In this document: piece after piece, positions 1-40,644 of the stretch | Layout of the letters: every line of letters starts with the position of its first letter | Position numbering within the stretch: position 1 is the first letter of the stretch | Assembly (NCBI GenBank): GCA_903844665.1 | Contig: CAIMUS010000255.1 | Location: 1 to 40,644 of the forward strand | Reading direction: 5' to 3' | Length of the DNA: 40,644 nt | Origin: an uncultured Pseudomonadota bacterium | GTDB lineage: Bacteria; Pseudomonadota; Gammaproteobacteria; Competibacterales; Competibacteraceae | The notes under the pieces: model-generated | What the model saw: only the letters and a program-made list of their open reading frames with translations | What the model was told of the DNA's origin: nothing | Databases searched by the model: none | Translations under genes and position numbers: made by a program

Positions 1-1
1 G

Positions 2-87
2 GTAGGGCGGACTGCCGTGAGGCTGTCCGCCGAAGGGCGGTGGCCTGCTGCACATGGCGGCGGACACGCTGCGCGAGTCCGCCCTAC
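2..87. repeat. Palindromic intergenic repeat with 12-bp terminal inverted repeats
   Basis: The left arm GTAGGGCGGACT (2-13) is perfectly complementary to the right arm AGTCCGCCCTAC (76-87). Between them are further short G/C-rich palindromes. The same GTAGGGCG/CGCCCTAC ends recur around 9014, 27538, 28300 and 28612, so this belongs to a dispersed family. It is probably a non-autonomous repeat. The rest of the stretch up to the flippase start at 320 shows no gene I can support. Confidence 0.6.
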
Positions 88-319
88 ACAAGCTCTGGAA
101 TATAGGCTTAACCTGTCAAAATTTCTGCGCTTATCCACTAGCAAGTGCCCTCATTGTTTGCATGGGCCTTCTCGCCGGTGTCTGAGGCACTGGATTGCGG
201 ACGCCGGGATACAATGTCAGTTTGTTTCAGCGTCAGCGCTTACTCGGCCGGCTTGCGCCGTTACTGCCGCCTTTGCCGGTACTTGCTACTCGACCAGACC
301 CACCATAGGCCAGATCCCA

Positions 320-1819
320 ATGCCAGTTTCAGAACCCACCAGCATCTTTAAAGGCGCCCTTCTGACGGTCCTGATGCGCTGGTCCGATCGTTTGATCGGC
401 TTCGTGAGCACCCTCATCCTCGCACGTCTGCTGGTTCCGGCGGATTTCGGCATCATCGCTATGGCGTCCCTGGTGATTGGCCTGGTAGATGTGCTGCTGG
501 ATCTGGGGGTGAATGTCGCGCTGATCCAAAATCGCCATGCAACGCCAGAGCATTACAATTCCGCGTGGACACTTCGTCTGATCCAGGCGACGGGTGCTGC
601 TCTGATAGTACTATTCATCGCACCCTTCGCCGTGGACTACTTCCATGATGCCCGGGTGAAGCCGGTGCTTCAGGTGCTGGCCACCGGTCTGCTGCTCGCC
701 AGTCTGGAAAACATCGGCGTGATTACCTTTCAGAAGGAAATGCGCTTTGGACTTGATTTTCGCTATACGTTCCTGAAGCGAATCGTTGGCTTCCTTGTCA
801 CTATCACAGCCGCTTGGCTGTTTCGCAGTTACTGGGCGCTGGTGATCGGTACGTTGACCGGACGATTGTTTGGCGTGCTGCTGAGCTACCAGATGCATGC
901 GATGCGGCCCCGCTTCAGCCTGGCAAAGTTTAAGGAGATCTTCTCGGTTTCCCAGTGGATGCTCGTGGCGAGTATCGGCGGTTACCTGGATAACAACCTC
1001 CACAAGCTGATAGTGGGTGGCGGAGCCAACTCCGCCACGATGGGTGGCTACACCTTGGGCGATGATATTTCCGCCATGCCGGGGAGCGAATTGCTGGCGC
1101 CGCTCAACCGAGTACTCTTTCCTGCTTTCGTCCGGGTAAAGCACGATCTGTCGGACCTCAAACGTCTGTTCCTTCTCGCCCAAGGAGTTCAAACCTTGGT
1201 AGTGGTCCCCGCCAGCATGGGGCTTGCCCTGCTCGCCCACGAAGCTGTCGTGGTGCTGCTCGGTGAAAAATGGCTGCTCGCGGTGCCCTTTGTCCAGGTG
1301 CTCGCGCTGGCGAATATGGTACGGGCGATCACGACCAGCGGCATTCACGTGATGATTGCCCTTGGTCGGGTGTGGAGTTCCGCGTTCCTTTCCTGGATGC
1401 AAGTCTTGCTGCTCGCGGCGATCGCCCTGATCTTCTTGCAAGGTCCAGACGCCCTCCAAGTCGCTTGGATAAGGTTCCTCACCGTACTCGCCGGCCTGCC
1501 ACTGGCGGTCTGGTTGCTCATGCATACCCTGCGAAATGTTGGCCTGATGGACATCATGCGTTCCATCGTACGCCCGCTCTTGGGAACAGGCATCATGGCC
1601 CTTGCCATCACGACAGTCGGCGCCCTGACGCAGTTCCCGCCGTTCCCTGCCCTGCTCGTAAAGATAGCCACCGGCGTGATCACGTATTCCACGGCTATCA
1701 TGTTCATGTGGCGGCTTTCCGGCAAACCGTTTGGCGCCGAATCCTACCTGCTGAGCAAAGTGGCCGCACTCAGGAAGCGCGATGAGGGCCGGCCGTCGCC
1801 GATGCCGCTGGAAAACTGA
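320..1819 (+). CDS. Lipopolysaccharide/exopolysaccharide flippase (Wzx/MOP superfamily)
   Basis: This 499-aa protein is a polytopic membrane protein with about 12 or more hydrophobic segments spread over its length. The N-terminal part (FKGALLTVLMRW, then LILARLLVPADFGIIAMA) is the typical opening of the oligosaccharide flippase family (Polysacc_synt/MATE-like), whose members flip lipid-linked glycans across the inner membrane. The reading frame stays open far upstream, to 17, but that extension runs through a repeat and has no family resemblance. I therefore place the start at ATG 320, where the conserved N-terminus begins. No other polysaccharide genes are visible in the window, so the substrate is unknown. 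The gene converges on the BT1-like transporter gene that ends at 1920. Confidence 0.8.
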   Translation: MPVSEPTSIFKGALLTVLMRWSDRLIGFVSTLILARLLVPADFGIIAMASLVIGLVDVLLDLGVNVALIQNRHATPEHYNSAWTLRLIQATGAALIVLFIAPFAVDYFHDARVKPVLQVLATGLLLASLENIGVITFQKEMRFGLDFRYTFLKRIVGFLVTITAAWLFRSYWALVIGTLTGRLFGVLLSYQMHAMRPRFSLAKFKEIFSVSQWMLVASIGGYLDNNLHKLIVGGGANSATMGGYTLGDDISAMPGSELLAPLNRVLFPAFVRVKHDLSDLKRLFLLAQGVQTLVVVPASMGLALLAHEAVVVLLGEKWLLAVPFVQVLALANMVRAITTSGIHVMIALGRVWSSAFLSWMQVLLLAAIALIFLQGPDALQVAWIRFLTVLAGLPLAVWLLMHTLRNVGLMDIMRSIVRPLLGTGIMALAITTVGALTQFPPFPALLVKIATGVITYSTAIMFMWRLSGKPFGAESYLLSKVAALRKRDEGRPSPMPLEN

Positions 1820-1919
1820 TGGTGTTCAGGCAGCGGGCACAAAACAGTCAAAAACCGCTCAATATTATCTTAATTTTCCTTTGGGGCTAACTCCAGGGAT
1901 GGGGTCTTCGGCCAGGCGC

Positions 1920-3587
1920 TCAGGCACTCTGAAAGCGCAGCCGCCTGACCGCCAGAATCGCCAACAGCGGCAGGGTAAAGCCGACCACCGTCACCGTGAG
2001 CAGCAACACCCCCAGTTCACCGTAATTGGCCGCCAGGGTCACGACGCCGGTCGCCGGATTGCGTACCGCGCGCGTCACCACGAACCATTGGTTGACGTAT
2101 TTGGTGCCGAGCTGGCCGAGGGACAACGCCAGATTGGTAAATGAGGCCATCACCGCGAAAAAGGTGGCCTTGAGGTTGGCCGGCGCCGAATTGGCGATCC
2201 AGGCGAGCATCGGGATCATGGCGACCTGACCCAGCGGTGATTCGAGCGCCGTATCGACCAGCGCAATAAAGCGGGCATCGACGATGCCGCCGGTATGCGC
2301 GGCGGTCCACTGATGCAAACCATAGTACATCCCGAGGATAGGCAGGCTGAGCATGGTGCTGGCGACAGTCAGGAAAGCGATCACATAGGCGATCGATTTC
2401 TCCGCCATAAAGCGGCGCAGCAAGAACATGCCGAACAGCGCCAGGCCGCTGCCGATCAGCCCCAACACGGCCAGAAACTGCTGATCGAAACCGAGCGCAT
2501 CGATCATCCACCAGGTCGAACCGGCGCCAGGGCCGGGCATGGCGCGATAGACGAAAATAATGATCGCCGTGCCGACCAGGATACGGCGGGCGGCGGGGTC
2601 GAGCACCTTAACCAGCCGGTTCATCAGGAACAGCACGATGGCCATCGAACCGGCGAAGATGATTTCCTGATTATAGGGCGCCCGGCTCAGCCCCATGGCG
2701 ATCGTAAAGGCGACGAAGATCAGGCTGCCGCCCAGAATCCACCAGTTGGGAGCGGTAGGCTCCGGGTTGACCGCAATCAGCGTCCAGGCTTGCCGCCAGC
2801 CGTAACCCTGGCGGCGCAGGCGCCGTACAGCGCGCAGCTTGAGCCATTCGCCCAGCCCGACCCCCAGCACCGAAACCAGCGGAATCAGCAGCGCCAGTTC
2901 ATAGATATGGGTATAGATGCGCGCCTTATCCGCTTCGGTCAGCGACTCGACGCCGCTGAACATGAAGACGTTGAGCAGGCCCACGATGACGCCGCCGCCG
3001 ACGATGGCGACGCGGCCCAGGGTTTGCATCGTGGTATGCATCAGCCGGCGTTGCTCCGGCGGCAGCGGCCGGCCCTCGCTATCGACGGTGGGAACCGCTT
3101 CGACCGTCATGGCGTCGGCCACCACATCCTGAATGACGTAACCGACCGGAGCGAGCAGGGCGCTGATGATGAACCAGACTTCAGCGGGCAGCACCGCGCG
3201 CATGACCTCGGTATGGGCCAGCAGTCCGACCATGATGCCAAGACTGGCGGCGAGCAACACCGCGCCGAGGAATACGAGCGCGGCCTTGAAGCGCCAGATC
3301 AGATCGACCAGATGGCCGATCGGCATTTTCAGTATCCAGGGGACATTGATCCAAAAGCCAAGGGCCGCCAGGAATTCCGCCGACAGCCCCAGGTAGTCCT
3401 TGACGAAGAAGGCGCCGACGATGCTGGTCAGACCCGAAATGCCATAAGCGAGGTAGACCATCAGCGGAGGCAGGTAGGACAGCCGGAACTCCCGACCCAG
3501 TTCCAGGATGTTGCGATCGAGCCAGTGATAAACGCGGCCCGGCAGGGAATTCAGGTTGTGGTAAGCCAAGGCGATAGGTTTTTTCAT
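1920..3587 (-). CDS. BT1-family (folate/biopterin transporter-like) major facilitator
   Basis: This 555-aa integral membrane protein has about 12 hydrophobic segments. Residues 81-101 (NVPWILKMPIGHLVD) match the Pro-Trp-x-x-Lys-Pro motif after TM2 of the BT1 family. DVVADAMTVE at 154-163 matches the conserved acidic motif of that family. BT1 proteins are MFS carriers first known for folate/biopterin uptake in Leishmania and present in cyanobacteria and proteobacteria. The bacterial substrates are largely untested, so a folate or pterin role is only family-based. A long loop between the halves (about residues 165-185) carries the sequence DSEGRPLPPEQRR. It is divergent from the KGG gene at 3757 and appears monocistronic. 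Confidence 0.7.
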   Translation of the reverse strand: MKKPIALAYHNLNSLPGRVYHWLDRNILELGREFRLSYLPPLMVYLAYGISGLTSIVGAFFVKDYLGLSAEFLAALGFWINVPWILKMPIGHLVDLIWRFKAALVFLGAVLLAASLGIMVGLLAHTEVMRAVLPAEVWFIISALLAPVGYVIQDVVADAMTVEAVPTVDSEGRPLPPEQRRLMHTTMQTLGRVAIVGGGVIVGLLNVFMFSGVESLTEADKARIYTHIYELALLIPLVSVLGVGLGEWLKLRAVRRLRRQGYGWRQAWTLIAVNPEPTAPNWWILGGSLIFVAFTIAMGLSRAPYNQEIIFAGSMAIVLFLMNRLVKVLDPAARRILVGTAIIIFVYRAMPGPGAGSTWWMIDALGFDQQFLAVLGLIGSGLALFGMFLLRRFMAEKSIAYVIAFLTVASTMLSLPILGMYYGLHQWTAAHTGGIVDARFIALVDTALESPLGQVAMIPMLAWIANSAPANLKATFFAVMASFTNLALSLGQLGTKYVNQWFVVTRAVRNPATGVVTLAANYGELGVLLLTVTVVGFTLPLLAILAVRRLRFQSA

Positions 3588-3756
3588 GGTTTCAGCGCGT
3601 CTCCGAAGCGCAGTTTAGCAGGCTTGCCACGGCCCGGCGCAATAATGCCTGACGCGACTCCTGTAGCGCGGATTCCAACGCACTGAGGCGCTGGCCGCCC
3701 TGAGGTGGGATAATAGGGGTCAAATCGCTACCACTAACCTGCATGAGAAACCAACA

Positions 3757-4038
3757 ATGAGTAATGTTCACAAACGTGGCTTCGCCTCTCTGTCGCCCGA
3801 ACGCCGCCGGGAAATCGCCAGTCTGGGTGGAAAATCCGCCCGCCACGCTCACCGTTGGAGTGCCGAAGAGGCCCGCAAGGCCGGGCGCAAGGGGGGCAAC
3901 GCTGTCAGCCGGGATCGCGCGCACATGGCCGAAATCGGCCGCAAGGGCGGCTTGGCGCACAGCCGCGAACACCTGGCGCGTATCGGCAAGCTCGGCGGAC
4001 AGCGCCGGGCGAGTGGTCGCCAACCTGTCCAGAAATAA
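3757..4038 (+). CDS. KGG-repeat stress-induced protein (YciG-like)
   Basis: The 93-aa basic protein contains a series of Lys/Arg-Gly-Gly repeats: SLGGKSARHAH near residue 28, AGRKGGNAVS near 43, IGRKGGLAHS near 62 and IGKLGGQRRA near 78. This is the KGG/general stress protein family (Pfam KGG, as in E. coli YciG and B. subtilis GsiB). These are small hydrophilic proteins induced by stress or stationary phase; the biochemical function is unclear. The start at ATG 3757 follows a weak GAGAAA ribosome site. A GATAAT hexamer at 3709-3714 could be a -10 element, but I see no good -35. It is followed after 79 bases by the molbindin gene, so the two may be cotranscribed. Confidence 0.8.
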   Translation: MSNVHKRGFASLSPERRREIASLGGKSARHAHRWSAEEARKAGRKGGNAVSRDRAHMAEIGRKGGLAHSREHLARIGKLGGQRRASGRQPVQK

Positions 4039-4117
4039 GCCAACCGGCGCGGCAATCCACGTTATGCCGCCGCGATCCAAACTGCCCCAATACCCCCAAC
4101 GAAGTGAGTGAAAAACC

Positions 4118-4327
4118 ATGCAGATCAGCGCACGCAACCTATTGAAAGGTAAAATCAAGTCCATCAAGGATGGGGCCGTCATGACGGAAGTGGTCGTGGA
4201 GATCGCCGGCGGCGCGGAAGTGGTGGCGGTGATCACCAAGGGTTCCGCCGACAGCATGCAGCTTGGCGTCGGCAAAGCAGTCTATGCCGTCATCAAAGCG
4301 ACCGAAGTCATGATTATGTCCGATTGA
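4118..4327 (+). CDS. Molbindin (single TOBE/Mop domain protein)
   Basis: The 69-aa protein is one complete Mop/TOBE domain. It begins MQISARNLLKGKIKSI, has the central VTxVVVEIAGG-like strand (TEVVVEIAGG) and ends in VGKAVYAVIKATEVMI, the usual C-terminal strand and helix of molbindins. Such proteins bind molybdate (or tungstate) as oligomers in the cytoplasm for storage or homeostasis. The length matches the family (about 68 aa). No modABC transport genes lie in the window. The stop codon at 4327 directly abuts the 3' end of the convergent glycoside-hydrolase gene. Confidence 0.85.
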   Translation: MQISARNLLKGKIKSIKDGAVMTEVVVEIAGGAEVVAVITKGSADSMQLGVGKAVYAVIKATEVMIMSD

Positions 4328-6541
4328 TCAGCCTGGCGGTCCAATCCCCCGCACCACACTCACCGACCAGGGCGGCAAATTAACGGTTATCGGACCCTCG
4401 GGCAATAGCGTATGTTCAGCCGGCAGGCTACGTACAGGGCGCCCATTGGGACCGTCAGCCTGCCAGACATATTGGGCCGCCGAGAATCGGAACAATTCGC
4501 CTGGGCCGCGTAAGGATTCACCATCCGGACCGGCGAAGTGGACAGTGATTTCTCTTGCGACGGCCGGGTCCTTGTTGACCAGCAGCAGCGCCCAACGCGA
4601 GTCGGGGCGGTACACCGCATAGGCGCTGAGCGGCTGTTCGGTCTTTCCATCGGGTTCCACTTGCGCCCTATACAGCCGATGGGCGCCATCCCCCGGCAGG
4701 ACCCACTGCTGCGCCAGCAGGCGCGCTCCATGGTAAGTGGCGGTAGGGGCGCGGATGCGCCGCCGCTGGTCCGATACAAATAAGGTGTTGTTGCCCCAGT
4801 TGTCGCAAGAAGGCTGGTGTTCCACAGGACTGGGCTCGTAACCGTACAGATAGGCCGCCGCTCCGCCCAGGGTGAGGAAGCGCCCCACGGCGTCGGCGTT
4901 GAACAACGCGCCACGCAGATCCACCTCGGCCTGAGTCGCGAAGGCCGAGTAACCGTACTCGGAAATCAGTAGCGGCAGTTCCGGCGGCACACCCTGCTGA
5001 TGCAGGGTCGTTATCCCCTCGGCGAGCAGTTGAGGCGCGGCCAGCAATTGCGGCTGACTCGGCTCGCAGATGGCGTCGAACGGATACCATTCGAATGACA
5101 GAAAGGCGAAATCCGCGCTGCGCCCCCGCACCTTAAGATAGTCCAGAAAGCGCGTCAGCCAGGGGCGCTCCGCCGCTTCCTCTAATGCAGCGCCATCCAG
5201 CCCGGTCCAGGCCATCATGATCTGTGGAAACTCCTCCAGCGGCGTGTTCTGGAGAGAGGGCCCGCCCAGGGGCAGGGTAGCGTCCACGGTGTGCAGGGCG
5301 TCCGCCATTTGCAAATACAGGGCGCCGAAATCCTCCGGCGTTACATACTGGCCGTCCGGTTCCTCCCCCAGCTCGATACGGTTCAGCGGGTAGCCGCGCC
5401 GGTGCAGGTAGCGCAGCAGGGCGGCGCCGTTAGCGGGCGTGTCGTACAGGACCCCGACCGGTATCATGGCCAGCAGGCCGTGGGTCAGGCCGCTGCCGAA
5501 AACACGGTCCACGCCGGGTTGCTCGGTGGCCGGATTCAGATCCCGGGCGCGGTGCCAGGGATCCGTGGACGAGACGAAAAACCGAGTTTGGCTGGTGCGG
5601 GATCGGCCGTGGCGCACCGCATCGGTGAAAGCTCCGTCAGGTTGGGTGACGCCGATAGAGACTTCGCGCACGGCAAATCCCAGCCGGTCGCGCGGGTCTG
5701 TAGCGCCCGGCTGGGGGGTATTGGAGCTTGTCTGCAACACTACCCGCAGGTACTGCAAGGTCACCGGCGGCGCCGCCAACCGTAAAGTGATATCGCCGCC
5801 ATAGCCGTCGTCCACCATGCCCTGAGGGAACGGTTGCCAGCGGCCTTCGGGAAATTCGTCGGGATCGCGCGGATTCTCCCCTTCCCAGTATTCGACCCGA
5901 TAGCGGGTCGCGAAGGGTTCGCCCCAAACCAGACGCAAAGTATCGACCGCCATCGGTTCCCCCAGGTCGGCGAGCAACCATTGCGGATGGCGGCTGTTGT
6001 CCTCGCCGGTATACTGTTTATCCAGGTAAGGATTGCTCTTCCAGCAGGTCGTCGGGTCGCCGTCGTCGAGCCGGGAATAACCCTCGTTATCGGCCTGATC
6101 GATGGTGTTGCCACGCCGTGGCAGGCGATAGCCGTAAGATACCCGGATCGGAGCGCCGGGATGGTCGTCGGAAGTCCAGTAACCCTGGCGATGCCTGGGA
6201 TCGCTCCAGTGGCCACGGGGATTCCAGTGCCAGGCTTCGATCCCCAGTTCGGTACGCAGCCGATAGGTCAGGGAGCGCAGACCGACACCAGCCATGGCGC
6301 GCAGAACCTTCGGCCGGTAGATGGCGTCGCTGTCACCCCGACTGTGGCCATCCACTCCGGCTCCCAGCGCCCGCGCCGGGATAAAGCGATTGACCGGTCC
6401 CGCCGCCAGGTCCACCACGACGGTGGCGCTGAACACCGGTGGAATGGCGGCTTCCTGAGCCTGGAGGCGGCCCCACGGCGGCAATGTGACCAGGATAGCC
6501 ATGGTCGCGAGTGTTAAGATTAGCCGCGGAAGCGAACGCAT
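4328..6541 (-). CDS. Secreted discoidin-domain glycoside hydrolase-like protein (GH39-like barrel)
   Basis: I use ATG 6541 (737 aa) because it opens a clear Sec signal peptide (MRSLPRLILTLATMAILVTL, cleavage likely near LQA-QE at about residue 28). The same frame extends 30 codons upstream through a poly-G tract, which would bury the signal. Residues about 150-300 resemble an F5/8-type-C discoidin module (a Trp-containing DGDPTTCWKS, ADLGEPMAVDTLRLVW, and a closing strand VREVSIGV). Residues about 345-660 look like a TIM barrel of the GH39/GH79 type: ELGEEPDG (Glu394, candidate acid/base) and LLISEYGYSAF (Glu528, candidate nucleophile). A C-terminal beta domain follows. It probably hydrolyses a cell-surface or extracellular polysaccharide, but the substrate cannot be told. 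Family assignment is by motif only. Confidence 0.6.
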   Translation of the reverse strand: MRSLPRLILTLATMAILVTLPPWGRLQAQEAAIPPVFSATVVVDLAAGPVNRFIPARALGAGVDGHSRGDSDAIYRPKVLRAMAGVGLRSLTYRLRTELGIEAWHWNPRGHWSDPRHRQGYWTSDDHPGAPIRVSYGYRLPRRGNTIDQADNEGYSRLDDGDPTTCWKSNPYLDKQYTGEDNSRHPQWLLADLGEPMAVDTLRLVWGEPFATRYRVEYWEGENPRDPDEFPEGRWQPFPQGMVDDGYGGDITLRLAAPPVTLQYLRVVLQTSSNTPQPGATDPRDRLGFAVREVSIGVTQPDGAFTDAVRHGRSRTSQTRFFVSSTDPWHRARDLNPATEQPGVDRVFGSGLTHGLLAMIPVGVLYDTPANGAALLRYLHRRGYPLNRIELGEEPDGQYVTPEDFGALYLQMADALHTVDATLPLGGPSLQNTPLEEFPQIMMAWTGLDGAALEEAAERPWLTRFLDYLKVRGRSADFAFLSFEWYPFDAICEPSQPQLLAAPQLLAEGITTLHQQGVPPELPLLISEYGYSAFATQAEVDLRGALFNADAVGRFLTLGGAAAYLYGYEPSPVEHQPSCDNWGNNTLFVSDQRRRIRAPTATYHGARLLAQQWVLPGDGAHRLYRAQVEPDGKTEQPLSAYAVYRPDSRWALLLVNKDPAVAREITVHFAGPDGESLRGPGELFRFSAAQYVWQADGPNGRPVRSLPAEHTLLPEGPITVNLPPWSVSVVRGIGPPG

Positions 6542-6544
6542 TTG

Positions 6545-6555
6545 CCCCCCCCCCC
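6545..6555. repeat. C11/G11 homopolymer tract at the ribosome-binding site of the 4328-6541 gene
   Basis: Eleven consecutive C bases on the plus strand read as G11 on the minus strand, ending 3 bases before ATG 6541. The run sits where the Shine-Dalgarno sequence should be and provides it. Homopolymers of this length are prone to slipped-strand length change, which would alter spacing to the start codon. Confidence 0.7.
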
Positions 6556-6636
6556 TTGTCAGATTGCAAAAAATCGGTTTCCCGCGTCGATTATGAAAGT
6601 GACTTTCAGAAAAGGACGCCATTATACTCACAAGCT

Positions 6637-7746
6637 ATGTCGATAACCTGGCAACATGTGCGCGCCATGGCCCGCAAGGAATGGTGGCATCTGCTGCGGG
6701 ATTGGCGCAGCCTGGCGCTGATCCTGCTGATGCCGGGCATGCTGTTGTTTTTATTCGGCTACGCCATCCGGCTCGACATCATACAGGCGCCCATCGCCAT
6801 CGTGCAGGAAAGCCCGAGCGGCTGCGCCAGGGAATTGGCGGCACACTTCGCCGCCAGCCGGGCTTTTCGAGTGGCGCTCAGTCCGGCCGATCGTCGTGTC
6901 GCCACCCGCGCTCTTCATGCCGGCACGGTCTGGGCGGTTCTGGTCATTCCCTACGATTTTCACTGTCAGGCCTCACCGGAGCAGATAGCCGTGCAATGGC
7001 TGCTGGATGGAGTGGACGCCAACAGCGCCCGATTGCTGCGCAATTACGCCCAGGCCATCGTCGAGCAATACGGGCAGGAACTGGGTTACCGGCCGCCGCT
7101 GCGGATTCAGGACCGGGTCCGCTTTAACGAAACCCGCGACAGCCGCCTGGCCATCATCCCCGGCGTCATCGCCATCGTCATGGCCGTGATCGGCGCCCTG
7201 ATGACGTCGCTGACCATCGCCCGCGAGGTGGAACTGGGCAATCTGGTGATGCTGCGCACCACGCCCTTGAACCGCCGTGAGTTCCTGCTTGGCAAGCTGT
7301 TACCCTATTTCACTATCGGCATGGGGGAACTCGCCGTTGCCCTGGCGGTGGCGGTCTGGATCTTCGCCATGCCACTGCGCGGTTCACTGCCGTGGCTGGT
7401 CCTGTTGTCGGCGCTGTTTCTGGGCGTGGTCATGCTGCAAGGCGCGTTGCTGTCCAGTCTGGCCGGCAATCAACTGCTGGCCAGCCAGATGGCGCTGCTC
7501 AGCACCTTCCTGCCGGCTTTCTTGCTGTCCGGTTTTATCTTCCCCATCGATAATATGCCGATAGTGTTGAGGTATCTCACCCTGCTGGTGCCGGCCCGCT
7601 ATTATGTGACACTCTCCAGGATCATTTTTCTCAAAGGCGTCACGCCGCTGGTGCTGTGGGCCGAGGCCGTGGCGCTGCTGCTGATGTTCATCCTGCTGTA
7701 TCGGCTTACCCTGGGGCAGCTCAGAAAACTGGGCCTGTTGCCATGA
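6637..7746 (+). CDS. ABC-2 type transporter permease (YbhS/YhhJ-like)
   Basis: The 369-aa protein has the ABC-2 exporter permease layout. It opens with an N-terminal KEWWHLLRDWRSLALIL amphipathic stretch and a first TM segment at about residues 26-46. A large extracytoplasmic domain of about 130 residues follows, then five C-terminal TM segments with IPGVIAIVMAVIGALMTSLTIAREVELG and the FLPAFLLSGFIFPI motif. E. coli YbhS/YhhJ relatives work with a twin permease, an ATPase and a HlyD-like adaptor to export drugs or other small molecules. I chose ATG 6637 because the family N-terminus begins there; ATG 6664 is an alternative. It overlaps the next permease by ATGA at 7743-7746. Neither the ATPase nor the adaptor is adjacent. 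Confidence 0.85.
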   Translation: MSITWQHVRAMARKEWWHLLRDWRSLALILLMPGMLLFLFGYAIRLDIIQAPIAIVQESPSGCARELAAHFAASRAFRVALSPADRRVATRALHAGTVWAVLVIPYDFHCQASPEQIAVQWLLDGVDANSARLLRNYAQAIVEQYGQELGYRPPLRIQDRVRFNETRDSRLAIIPGVIAIVMAVIGALMTSLTIAREVELGNLVMLRTTPLNRREFLLGKLLPYFTIGMGELAVALAVAVWIFAMPLRGSLPWLVLLSALFLGVVMLQGALLSSLAGNQLLASQMALLSTFLPAFLLSGFIFPIDNMPIVLRYLTLLVPARYYVTLSRIIFLKGVTPLVLWAEAVALLLMFILLYRLTLGQLRKLGLLP

Positions 7747-8825
7747 GCCGGGGCTTATGGGACAGCCTGATCCGCTTGCGCGCCCTGCTGGGCAAGGAAT
7801 TTTTACAACTCTGGCGCAATCCGCGCCTGCGCTTTTTTCTGATCGTCCCGCCCCTGGTGCAGTCGCTGGTGTTCGGTTATGCCGCGCTGTACGACGTGCA
7901 CCACGCGGTGATCGGAGTGGTGGACGAGGCCGGCGCCCAGGCGACCCGGGAACTGCTGGCGGCGATAACTGCCGGCGGGCATTTCACCGTGCAGTATTAC
8001 CGGGCCTTGGGGGATGCCGATGCGGCCCTGGACCGCAATCAAATCCGCGCCATCGTGCAATTTCCCTGGGATTTCGAGCGGTCCCCGGCGGTGCAGATCA
8101 TTGCCGACGGCGCCGACCCGAACAGCGCCCAGATGATCGTCGGCGAACTCGGTCAGGCGCTCAATCGCCGCGCCCGCGCCGACGGCGCGCAGTCGCCGCT
8201 GCGAATCGAAGAGCGGGCCTGGTATAACCCGAATCTGGACGACCGTCCCTTTTTCCTGCCTGGCATCATCGCCAATGTGGTGTTCACCTCGACGCTGATG
8301 CTGATCGCCTTGAGCGTGGTGCGGGAACGGGAAATCGGCACCCTGGAGCGGCTGCTGGTGACCCCGGTGGCGCGGCTGGAGGTGCTGCTGGCCAAGATGG
8401 CGACGGTGGCCGCGGTCGGCTTGTTCGATGTCTTCCTGGTGACCGCGGCGGCGGTCGGCTGGTTCGAGGTGCCACTGCGGGGCAGCCTGATCGCATTGGG
8501 GCTGGGCAGCATGCTGTTTCTGTTAAGCACGCTGGGCCTGGGACTGGTGATTTCGAGTTACTCCAACACCCAGCAGCAGGCCGTGCTGCTGGCTTTTCTG
8601 GTCATTATGCCGCTGACGATGCTGTCGGGCTTCGCCTTTCCCATCAGCAACATGCCGGCCGCCATGCAGTGGCTGACCTGGCTCGATCCTTTGCGCTTTT
8701 TCCTGGTGGTGATCCGGGTGATTTTCCTCAAAGGGGAGGGGGTTGGCGCCTTCGGGCTGGAATATGGAATGATGGCGCTGCTGGGCGGGATCATGCTGCT
8801 GCTGAGTTGGTGGCGGCTGCGGTAA
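7743..8825 (+). CDS. ABC-2 type transporter permease (YbhR-like)
   Basis: This 360-aa protein is the second half of the permease pair. It starts MSRGLWDSLIRLRALLGKEFLQLWRNPRLRFF and has one TM near residues 30-50, an extracytoplasmic domain, and then FLPGIIANVVFTSTLMLIALSVVREREIGTLERLLVTP, the characteristic ABC-2 signature, followed by the remaining TM segments including MLSGFAFPISNMP. ATG 7743 overlaps the TGA of the upstream permease by four bases, which implies translational coupling and a heterodimeric permease. No ATP-binding subunit lies upstream or downstream, so it must borrow one from elsewhere in the genome. The 286 bases that follow hold only a GTAGGGCG-type repeat end and a hairpin at 9031-9046. 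Confidence 0.85.
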   Translation: MSRGLWDSLIRLRALLGKEFLQLWRNPRLRFFLIVPPLVQSLVFGYAALYDVHHAVIGVVDEAGAQATRELLAAITAGGHFTVQYYRALGDADAALDRNQIRAIVQFPWDFERSPAVQIIADGADPNSAQMIVGELGQALNRRARADGAQSPLRIEERAWYNPNLDDRPFFLPGIIANVVFTSTLMLIALSVVREREIGTLERLLVTPVARLEVLLAKMATVAAVGLFDVFLVTAAAVGWFEVPLRGSLIALGLGSMLFLLSTLGLGLVISSYSNTQQQAVLLAFLVIMPLTMLSGFAFPISNMPAAMQWLTWLDPLRFFLVVIRVIFLKGEGVGAFGLEYGMMALLGGIMLLLSWWRLR

Positions 8826-9111
8826 GTTTCATTTATCTTAACCGACGCTTCTCCAATTACCGAACAGCAGCGAGAGGAGAATTCTTTAATTTGAAAAAGT
8901 CATTGGCGCCAACCGGTTTATTGAAAGAGCTGCCAGGGGTAAAGCAATCTAGTTGGTTCGCTCTACTATTTTTTGCTTAAATTAATATGGTTTTAAAGGC
9001 TTCTTCGTGGCAAGTAGGGCGCAATCGCCGCTGGCGGATGCGCCAGCCGCCACGCCGGGCCGTTAGAACTCTTGTTATCGAAATAGTGGAAAGTTAGAAG
9101 GAGCAGCAGTG

Positions 9112-9579
9112 ATGAGACATGAACAGACGACCAGCCACGCCAGTGGCTACGCTCACCGGGTCTGGCTAGCCGGCCTGGGGGTGCTTGGGACCCTGCAAAA
9201 GGAAAGTGGCAGGCTCTTCGGCGATTTCGTTGAGGAAGGCAAGCGGCTCGAACGGAGGCATGCTAAAGACGAGAGCCTCGCAGACGCGGTGGTGGCGACG
9301 AAAGCAGCCTATCAGAAAAAGCTCGAGGCCCAGCTCAAGGAGTGGGACAGGCAGCTGGAGCAGTTGATGGCGACAGTGAAAAAGGCCGGGACGGATGTCC
9401 GCGTCAAGGTCGAAGACGAGGTGGCTGGGCTCAAGCAGAAACGGGTGACAGCGCAGAAAAAGCTCGACGAGTTGCGCGACCGCGGCGAGAACGCCTGGGA
9501 AGATTTAAAGGACGGCGTCGAGAAAGCCTGGGACGATATCAGTGACGCCTTGGGGAAAGTGGCGGCCCGTTTCAAGTAA
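9112..9579 (+). CDS. Phasin-type polyhydroxyalkanoate granule-associated protein
   Basis: This 155-aa protein is almost wholly helical and highly charged. Its N-terminal block HRVWLAGLGVLGTLQKESGRLFGDFVEEGKRL is the signature of the PhaI/PhaF granule-associated family. A Lys/Glu-rich coiled coil (about residues 60-135) and a C-terminal WEDLKDGVEKAWDDISDALGKV repeat follow. Phasins coat intracellular PHA granules and control their number and partition. ATG 9112 is preceded by AGAAGGAG with 8-base spacing, a strong ribosome site; GTG 9109 is one codon upstream and less likely. A rho-independent terminator follows at 9627, so the gene is probably monocistronic. No PHA synthase is in the window. 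Confidence 0.85.
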   Translation: MRHEQTTSHASGYAHRVWLAGLGVLGTLQKESGRLFGDFVEEGKRLERRHAKDESLADAVVATKAAYQKKLEAQLKEWDRQLEQLMATVKKAGTDVRVKVEDEVAGLKQKRVTAQKKLDELRDRGENAWEDLKDGVEKAWDDISDALGKVAARFK

Positions 9580-9626
9580 GATACCTTGCCACCAACCCGA
9601 TGTGATGGCCGCTGCAGTATCCAATG

Positions 9627-9652
9627 ACCCCCGGCAAAACCGGGGGTTTATT
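9627..9652 (+). terminator. Rho-independent terminator after the phasin gene
   Basis: A perfect 8-bp stem (ACCCCCGG at 9627-9634 with CCGGGGGT at 9640-9647) has a CAAAA loop and is followed by TTATT. It lies 48 bases after the phasin stop and ahead of the aldo/keto reductase gene. Confidence 0.9.
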
Positions 9653-9722
9653 AAGTCAGGTAAGGTACGTCGCACAATGCTAATATTTTGGGATCGACCT
9701 TATCAACCGCAGGATGTCAGCC

Positions 9723-10670
9723 ATGCAAACGAAACAACTGGGCAATTCCGATCTATTCATCACTCCGCTCGGTATCGGTTCCTGGGCGATGGGCGGAACC
9801 GGCTGGGATTACGCCTGGGGCGCGCAGGACGATGCCGCCTCCATCGCCGCCATTCACCGGGCACTGGAATTCGGCGTCAACTGGATCGATACGGCAGCGG
9901 TCTACGGCCTGGGCCATGCCGAGGAAATCGTCGCTCAGGCGCTGGCAGGCTGGTCCGGTAAGCGACCTTATGTTTTCACCAAATGCGGTCTCCGTTGGGA
10001 CGATCGGGGTCACATCCAGCGGGTGCTGAAGGCCGACTCCATCCGCCGTGAATGCGAAGACAACCTGCGGCGGCTGCGGGTGGAGACCATCGATCTCTAT
10101 CAGATCCACTGGCCCGCCGATACGCTGGCGGAAATCGAGGAGGGATGGTCTGCCCTGGCGCAACTGCAACGCGAAGGCAAATTACGCTGGATCGGGGTCT
10201 CCAATTTCGATGTCGCCCAATTGCAATGCGCCCAGGCCATCGCCCCGGTCACTTCCCTGCAACCCCGCTATTCTTTGGTGCATCGGGACATCGAGACGGA
10301 CATCCTGCCATTCTGCGGGCGCGAAGGCATCGGCGTGATCGCCTACGCGCCCATGGCTTCGGGCCTGCTGACGGGCGCGATGACCCGCGAGCGGGCCGCC
10401 GCGTTGCCGCCGGACGACTGGCGGCGGCGGGAGCCGGATTTCAACGAACCGAAGCTGCCTCAGAATCTGGCGCTGGTCGAGCGTCTGCGCGCCGTGGGGC
10501 AAAGACATGGCCGCTCGCCGGGTGAGGTCGCCATCGCCTGGACATTGAGCCGGCCGGCGGTGACGGGGGCTATCGTCGGCGTGCGCAGTCCCGTACAGGC
10601 CGAGGGGGTGATGCGGGCCGGCGAACTGAAGCTCAGCGCCGCTGAAATTGCGGAGATCGAAGGGAGTTAA
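9723..10670 (+). CDS. Aldo/keto reductase
   Basis: This 315-aa cytoplasmic NADPH-dependent oxidoreductase has an AKR barrel. The catalytic tetrad is visible as Asp56 and Tyr61 (NWIDTAAVYG), Lys87 (FTKCGL) and His129 (QIHWP). The cofactor-binding parts are GVSNFD near 172, IAYAPMASGLLTG near 222 and the C-terminal IVGVRSPVQ. The sequence opens MQTKQLGNSDLFITPLGIGSWAMGG, the usual start of the YghZ/YdjG-like subgroup. I prefer ATG 9723 over ATG 9714 because AGGA (9711-9714) then sits 8 bases upstream. Substrate is unknown. It stands alone between a terminator and a MITE-like repeat. Confidence 0.9.
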   Translation: MQTKQLGNSDLFITPLGIGSWAMGGTGWDYAWGAQDDAASIAAIHRALEFGVNWIDTAAVYGLGHAEEIVAQALAGWSGKRPYVFTKCGLRWDDRGHIQRVLKADSIRRECEDNLRRLRVETIDLYQIHWPADTLAEIEEGWSALAQLQREGKLRWIGVSNFDVAQLQCAQAIAPVTSLQPRYSLVHRDIETDILPFCGREGIGVIAYAPMASGLLTGAMTRERAAALPPDDWRRREPDFNEPKLPQNLALVERLRAVGQRHGRSPGEVAIAWTLSRPAVTGAIVGVRSPVQAEGVMRAGELKLSAAEIAEIEGS

Positions 10671-10722
10671 AATCAGGTCATTGGTGGGGTGCGTTGGCGC
10701 AGCGTAACGCACCTCCCTAATC

Positions 10723-10850
10723 GTAACCGTTCAGACCCCCCACCCCAACCCTCCCCCACAAGGGGGGAGGGAGTTTTTGCAAAACAGCAGCTTAACCTAT
10801 TCCCCCTCCCCTTGAGGGAGGGGGTTAGGGGGAGGGGTGTGAACGTTTAC
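10723..10850. repeat. 128-bp MITE/BIME-like element, copy A
   Basis: The ends are GTAACCGTTCA (10723-10733) and TGAACGTTTAC (10840-10850), imperfect inverted repeats. Inside are two G/C-only hairpins (CCCTCCCCC-ACAAG-GGGGGAGGG type) separated by an A/T-richer GCAAAACAGCAGCTTAACC spacer. The same element is present at 15416-15544 (inverted), 22401-22527 and, truncated, at 40514-40560. Confidence 0.85.
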
Positions 10851-10867
10851 CCCTAATCTATTCGCCT

Positions 10868-10996
10868 TTAGCTTGGGAAAAACGCTTTTAAGATCAACGC
10901 CAGTACACCGGCCAGCACCAGCCCCAACATCCACTTAACCAAGTTTAAGTCCGCCTTAAGTGGCGCCAGTTCGATTTGCAGGTCTTTCCTGGTCAC
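10868..10996 (-). CDS. 42-aa single-TM small protein (coiled-coil/DUF1640-like tail)
   Basis: Starting at GTG 10996, the frame encodes 42 residues. A short charged amphipathic helix (TRKDLQIELAPLKADLNLVK) is followed by one transmembrane segment (WMLGLVLAGVLALILKAFF) and a stop at 10868. This charge-then-TM pattern resembles small proteins of the DUF1640/CCDC90-like type and XhlA-like membrane peptides. The start overlaps the stop of the preceding 82-aa gene as GTGA (10996-10993), so the two are translationally coupled on the minus strand. The peptide is probably an inner-membrane anchor or partner of the 82-aa product. Function is unknown, and the coding call rests on the overlap plus the well-formed TM segment. 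Confidence 0.6.
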   Translation of the reverse strand: MTRKDLQIELAPLKADLNLVKWMLGLVLAGVLALILKAFFPS

Positions 10997-11241
10997 AATT
11001 TATTCTCAATGATCTTATCGATACGCTCAGTCAATTCTACCTCGATAAATAATGCAGAAGCTCTTTTGACAAGTTCTTCAAAAACCTTATCTTCAATGGT
11101 GCCTTCGCGGCGTAGTCTCACCAAGTACTTAACTAAACCGTAAAACCCTTCGACGTGATGGCGAGATTCCAAGAGTTTCCTGCCCGCCGAAAGATCCCTG
11201 GTTGAGAGGATCGCAGGTTCGCTTCGCTTTAGAACAGCCAT
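10993..11241 (-). CDS. 82-aa hypothetical protein, first gene of a two-gene unit
   Basis: The 82-aa protein (MAVLKRSEPAILSTRDLSAG at its start) is predicted almost fully helical, with a central HHVEGFYGLVKYLVRLRREG and a C-terminal amphipathic helix ELTERIDKIIENKL. I do not recognise the family. AAGGGG before ATG 11241 can serve as ribosome site. A possible -10 (TATACT on the minus strand, 11305-11300) lies 59 bases upstream, with poor -35 matches. It overlaps the small TM gene downstream, which suggests the soluble helical protein and the membrane peptide work together. Confidence 0.6.
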   Translation of the reverse strand: MAVLKRSEPAILSTRDLSAGRKLLESRHHVEGFYGLVKYLVRLRREGTIEDKVFEELVKRASALFIEVELTERIDKIIENKL

Positions 11242-11628
11242 AGCTAACCCCTTGTATTTGTTAATGATAAAGTAATAAAAGAAGGATTACCTGGGTAAGA
11301 GTATAACAAGCAATACGCTTTTACAAGCAATCAAGTGTTCACCCGGATTTTGATGCTGTTTATGGCTTGCTCTGGGTACATTTCAATGACGCTATCGAAA
11401 CCCATCCTGGCTGCACAGGCGTACAAGCCGCCTCAACGCCTCATTTTGGTGCACAACGCCCAAACTTAATGCACTCTCCCGCACTGCGGTGAGCCATCGA
11501 ATCCCCCCTAACCTCCCTAGAAAATCCCGTGGCCGCACGGTTCCACAAAACTGTCCAGGCTGGCGCTTATATTGCATGGCGCATTCGATTGAATTAGATA
11601 AAGCCGCGACCGGCAGGACAAAACCCCC
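11242..11628. other. Intergenic stretch between divergent genes
   Basis: It holds the probable promoter of the minus-strand 82-aa gene (TATACT at 11305-11300, minus strand) in an A/T-rich patch up to about 11340, then the leader of glycogen phosphorylase. A TATATT at 11568-11573 might be a -10 for the latter, but no matching -35 is seen. No convincing gene or strong repeat was found here. Confidence 0.4.
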
Positions 11629-14157
11629 ATGAAAACAGCAACCATCGCCAACATTCCGGCAGCACTTATCGAGGATGAGCGCACGGGTTTAAGCAAGGCG
11701 GCACTGAAGCGGGCCTTCCTGGATAATCTCTTTTATATTCAGGGAAAGTTTCCCGCCCTGGCCACCATGAAAGATTATTATATGGCGCTCGCCTACACGG
11801 TGCGGGACCGCCTGTTACAGCGCTGGATCAGCACGGCGGAGACCTATACCCGCCAGGGTTCCCGTACCGTGGCCTATCTCTCCGCCGAATTCCTGCTCGG
11901 CCCCCATCTCGGCAACAATCTGATCAACCTCGGCATCTACGAGCGGGTGCGCCAGGCTATCCGGGAACTGGGGCTGAGCTTCGAGGAGATTCTCGGCCAG
12001 GAACTGGAGCCGGGTCTGGGCAATGGCGGCCTGGGGCGACTGGCGGCCTGCTTTCTCGATTCCATGGCCACTCTGGAAATTCCCTCCCTGGGTTACGGCA
12101 TCCGTTACGAGTTCGGCATCTTCGCCCAGGCTATCGTAGACGGCTGGCAGGTCGAGAAAACGGACAAATGGCTGCGTTTCGGCAATCCTTGGGAAATTCC
12201 CCGGCCCGAGTGGGCGGTCGAGGTCAAGCTGGGCGGCCGTTCCGAACGCTTCACCGATGAGCGCGGCTACAGCCGGATACGCTGGGCGCCGGCCAGGACC
12301 GTGATGGGCATCCCTTACGACACCCCTATCCTCGGTTACCATAACAATACCGCCAACACGCTGCGGCTGTGGCGGGCGGAAGCGCCGGAAGCGTTCGATC
12401 TGGGCACCTTCAATCGCGGCGACTTCTACGGCGCCGTGCAGCAGAAGGTGGTGTCGGAAAATATCACCAAGATTCTGTACCCGAACGACGAACAGATTCA
12501 GGGCAAGGAACTGCGCCTGGAACAGCAGTATTTCTTCGTGTCCTGTTCCTTGCAGGACATGCTGCGCATCATGCGGGTCCAGAAAATTCCCCTCGAACGC
12601 TTCCATGAGAAATTCGCGATCCAACTCAACGACACCCATCCCGCGGTCGCGATTGCCGAACTGATGCGGCTGCTGGTGGACGAGCAGGGCATGGACTGGG
12701 ACACGGTCTGGTCGATTACCCGACAGACCTTCGGCTATACCAATCACACCCTACTCCCCGAGGCGCTGGAGCAATGGCCGGTCGATCTGTTCGGCAGAGT
12801 CCTGCCGCGCCATCTGGAGCTGATCTACGAGATCAACGTCCGCTTTCTGGACGAGGTTCGGATGCGGTTTCTCGGTGACGCGGAACGGGTGGCGCGGCTC
12901 TCTCTGATCGACGAAGCAGGTGGACGCTATGTGCGCATGGCGCATCTGGCGTGCGTGGGCAGCCATGCCATCAACGGGGTGGCGGCGCTCCATACCGAGC
13001 TGCTCAAGCAGGATGTATTGGCCGATTTCCATGCCCTGTGGCCGGAAAAATTCAGCAACAAGACCAACGGCGTCACGCCGCGACGCTGGATCGCGTTGAG
13101 CAATCCCCGGCTGACCACGCTGTTGAGCAAACAGATCGGCGAAAACTGGATTCAGGATCTGGACGAGTTGCGGCGGCTGGAGCCATACACCGAGGATGCG
13201 GCCTTCCGCGCGGAATGGCGCTTCATCAAGCGCACCATCAAGGAATCCTTCGCCGCCACCCTGCGCCGCCGCACCGGCATCGTCATCGATCCCGCCACCC
13301 TGTTCGATGTACAGGTCAAGCGAATCCACGAGTACAAGCGCCAGCACCTGAACGTCCTGCATATTATCGCGCTGTATCACCGCATCAAGTCCGACCCGGA
13401 CCTCGATATCCAGCCGCGCACCTTTATCTTCGGCGGCAAGGCGGCGCCCGGCTATCGGATGGCCAAGCTGATCATCAAGCTGATCACCGCCGTCGGCGAG
13501 GTGGTGAACAAGGACCCGGCCGTGCGCGACCGCCTGAAGGTGGTGTTCCTGCCCAATTTCAACGTCTGCACCGGGCAGCGAATCTATCCGGCCGCGGAAC
13601 TCTCCGAGCAGATTTCCACGGCGGGCAAGGAAGCCTCGGGTACGGGTAACATGAAATTCACCATGAACGGCGCCCTGACCATCGGCACCCTGGACGGCGC
13701 CAATGTCGAGATCCGGCAGGAAGTGGGAGCGGAGAATTTCTTCCTGTTCGGTCTGACGGTCCAGGAAGTTCAGACCTTACAGGCGCAAGGGTACAGTCCG
13801 CTGGAACTCTACCGCAGCAATCCTGAGCTGCGCGAGGTGATCGATCTGATTCAAACGGGTTTCTTTTCCCGCGGTAACCGGGAACTGTTCCAGCCTCTGG
13901 TCGATTCCCTGCTCTACCACGACCCCTATCTGGCGCTGGCCGACTTTCAGGCCTACGTCGATTGCCAGGCCCGGGTCAGCCAGACCTATCGGGATAAGGA
14001 AAAATGGACGCGCCTGTCGATACTCAATGTCGCGCGCTCCGGCAAATTTTCATCCGACCGGACCATACGCGAGTATTGCGCAGATATTTGGAAGGCTCCG
14101 CCCGTCACGATCGATCTGCTGTCTCAGGAGGAAGTCAGCGGGAATCTGGCGCAATGA
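11629..14157 (+). CDS. glgP: Glycogen/starch/alpha-glucan phosphorylase
   Basis: The 842-aa cytoplasmic enzyme phosphorolyses alpha-1,4-glucans to glucose-1-phosphate with pyridoxal phosphate. The length equals the family norm (about 815-850). The PLP-binding signature EASGTGNMKFTMNGALTIGT is present, with Lys676 as the Schiff-base lysine. Other family blocks include YLSAEFLLGPHLGNNLINLG near 84, GLGNGGLGRLAACFLDSMAT near 128, FAIQLNDTHPAVAIAELMRLL near 330, NKTNGVTPRRWI near 475 and VQVKRIHEYKRQHLN near 563. The start ATG 11629 follows GGCAGGA. It stands alone, away from other glycogen genes in this window. The enzyme fits a lineage that cycles glycogen and PHA. Confidence 0.97.
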   Translation: MKTATIANIPAALIEDERTGLSKAALKRAFLDNLFYIQGKFPALATMKDYYMALAYTVRDRLLQRWISTAETYTRQGSRTVAYLSAEFLLGPHLGNNLINLGIYERVRQAIRELGLSFEEILGQELEPGLGNGGLGRLAACFLDSMATLEIPSLGYGIRYEFGIFAQAIVDGWQVEKTDKWLRFGNPWEIPRPEWAVEVKLGGRSERFTDERGYSRIRWAPARTVMGIPYDTPILGYHNNTANTLRLWRAEAPEAFDLGTFNRGDFYGAVQQKVVSENITKILYPNDEQIQGKELRLEQQYFFVSCSLQDMLRIMRVQKIPLERFHEKFAIQLNDTHPAVAIAELMRLLVDEQGMDWDTVWSITRQTFGYTNHTLLPEALEQWPVDLFGRVLPRHLELIYEINVRFLDEVRMRFLGDAERVARLSLIDEAGGRYVRMAHLACVGSHAINGVAALHTELLKQDVLADFHALWPEKFSNKTNGVTPRRWIALSNPRLTTLLSKQIGENWIQDLDELRRLEPYTEDAAFRAEWRFIKRTIKESFAATLRRRTGIVIDPATLFDVQVKRIHEYKRQHLNVLHIIALYHRIKSDPDLDIQPRTFIFGGKAAPGYRMAKLIIKLITAVGEVVNKDPAVRDRLKVVFLPNFNVCTGQRIYPAAELSEQISTAGKEASGTGNMKFTMNGALTIGTLDGANVEIRQEVGAENFFLFGLTVQEVQTLQAQGYSPLELYRSNPELREVIDLIQTGFFSRGNRELFQPLVDSLLYHDPYLALADFQAYVDCQARVSQTYRDKEKWTRLSILNVARSGKFSSDRTIREYCADIWKAPPVTIDLLSQEEVSGNLAQ

Positions 14158-14258
14158 CGAGTTTCCGAGATACGGATCAGTGGCGCTCAGACTCTAAACT
14201 CTAGTCGAATAGCCTTGTCTGTGAACAGGCAGGGTCCCCTGGAAACCCCAACCGGCAG

Positions 14259-14281
14259 TTATCCACAGAAGTTGTGGATAA
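14259..14281. promoter_or_regulatory. Inverted pair of consensus DnaA boxes
   Basis: TTATCCACA (14259-14267) and its complement TGTGGATAA (14273-14281) are both perfect matches to the high-affinity DnaA box TTATNCACA and are separated by 5 bases. They also form a perfect 9-bp hairpin. There is no dnaA, dnaN, gidA or AT-rich unwinding element nearby, so a DnaA-binding or titration site is likelier than an origin. The T-tract needed for a terminator is absent. Confidence 0.55.
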
Positions 14282-14426
14282 GTCGGCTCCCGACGCTGCC
14301 GGCCACAATCTAACCCATTGTCCAGACGCAGATGGTTTCAGGTTGGTGATTTTTTCGCCGCCGGGCTGGCGGAGGCGGACACCGCTGTTCGATTATGAGA
14401 CACGATAAGTTAACAGGTTCAAGCGG

Positions 14427-14813
14427 ATGAGTCATACGATTCTCCTTATCCATGGCGCTTTCATGACCTCGCTGTACTGGGGAGAGATATGTCGTGCCGG
14501 AATCGCGCCGGCTCTTATGGCAGGTCGCCACCGCTCCCTTCCATAGAGCCACCCACGTCAATTTCATGAACCATCACCGGGCGCCGCTGCTCCTGGTCGC
14601 GGCGGCTCAAGATATCATCACCCCCGCCGCGATGAACCGGGTCAATCTAAGACGGTATCGAGGTTCGGCCGCCATCACGGAGTTCAGGGAATTCAAGGGA
14701 CGCACCCACTGGATTACCCTGCAGCCTGGATGGGAAGAAATCGCCGAAGCTATCGTCGCCTGGCTCAGGCGGTTACCCGGCGCCGGGAATCAATACCGGC
14801 TGTCGGGCTCTTG
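14427..14813 (+). pseudogene. Alpha/beta hydrolase remnant with internal deletion and frameshift
   Basis: ATG 14427 opens MSHTILLIHGAFMTSLYWG, the N-terminus of an alpha/beta hydrolase with its HG oxyanion motif. The frame then degenerates and stops. A shifted frame from about 14494 resumes with the C-terminal part. It contains VPESRRLLWQ, RAPLLLVAAAQDIITPAAM (the strand carrying the catalytic Asp), GRTHWITLQPGWEEIAEAI (with the catalytic His) and a stop at 14813. The middle of the enzyme, including the nucleophile elbow GxSxG, is missing. The gene is therefore a deletion derivative and not functional as a hydrolase. Confidence 0.7.
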
Positions 14814-15181
14814 AGGATGGATCGATCCAACCGGAATTCGCGCGGGCGCTGCTGCTCGATTACCTGGCCGAAGTCAATCGTCTGGCCGGGCGACCCCGCT
14901 GGTACAATGCCCTGACGCATAACTGTACGACGGTAATCCGGCGCCACGTCCAGGAGGTCTCGGCGGGTTACCCCTGGAACTGGAAGATACTGGCCAACGG
15001 TTATCTGGACGAACTCGCTTATGCCAGGGGAACGATCGATACCGGTCTGCCGTTTGCCGAACTGCGGCAGCGCAGCGAGATTACCGCCAAGGCCCGGGCC
15101 GCCGATCGGGACCCTGCCTTCTCGCAACGGCTCCGCGTCGATCTGCCCGGAGAGATAAGCAATGGACCCGTTCCCAAATAA
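14789..15181 (+). pseudogene. C-terminal fragment of a DUF4105 (Lnb-like periplasmic) protein
   Basis: An open frame without a credible start encodes FARALLLDYLAEVNRLAGRP, RWYNALTHNCTT, then YPWNWKILANGYLDELAYARG and LPFAELRQRSEITAKARAAD, ending at TAA 15179-15181. The YNALTxNCTT and WxxLxxGYxDELxYxxG motifs are those of the DUF4105 domain, whose full-length members are several hundred residues and membrane-associated. Everything before the C-terminal quarter is gone. Together with the hydrolase remnant just upstream, this suggests that one or more deletions fused two decayed genes. Confidence 0.65.
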
Positions 15182-15276
15182 TGAATTATAAGATTTCGTT
15201 ACAGGATATCGAGCGTAGTCTGGCGGCCATCGTGAGGATCGCACGGGAAGAGAGGGATACCGGCCCTGACTCCTAA
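15181..15276 (+). CDS. Possible 31-aa peptide, coupled to the DUF4105 fragment
   Basis: The TAATG overlap at 15179-15183 starts a 31-codon frame (MNYKISLQDIERSLAAIVRI, then AREERDTGPDS) ending at TAA 15276. It is a single predicted amphipathic helix. It may be a remnant or a small accessory protein that was coupled to the former DUF4105 gene. I do not recognise it and hold it weakly. Confidence 0.25.
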   Translation: MNYKISLQDIERSLAAIVRIAREERDTGPDS

Positions 15277-15415
15277 GAGCCTGTATAAAAACTAACACCA
15301 TGATAATACTAGCTAATTTTGAAGCTGAACAGCGAATCGTTCCAATGATGTACGCTCAGCACCTGTTCAGTATGGTAGGCAGTCATAAACCTCGATCGCT
15401 TCTGCAGATTTGAAC

Positions 15416-15544
15416 GTAAGCGTTCACCCCCCCTCCCCCTAGCCCCCTCCCACAAGGGGAGGGGGAATACGCTAAGTAGCTGTTTTGCAATAACTCCCTC
15501 CCCCCTTGTGGGGGAGGGTTGGGGAGAGGGGTCTGAACGGTTAC
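15416..15544. repeat. 128-bp MITE/BIME-like element, copy B (inverted)
   Basis: The ends are GTAAGCGTTCA (15416-15426) and TGAACGGTTAC (15534-15544), with the same double G/C hairpin core as copies A and C in opposite orientation. The surrounding intergenic stretch 15277-15676 contains no gene I can support; its first bases (15274-15293) match 40498-40517. Confidence 0.85.
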
Positions 15545-15676
15545 GATTTGAACTGGAATTCGGCTTGCGCCCGGGCGCAACAGCAGGAGGGAAAGTTAAC
15601 AAAAACGGTGCCGATCTTGAAATACAAGAAATTTTTATCTATATAACCAATAGCTATTAAAAATTCAAATTTTATA

Positions 15677-17278
15677 CTATTTCATGTCGCCATCCGCATC
15701 AGGCAGCTCAGTCTTCTCCGCCGTCCTGCCCGAACCGGTCGTTGGACAAGTATAGACGTGGATGGGGAACTCATGTCCCTTGACTCTGAATTCCCCCAAA
15801 TCGACCAGTTGGCTGGCTATATCGCTGGACAAATGTCTATAGACCTCCCCGCCGATTAACAGCTGGGTCCCGAGTTCCTTGTTCAGCGCTTCGAGCCGCG
15901 CCGCGACATTCACCGTATCGCCGATCACGGTATATTTCATCCGCGCCGGGCTGCCCAGGGTGCCGGCGATCACCGCACCGTAGTGAATACCGATTCGGGC
16001 GTTCATATACTCACCGCCGCGTCCCGTCCAGGACCGGGTCAGGCCCGTCTGGCGCCATTCCCTGTTTAAAATCTGGATTTGGTTTTGCATGGCTATCGCG
16101 CAGCGCACCGCCTGCTCGGGGTGATCGGGCCGATAGTACGGGGCGCCGAACACCGCCAGAATGGCGTCACCCATAAATTCGATCACACAGCCGTGATGCT
16201 GATCGATCAGCGCATCCATGGCGGTCAGATACTGGTTGAGCATCTCCACCATTTTGACCGGCGGCAGATGCTCACAGAAGATGGAATAATCACGCAGATC
16301 GCTGAACAGAACCGTGACCACCCGTTCCTCGCCGCTCAGATTGGGGTGTCCGCGCTGCGCCAACAGCATAGTCGCCACATCCTTGCTGACATAGCGGCCA
16401 AAGATTTCACGCAGGAACTGGCGTTCCTGCAAACCGGCCACCATATAATCGAAATGGCGGCTCATCAGGCCGAATTCATCCTTGCGCTGCGAGTTCAGGC
16501 GGATATTCAATTCGCCTCTTTCCACCGCCGCAGTCGCATCGATGATACGAACCAGGGGTATACGCACATGTCGGGCCACCGCCAGAGACAGGAGTCCGAT
16601 CACCAAGGCTGCCGCCCCGAAGATGATGATGGTGGTTTGCAGGATGCGCATCTGGATAGAGTTCAACCGCTCCGCATTGACATCGACGCCGATCAGCGCT
16701 ACCGTCTGCCCGGTTTTGTTGACGATGGGCGCATAACCCGACAGGGTCGCTCCGAACCGGTCTGTATAGATTCTGTGTTCCACCGCGGGCCCGGTGAAAC
16801 CCTTCAGCAGGACAGGCAACTCACTGGCCTCGTAAGCCTCCCCCGGTTTGCCGGCCTCACCGGCCTTGACATAATCGACGAAAAACCGCAGTCGCGTCGG
16901 CTCGCTGGTGGGACGAAGCACATAGATCGAGGCGACATCGGGGTCATGGCTGGCGACTTCCGCAAACCGTTTGAGCAGCGCCTGATGGAGCGGAGTTGTC
17001 GCGCCCGCCTCGACGGGGGTGGCCACGATAGCCTCGGCGTCGATAGAATCGGCCAGGCTGGTGGCCAGCGCCAGCAACCGCCGCTGCAATCCTTCCTTGC
17101 CCGAGTTGATCTCGATGTTATAGAAGGCGCCGCCCAACACGGCCAGTGCGAGAAAGACAGCGCCGCCATAGAGCGCGATCAATTTGATGTGAAAGCGCTG
17201 CCAGGCACGGAGTTCCTTCAAGGGATTGGCGCTATCGGCATAATGTCCGGTAGTCGTTCCAGAATCGCTGGTGATCAT
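15677..17278 (-). CDS. Membrane-bound class III adenylate/guanylate cyclase with HAMP domain
   Basis: The 533-aa protein has TM1 at about 33-52, an extracytoplasmic sensor region of about 160 residues (Cache-like, not firmly assigned), TM2 at about 213-236, a HAMP linker at about 237-288 (RIPLVRIIDATAAVERGELN), and a class III cyclase catalytic domain at about 315-510. Metal-binding aspartates are Asp327 (VLFSDLRDYS) and Asp371 (EFMGDAILAVFG). The base-selecting pair is Lys448 (MKYT) and Asp454 (VIGDTVNVAARLE), with transition-state Asn458 and Arg461. Lys/Asp is the adenylate-cyclase pattern, so cAMP is the likely product. It starts at ATG 17278 and is transcribed alone. The extracytoplasmic ligand is unknown. 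Confidence 0.9.
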   Translation of the reverse strand: MITSDSGTTTGHYADSANPLKELRAWQRFHIKLIALYGGAVFLALAVLGGAFYNIEINSGKEGLQRRLLALATSLADSIDAEAIVATPVEAGATTPLHQALLKRFAEVASHDPDVASIYVLRPTSEPTRLRFFVDYVKAGEAGKPGEAYEASELPVLLKGFTGPAVEHRIYTDRFGATLSGYAPIVNKTGQTVALIGVDVNAERLNSIQMRILQTTIIIFGAAALVIGLLSLAVARHVRIPLVRIIDATAAVERGELNIRLNSQRKDEFGLMSRHFDYMVAGLQERQFLREIFGRYVSKDVATMLLAQRGHPNLSGEERVVTVLFSDLRDYSIFCEHLPPVKMVEMLNQYLTAMDALIDQHHGCVIEFMGDAILAVFGAPYYRPDHPEQAVRCAIAMQNQIQILNREWRQTGLTRSWTGRGGEYMNARIGIHYGAVIAGTLGSPARMKYTVIGDTVNVAARLEALNKELGTQLLIGGEVYRHLSSDIASQLVDLGEFRVKGHEFPIHVYTCPTTGSGRTAEKTELPDADGDMK

Positions 17279-17315
17279 ATATTTTTAGGAGTCATTTGAC
17301 TGAGGGTGGGGCCCA

Positions 17316-17428
17316 TATAGCAATCCTGTTTGAGTTATGGATTTTCCCCTCCTTGGATAAGGAGGGGTGGCGCGCAGCGCCGGGGTGGTTCGAAGTGGCG
17401 GTTCCACAAATCAGATAGGAGCGCTATA
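17316..17428. mobile_element. 113-bp MITE-like element, copy 1
   Basis: The ends TATAGCAATCCTG and, on the other strand, TATAGCGCTCCTA match at 10 of 13 positions. The core contains CCCCTCCTTGG-ATAAGGAGGGG and a CGCGCAGCGCCGG block. An equally long (113 bp) inverted copy lies at 32903-33015 and a partial core at 28662-28711. The TA at each end would suit an IS630/mariner-like target, by inference. The rest of the 17279-17655 gap is the leader of purU. Confidence 0.8.
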
Positions 17429-17541
17429 AAAGTTTATAAGCGCTTGGACAACGGGGTAATGGGTTCTTGCAGACGCTTGTCGCCAGCGGTCGGAATACCA
17501 AGGTCAGCGGGCTTGCGCAAGGTTGTTTTTTCCTTATCGGT

Positions 17542-17557
17542 TCAAGCTTAAGCTTGA
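17542..17557. promoter_or_regulatory. Perfect 16-bp palindrome in the purU leader
   Basis: TCAAGCTTAAGCTTGA is fully self-complementary and lies 98 bases before the chosen purU start. It could be an operator for a dimeric regulator. No known regulator motif is recognised. Confidence 0.3.
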
Positions 17558-17655
17558 TGACGGCCGTTAGCAAGCGTAAAAAGAATAAAGCAACCGGTAA
17601 GCCCCAAGCCTTCCGGCGCCATCGTGCGACCACAACCGTTTATCCCCTTCATGCT

Positions 17656-18519
17656 ATGGCTTCACTACCCAGAACCTATCGCTTAATCGTTTCATGCCCG
17701 GATCGGCTGGGTATCGTCGCCGCGGTCAGCTCCTTTCTGGCGCAGCACGGCGGCTGGATTATCGAGGCCAGCCAGCATGCCGATGCCCTGGCCGGCTGGT
17801 TCTTCATGCGCTATGAAATTCTGGCCGGGTCGCTGACCTGCGAGGTCGCGCAGCTCCAGCAGGAATTCGAGCCTATCGCCCGCGACTTCCAGATGGTATG
17901 GAAACTCACCGACTCGGCGCAGCCACAGCGGGTCGTTCTCCTGGCGAGCCGCGAGACCCACTGTCTGGCTGATTTACTTCACCGCTGGCGCAGTGATGAA
18001 CTGTTCTGCGTGATTCCCTGCGTCATCTCCAACCACCAGGGACTGCGGGATTTTGTGGAATGGCATGGTATCCCGTTTCACTGGGCGCCCGTCAAATCTG
18101 CCGACAGGACAGCCGCATTCGGCCGGATCCATCAGCTTTTACATGAATACCAGGCGGATACCGTAGTCCTGGCCCGCTATATGCAAATTCTCCCACCGTC
18201 CCTGTGTGACGCTTACGCCGGTCGCATCATCAATATCCATCACAGCTTCCTGCCGTCCTTCGTCGGCGCCAAGCCCTATCACCAGGCTTACGACCGGGGA
18301 GTGAAGCTGATCGGCGCCACCTGCCATTACGTCACCGCGACCTTGGACGCCGGTCCCATCATCGAGCAGGATGTCATCCGGGTGAGCCACCGCCACAGCC
18401 TCGAGGAGATAGTGCGACTGGGTAAGGATGTGGAAAAAACGGTCCTGGCCCGGGGGCTGCGTTATCACCTGGAGGATCGGGTGCTGATCCACGGCAATAA
18501 AACCGTTATTCTCGAATAG
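17656..18519 (+). CDS. purU: Formyltetrahydrofolate deformylase
   Basis: The 287-aa cytoplasmic enzyme hydrolyses 10-formyl-THF to formate and THF, balancing one-carbon pools for purine and glycine metabolism. It has an N-terminal ACT domain (about 8-85: RLIVSCPDRLGIVAAVSSFL) and a formyltransferase-fold domain from about 90. The catalytic triad is visible as Asn193 and His195 (INIHHSFLPSF) and Asp231 (TLDAGPIIEQD). ISNHQGLRDF and LARYMQILP are further PurU blocks. The length matches E. coli PurU (280). The frame is open from 17467, but homology begins at ATG 17656, which I take as the start. Confidence 0.93.
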   Translation: MASLPRTYRLIVSCPDRLGIVAAVSSFLAQHGGWIIEASQHADALAGWFFMRYEILAGSLTCEVAQLQQEFEPIARDFQMVWKLTDSAQPQRVVLLASRETHCLADLLHRWRSDELFCVIPCVISNHQGLRDFVEWHGIPFHWAPVKSADRTAAFGRIHQLLHEYQADTVVLARYMQILPPSLCDAYAGRIINIHHSFLPSFVGAKPYHQAYDRGVKLIGATCHYVTATLDAGPIIEQDVIRVSHRHSLEEIVRLGKDVEKTVLARGLRYHLEDRVLIHGNKTVILE

Positions 18520-18724
18520 CCTTGGGCCAACCCTGGGAACTTACTCTATGCTCCAAACTTAGGGAAACTTAGTGCAACTGTCCGAAACACATAAAGAGCC
18601 ACCTCTTTTACAACTCAAGCTATCAATCGTAGATGGGGTTGGATCGGCGGCTTTCAATGGTGTTGGCGGCGGGCGCCGCCTCGATCAGGTGTGAGAGTTC
18701 CCAATATCCTCAATCGAACCAATG

Positions 18725-19093
18725 CTAACGCCGCTCGGGCCGATGGTCGCGGTAATCGTTCCAACGGACCCTGTCGAACTCGCGCCAGTTGCTCTCGGGA
18801 TGATTGTCACGATAGTCGTTCCCGCGCGCTCTGCCGGGGTCGGCTCCACGCCAGTCGTGATGATGCTCGCGATAGTCGTTCCCGCGCGCTCTGTCGGAGT
18901 CATGTCCACGCCAGTCGGAATGATGGTCGCGGTCATCGTTGCCGCGGTTGCCATGTTCGTCTCCGTCGGAACGGTGATGGTGAGAACGCTCGGGGTATTG
19001 TCTATAGCTATCTTCGGAATCGGCCTGCGCCACCGTGGCGCCGAGGGTGGCCATTACCACCGCGACCAGCAGTAAACTCAACGGGCTTTTCAT
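18725..19093 (-). CDS. Secreted His/Arg/Asp-rich tandem-repeat protein
   Basis: The 122-aa protein starts with a clean signal peptide (MKSPLSLLLVAVVMATLGAT, cleavage after VAQA at residue 24). The mature part consists of 20-residue repeats (RGNDYREHHHDWRGADPGRA type) covering residues about 50-122, rich in His, Asp and Arg and low in hydrophobics. The start at 19093 has GAGGAG 7 bases upstream, which makes the gene credible. The composition suggests a periplasmic metal- or polyanion-binding or disordered protein, but no family is recognised and the function is open. It lies just upstream of the divergent PepSY/two-component region. Confidence 0.65.
   Translation of the reverse strand: MKSPLSLLLVAVVMATLGATVAQADSEDSYRQYPERSHHHRSDGDEHGNRGNDDRDHHSDWRGHDSDRARGNDYREHHHDWRGADPGRARGNDYRDNHPESNWREFDRVRWNDYRDHRPERR
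18751..18990. repeat. 60-bp tandem repeats inside the 18725-19093 gene
   Basis: The segments beginning GATAGTCGTTCCCGCGCGCT at 18811 and 18871 are 60 bases apart and nearly identical. More diverged units start near 18751 and 18931. The exact 3-fold period keeps the 20-residue protein repeat in frame. Confidence 0.75.
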
Positions 19094-19270
19094 AAAGTAC
19101 TCCTCGACCGGTTATCACTCTGAAAGCGGGCGATGTCTTGACAGCGGGTGCCGGGCTGGATCGAGGACCCACCAGCGGTTCAACCACTTGCCAGGGCGTT
19201 TTTCACCCACCCGGGGCGTGACTCAGGGTTAGCTGACACGCTGGTGAGTAGAATAAGGGAACCAGCCTGA

Positions 19271-19540
19271 ATGGCGGCTGAACCACGGGAAAGGCGGTTA
19301 ATTGCATCCGATTACCCACAAATTCAGCCGGTCGGGATGAAGACCTCCTTAGCGACGGCGATGCCATTTCCTAAACTGATAAGTGATAAGATTGCCGTGG
19401 CCACGGGTTTAAGTACAAGCCGAGTTCATCAATTGTTGCACACCGACGAAGCACACACTGACTGGCGCCGATGCCCTCAAGCCGGCGGGGACGACGGCAC
19501 TCCCAGGGTCGAATTGTCCCGCTTTAAGTGGGTAGCCTAA
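19271..19540 (+). pseudogene. Possible fragment of a helix-turn-helix protein
   Basis: The only protein-like part is about 19375-19460, encoding KIAVATGLSTSRVHQLLHTDEA, which has the look of a helix-turn-helix (IAxATGLSxSRVHQLL). The flanking residues of this 89-codon frame look non-coding and there is no good ribosome site. I treat it as a decayed DNA-binding gene fragment. The surrounding 19094-19556 gap otherwise holds nothing I can name. Confidence 0.25.
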
Positions 19541-19556
19541 ACTTGAATCGATTCCA

Positions 19557-19832
19557 ATGAGCAAGATAGTGATATGGCGTAGCCTACTCCTGCTGCTGCT
19601 GGCGGCGGTAGGCGGGTTGGTTCCCGGGCCGGTAAACGCGGACCGGGAGGGACGTCAAGCCCAGGGCAAAGACGCTGAAGAGGCTGCCGAGAAGGCACAG
19701 CAGAGCACCGGCGGCCGGGTACTCAATGTCCAGGACCAGAATCACCCCGATAAAGGGGGTTACAAAGTCAGAGTACTCACACCGGATGGTCGGGTGCGTA
19801 CGGTCGATGTGGAGTCGCAGAAAGGTAAGTAG
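19557..19832 (+). CDS. Small periplasmic PepSY-like protein
   Basis: The 91-aa protein has a signal peptide (MSKIVIWRSLLLLLLAAVGG, cleavage near VNA-DR at about residue 29), a charged Glu/Ala/Gln linker, and a C-terminal GGRVLNVQDQ... GYKVRVLTPDGRVRTVDVES segment. That segment has the strand pattern of a PepSY domain (GYxVKxLTxDGRVxxVxVD). Genes of this type are commonly placed directly before PhoPQ-like two-component systems. The response regulator gene follows after 28 bases, so it is probably the first gene of the operon. It may modulate the histidine kinase in the periplasm (inference). Confidence 0.7.
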   Translation: MSKIVIWRSLLLLLLAAVGGLVPGPVNADREGRQAQGKDAEEAAEKAQQSTGGRVLNVQDQNHPDKGGYKVRVLTPDGRVRTVDVESQKGK

Positions 19833-19860
19833 CGGGCGCTGATCGAGCAGGTTTACAACC

Positions 19861-20544
19861 ATGCGAGTACTGATTGTCGAAGATGAGGCGCCATTGCGGG
19901 CGCAGTTGGCGGCGTGCCTGCGACAGCAGGGTTACGCCGTGGATGAAGCCGAAGACGGCCAGGTGGGGCTCTATGCCGGCCAGGAGTATTCTATCGATGT
20001 GGCGGTGGTGGATCTCGGCCTGCCCCAGCTATCCGGCATGCAGGTGATTCAGCACTGGCGTGCCGCCGGCCGCCGGTTTCCCATTCTTATCCTGACCGCA
20101 CGTGGCCGCTGGCAGGACAAGGTGGCCGGTCTGGAAGCGGGCGCAGACGACTATCTGGTCAAGCCCTTCGAGCTGGAGGAGTTACTGGCCCGCTTGCGCG
20201 CTCTGCTCAGGCGCGCCGAAGGCTGGGCCCGCCCGGTCATCCGCTGCGAGCCGGTGATGCTGGACCTCAGCGCCCAGCGGGTCACCGTCAATGGCGACGC
20301 CGTGGAGTTGACTTCCTATGAGTACCGGCTGCTGGAATACCTGATGCTGCATGCCGGACAGGTGATTTCCAAAACCGAGCTGACCGAACATTTGTATGAA
20401 GAGGATTTCGACCGCGATAGCAACGTCCTGGAAGTCCTGGTGGGGCGCATCCGCCGCAAGCTCGATCCCACGCAGACGCTCAATCCCATTGAGACGCTAC
20501 GCGGCCGCGGTTATCGCTTTCGTCTCCAGCGTTCGCCCGCCTGA
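19861..20544 (+). CDS. OmpR/PhoP-family response regulator
   Basis: The 227-aa cytoplasmic transcription factor has a receiver domain (1-115) with acidic pocket Glu7-Asp8, phospho-acceptor Asp51 (VVDLGLPQ), Thr79 (ILTARG) and Lys101 (LVKPF). A winged-helix DNA-binding domain (about 125-223) carries LTSYEYRLLEYLMLHAGQVISKTEL and the recognition region VLVGRIRRKLD, ending RGRGYRF. The order and the neighbour at 20489 make it the partner of that kinase. It is closest in style to PhoP/QseB. The PepSY-like gene upstream suggests a signal read in the periplasm. Confidence 0.93.
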   Translation: MRVLIVEDEAPLRAQLAACLRQQGYAVDEAEDGQVGLYAGQEYSIDVAVVDLGLPQLSGMQVIQHWRAAGRRFPILILTARGRWQDKVAGLEAGADDYLVKPFELEELLARLRALLRRAEGWARPVIRCEPVMLDLSAQRVTVNGDAVELTSYEYRLLEYLMLHAGQVISKTELTEHLYEEDFDRDSNVLEVLVGRIRRKLDPTQTLNPIETLRGRGYRFRLQRSPA

Positions 20545-21907
20545 GCGGGTTGCCTCCCTCCAGACGCGCTTGTTGATTGCCGCCAGCTTGGTGTTATTGG
20601 CCTTTTTAGGGCTTACCGGGCTGTCGCTGGAGCGGGCTTTTCGCAACAGCACCCTGGCGGCGATCCAGGAACGGCTGCAGGCCCAGGTTTACATGCTGCT
20701 GGGAGCCGCCGATCTGGACGGGGAGGGCCGCTTCACGCTGCCGGAGGAACTCCCCGAGGCCCGTTTCTCGACCCCCGGTTCGGGACTGTACGCCCAGGTG
20801 GTGGACCGCAGCGGCAAGGTGCTCTGGCGCTCCCCTTCCCTGTTGGGCAAGGTATTGCCTTCCTGGCCGGCGCCGCCGGCTCCAGGAAAGACCCGGTTCG
20901 TGATCGCCGCTCCCGCCGGCGCTACGCCGGTCTTCGTGCTCGGCTTTACCGTCAATTGGGAAATCAGTACCGATCAATACCGCCGCTACACCTTTTACGT
21001 CGCGCAATCGCAACAACCTTTTCAGGAACAACTCAGTAGCTTCCGGCAGCATCTGTGGGGCTGGCTGCTGGTCCCGGCACTCCTGCTGCTCCTGGTACAG
21101 GGGCTGATCCTGCGCTGGAGCTTGAAACCGCTGCGGCAGGTGGCGCAGCAACTCAAGGCTGTCGAGGCCGGCGAGCAAACCGAGCTCAGCGGTCCCTATC
21201 CCCGGGAATTGCTGCCGCTGACCGATAATCTGAACGCCCTTCTGCACCGCAGCCAGCGCCACCTGGAACGCTACCGGCAGGCGCTGGGCAATCTCGCGCA
21301 CAGCCTGAAGACACCGCTGGCCGTGCTGCGCAATGCCCTGGAGCAACCCACCCCGGCCGCTGAGCTCAGAGATATTCTGCGGCAGCAGGTGGATGGCATG
21401 AACCAGACCGTCGCCTACCAATTACAGCGGGCGGCGGCGGCCGGTCCGCTGGCCCTGGCCAAGCCGCTGGCGCTGGAGCCTATCGCCCGCCGGGTGATGG
21501 CTTCGCTGGCCAAAGTGTATGCCGATAGAGCCCTGCGGTTCGAGGTGCAGGTGGAGCCTGCCCTGGTCATCCACGGAGACGAGGGGGATTTTATGGAGAT
21601 TCTGGGAAACCTGGGCGACAATGCCTGCAAATGGTCCCGCAGCCGGGTAATCCTGCGCGCTCATGGCGCTGCCGCGCCTAGGGGGCGGATGACCATCCTG
21701 GACATGGAAGACGACGGCCCTGGCATCCCAACCGAGCAAGTGCCCGTTATCCTCAGCCGGGGAGGGCGGATCGACCCGAGCGTGGCGGGTTATGGGATTG
21801 GCCTGGCCGTGGTCAGAGATCTGGTTGAAGAGGTGTATCGAGGTACGCTGGAAATCGGTAGCAGTCCGTCGGGGGGAGCGCGGGTGCGCGTGTGCCTGCC
21901 ATCGTAA
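20489..21907 (+). CDS. PhoQ-like sensor histidine kinase
   Basis: The protein is about 450-472 aa. Conserved sequence begins at SLQTRLLIAASLVLLAFLGL (TM1). A periplasmic domain of about 130 residues, TM2 (WLLVPALLLLLVQGLI), a HAMP-like linker, and the H-box NLAHSLKTPLAVLRN (His codon 21299-21301) follow. The N-box is LGNLGDNACKWS and the ATP lid runs MEDDGPGIP to GYGIGLAVVRDLV. NLAHSLKTPLAVL is characteristic of the PhoQ subgroup. No ATG lies at the expected place. TTG 20489 keeps the conserved N-terminus but overlaps the regulator by 56 bases, and TTG 20570 would cut into TM1, so the exact start is uncertain. Confidence 0.88.
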   Translation: MRRYAAAVIAFVSSVRPPERVASLQTRLLIAASLVLLAFLGLTGLSLERAFRNSTLAAIQERLQAQVYMLLGAADLDGEGRFTLPEELPEARFSTPGSGLYAQVVDRSGKVLWRSPSLLGKVLPSWPAPPAPGKTRFVIAAPAGATPVFVLGFTVNWEISTDQYRRYTFYVAQSQQPFQEQLSSFRQHLWGWLLVPALLLLLVQGLILRWSLKPLRQVAQQLKAVEAGEQTELSGPYPRELLPLTDNLNALLHRSQRHLERYRQALGNLAHSLKTPLAVLRNALEQPTPAAELRDILRQQVDGMNQTVAYQLQRAAAAGPLALAKPLALEPIARRVMASLAKVYADRALRFEVQVEPALVIHGDEGDFMEILGNLGDNACKWSRSRVILRAHGAAAPRGRMTILDMEDDGPGIPTEQVPVILSRGGRIDPSVAGYGIGLAVVRDLVEEVYRGTLEIGSSPSGGARVRVCLPS

Positions 21908-22140
21908 GTCCGGCGGCGGTCATCGACTCGGTGGGTAACGGCCCAGACGCCGGGCTGGCACCAGTTCAGCCGCCATTCAGGGGCGCGGCGTTACCCTGCT
22001 CGCCAGCGTACCAGGTCATCTGGCGCCAGGCCCTCCGGCTGCGGCGCGCTCCGGCCACTGGGGTCAGCCTGCTGACCGGTGGTGAGCCACCAAGCCCGTG
22101 AAGCGTTCATGTTGCAAATTACTGGAGTCAGGAGTCGACG

Positions 22141-22365
22141 ATGCTACGTATCCAATCCTTTGTCCTACTGCTGATACTCTCCCTCCTGGGCGGGTGTGCC
22201 GGTCTGTCCCCGACCCAACAGCGGATGCTCACCGGCAGCGCCCTCGGGGCGGCGGCCGGCGCCGGCGTCTCGACCGTGGCCGGCGGTGATCCCTGGGTCG
22301 GCGCGGCGCTCGGCGGCGTCGGCGGCGCCGTGACCGGCTATGTCGTCGGCAAACGGCCGCGCTAA
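22141..22365 (+). CDS. Glycine-zipper outer-membrane lipoprotein
   Basis: The 74-aa protein has a lipoprotein signal with lipobox LLGGC (Cys19), then LSPTQQRMLTGSALGAAAGAG and a glycine zipper (GAALGGVGGAVTGYVVGKRPR). These small Gly-zipper lipoproteins (YMGG/SlyB-like families) sit in the outer membrane and are often envelope-stress responsive. TCAGGAG lies shortly before ATG 22141. It stands alone, and the 233 bases between the kinase and this gene show no other gene. A MITE-like repeat follows at 22401. Confidence 0.8.
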   Translation: MLRIQSFVLLLILSLLGGCAGLSPTQQRMLTGSALGAAAGAGVSTVAGGDPWVGAALGGVGGAVTGYVVGKRPR

Positions 22366-22400
22366 TGCCGGTGCGGGTGGTGTTTCAGAACTGGATATAG

Positions 22401-22527
22401 GTAACCGTTCAGACCCCCCACCCCAACCCTCCCCCACAAGGGGGGAGGGAGTTATTGCAAAACAGCTACTTAGCGTATTCCCCCTCCCCTTGTGGGAGGG
22501 GGTTAGGGGGAGGGGGTGAACGCTTAC
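22401..22527. repeat. 128-bp MITE/BIME-like element, copy C
   Basis: The ends GTAACCGTTCA and TGAACGCTTAC are near-perfect inverted repeats. The core is the same pair of C/G hairpins separated by GCAAAACAGCTACTTAGCG as in copies A and B. Confidence 0.85.
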
Positions 22528-22643
22528 TTTTTCGCTTCTTGCAGTTGCCAGATCATAAAAGTCTCCACGTGAAGTCAGTGCATCTGTAACCCAGGCGCGG
22601 ACAGAGAAGTGTATATGTTCTTGCTAACCGAGCGGCGAGGCGA

Positions 22644-23042
22644 TTAAACCCAACTCTCGAATTGCAGGCCCGGCACCCGCTCGAATTCACGCACATTGTG
22701 AGTCACCAGCACAATCCCCAGACTCAGCGCGTGTGCGGCGATCATCGAATCCAGCGGGCCGATGGGCGTGCCGGCTCGCTCCAATTGCGCCCGCAGAGGA
22801 CCGTAAGCCGCGGCCGCATCGGCATGAAAGTCGCAAATCACGAGCGGTAAGATGAACTGCTCCAGCGCCTGGTGATTCCGTTCCGGAAACTGACTCTTGG
22901 CGGCGCCATATTCCAGTTCCGCCAGAGTCACTGTCGAAATGCCTATATCGCCGGGAACGCACTGTTGGAATCGCGTCAATACCTGGGGCGGTCGCCGCTT
23001 GATCAGATAGATGCAGATATCGGTATCCAGCAGGTAATTCAT
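22644..23042 (-). CDS. vapC: VapC-family PIN-domain toxin ribonuclease
   Basis: The 132-aa PIN domain has the acidic site visible as Asp6/Asp8 (LLDTDICIYLIK), Glu42 (LAELEYGAAKS), Asp98 (GPLDSMIAAHAL) and Asn116 (VTHNVREFERVPGL). The N-terminus MNYLLDTDICIYLIKRRP and the C-terminus GLQFESWV are those of the enteric-type VapC that cleaves initiator tRNA. That substrate is family knowledge, not shown here. It overlaps the upstream antitoxin gene by four bases (ATGA, 23042-23039). Confidence 0.92.
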   Translation of the reverse strand: MNYLLDTDICIYLIKRRPPQVLTRFQQCVPGDIGISTVTLAELEYGAAKSQFPERNHQALEQFILPLVICDFHADAAAAYGPLRAQLERAGTPIGPLDSMIAAHALSLGIVLVTHNVREFERVPGLQFESWV

Positions 23043-23272
23043 TCGAACGGCGCTTCCCGCTGTTGTTGCGGCGGCTGGTTGCGCTCATCCATGAAATCAT
23101 CGGAAAACAGTTGCAGGCTCTCGAACAGAGTCTCCCATGACTGCTGCAGCGGCAACAGGATCACGGCATTGCCGACTTTCTTGATATAGACCTTATCCCC
23201 CGGCAGGCGGAAGGCTTTTGGCAGGCGTACCGCCTGACTCTGGCCGTTTTGAAACAGTTTGGCGGTTTCCAT
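23039..23272 (-). CDS. vapB: VapB-family AbrB-type antitoxin
   Basis: The 77-aa protein begins METAKLFQNGQSQAVRLPKAFRLPG, the SpoVT/AbrB swapped-hairpin DNA-binding domain of VapB. The C-terminal tail (about 50-77) would wrap around VapC. The frame is open upstream, but ATG 23272 is chosen for homology and because GAGGAG lies 7 bases before it. A TATACT hexamer (minus strand, 23308-23303) is a possible -10 with a poor -35. The VapB-VapC complex usually represses its own promoter. Confidence 0.9.
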   Translation of the reverse strand: METAKLFQNGQSQAVRLPKAFRLPGDKVYIKKVGNAVILLPLQQSWETLFESLQLFSDDFMDERNQPPQQQREAPFE

Positions 23273-23446
23273 GACGGTCTCCTCACACTGGATATAATGA
23301 GAAGTATACGTGCGGGTGACCATCATCGGTAGATCGTCGTGAAAATCGCCGTAGGTCGGGTTAGACGCACCTTCTGCCGAGCCAGGAAATAGCAGGAACG
23401 TTACGGGTGCGTCGTAACCCGACATGGCGGCTGCATGATTTTGGAA

Positions 23447-23824
23447 CTATGCCCATAGAATGGAGGCGCCGTAAGCGCCAAGGCGCTTGTCGTGGGTGAC
23501 GAGGGTTAACCGCTCGATCTGGGTCTGGGCAATCAGCATGCGATCGAACGGATCGTCATGATGACGTGGCAGTTTGCCGGCGACAGCGGCATGGTTAAAG
23601 GTAATGGGCAATGGCTCGAAACGGCTTGCGACGACGGCTTCTTCCAGGTTGCCGGGGGCATCGAGCTTGCCGATGGCTTGCTTGATGGCGATCTCCCAGA
23701 CGCTCGCCGCACTCACGAACACGGTGGCATGCCGCTCCCGGATAGCGGCCCGTGTCGCCTCGGTGAGCGTTGGGTTATCGTCCAGCCACCACAGCAGCAC
23801 GTGGGTATCGAGCAGCAGCTTCAT
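23447..23824 (-). CDS. PIN-domain toxin (VapC type, Phd-paired)
   Basis: The 125-aa PIN domain of the MKLLLDTHVLLWWL subgroup has the active-site acids Asp6, Glu44 (SVWEIAIKQAIGKL), Asp94 (DPFDRMLIAQ) and Asp112 (VTHDKRLGAYG). This subgroup pairs with Phd/YefM-like antitoxins, and such a gene overlaps its start by ATGA (23824-23821). It is a predicted RNase toxin with unknown target. It lies 174 bases from the unrelated VapBC pair on the same strand. Confidence 0.9.
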   Translation of the reverse strand: MKLLLDTHVLLWWLDDNPTLTEATRAAIRERHATVFVSAASVWEIAIKQAIGKLDAPGNLEEAVVASRFEPLPITFNHAAVAGKLPRHHDDPFDRMLIAQTQIERLTLVTHDKRLGAYGASILWA

Positions 23825-24060
23825 GGCGCCTCGCCTTTGAACGCCGCCGCGATCGACTCAGGCAATTCATCGAAGTCATCGGCGATATGGACTCGACCGC
23901 GCCAGTAGCCCGGTTCCCGTGGGCGCTCTTCTTCCTGGTAAGGAATCAGCCTGGCGAGCGGCTTGCCGGCCTTGGCGATCACAATCTCTTCTCCAGCGGC
24001 AGCCTGCTCCAGTAGTCGTGAAAGGTGGGTTTTGGCTTCGTACACGTTAACGATTTGCAT
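23821..24060 (-). CDS. Phd/YefM-family antitoxin
   Basis: The 79-aa antitoxin starts MQIVNVYEAKTHLSRLLEQAAAGEEIVIAKAGKPLARLIPY, the Phd/YefM DNA-binding N-terminal fold. The acidic C-terminus (about 50-79) would neutralise the PIN toxin. It is the first gene of the pair and overlaps the toxin by four bases. A perfect palindrome at 24082-24096 upstream is a likely operator for self-repression. Confidence 0.92.
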   Translation of the reverse strand: MQIVNVYEAKTHLSRLLEQAAAGEEIVIAKAGKPLARLIPYQEEERPREPGYWRGRVHIADDFDELPESIAAAFKGEAP

Positions 24061-24081
24061 GGGAGTATTGCCGGGTTGGTC

Positions 24082-24098
24082 TAGTTAGACTAACTATA
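24082..24098 (-). promoter_or_regulatory. Probable operator and -10 of the Phd/PIN operon
   Basis: TAGTTAGACTAACTA (24082-24096) is a perfect inverted repeat around one central base. On the minus strand it overlaps TATAGT (24098-24093), a good -10 hexamer 33 bases before the antitoxin start. A palindrome over the -10 is the usual site for Phd-type autoregulation. The -35 is weak. Confidence 0.55.
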
Positions 24099-24164
24099 GC
24101 ATAAGCGGTGGGTTTGAGTGCACTTTATAAAGGTGATGATATAAAAAAACCGTCAAATTTAGTC

Positions 24165-24191
24165 CCAAAACCGGAACAGAGTTCAGAGTTT
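24165..24191 (-). other. Conserved 27-bp element after the stop of NACHT-FGE protein 1
   Basis: These 27 bases following the stop codon are identical to 29475-29501 after the stop of the second paralog, although the sequence beyond is unrelated. The identity continues through the stop and last codons to 24209 (45 bp in all). It contains the short inverted repeat GAAC-TCT-GTTC. Non-coding conservation here is what a cis element for retrohoming, 3' of a DGR variable region, would show. Confidence 0.5.
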
Positions 24192-27100
24192 TCATCGTTC
24201 AGAGAAAACAAATGGGGACACCACCACCCGAAAACCCGGGCTGTCGAAACGGCTAACGAGGTAGTAGCGGAAGCGCGCGGCGCAGCGGACGTAATCGGAG
24301 CCGTAGCCGAACGAGCCGCCGCGCAACACCCGGCGAACCTCATCAGGTGCATCCAACTTTTCACGCCCATCGGTCGGATCGTAGGGGTAACCGAAATCCG
24401 GTTTACCCCAATCTTTACCCCAGAGGCTGCGCGTCCATTCCCAGACATTGCCGCTCATCTCCTCGCAGCCGTAGGGACTGGCGCCACGTGGGAAGCAGCC
24501 TACCGCCGTCCTCGTGCCGAGACCCGTATCGCGATAGTTGGCCCGTTCCGGGTCGATCTCTTCACCCCAGGGATAAATCCGTCCATCCGTACCCCGCGCG
24601 GCTTTCTCCCATTCCGCTTCGGAGGGCAATCCCACTCCCAGGGAACCGTCGGCCAATCCCTGCCAGAATACACGTTCAGCTTCGGACAGAGGTTGCTCCC
24701 CGCCCAAGTGCGTGGCGGCGAATTGCCGCAGTTGTTCGCCCAACCAGCGGCAGTAGGCAACCGCCTCATGCCAACTCACCCAGACCACGGGATGATTGGC
24801 TGCGCCTTTCAGAGAATTCAAGTCTTCTGGTTTATATCCGCTGGCATCGACGAAGGCAGCGAATTGGGCCACGATCACCGGCCAGTGGGCCAGATAGTAG
24901 CGCGGCAGAGATACCTGATGTTGTGGCAGTTCATTATCGTATGCGTTCTTGTCGCGTTTCTTGTCACTCCCCATCGTGAACCCGCCGGCAGGGATTTCGA
25001 TAAATCCCAGCAGCGGCTCAGCGGGCAGATGCCAGAGTTCCGGCTTGAAGCGGGGATCGCCCAGGATGGCCAGGTTGTTACCGGCCAGCGCCCGTTCGGT
25101 GGCCGGTAGCCGCTCGCTGCGCATCAGTTCGAGCAGCCAGCGTTTGACACGGGCGAGCTTAAGTCGATTGGCGGGGCTGACCTTGGAGAGATCGGCAGTT
25201 TCGACCAGCGCCTGCGCCGCAATCTGGGCGCCCCAGTCGTCAGCCGGTTCGACGGTGGGATCGTCAGGGTCCCGAAAACACAACATATCAGCCAATTGCC
25301 AAAGACTTGAAGCCGCCCCCCGCGCCGCCTTGGCCCCCGCCAACAGGGCCACCTCCCGCCAACGATCGGGATCGGTGCGGGCGAGTTCCGCCATCTTGTC
25401 GGGGTACTCGTCGTCGGTCAGATGGCAGGCCGCCAGGTATTCCTGAAAGCTGCGATGGGGAAAGGTGTAGACCCCGACGCCACGCGGATGCAACAGCCCG
25501 GCCCGGTCCCGGAGGTAGGTCACCAGTTGCCTGATGTCCACGCCAGGATTGCTGCTGAGTTGAAACAGTCGATAGGCCAGGTCTTTCTCCGCCAGATCCG
25601 CCGTGCCGGTCAACTCCGGTTGCGAGCGATGCGCCTCGAAGGCCAGTCCCTCCAGCACCTGTCGCACTTTGGCTTTGTCGACTTTCAGGTATTCCGCCAG
25701 GCTGGGCTGGATCAATTGATACCGACCCTGGACATCACGGCGGACGAGCCGCTGTTCCCAGCGGTTGAGCAGCAGATCGACCGTATCGGCGTACAGCGCT
25801 TCCCGCTTTTCCGGCAAATCGCCGCTGCGCCAGGCATGGAGGCTGGCCATCAGCGTCAATAGCAGCGGCCGTTGCGCCAGTTCATGGAGCGTGGGCCGGG
25901 TGAAAATCGCCCGCTTCAGCAACTCCGCCCGGCCGGCGGCGTCCTGCTGGCTCAGTCGCCCCAAGCCGGCGGTCAATTCATACCAGCGGGTGATAAAGCG
26001 CCGAATCTGACCATCGGAAAAGGGCGCGAGCACGGCTTCGGCAAAGCCTTGCAGGCGCCAACCCTGGTTCTGATAGGCATAGGTGCGACTGGTCACCAGC
26101 ACCCGGCACTTGCCGAAACTGCGCACGAAATCTTCCACGGCCTGTTTGACCTGCTCGCGGCGTTGCTCCGCTTCGGGCACTTCATCCAGACCGTCCAGCA
26201 GCAGCAGGCCACCGCGTTCACGTAGTTCCTGGCGCAGATAAGGCCCATAGTCGGCCAGGGAAGCTTCCGTCAGTTCGTTCTCGATGAACCCCCAGAGGTG
26301 CCTGGCTGAAGCCGCCTCGCCCTGTGCCGGCAACCCCACGGCGGCGAAATCCCGCAGCACGATCGGCACCGGCAGCAGCGCCTTGTGCTTCCAGGGCTGA
26401 GGTTCCTTGCCGTCATTGCCGTCTTCATCCGGCAGCGGTGCGGTCAAACGCGCCAGGTTGGCGCGTTCATCCCCCAGCGCTTCCCCGGCCAGGCACAGCG
26501 CCACGAAGTTCACGAAGGTGCTCTTGCCGCTCCCCGGATCGCCTTGCAGCACCAGCCGCTGGTTACGGTCGAGTTGCTCCAGGGCCGAGCGCAGCTTCTC
26601 TTTCCCGGCCGGCGCACGCAGGTCCATATTCCCCCTGCCCTCCTCCTGCCGGGGCGAACGGGTCAGCAGGGCGGTATAGACGGCGTTCAGACTGAACTGC
26701 GGATTGGCATCCTGTTGCCCGGCGGCCGCCGGATCGATACCCGCCAGGGAGAGATAGCCGCAGCGTTCCATCACCCGGTTCAGATAGGCGTTGCGGAGAG
26801 CCGGTTCGGGGCTTTCAGCAGGGCGGCCGGCAATAATAGAAATGTCGCCATAGACATCTCCGCCAACCGCCACGCCACCGGCGCCGGTAGCGACCGGGTT
26901 ATCGCCTTGCGCAATAGCGCCCGCTCCCTGCAGCTTCGCCTGCAACCGGTTGCCGGCTGAATGTGCCGGTTCGGGATGATCTCGCACCCAGTTACTGAGC
27001 GCCGTGGCCACCTTGCCCGCCAGTTCCTCCGGAGTGGTAAATTCGTCTCTGATCAACTCCTTGTTGAGCAACCCCCGGAATGCCAGTTGCTTCTCCCAGA

Positions 27101-27449
27101 TCGGTTCAGGTTCCCGTTTAAATGGGTCGAAGCCCTCGTAAGACTTGCCTTCAGCCGACAGGAAAACCAGCCTGGGCTTACCCGCATCCTTCGCCGCCCG
27201 GTATTCCCGGACGGTGTAGGATTCATCAGCGCCTGGCGGACTGCTGCCGTAACACAGCCCGATGATGAACACCGCCACATCGCATTCCGCGATCTTCGCC
27301 TGGCAGAAATCATCCGCCTGGGTAGCGCGGGCGCCGAAGTCCTCCATCCGTACGCAGTGAAAGCCGTCCAGACGATTGACGGCGTCAAATACCGCGTCGC
27401 GATAGGCGCTCAGGTCACGGGCGGTGGAGCTGAGAAATACTTGGTACAT
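24192..27449 (-). CDS. DUF4062-NACHT-FGE protein, putative hypervariable defence sensor 1
   Basis: The 1085-aa protein has an N-terminal DUF4062 domain (1-100; MYQVFLSSTARDLSAYRDAV), a TIR/SLOG-like conflict domain. A Gly/Ala/Val motif follows (about 173-208, GGVAVGGDVYGDISII). The NACHT STAND NTPase has Walker A GDPGSGKST (303-311), Walker B LLLLDGLDE (415-423) and downstream winged-helix regions (PHRSFQEYLAACHL at 664-677). A linker leads to an FGE/SUMF1 C-type-lectin-fold domain (816-1085; LPSEAEWEKAARG, CEEMSGNVWEWTRS, RRVLRGGSFG, PGFRVV). STAND proteins oligomerise on ligand binding, and here the lectin-like end would sense and DUF4062 would act. Residues 1049-1071 look like a DGR variable region. 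It is paralogous to the protein at 29502-32324. Confidence 0.9.
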   Translation of the reverse strand: MYQVFLSSTARDLSAYRDAVFDAVNRLDGFHCVRMEDFGARATQADDFCQAKIAECDVAVFIIGLCYGSSPPGADESYTVREYRAAKDAGKPRLVFLSAEGKSYEGFDPFKREPEPIWEKQLAFRGLLNKELIRDEFTTPEELAGKVATALSNWVRDHPEPAHSAGNRLQAKLQGAGAIAQGDNPVATGAGGVAVGGDVYGDISIIAGRPAESPEPALRNAYLNRVMERCGYLSLAGIDPAAAGQQDANPQFSLNAVYTALLTRSPRQEEGRGNMDLRAPAGKEKLRSALEQLDRNQRLVLQGDPGSGKSTFVNFVALCLAGEALGDERANLARLTAPLPDEDGNDGKEPQPWKHKALLPVPIVLRDFAAVGLPAQGEAASARHLWGFIENELTEASLADYGPYLRQELRERGGLLLLDGLDEVPEAEQRREQVKQAVEDFVRSFGKCRVLVTSRTYAYQNQGWRLQGFAEAVLAPFSDGQIRRFITRWYELTAGLGRLSQQDAAGRAELLKRAIFTRPTLHELAQRPLLLTLMASLHAWRSGDLPEKREALYADTVDLLLNRWEQRLVRRDVQGRYQLIQPSLAEYLKVDKAKVRQVLEGLAFEAHRSQPELTGTADLAEKDLAYRLFQLSSNPGVDIRQLVTYLRDRAGLLHPRGVGVYTFPHRSFQEYLAACHLTDDEYPDKMAELARTDPDRWREVALLAGAKAARGAASSLWQLADMLCFRDPDDPTVEPADDWGAQIAAQALVETADLSKVSPANRLKLARVKRWLLELMRSERLPATERALAGNNLAILGDPRFKPELWHLPAEPLLGFIEIPAGGFTMGSDKKRDKNAYDNELPQHQVSLPRYYLAHWPVIVAQFAAFVDASGYKPEDLNSLKGAANHPVVWVSWHEAVAYCRWLGEQLRQFAATHLGGEQPLSEAERVFWQGLADGSLGVGLPSEAEWEKAARGTDGRIYPWGEEIDPERANYRDTGLGTRTAVGCFPRGASPYGCEEMSGNVWEWTRSLWGKDWGKPDFGYPYDPTDGREKLDAPDEVRRVLRGGSFGYGSDYVRCAARFRYYLVSRFDSPGFRVVVSPFVFSER
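24237..24305 (-). other. Candidate DGR variable region (VR1) in the FGE domain
   Basis: These 23 codons (residues 1049-1071) differ from the paralog's 29547-29615 at 21 bases, of which 19 are at codon positions 1 or 2. The 30 bases before and 26 bases after are identical. Most variable codons are NNC in both copies, as expected if the template carries AAC codons and adenines are mutagenised. The position within the FGE fold (between RVLRGGSFG and GFRVV) is the known DGR target site. Confidence 0.7.
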
Positions 27450-27474
27450 GGACAGTCGATTGTATTGGCTTGGT

Positions 27475-27538
27475 TACACGCGGCTCGTATCCCACGCGGG
27501 TTTCATGCGGCGCAATACGCTTCGCTATTGCGCCCTAC
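27475..27538. repeat. Short dispersed repeat, copy 1
   Basis: About 60 bases containing TATCCCACGCGG, TTTCATGCGGCGCAATACGC and CTATTGCGCCCTAC recur at 28550-28612. It fills the space between DUF2442 and the DUF4062-NACHT start. Confidence 0.7.
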
Positions 27539-27555
27539 CCTGGCTATGCCGGCTT

Positions 27556-27987
27556 TCAGGTCCCTTCGGTTACATTGACCCGATTTTTGGGGGGGCGGCC
27601 CCCGCGCCTGCCATTGGCTCGCGCAGCGGCAGCCTTGGCTTCTGACCGCACGTGCCCTCCTGATTGACCCAACCGTGCCGCCATCCACTGCCGCGATCCC
27701 AAAAAGCCCTCCAAGATGGCGGGCAAGTAGAGATCCGCATCGAGTTTCGGAAAATGCAACCCTAAGCCAGACGGCGAAATCTCTATGGGGACAAGTTGTG
27801 CTGGTTTTGCTTGTTCCAGTCCCTGCGCGTCGTGCGGCTTGAACGCAACGGAAAGGCCGGTGCTTAGATCGATCACGATACGACCGATGCGCCGGTCGTA
27901 CCTGGCGGCCAGGGCTGTCGGTGTCTTAGCTCGTAGAGCCGAGGCCCGTTCATTGGCCGCTTCGTATTCGTCTTTAGGGTTCGCCAT
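27556..27987 (-). CDS. DUF2442 domain protein
   Basis: The 143-aa protein has a DUF2442 core (about 25-90): RYDRRIGRIVIDLSTGLSVAF and PIEISPSGLGLHFPKLDADL, then LYLPAILEGFLGSRQWM. The tail is basic (RANGRRGGRPPKNRVN). DUF2442 genes are very often the second gene of a pair with DUF4160, forming a toxin-antitoxin-like unit, and that is the arrangement here with a 14-base overlap. The Arg/Gly tail could bind nucleic acid. Biochemical function is unknown. Confidence 0.8.
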   Translation of the reverse strand: MANPKDEYEAANERASALRAKTPTALAARYDRRIGRIVIDLSTGLSVAFKPHDAQGLEQAKPAQLVPIEISPSGLGLHFPKLDADLYLPAILEGFLGSRQWMAARLGQSGGHVRSEAKAAAARANGRRGGRPPKNRVNVTEGT

Positions 27988-28222
27988 GAATTTTGCTCCA
28001 CGCTGCGTATAAATGCGCTGTTTTTGACGTTAAGGCCACCTTGATTTTCGCCAGATCGCTGGCCGGGAAACCGTAGTTTTCGCGCAGGTCCGGCGTGCCT
28101 CCAGGACCCTTCAGCTTGAAAACAGCCTCACATCCCTTGCCAATAACGTGCACGTGAGCGGGTCTATGATCGTTCGGGTAGATGACCACTCTGAGCCCAC
28201 CTATCTTGTCAACAGTTGGCAT
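27974..28222 (-). CDS. DUF4160 domain protein
   Basis: The 82-aa protein is a complete DUF4160 domain. It starts MPTVDKIGGLRVVIYPNDHRP and continues with AHVHVIGKGCEAVFKL, the conserved HxPAHVHV histidine cluster, ending in a helical SDLAKIKVALTSKTAHLYAAW. It is the first gene of a pair with the overlapping DUF2442 gene. Such pairs behave like type II toxin-antitoxin modules in genome context. Which partner is toxic is not known from sequence. Confidence 0.85.
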   Translation of the reverse strand: MPTVDKIGGLRVVIYPNDHRPAHVHVIGKGCEAVFKLKGPGGTPDLRENYGFPASDLAKIKVALTSKTAHLYAAWSKIHGEP

Positions 28223-28262
28223 CTTATCACAAAACCCAAGCGCTTTGGAAAAGGAGCTTACT

Positions 28263-28403
28263 ACCTATCAGTTTGCTTCCAACCCTGGAATCACCGACTG
28301 TAGGGCGCATTAGCGGAGCGGAGCGGAGCGTAATGCGCCGTATGAGGGGCAGCAGCATAGCGGCGCAATACGCTCCGCTATTGCGCCCTACCAACTGATA
28401 GGT
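28263..28403. mobile_element. 141-bp MITE-like element with perfect 11-bp inverted ends
   Basis: ACCTATCAGTT (28263-28273) and AACTGATAGGT (28393-28403) are exact inverted repeats. Inside is a GTAGGGCG...CGCCCTAC element with nested palindromes and a GCGGA triplication. It occupies the first part of the 519-base gap 28223-28741. The remaining gap holds a 20-codon frame at 28427, a 9-bp hairpin (28508-28530), a dispersed repeat (28550-28612) and a partial 113-bp element (28662-28711). Confidence 0.65.
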
Positions 28404-28426
28404 GTTAAGGGAAAAGGAGAGAAACT

Positions 28427-28489
28427 ATGACCAAGAAAACGCGCACCCTCACCCCGATCCCGAGCAATCTTGCAAGTCGCCTGAATTGA
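28427..28489 (+). pseudogene. 20-codon frame with strong ribosome site, probable truncated gene start
   Basis: AAGGAG lies ideally before ATG 28427, which opens MTKKTRTLTPIPSNLASRLN and then TGA. The peptide is basic, has no TM segment and matches nothing I know. The good ribosome site suggests the 5' end of a gene cut off by the repeats that follow, but a genuine small peptide is possible. Confidence 0.25.
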
Positions 28490-28549
28490 GACATTGCTGG
28501 TTATACTGTCGGGCACGTCCTGTGCCCGACCTACAAGATTGGCGCTTGG

Positions 28550-28612
28550 CTACACGGGCTGTATCCCACGCGGATTTCATGCGGCGCAATACGCTGACGC
28601 TATTGCGCCCTA
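28550..28612. repeat. Short dispersed repeat, copy 2
   Basis: It matches 27475-27538 over about 60 bases with a few changes and has the same CTATTGCGCCCTAC end. A separate 9-bp stem hairpin (GTCGGGCAC/GTGCCCGAC, 28508-28530) lies just before it. Confidence 0.7.
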
Positions 28613-28661
28613 CGCTTGCTGCGTAGCTTTAGCGAGGGAACGTTATGTACCTGCATAGACA

Positions 28662-28711
28662 AACCACCCCGGCGCTGCGCGCCACCCCTCCTTAGCCAAG
28701 GAGGGGAAAAA
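28662..28711. repeat. Partial copy of the 113-bp MITE-like element
   Basis: AACCACCCCGGCGCTGCGCG followed by CCCCTCCTTAGCCAAGGAGGGG matches the core of the elements at 17316 and 32903. Both ends are missing. Confidence 0.7.
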
Positions 28712-28741
28712 AACCGATCCAGGCTACGCCGGCTACGTTTG

Positions 28742-28924
28742 CTAACCCACCACTTTTATTGCCTCAGTAGGTTTTCCGTATTTCAATTTTAGCCCAAGCT
28801 GAACCGATAATTGTTGAACTCTTGAATGAGCATTCTCAACATATTTTATCAGATTGTGGTTGGCTATTTCGTCAAGTCTTTTCTGCGTCTGATATTTCTC
28901 AGTCAATAACTCATTGATAATCAT
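28742..28924 (-). CDS. 60-aa helical protein, likely antitoxin of the PIN toxin upstream
   Basis: The 60-aa protein (MIINELLTEKYQTQKRLDEI, then ANHNLIKYVENAHSRVQQLS) is helical and charged. It overlaps the 3' end of the PIN gene by 14 bases. Short proteins of this type directly after this PIN subgroup are presumed antitoxins, but I do not recognise a named family. The DNA is visibly more A/T-rich than its surroundings, as is the toxin gene. Confidence 0.6.
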   Translation of the reverse strand: MIINELLTEKYQTQKRLDEIANHNLIKYVENAHSRVQQLSVQLGLKLKYGKPTEAIKVVG

Positions 28925-29393
28925 CTGTGGACTCCGAGAACAACTCTAGCGGGGTTACTATTTCTGGGATTGCCAAATTCAACCTCGTATTTATAATACG
29001 GATATGTTGTCTTTTGTTTGCATTAGCTAAATGATTACAATTCCAGGTCAACAAAAAATCCATTTTATAATATGAAGCATAAGCCAAATGCAAAGCATCA
29101 CCTTTTAACACCTGCGGCATTACATAATTGTCAAGATATATTTGTGCAATATCAATAATCTGTTTTTCTGGAAACAAGATGGGAATATCTGATATAAATC
29201 TTAATATTTCATCCTTCCTGGGATAGTTTCCTTCACTTATCTCATTGAATGTCTCTTCTGAAATCCAAATATCAAAATTGTTACTCTCCTGAGTCCACCA
29301 CTGTTTAGTGACATCTATGTGCATTTTAATACTTTCCCGTTCATCAAAGAGATAACTAGGAATTGTTGTGTCTAAATATACTGAATTTTTCAT
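28911..29393 (-). CDS. PIN-domain toxin-like protein (AT-rich, probably transferred)
   Basis: The 160-aa PIN-fold protein starts MKNSVYLDTTIPSYLFDERE with Asp8 as first catalytic acid. GDALHLAYASYYKMDFLLTW (Asp99) and NCNHLANANKR carry the later active-site positions. Asn/Ile/Lys-rich codon use and A/T-rich DNA contrast strongly with the GC-rich flanks, so recent horizontal gain is likely. In this subgroup the toxin precedes its small partner, here 28742-28924. It sits 108 bases downstream of the second NACHT gene. Confidence 0.8.
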   Translation of the reverse strand: MKNSVYLDTTIPSYLFDERESIKMHIDVTKQWWTQESNNFDIWISEETFNEISEGNYPRKDEILRFISDIPILFPEKQIIDIAQIYLDNYVMPQVLKGDALHLAYASYYKMDFLLTWNCNHLANANKRQHIRIINTRLNLAIPEIVTPLELFSESTDDYQ

Positions 29394-29474
29394 TTATCCT
29401 GACAACCATAATGTTAAAGCTTAAGCGACATTTGACTCACACCGAAGTTCAGGGGGCGCGCGAGCAGTTCAATT

Positions 29475-29501
29475 CCAAAACCGGAACAGAGTTCAGAGTT
29501 T
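29475..29501 (-). other. Conserved 27-bp element after the stop of NACHT-FGE protein 2
   Basis: Identical to 24165-24191. Candidate cis element for DGR retrohoming. See the VR entries. Confidence 0.5.
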
Positions 29502-32324
29502 TCATCGTTCAGAGAAAACCAATGGGGACACCACCACCCGAAAACCAAGGTTGACGCTGCGGGGATCGAGGAAGTTGAGGGCGCGCGCGGCGCAGCGGAC
29601 GAAAGCGGAGAAGAGGCCGAACGAGCCGCCGCGCAACACCCGGCGGCCTTCGGCTTCAAGATCCTCCCGCGCCCGCTGCTTCAGACCTTCTTCGGGATAG
29701 GGGTATTTTTCGTAAATGCTGCGGGTCCATTCCCACACATTGCCGCCCATCTCCTCGCAACCGTAGGGACTGGCGCCACGAGGGAAGCAGCCTACCGTAC
29801 TCGTCGAGTTCAATCCGGTATCGCTATAGTTGGCCCGGTCCGGGTCGGGCTGTTCACCCCAGGGATAAACCCGTCCATCCGTACCACGGGCAGCTTTTTC
29901 CCATTCCGCTTCGGAGGGCAGCCCCACTCCCAGGGAACCGTCGGCCAATCCCTGCCAGAATACACGTTCAGCTTCGGACAGAGGTTGCTCCCCGGCCAAG
30001 TGCGTGGCGGCGAATTGCCGCAGTTGTTCGCCCAACCAGCGACAGTAGGCAACCGCCTCATGCCAACTCACCAAGACCACGGGATGATTGGCCGTGCCTT
30101 TCAGAGAATCCAAGTCTCCTGGTTGATATCCGCTGGCATCGACAAAGGCGGCGAATTGCGCCACGGTCACCGACCAACGGGCCAGATAGTAGCGTGGCAG
30201 GGATACCTGATGCTGCGGCAGTTCATCATGGTAGGCGTCCTTGTCCCGCTTTTTATCACTGCCCAGCGTGAACTCGCCAGCAGGGATTTCGATAAAACCC
30301 AGCAGCGACTCATCGGGCAGATACCAGAGTTCAGGCTTGAAGCGGGGATCGCCCAGGACCGCCAGGTTATTACCGGCCAGCGCCCGTTCGGTGGCCGGCC
30401 ACCGCTCGCTGCGTATCAGTTCGATCAGCCAGCGTTTGATTTTTGCCAGCTTGCGTCGATTGGCTTCACTGACGCCGGCCAAATCGGCCGTCTCGACCAG
30501 CGCCTGGGCCGCAATCTGGGCGCCCCACTCGTCAGCCGTTCCAATGGCTGAATCAATCGGCTCACGGAAGCATAATTCATCAGCCAGTTGCCACAGTGTC
30601 GAGGCGGCGCCACGGGCAGCCTTGGCCCCTGCCAATAGCGCTACTTCCCGCCAGCGGTCGGGATCATTGCGGGCGAGTTCGGCGATCTTCTTGGGGTACT
30701 CGTCGTCGGTCAGATGACAGGCCGCCAGGTATTCCTGAAAGCTGCGATGGGGAAAGGTGTAGACCCCGACGCCACGCGGATAGAGCAGGCCCGCCCGATC
30801 GCGGAGAAACTCCACCAGTCGCGCGCCTTTCACATCGGGGTTGCCGCTGAGCCGCACCAGTCGACTGACCAGCGTATCCTCCACCAGGTCGGCCGTCCCG
30901 GTCAGATCCGGCTGTGCACTATGCGCCTCGAAGGCCAACCCTTCCAGCACTTTGCGGACTTTGGCTTTATCGACTTTCAGATATTCGGCCAGGCTGGGCT
31001 GGATCAAGCGATAGTGGCCCTGCGCATCGCGGCGGTAGCGCCCCTGCTCCCAACGATTGAGCAGCAGATCGACCGTATCGGCATACAGCGCTTCCCGCTT
31101 TTCCGGCAAATCGCCGCTGCGCCAGGCATGCAGACTGGCCATCAGCGTCAATAACAGCGGCCGTTGCGCCAGTTCATACAGCGTGGGCCGGGTGAAAATG
31201 GCTCGCTTGAGCAGTTCCGCCCGCCCGGTGGCGTCCTGCTGGCTTAGCCGTCCCAAGCCGGCGGTCAATTCATACCAGCGGGTGATAAAGCGCCGAATCT
31301 GGCCATCGGAAAAAGGGGCAAGCACGGTTTCGGCAAAACCCTGTAGCCGCCAGCCCTGGTTCTGATAGGCATAGGTGCGGCTGGTTACCAGCACCCGGCA
31401 CTTGCCGAAACTGCGCGCGAAATCTTCCACCGCCTGCTTGACCTGCTCCCGTCGCTGTTCCGCTTCGGGCACCTCATCAAGGCCGTCCAGCAGTAACAAA
31501 CCGCCACGTTCAAGCAGTTCCTTTTTCAGATAGGGCGCATAGTCGGCCGTGGATGCAGCATCCTTCAACTCCTTCTCGATGAAGTCCCAGAGGTGGCTGG
31601 CTTTCGCCTCGCCGCGTTCCGGCAGCCCCGTGGCGGCGAAATCCCGCAGCACGATCGGCGCCGGCAGCAGCGCCTTGTGCTTCCAGGGCTGAGGTTCCTT
31701 GCCGTCGCTGCCATCTTCATCCGGCAGCGGGGCGGTCAAACGCGCCAGATTGGCCCGTTCATCCTTCAGTATCTCACCGGCCAGGCACAGCGCCACGAAG
31801 TTCACGAAGGTGCTCTTGCCGCTGCCGGGATCGCCTTGCAGCACCAGCCGCTGGTTACGGTCGAGTTGCTCCAGGGCCGAACGCAGTTTTTCCTCACCTG
31901 CCGCTGAGCGAGGGTTCATAGCTCCCCTGCCCTCCTCCTGCCGGGGCGAGCGGGTCAGAAGAGCGGTATAGACGGCATTCAGATTGAGTTGCCTGTCACC
32001 GTCGCTTTGCGCCGCCGCCGGATCGATGCCCGCCAGGGAGAGATAGCCGCAGCGTTCCATCACCCGGTTCAGATAGGCGTTGCGGAGAGCCGGTTCGGGA
32101 TTTTCAGCAGGGCGGCCGGCAGTAATAGAAATGTCGCCATAGACATTTCCGCCGACCGCTGCGCCACCGGCGCCCGCCGCCACCGCGCTATTGCCCTGGG
32201 CTACACCACCCGATCCGTCCATTTCGGTCTCGATCGCCTTGCCCGACGGCGGCGGTGCAGCAGGATTATTCCTTCCCACCTTGCCGAGGGCGCCAACCAG
32301 TTTCCTCCAATCAGACCAGGGCAT
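29502..32324 (-). CDS. NACHT-FGE protein, putative hypervariable defence sensor 2
   Basis: The 940-aa protein is a paralog of the one at 24192-27449 but lacks DUF4062. It starts MPWSDWRKLVGALGKVGRNN, has the Gly/Ala/Val motif at about 36-70 (GGAAVGGNVYGDISIT), NACHT Walker A GDPGSGKST (164-172), Walker B LLLLDGLDE (about 276-284), PHRSFQEYLAACHL, and a C-terminal FGE domain (about 671-940). Its variable-region candidate is residues 904-926. Most of the NACHT core is very similar to the first copy, so the pair arose by duplication. GAGGT 6 bases before ATG 32324 supports the start. The 158-aa gene 66 bases upstream carries the same motif and probably supplies the missing N-terminal module in trans. 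Confidence 0.9.
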   Translation of the reverse strand: MPWSDWRKLVGALGKVGRNNPAAPPPSGKAIETEMDGSGGVAQGNSAVAAGAGGAAVGGNVYGDISITAGRPAENPEPALRNAYLNRVMERCGYLSLAGIDPAAAQSDGDRQLNLNAVYTALLTRSPRQEEGRGAMNPRSAAGEEKLRSALEQLDRNQRLVLQGDPGSGKSTFVNFVALCLAGEILKDERANLARLTAPLPDEDGSDGKEPQPWKHKALLPAPIVLRDFAATGLPERGEAKASHLWDFIEKELKDAASTADYAPYLKKELLERGGLLLLDGLDEVPEAEQRREQVKQAVEDFARSFGKCRVLVTSRTYAYQNQGWRLQGFAETVLAPFSDGQIRRFITRWYELTAGLGRLSQQDATGRAELLKRAIFTRPTLYELAQRPLLLTLMASLHAWRSGDLPEKREALYADTVDLLLNRWEQGRYRRDAQGHYRLIQPSLAEYLKVDKAKVRKVLEGLAFEAHSAQPDLTGTADLVEDTLVSRLVRLSGNPDVKGARLVEFLRDRAGLLYPRGVGVYTFPHRSFQEYLAACHLTDDEYPKKIAELARNDPDRWREVALLAGAKAARGAASTLWQLADELCFREPIDSAIGTADEWGAQIAAQALVETADLAGVSEANRRKLAKIKRWLIELIRSERWPATERALAGNNLAVLGDPRFKPELWYLPDESLLGFIEIPAGEFTLGSDKKRDKDAYHDELPQHQVSLPRYYLARWSVTVAQFAAFVDASGYQPGDLDSLKGTANHPVVLVSWHEAVAYCRWLGEQLRQFAATHLAGEQPLSEAERVFWQGLADGSLGVGLPSEAEWEKAARGTDGRVYPWGEQPDPDRANYSDTGLNSTSTVGCFPRGASPYGCEEMGGNVWEWTRSIYEKYPYPEEGLKQRAREDLEAEGRRVLRGGSFGLFSAFVRCAARALNFLDPRSVNLGFRVVVSPLVFSER
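29547..29615 (-). other. Candidate DGR variable region (VR2) in the FGE domain
   Basis: These 23 codons (residues 904-926) correspond to VR1 and differ in 14 amino acids; 13 of the 14 changed codons keep the same third base. The flanking 30 and 26 bases are identical in the two genes. An adenine-rich template with AAC-type codons would explain all differences, including CGT/CGC (template CGA) at the one silent site. Confidence 0.7.
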
Positions 32325-32390
32325 GCGTTACCTCAAGCGTGTACCAGCGCATCCAAACCCGAACACCCAACCGGCAAACCGTGAGCGGAC

Positions 32391-32867
32391 TTATGACTCC
32401 CGTTTTACCTGGGTCTCGATGTTCTCCGTCGTACCGATACGGACACCGCCATGCACGTCGCCACTCACGGCGCTCCCACCTTTGCCCGCGGCCACCGCAC
32501 CCGGTCCCTGCGCCACCGCGCCTTCACCATGGACCTCCGCCCGATAGCCCGCCGGCGGCCCGGCCGTTTCCACCAATTGCGCCAGCGCGGCGGCCAGGCT
32601 GTCATCGGCCGCCAGGAGTTTTTTCAACTGATAGCGCAACGCCGCCTGCGCATCCTGGTCATCCGGCGCAGCCGCCACCTCCCGAGCCACCGGCTCCACC
32701 TCGGGATTCGAGCCGAGTCTCTGCCAGATCGCTTTGGCTACCTCCCACACGCCCTTACCCAGTTTTTCGCCGATGATTTCGGACCCTTTTTCGCCGGCTT
32801 TGGTAAGGTAGGGCAAAGCAGGAACCAGGAAGGTGGTCACAGTTGCCGCCAGGGTTGGAATATCCAT
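32391..32867 (-). CDS. 158-aa helical protein sharing the NACHT-linked Gly/Ala/Val motif
   Basis: The 158-aa protein starts with a hydrophobic stretch (LAATVTTFLVPALPYLTKAG), continues with helical KLGKGVWEVAKAIWQRLG and ALRYQLKKLLAADDSLAAAL, and ends with GAVAQGPGAVAAGKGGSAVS (residues 117-136) followed by GDVHGGVRIG. That C-terminal motif is the same as those just before the NACHT domains of the two large proteins. Similar helical modules occur N-terminally in STAND/CHAT proteins. I infer an effector or adaptor that works with the NACHT protein encoded 66 bases downstream. No enzymatic motif is visible. Confidence 0.7.
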   Translation of the reverse strand: MDIPTLAATVTTFLVPALPYLTKAGEKGSEIIGEKLGKGVWEVAKAIWQRLGSNPEVEPVAREVAAAPDDQDAQAALRYQLKKLLAADDSLAAALAQLVETAGPPAGYRAEVHGEGAVAQGPGAVAAGKGGSAVSGDVHGGVRIGTTENIETQVKRES

Positions 32868-32902
32868 CTTGAACCTCCGCTAATGTCATAGTTTATGCCA
32901 AC

Positions 32903-33015
32903 TATAGCGCTCCTATCTGATTTGTGGAATCGCCGCTTCGAACCACCCCGGCGCTGCGCGCCCCCCCTCCTTATCCAAGGAGGGGAAAATCCATCACTCA
33001 AACAGGATTGCTATA
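32903..33015. mobile_element. 113-bp MITE-like element, copy 2 (inverted)
   Basis: It has the same length, the same TATAGCGCTCC and GGATTGCTATA ends and the same core as 17316-17428, in opposite orientation. It separates the defence island from the alpha-2-macroglobulin gene. Confidence 0.8.
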
Positions 33016-33092
33016 GATTCATCGACGTCATCTTTTCATCTGGGTAATCCCTTCATCTGCGTTAATCTGCGGTTCAGACAGAGGTTTAGCAG

Positions 33093-33139
33093 TAGGAGCC
33101 GGCCGGCGGTCGATCGCGGCGAAGGCGCCGCTCCCACAG
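33093..33139. repeat. REP-like hairpin after the alpha-2-macroglobulin gene
   Basis: TAGGAGCCGGCCGGC and the arm GCGCCGCTCCCACA form an imperfect G/C-rich stem directly after the stop codon at 33141. It may protect the 3' end of the transcript. Confidence 0.5.
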
Positions 33140-33140
33140 G

Positions 33141-36100
33141 TTATTCCCCGATCTCGATGGCCGGATTCGGCTGTTCGCCGAACATCTCGGGCGCATATAA
33201 CGCTTCCACCCGGCTCGGCGGCAACTCGAAGCGGCCCGGCGTGTTGTAACGTACCGTATATTCCACCGCCCACTGCCCCTTGGGCACGAAGCGGTAATAG
33301 GCCCGGAACGCCTCGAAGCGGCGTTCTTCATAGACCGGCCACACCCAACCTTCGCTGTGTTCTCCCTGGGTGAGCAGCCCGGAATCGCGGCCCAGTCCGC
33401 TGCCCAGCAGGGTGGCGCCGGCCGGGATCGGATCGTCCACCACCACCCAGGTCATATCGGCCTGCGCTTCCAACTCCAGCCGGATGCGGGCCACGTCGCC
33501 CCGCGACCAGACCCCGGCCTGCCGTTGCGTCACCGGCGTCACCGTGCGCTGGAGCTTAAAGCCGGCGAACAGCGGCCCGGTCAGAGGAATGGCGGCGCGC
33601 GTCTGGATGATGGCCCAGGGACGGCCGGCGCCGCTATGCCTGAGCTGCAAGTCGCCCTGGCCCGTCGCCGGCCAGGGGAAATTCAAGGCCGGCTGCCTGG
33701 TCGCCTCCTGCCACTCGATGCCCTTCTTCAGGCCGCCGAATTCGGCTTCGGTATAGCCGGCCACTGGAATCGGTTCGAACAGATTGCTGAATTTCTCCAG
33801 CGCCAGTACGCCCCAGGCATTGGCGATGGTGGTATCCCAATGGCCGCCCTGCTGTCGGGCCAGCACTCCCCGCACCAACCGCGGGATATCCTCCCGCCAG
33901 GCCGGCAGCGGCAGCAGGCTCAGCAGGGTGCGCACGGCGTTGCCGTCGGGTGAGATCATCAGCCACCACAATACATCCGTGCGCGTGGTGGAGAAATTCA
34001 GGACCGTCCCCTGCAAGTTCAGCCGGGCGCGGAGAATCTGCTGCGCCTCCTGCAGGCGCGCCGCCCGTTTCGGCGCCGACTCCAGCCGCTGCAGGATATT
34101 CAGCCAGTCCAGCACCGCGGAAGTCGGCCAGAGACTGGGTTCGATCGTAATGGCGTCGAGCATGCCCGGCTGGGCCTCGCCGTAGCGGGAGAGCGCTTCG
34201 ATTGCCGTCAGCTTGCGCAGCGCCAGATCCGCCGTAGGCAGAGCGGAGTCGCGCCGGATGCGCCCCTCCACGAAGCCTTTAAGCCCTTGCAGCAGTTTTT
34301 GCCTGGGTTGTTCCGGCAGCGGCCACTGCGCTTCCTGGGCGATGGCCAACACGTAACTGGTCAGAACATCGTCGCCCTGGAGCCGGTCGGTGGGAAAGAA
34401 CCGCAGCAGGCCGTCCCGATCGAGATAGCCGGGCAGTTCGTCCACCACTCCCTGCCACAGCGCCGGATTGCGCAGCGCGACCGCTCTGGAGACCCGCTGC
34501 TCCAGGCAGGTGTAGGGATAGCGGCTCATGTAATCGGTCACTCCGCCCAGACCGTCGCCCAGCCGGGCGCGCAGGCTGACGCGCAGGCCGCCCCGGTCGG
34601 GAATGGCGTCGGCGGGCCGCTGTGCGCCGACGGTCAGCGGTTGCTCGATCTGGGTGAGGGTGGCCTGCTGCACCCGCACCGGCAGCGCCGGCAGCACCGG
34701 CAACCTGACCCGCAACCGGTCCACTGCGGCATTCCCCTCGGCACTGGCGGCCACCTCCCACAGCAATTCGCCGGCATCGACCGGCGCCTGGACCGGCCAG
34801 GCCACCTCCCGCGCTTCGCCGGGCTTAAGCTCCAGCCGGTAGGGCGACAGTTCCTCCGCCAGCGGTTGGCCGCCCTTGCCGCGCACCTGGGCGGTCGCCA
34901 GCACCGCCAGCGGCTGTTGGGTGGCATTACGAACGGTAAAGGCGCCGCGAAAGCGGTCGCCCTCGCGGGCCAGCGGCGGCAGACCGGCGTGAATCATCAG
35001 CTCCTGGGTGGTGCGGAAGGTATGGGTTCCCGTGCCGAACCAGCCGGGACCGGCGTTGGCCACCGCCGCCAGGCGGAAGGCGCTCAGCGAATCGTTCAGC
35101 GGCACTTCCAGTTCCGCCGCGCCCTGGGCGTCCAGGGGGACCCGGCCCCGCCATAGCAACAGGGTATCGAACAACTCGCGGGCCGCCTGCTGGCCGCCGC
35201 CGCCGCCCGGCGGCAAGGCCTTGCGGCCGTAATGCCGCTTGCCCACCACCTGCATCTGCGCGGTGGCGGTGCGCACCTCGATGCCCCGCTCCTGCATCAT
35301 GCTGTCCAGTAATTTCCAGGATGCATTGGCTTTCAGTTCCAGCAGGGCCTCGTCCACCGCCGCCAGGGCGATTTCCGCATCATCGGGCAGAACGCCGCCA
35401 TCGGCGCGGTTCACCGTGACCTTGACTTTGGCGGTATCGCGCACCCGATAGCTGTCCCTGTCGGGGGTGACCCGCACCTCCAGCCGGTGAGGGTTCCAGC
35501 CCACTCTGAGCGGCGCGATGCCCAGCCGGTAGGCGGGCTTGCTCAGATCCACCGTCGCGGTGATCGGACCGCCCTCCGGCCGCCAGGGCAGATGCAGGGT
35601 GCGCGCCAGGTTCGCCAGCCAGGATTGGCCTTCGCTCACCCGACCGCGCACGGCCAGCACCGACACATAGACATTGGGTGAATAATTCGGCTTGACCGGC
35701 AGTTCGACAACCGGCGACCGGCCCGACAGTGGGGTGACGAAGCCATCGACCACGCCCTCCCGCTCCACGGTGACCAGGGCGGTGGCGGCGCGGAACGGCA
35801 TCCGCACCTGCAACCGCGCCGTCTCTCCGGGTTCATAGTCCTGCCGCTCCGGCAGCAGATCCATCCGGTCGCTGTCGCCGCCGGCGAACCAGTTCTCGGT
35901 TTCGCCACTGACCCAGATGTCCCGGGTGGCCTGACTGCTATGACCCTGAGCGTCCCGAGTCCTGGCCTGGAGGATCAGGTCGCCGCTCACCCCCGGTTCG
36001 AGCTCGCAGAACAGCAGTCCCTGTCCATCGGTTTTGCCGTGGCACTCCACCCCAAGCCGTTTGGTCTCGCGCTGATGCTCATAGGCGTAGAAACCGCCGA

Positions 36101-38933
36101 GCAGGCGCTTGCGGTAGGAATAGATGTCGCGCCGCCACAGTTCGACGCTCACCGGCTGGCCGGCGACCGGCTTGCCCCGCACATCCAGCGCCACCACCCG
36201 CAGGCGCAGATTGTCCTTGCCAATCAGCCAGCCGTCCGTGCGCAGACCGACGATGACGGCGGCCGGCCAGAGGGGAATACGGCTAGCCACCGTCGCCAGC
36301 TCGCCGTTGGCGTCGGGATATTCCAGTTCGGCGACCAGATCGAGGGGTCGGTCGACCGGCGGCAGGCCGGCCAGAGTGGCGCGGGCCGCGCCCGCCCCAT
36401 CCAGGTTCAGCGCCAGTACCCCGGCCGGCCCGCCGCCACCCGGCGGGGCCGGAGCGACTTCCTCGACATCCTCATAGTCCTCCGCGGCCGAAGTTTCCAC
36501 GATGCCTTCGCGCAAGTCCTCGCCGCTGAAGGTGTAATCGGCATAATCCGCGAACTCGATGGAACGCGGCTGCGTCTGGGTGCGCAGCTTGACCGGCAGG
36601 CCGGCGGCGCCACCGCCGTTGAGATAGCCGACGAACACATCGACCGTGACGGCGGCAGGCCGTATCGACGGCTCGGCCGGCGGCTGCAGCACCGCCTTCA
36701 TGGTCGGCAGGCGGAACTGTTCGACCCGAAACGCGCCGGTGTCGTAGCGCAGTTCGCCCTCTCCTGCGAGGGTCACCCGATAGTTGCCGAGTTTGGCGTC
36801 GCGTGGAATCTCCCAGCGGCTCTCGCCGATGCCGCCGCCGTCCAGAACGAGCGGCAGGGTGTATTCCTGCCCGCTACTCAGGTGAGTGATGCGCACCGTG
36901 TCGGGCAACCCGCTGGTGGTCCGCTCGATGCCCTGGACGCTATGGCGGCGGATAAAATGCTTCATGGATACGGTCTCGCCGGCCCGGAATAAGGGCCGGT
37001 CGAAGACGGTGTGGGCGATCACGTCGGTTTCATCGAAACCGGTCTTCAGGTTGAAATCATCCGGGCCGATGCCTTTGTTCCAGTCGGAAAGCACAAAGCC
37101 CATGTCGGTCGCGGTGCGCGCGCTCACCATATACACCGACCGGCAATCGCCCCTGCCCCGGTCGAGTTCCGGCAGGCCGACGTCGACGCGGGCGATCCCA
37201 TCCGCCCCGGTGACGCCTTCCCAAAACCGTTTGCCCCGGCAGGGGTCGCCGATCCGGATGGCGGCTCCACTGACCGGTTGGGCGTCGTTCAGACGGGTCA
37301 CCCAGACCAGGGAAGATTCCCGGCCCTGCTTGAAGTGCACCGCCAGATTGGTCACCAGTGCGGCGGTGGCCACGTAGCGGGGTTTGCGCTCGCCCAACAG
37401 CGCCTCGCCCAATGTGGGGCTGGCCAGCTCGACCACATAGAAACCCGGCTCCTCGAGCGGAATGCCGACCACCTCGAAGGCCTTGCCGCCCTCCGCCTTG
37501 GGGAGATTGAAAGCGACCACTCCAGGCGTATTCTGAAAGACGGAGCGATCGCCGGTGCTTTCCTTCCAGCGCCGCCCGCCGTCCGGCGCTTCCTCCCAAT
37601 CGCCCTGTGGCGCCATCGCCTCCTCGACCTGGCGCAGCCACTGGAACACCTGCTGGTCATCTTCCCGAATCCGCTTGAATTTGCCGGCGATGACCTGGCC
37701 GCCGGCGGTCGCCACCGTCAACCTGGCGCCGGTCACATCGGTTTCCAGATTGCGCAGGGTGACCGGCAGGACGCCTCCTTCCTGTGCTTCGATAATTCCG
37801 AATTCGCCGGAGAATTTGGCCAGCGGCGGGTACTCGTCGGTAGCGACTTCCAGCGGGAAGCGGGCGGCGTTCTCCAACGGCCGGTGGGCGTCGTCGACCA
37901 GATTGGGAGGAAGCTCCAGCCGGAAGCGGGCGTTTTCCGGGAAAGGTCCCTGGAAGATCAGACTCCGCCGGTAAGGCACTTTGCCGCTGTCCGGCGAAGC
38001 GTCACGATAGTCCTTGCCGGTTTCGCCCACCAGCCGGATGTTGCCGGCCAGTTCCGCCGCCACCGGGGTGCTGAACACCAGTTTCATCGGCAGCATGGGC
38101 AGGCAGGGCCGGTGCGCGTTGAGGCGCTCGCACTGGAAGCTGGCGGTAAAGGCGGGTCGGGTGGTGAAATTCAGCCGTTGCTCCTGGGCGCTGGCGATAC
38201 CGCCGGGAGAGGCGATTCCGGCGCCCCAGACCAGTCCGACCTTGGTGGCCGGAGGAATGGCGCGGCGGCAGCGGAGCAGGACCAGCCGTTCTTCCGCCCG
38301 TCGCAGGGCATCGCCTTCGAGTCGCCCCGCGTAGTCTTCCCGGAGCAGGTAGCTATAGTTATTCGTCTGGCGCTGTTGGGCCAGGAGCCGCTCCCGCTCC
38401 CCGCCGGTAATGAGGTTTACGCCGATCTCCTCGGCGACGCCATCGATCTCGCAGTGGGCCTGGGTTTCGATGGAGTCGGCGGTTACCGGCCCGTCCAGGG
38501 CCAGGAGGAATACCTGCTGTTCATCGATGGTATCGCTGTCTTCGGCGGGCAGGGTGGCGCGGATCTTCGGCCCGCCGGTGTCGAAACCGAACTGGCGGGG
38601 ATCGCCCAATGACTCGCCGGCAAGGGTCCGAAGTTCCGCCCGCAGGCTAAACCGACAGCGGCTACCGCTCTCCAGGTCGGCGTCGAAGTCATAGACCCAA
38701 TAGCAGCTGTCCACCCAGCGCCCCTTGCCTGTGGCGGCGCAGTCGATCAGGAAGGGATCGGCCAGACGGGGATCGCCCAAGGCAACCATCGGCGCCGAGA
38801 AACGCGCGGTCACCTGGCGCACCTGCTTCACCGTGCCCTGGGGCGAGAAGCTATCCACCTGTGGCGCCGTCGGCGCCTGGGCGAACAGCGGCAGGGCGAT
38901 AAGCCATAACAGCAACGTGATTACAGTTCGCAT
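33141..38933 (-). CDS. Bacterial alpha-2-macroglobulin, thioester type (YfhM-like)
   Basis: The 1930-aa periplasmic protein traps proteases that breach the outer membrane. A Sec signal (MRTVITLLLWLIALPLFAQA) without a lipobox cysteine suggests a soluble periplasmic form, unlike E. coli YfhM, which is a lipoprotein. It has a FSPQGTVKQVRQVTARFSAP N-terminal domain, macroglobulin-like beta domains, a MG7-like region with FDRPLFRAGETVSMKHFIRR near 645, and the thioester motif YPYTCLEQRV with Cys1476. An alpha-alpha-barrel thioester domain and a C-terminal receptor-like domain (ending near FELPPSRVEALYAPEMFGE) follow. GGAGG lies before ATG 38933. The usual partner pbpC is not adjacent. A Pro/Gly-rich insertion near residue 838 (PAPPGGGGPAG) is likely a disordered linker. 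Confidence 0.92.
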   Translation of the reverse strand: MRTVITLLLWLIALPLFAQAPTAPQVDSFSPQGTVKQVRQVTARFSAPMVALGDPRLADPFLIDCAATGKGRWVDSCYWVYDFDADLESGSRCRFSLRAELRTLAGESLGDPRQFGFDTGGPKIRATLPAEDSDTIDEQQVFLLALDGPVTADSIETQAHCEIDGVAEEIGVNLITGGERERLLAQQRQTNNYSYLLREDYAGRLEGDALRRAEERLVLLRCRRAIPPATKVGLVWGAGIASPGGIASAQEQRLNFTTRPAFTASFQCERLNAHRPCLPMLPMKLVFSTPVAAELAGNIRLVGETGKDYRDASPDSGKVPYRRSLIFQGPFPENARFRLELPPNLVDDAHRPLENAARFPLEVATDEYPPLAKFSGEFGIIEAQEGGVLPVTLRNLETDVTGARLTVATAGGQVIAGKFKRIREDDQQVFQWLRQVEEAMAPQGDWEEAPDGGRRWKESTGDRSVFQNTPGVVAFNLPKAEGGKAFEVVGIPLEEPGFYVVELASPTLGEALLGERKPRYVATAALVTNLAVHFKQGRESSLVWVTRLNDAQPVSGAAIRIGDPCRGKRFWEGVTGADGIARVDVGLPELDRGRGDCRSVYMVSARTATDMGFVLSDWNKGIGPDDFNLKTGFDETDVIAHTVFDRPLFRAGETVSMKHFIRRHSVQGIERTTSGLPDTVRITHLSSGQEYTLPLVLDGGGIGESRWEIPRDAKLGNYRVTLAGEGELRYDTGAFRVEQFRLPTMKAVLQPPAEPSIRPAAVTVDVFVGYLNGGGAAGLPVKLRTQTQPRSIEFADYADYTFSGEDLREGIVETSAAEDYEDVEEVAPAPPGGGGPAGVLALNLDGAGAARATLAGLPPVDRPLDLVAELEYPDANGELATVASRIPLWPAAVIVGLRTDGWLIGKDNLRLRVVALDVRGKPVAGQPVSVELWRRDIYSYRKRLLGGFYAYEHQRETKRLGVECHGKTDGQGLLFCELEPGVSGDLILQARTRDAQGHSSQATRDIWVSGETENWFAGGDSDRMDLLPERQDYEPGETARLQVRMPFRAATALVTVEREGVVDGFVTPLSGRSPVVELPVKPNYSPNVYVSVLAVRGRVSEGQSWLANLARTLHLPWRPEGGPITATVDLSKPAYRLGIAPLRVGWNPHRLEVRVTPDRDSYRVRDTAKVKVTVNRADGGVLPDDAEIALAAVDEALLELKANASWKLLDSMMQERGIEVRTATAQMQVVGKRHYGRKALPPGGGGGQQAARELFDTLLLWRGRVPLDAQGAAELEVPLNDSLSAFRLAAVANAGPGWFGTGTHTFRTTQELMIHAGLPPLAREGDRFRGAFTVRNATQQPLAVLATAQVRGKGGQPLAEELSPYRLELKPGEAREVAWPVQAPVDAGELLWEVAASAEGNAAVDRLRVRLPVLPALPVRVQQATLTQIEQPLTVGAQRPADAIPDRGGLRVSLRARLGDGLGGVTDYMSRYPYTCLEQRVSRAVALRNPALWQGVVDELPGYLDRDGLLRFFPTDRLQGDDVLTSYVLAIAQEAQWPLPEQPRQKLLQGLKGFVEGRIRRDSALPTADLALRKLTAIEALSRYGEAQPGMLDAITIEPSLWPTSAVLDWLNILQRLESAPKRAARLQEAQQILRARLNLQGTVLNFSTTRTDVLWWLMISPDGNAVRTLLSLLPLPAWREDIPRLVRGVLARQQGGHWDTTIANAWGVLALEKFSNLFEPIPVAGYTEAEFGGLKKGIEWQEATRQPALNFPWPATGQGDLQLRHSGAGRPWAIIQTRAAIPLTGPLFAGFKLQRTVTPVTQRQAGVWSRGDVARIRLELEAQADMTWVVVDDPIPAGATLLGSGLGRDSGLLTQGEHSEGWVWPVYEERRFEAFRAYYRFVPKGQWAVEYTVRYNTPGRFELPPSRVEALYAPEMFGEQPNPAIEIGE

Positions 38934-38996
38934 CGTCGAGCCTCCGCTGGTTGGACAACTGCGCTTTTGCCCGACTTGCGGGCGTTACCCCGTTTT

Positions 38997-39416
38997 CTAT
39001 TTCAATTTAAGTAATGGAAAATTTGGAGACTCCGGCCGCGGCGTCAGTGCTTTTCTCTGGCAATCCGCCAGCAGGTCCAACTCTTCAAGGATGATTTGCC
39101 CGATCGATGGCTCGCTTAGCGGGGGTCCGACAACACATTCAGTTGTCATCGAACGCCCGGCAACAGTGATCCGGACCGGCCCGGCCACGGGCCGCGCCTC
39201 CTTGCGTTCGTCTGCATAAGCAACGATTACAGTACGATCCGTTTGCAGTCCGAGGACGTCAACAACGTCCTGAGGTAACATCAACATAACGGCGCCCGTA
39301 TCGACGACGGCAGTTACGGTACGGCCCCGAATCGCATCGTTACTAATATGGCCCGTGCGAGCGAGAACACGGTCGTCGTAATTCTCGAGGTCGAGTTTGG
39401 CAGTTATCTCACCCAT
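38997..39416 (-). CDS. Retropepsin-like aspartic protease (clan AA)
   Basis: The 139-aa single-domain protein has VTAVVDTGAVMLMLPQDVVD with Asp39-Thr40-Gly41, the catalytic triad of retropepsins. GQIILEELDLLADCQRKALTP is the usual closing region (ILG-like flap end and helix). Such small cytoplasmic proteases act as homodimers; substrates in bacteria are mostly unknown. The stop codon lies 63 bases before the alpha-2-macroglobulin start on the same strand, so the two may share a transcript. A functional link is not evident. Confidence 0.85.
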   Translation of the reverse strand: MGEITAKLDLENYDDRVLARTGHISNDAIRGRTVTAVVDTGAVMLMLPQDVVDVLGLQTDRTVIVAYADERKEARPVAGPVRITVAGRSMTTECVVGPPLSEPSIGQIILEELDLLADCQRKALTPRPESPNFPLLKLK

Positions 39417-39590
39417 ACCACTGAATTCCTATCTCTGGCTAACGATTCAAGTCACTGAAGAAAGTATATCTTCAATAATCAAAATCTGCGATGACCCAGA
39501 ACGGACGCACGATGGCTGAGGCGAAAGAAGAAACCGTAAATTATCGTTAAGTTGTATTATGTCACCCGAAGTTAACACCGGGGTACGGCA

Positions 39591-39658
39591 GGAGCGAGCC
39601 GGCTCGCGCAAGCGGCGTTCGGCGTCAATCCGGGGAAATTCGCGAGCCAGCTCGCTCC
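39591..39658. repeat. REP-like inverted repeat in the thiM leader
   Basis: GGAGCGAGCCGGCTCGCG (39591-39608) and CGCGAGCCAGCTCGCTCC (39641-39658) pair at 17 of 18 positions around a 32-base loop, 35 bases before thiM. This fits a common class of extragenic palindrome. I see no TPP riboswitch features in 39417-39693. Confidence 0.75.
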
Positions 39659-39693
39659 TATATGCACCCTTACTCCTTAGCGAGGATCGATCG

Positions 39694-40500
39694 ATGCAGC
39701 AATTTGCGGCAGCCGCCGCCCGTAATCTGGCGGCCGTGCGGGAACGGAGACCCCTGATTCACAATATCACCAATTTCGTGGTCATGAACTTTACGGCCAA
39801 CGCCCTGCTCGCCATGGGCGCCTCGCCGGTGATGGCGCATGCTCCGAATGAAGTGGAAGAGATGGCGGCGCTGGCCGGCGCGCTGGTGCTCAACATCGGC
39901 ACGCTCACCGATGAGTGGGTCGAGACCATGATCCTCGCCGGGAAACAGGCGTCCCGCCGGTACGTGCCGATCATTCTCGACCCGGTCGGGGCCGGGGCCA
40001 CCGGCTTGAGAACCCGCGCCGCGCAGCGGATCGTGGCCGAAACGCGCGTCCAGGTGGTCCGCGGCAATGCTTCCGAGATTCTCGCCTTGCGCGGCGCCTC
40101 CTCCAGTACCCGGGGGGTGGATTCCACCGCGGCGGTGGACGATGCGGCCGAGGCGGCCAGCCTGCTGGCCCACGCCCTGGGAACAACCCTGGCGATCACC
40201 GGCCCGGTGGATCTGATCACCGACGGCAACCGCCGGCTCCGGGTCTACAATGGCCACCCCCTGATGACCACCGTGACCGGCACCGGTTGCGCCGCCACGG
40301 CTATCATCGGCGCCTTTCTCGCCGTCGATCCCGACCCCGTCAGCGCCGCGGCGACGGGTCTGGCCTACTTCGGCCTGGTCGGGGAGAGAGCGGCCGAGCG
40401 AGCGTCAGCGCCGGGCAGCTTCATGATTCAGCTATTGGACAACCTGTACACCATGACCCCGGAAGAACTGCGCCAGGGCTGTAAGATTGTCGAAGGCTAA
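39694..40500 (+). CDS. thiM: Hydroxyethylthiazole kinase
   Basis: The 268-aa cytoplasmic enzyme phosphorylates the thiazole alcohol in thiamine salvage. It has the ribokinase-like fold with LIHNITNFVVMNFTANALLA near 21-40, ILDPVGAGATGLRT near 94-107, VVRGNASEILAL near 121-132 and the catalytic loop TVTGTGCAATAIIGAF with Cys199. The length equals the family (about 265-272). The frame is open upstream, but ATG 39694, with GAGGA 9 bases before it, is the family start. No thiE or thiD is in the window; the downstream end is near the edge. Confidence 0.95.
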   Translation: MQQFAAAAARNLAAVRERRPLIHNITNFVVMNFTANALLAMGASPVMAHAPNEVEEMAALAGALVLNIGTLTDEWVETMILAGKQASRRYVPIILDPVGAGATGLRTRAAQRIVAETRVQVVRGNASEILALRGASSSTRGVDSTAAVDDAAEAASLLAHALGTTLAITGPVDLITDGNRRLRVYNGHPLMTTVTGTGCAATAIIGAFLAVDPDPVSAAATGLAYFGLVGERAAERASAPGSFMIQLLDNLYTMTPEELRQGCKIVEG

Positions 40501-40560
40501 GAGGCTGTATAAAAACTCCCTCCCCCCTTGTGGGGGAGGGTTGGGGAGAGGGGTTGAAAA
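40498..40560. repeat. Truncated copy D of the 128-bp element plus a shared 20-bp motif
   Basis: TAAGAGGCTGTATAAAAACT (40498-40517) matches 15274-15293 at 19 of 20 positions, and in both places begins at a stop codon. It runs into one half of the 128-bp element (CTCCCTCCCCCCTTGTGGGG and following, to about 40560). The last 84 bases of the window show nothing I can name. Confidence 0.6.
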
Positions 40561-40644
40561 CGGCCCACAGAATGAACGGTTGCGGCGGCGCCCCACGCTT
40601 TACCCCCCACCCTGTCCCTCCTGTATGGACCGGAGAGATAGGTA

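Follow-up and report, generated by a model that had tools for sequence, protein, structure and literature searches.

We suggest, with a little less than even confidence, that two small overlapping genes in the window (the whole analysed stretch of 40,644 nucleotides) encode a split, membrane-tethered coiled-coil protein, in which an 82-aa helical head is coupled to an orphan stalk-anchor of the DUF1640 family, encoded as a separate 42-aa frame. What was observed is both frames, their 4-nt overlap, the homology of each half, a similar overlap in four of the five relatives of the 82-aa gene, and purifying selection in the history of the 42-aa tail. The coordinates of the features are collected in Table 1.

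Table 1. Features of the gene pair and its junction in the window.
Feature	Coordinates	Strand	Basis
82-aa soluble gene of a small family without a name	10993..11241	minus	predicted helical hairpin (helices 29-45 and 51-81, with a long C-terminal helix); no Pfam or NCBIfam match
42-aa gene with a GTG start, encoding the orphan C-terminal part of a DUF1640/CCDC90-like protein (coiled-coil stalk and TM anchor)	10868..10996	minus	profile match; comparison with L038
GTGA stop/start overlap, a layout used for termination-reinitiation coupling	10993..10996	minus	comparison with the junctions of five relatives
I-V-T-R-K-D beta-layer motif, [aliphatic]-A/V-T-K/R-x-[DE], at the start of the DUF1640 stalk, immediately preceded by TAA and with GTG as the second codon	10982..10999	minus	motif as described in PMC4786415
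Hydrophobic core of the anchor, residues 22-36 of the 42-aa peptide	10889..10933	minus	peptide hydropathy; limits set by eye
Shine-Dalgarno-like AAGGGG before the 82-aa start	11248..11253	minus	sequence

The upstream ORF starts with ATG, 6 nt downstream of AAGGGG, and its product contains no TM-like stretch (best 19-residue Kyte-Doolittle mean 0.73). The downstream ORF starts with GTG, preceded at 8 nt by a weak GAG, and its product has one TM-like stretch (19-residue mean 2.26). The stop of the former (TGA) and the start of the latter share 4 nt. The first-pass annotation had described an 82-aa gene, overlapped at GTGA by a GTG-started 42-aa frame with a single TM segment, and in this respect it was correct. 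For a chance estimate, 187 ORFs of at least 60 aa on both strands of the window, mostly not real genes, were considered. An NTGA overlap opened a 30–60 aa ORF in 10 of them, and the 42-aa frame was the only strongly hydrophobic one (next best 1.05). Homology appears to be better proof of coding in the 42-aa frame than these overlap statistics. Programmed frameshifting across the junction was set aside, as no slippery heptamer of the usual kinds was seen by eye at TTGTGA.

Judging by its homologues, the 42-aa frame encodes the stalk and membrane anchor that form the C-terminus of DUF1640/CCDC90-like proteins, and it is not a new peptide family. The family (Pfam PF07798) includes MCUR1, CCDC90B, yeast Put6 and Put7, and prokaryotic homologues, and its bacterial members are related to mitochondrial MCUR1. 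Head, stalk and anchor are reportedly the terms applied to the whole family, in prokaryotes and organelles, in a 2019 paper in Structure. The relatives of the peptide are the C-terminal parts of such proteins. Using hhalign against a seven-row DUF1640 profile that excluded the window peptide, residues 2–40 (39 of 42) were aligned with a probability of 98.5 and an E-value of 2.2e-15, a value that is flattering because members of the profile had been found with the 42-aa peptide. Six of the rows came from genome searches with this peptide (five class-wide and one weak match in its own genome), and the seventh came from the plasmid tblastn search. By sequence, the profile also reaches CCDC90B (6h9m, E 2.1e-7).

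The closest to the window tail among those compared was a complete, full-length DUF1640 gene (L038) from a genome of the same family (G012), whose last 42 codons encode 30 of 42 residues identical to the window frame. The two sequences differ in 12, 4 and 24 of the 42 first, second and third codon positions, respectively (pN 0.17, pS 0.78); the divergence is mostly synonymous. The purifying selection is placed in their common history, and not necessarily after their split, because the synonymous sites are saturated.

A class-wide search with the 42-aa peptide gave matches in 12 of 369 genomes at E <= 0.01, its own genome included. Among the 12 foreign loci that were read, DUF1640-like ORFs were found in five (L022, L024, L025, L027 and L032), and shorter, longer or unclear frames in another five (L026, L028, L029, L030 and L031). 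Broken DUF1640 genes were seen in two genomes, with an in-frame stop (L021, 1360–1620) or a frame change (L023, 1335–1623), the break lying between the head and the stalk. PF07798 (CCDC90-like) was matched at or above the cut-off by L022, L024 and L025 and below it by L027 and L032; L031 showed a weak DUF7218 match instead. Seven of the nine similar ORFs scanned matched PF07798 at E below 1e-5 (five at or above the cut-off), and on short full-length ORFs this Pfam profile covered the head and early stalk only. The 42-aa peptide alone did not reach the gathering score of PF07798.

The tblastn search with the peptide returned only weak matches: two plasmid records were found at E 0.02 and 0.3, and 13 phage records at E 0.009 to 0.3. 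Only two of these 15 records, from Methylomonas plasmid pUP202 and from phage APSE-1, have a protein annotated as 'DUF1640 domain-containing protein', and in each case it passes the cut-off of PF07798. Against PHROGs, the frame was weakly aligned to positions 141–168 of the 169 of phrog_6701 (E 0.00098), and a match to phrog_1193 'hemolysin' (E 0.16) was taken as chance. In the order of the window's genome, the DUF1640 profile found matches in 14 of 40 genomes at E <= 0.001. Six matches belong to the window's own genome, including the window tail and one copy cut by a contig end.

The stalk in this family starts with a beta-layer motif, described as [aliphatic]-A-T-K-[polar]-[DE] (PMC4786415). 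In the window, TAA is followed by I-V-T-R-K-D, which shows conservative changes at two places of the motif; a V in the second position is also present in L021, L022, L023, L027 and L038. Since GTG encodes the V of this motif, the 42-aa ORF starts where the stalk starts, and holds the stalk and the anchor. The aliphatic residue is encoded 5′ of GTG and is missing from the GTG-started chain, and the N-terminal head hairpin is absent from the frame, TAA lying two codons before GTG. In G020 (L048, 1444–2097), the stalk of a DUF1640-like protein of about 200 aa contains many copies of TKTDI, which closely resembles the beta-layer motif. In G037 (L051, 1081–1722), an unrelated N-terminal part, perhaps phage-like, continues in frame into the second half of a DUF1640 protein (from mid-head through the stalk to the anchor), so that here, too, a DUF1640 tail is carried by a foreign head.

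At E <= 0.01, the class search with the 82-aa protein matched 4 of 369 genomes, including its own and two weak ones, and the single clear relative (E 3.5e-14) was found in the gammaproteobacterium Candidatus Thiobius zoothamnicola (G179). A two-row profile yielded four more relatives (G418, G423, G451 and G584) at E <= 3.4e-16 in the order of G179; the search matched 10 of 195 genomes at E <= 0.01, with G179 there by construction and five weak. Searching 210 genomes of this order with a six-row profile gave the same five, by construction, and a doubtful G561. Based on these searches, the 82-aa protein belongs to a small family without a name, whose five clear relatives all belong to one other order of the same class. 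G561 (L016/L070; E 2.3e-4, then 4.6e-5) may be a distant sixth relative; an overlapping frame then follows, which is not evidently a membrane protein, and G561 was counted neither way. Eight further genomes (G026, G183, G465, G469, G516, G538, G891 and G903) with matches at E 5.6e-4 to 3.6e-3, some with an internal stop, were left out of the count of five; the frames of G026, G183, G469, G538 and G516 were read.

Within the window's own order, the 82-aa gene is full length in its own genome only (1 of 40); 2 of 40 genomes were matched at E <= 0.01, the other gene being partial with an internal stop. A phylum sample was matched by the family in 3 of 398 genomes, adding only two weak ones, and no relative was found in the small samples from the orders of G202 (0 of 2) and G255 (0 of 24). 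There were no tblastn matches to the 82-aa protein in plasmids or phages, nor to its relative L012 in plasmids. The 82-aa protein alone found no match in the genome contig and viral contig collections; the two-row alignment retrieved only the Thiobius locus from the genome contigs, and the six-row alignment retrieved nothing from the viral contigs. Scans of Pfam, NCBIfam and PADLOC gave no match for either frame of the window, and no scanned member of the Thiobius-type soluble/membrane pair reached a Pfam or NCBIfam cut-off. Matches to phrog_22082 for the 82-aa frame (E 0.088) and to S100-A9 for the family profile (best E 0.042) were taken as chance.

The six sequences, including the window protein, share 15 invariant columns, with a core around GF..L.KYL..LRR.G...D..F..L...A.A..IE.E. 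Identity to the window protein is 36–48% in L008/L010, L012, L013 and L014 and 33% in the partnerless L015. The window protein is without the last 8–11 residues that its relatives have, and its end coincides with the start of the stalk. AlphaFold2, run with the two-row alignment, predicted a helical hairpin with a long last helix (mean pLDDT 78, the first eight residues under 50). For this model, Foldseek gave no match in the PDB at E <= 0.001, and the best VIA-align match was to ribosome recycling factor at Z 7.7, a range possibly reflecting only a common arrangement. CCDC90B was absent among the VIA-align matches listed, which is no proof either way. Compared with the DUF1640 head by hhalign, the 82-aa protein scored a probability of 1.6 alone and of 10 (E 0.003) with six sequences. 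As read from sequence, the plan of the DUF1640 head is also a short helical hairpin before the stalk, and the 82-aa protein seems to be either unrelated to DUF1640 or very distant from it.

In four of the five relatives, the stop of the 82-family gene is overlapped by the start of a membrane-protein gene, with ATGA in L012, L013 and L014 and ATGACTGA in L008; the gene in L015 has no membrane partner. The partner contains one strong and one moderate hydrophobic stretch (19-residue means 2.6–3.0 and 1.0–1.4). Its lengths are 146–148, 149, 156 and 80 aa, that is, about 150 aa in three of four, and the 80-aa partner of L014 lacks most of the N-terminal half. Neither the 42-aa frame nor DUF1640 showed detectable similarity to the relatives' partner. 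When the four partners were combined into a profile, no fifth copy was found in 204 genomes of the order, the four themselves matching by construction; six of the 210 genomes were outside the draw, possibly including G451. In Candidatus Thiobius, the pair lies between genes for a Ppx/GppA phosphatase and a polyphosphate kinase (L010, 1265–5939), and in L013 it is followed by a gene for a glutamate-cysteine ligase.

In the five relatives, no DUF1640 tail stands behind the 82-family gene, and the exact pair was seen in one genome only. The annotation had proposed a tightly coupled soluble/membrane pair, to be refuted by a small frame that is not conserved with the 82-aa gene. The coupling stood, as an overlapping membrane gene is present in four of five relatives, but the 42-aa peptide as the conserved partner did not (0 of 5). 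Hence, soluble-plus-membrane coupling is a conserved family feature, whereas conservation does not extend to the 42-aa frame. A membrane protein is the usual coupled partner of the 82-family, and in the window its place is taken by a DUF1640 tail.

Based on the above results, we propose the following scheme for the split protein. The 82-aa product would form a helical-hairpin head in the cytosol; members of its small family are usually co-translated with a membrane partner of their own. In the window, a DUF1640 (CCDC90-like) gene, cut at the start of the stalk, would have supplied its stalk-anchor in place of this partner. Ribosomes ending the 82-aa frame would restart at the overlapping GTG, and both chains would be made side by side. 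The stalk would oligomerise and reside in the inner membrane, serving as a docking site for the last, long helix of the 82-aa protein and thereby keeping the head at the membrane. The yeast homologues of MCUR1 are described as matrix-facing integral membrane proteins (PMC7519068), and by analogy the head would face the cytosol. We infer the reinitiation, the physical association, the orientation and the recombination event, as well as any function beyond membrane tethering. The split protein is favoured because of the predicted hairpin with its long last helix and because 4-nt overlaps are described as coupling translation by termination-reinitiation and as enriched for subunits of heteromeric complexes (PMC10666635). 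Several observations count against it: the pair is present in one genome only, the GAG before GTG is weak, the first motif residue is missing from the GTG-started chain, and in L015 the 82-aa family stands without a membrane partner. The absence of the relatives' 8–11-residue C-terminal tail also counts against it, being what would be expected had the 82-aa frame once run on into the next frame.

The last point leads to the chief rival of the split pair, a single chimeric gene, in which an 82-family head is fused in frame to a DUF1640 stalk-anchor and a one-base shift at the junction arose by recent mutation or assembly error, the working product being one polypeptide. We regard this as a serious possibility, although a less probable one. 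The two frames abut and differ by one base, leaving hardly any gap between the homologies of the two halves. If read through, the predicted long C-terminal helix would be followed at once by L-V-T-R-K-D, which makes a good beta-layer motif. The 82-aa protein stops where its relatives go on, and the draft genome consists of 348 contigs. Breaks also occur in DUF1640 genes, through an in-frame stop in L021 and a frame change in L023, and G037 carries an in-frame DUF1640 tail on an unrelated N-terminal part. However, a random shift would seldom hit the domain junction exactly and there produce the kind of 4-nt stop/start overlap seen in the relatives. In addition, no fused 82-family homologue was present in the genomes searched, where the clear members number only six, the window's included.

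The pair might also be a decaying by-product, with an acquired 82-aa gene inserted beside a DUF1640 remnant and neither product in use. The 82-aa gene is compositionally foreign (GC 44%, GC3 46%; 42-aa frame 50%, GC3 67%; window 61%) and sporadic, and it stands between unrelated metabolic genes, for an aldo/keto reductase and a carbohydrate (glycogen-type) phosphorylase according to Pfam, both on the opposite strand. Truncated or broken DUF1640 genes also occur in other genomes. Nevertheless, both frames are intact, the overlap repeats the architecture of the 82-family, and the tail has purifying selection in its history, though mostly before the split, which makes decay an improbable explanation. 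A toxin-antitoxin-like pair of a small hydrophobic peptide toxin and a soluble neutraliser would agree with the small size, the coupling and the sporadic distribution. We consider it very improbable, given that the peptide is a piece of DUF1640, that neither frame matched in PADLOC, NCBIfam or Pfam, and that the usual partner of the 82-family is larger, three of the four having about 150 aa, and carries a strong and a moderate hydrophobic stretch.

Compared with known DUF1640/CCDC90-like proteins, the 42 aa of the window match the C-terminal stalk and anchor, with the beta-layer motif at the start. They differ in being encoded in a separate ORF, with no head in the same chain and an unrelated or very distant 82-aa gene before it. 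The Candidatus Thiobius-type pair (L008/L010, L012, L013 and L014) shares the homologous upstream gene and the overlapping start of a downstream membrane protein, but the latter is dissimilar to the 42-aa peptide and to DUF1640. The GTGA overlap resembles those of termination-reinitiation pairs with 4-nt overlaps, except that in the window the coupling is a predicted one and involves a GTG start and a tiny second gene. No paper on the role of DUF1640 proteins in bacteria was found among open-access titles and abstract openings.

If the stalk-anchor and the head are indeed encoded apart, with the head coming from another family, the anchor would be a separable module, and the window pair would be a small, testable system for head-stalk assembly. 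It is rather doubtful whether this extends to the DUF1640 stalk-anchor being an interchangeable tethering module, cut at the beta-layer and captured as a free-standing coupled gene by unrelated soluble heads. In addition, our analysis records a small soluble/membrane pair of coupled genes for Candidatus Thiobius and its relatives.

No Rfam match was obtained, and promoter-like sites were at chance level. Right behind the pair, the intergenic DNA contains one copy (10719–10837) of an inverted 119-nt repeat, 92% complementary to a second copy at 15430–15548. The repeat has an internal C/G-rich stem followed by T's, near 10749–10771.
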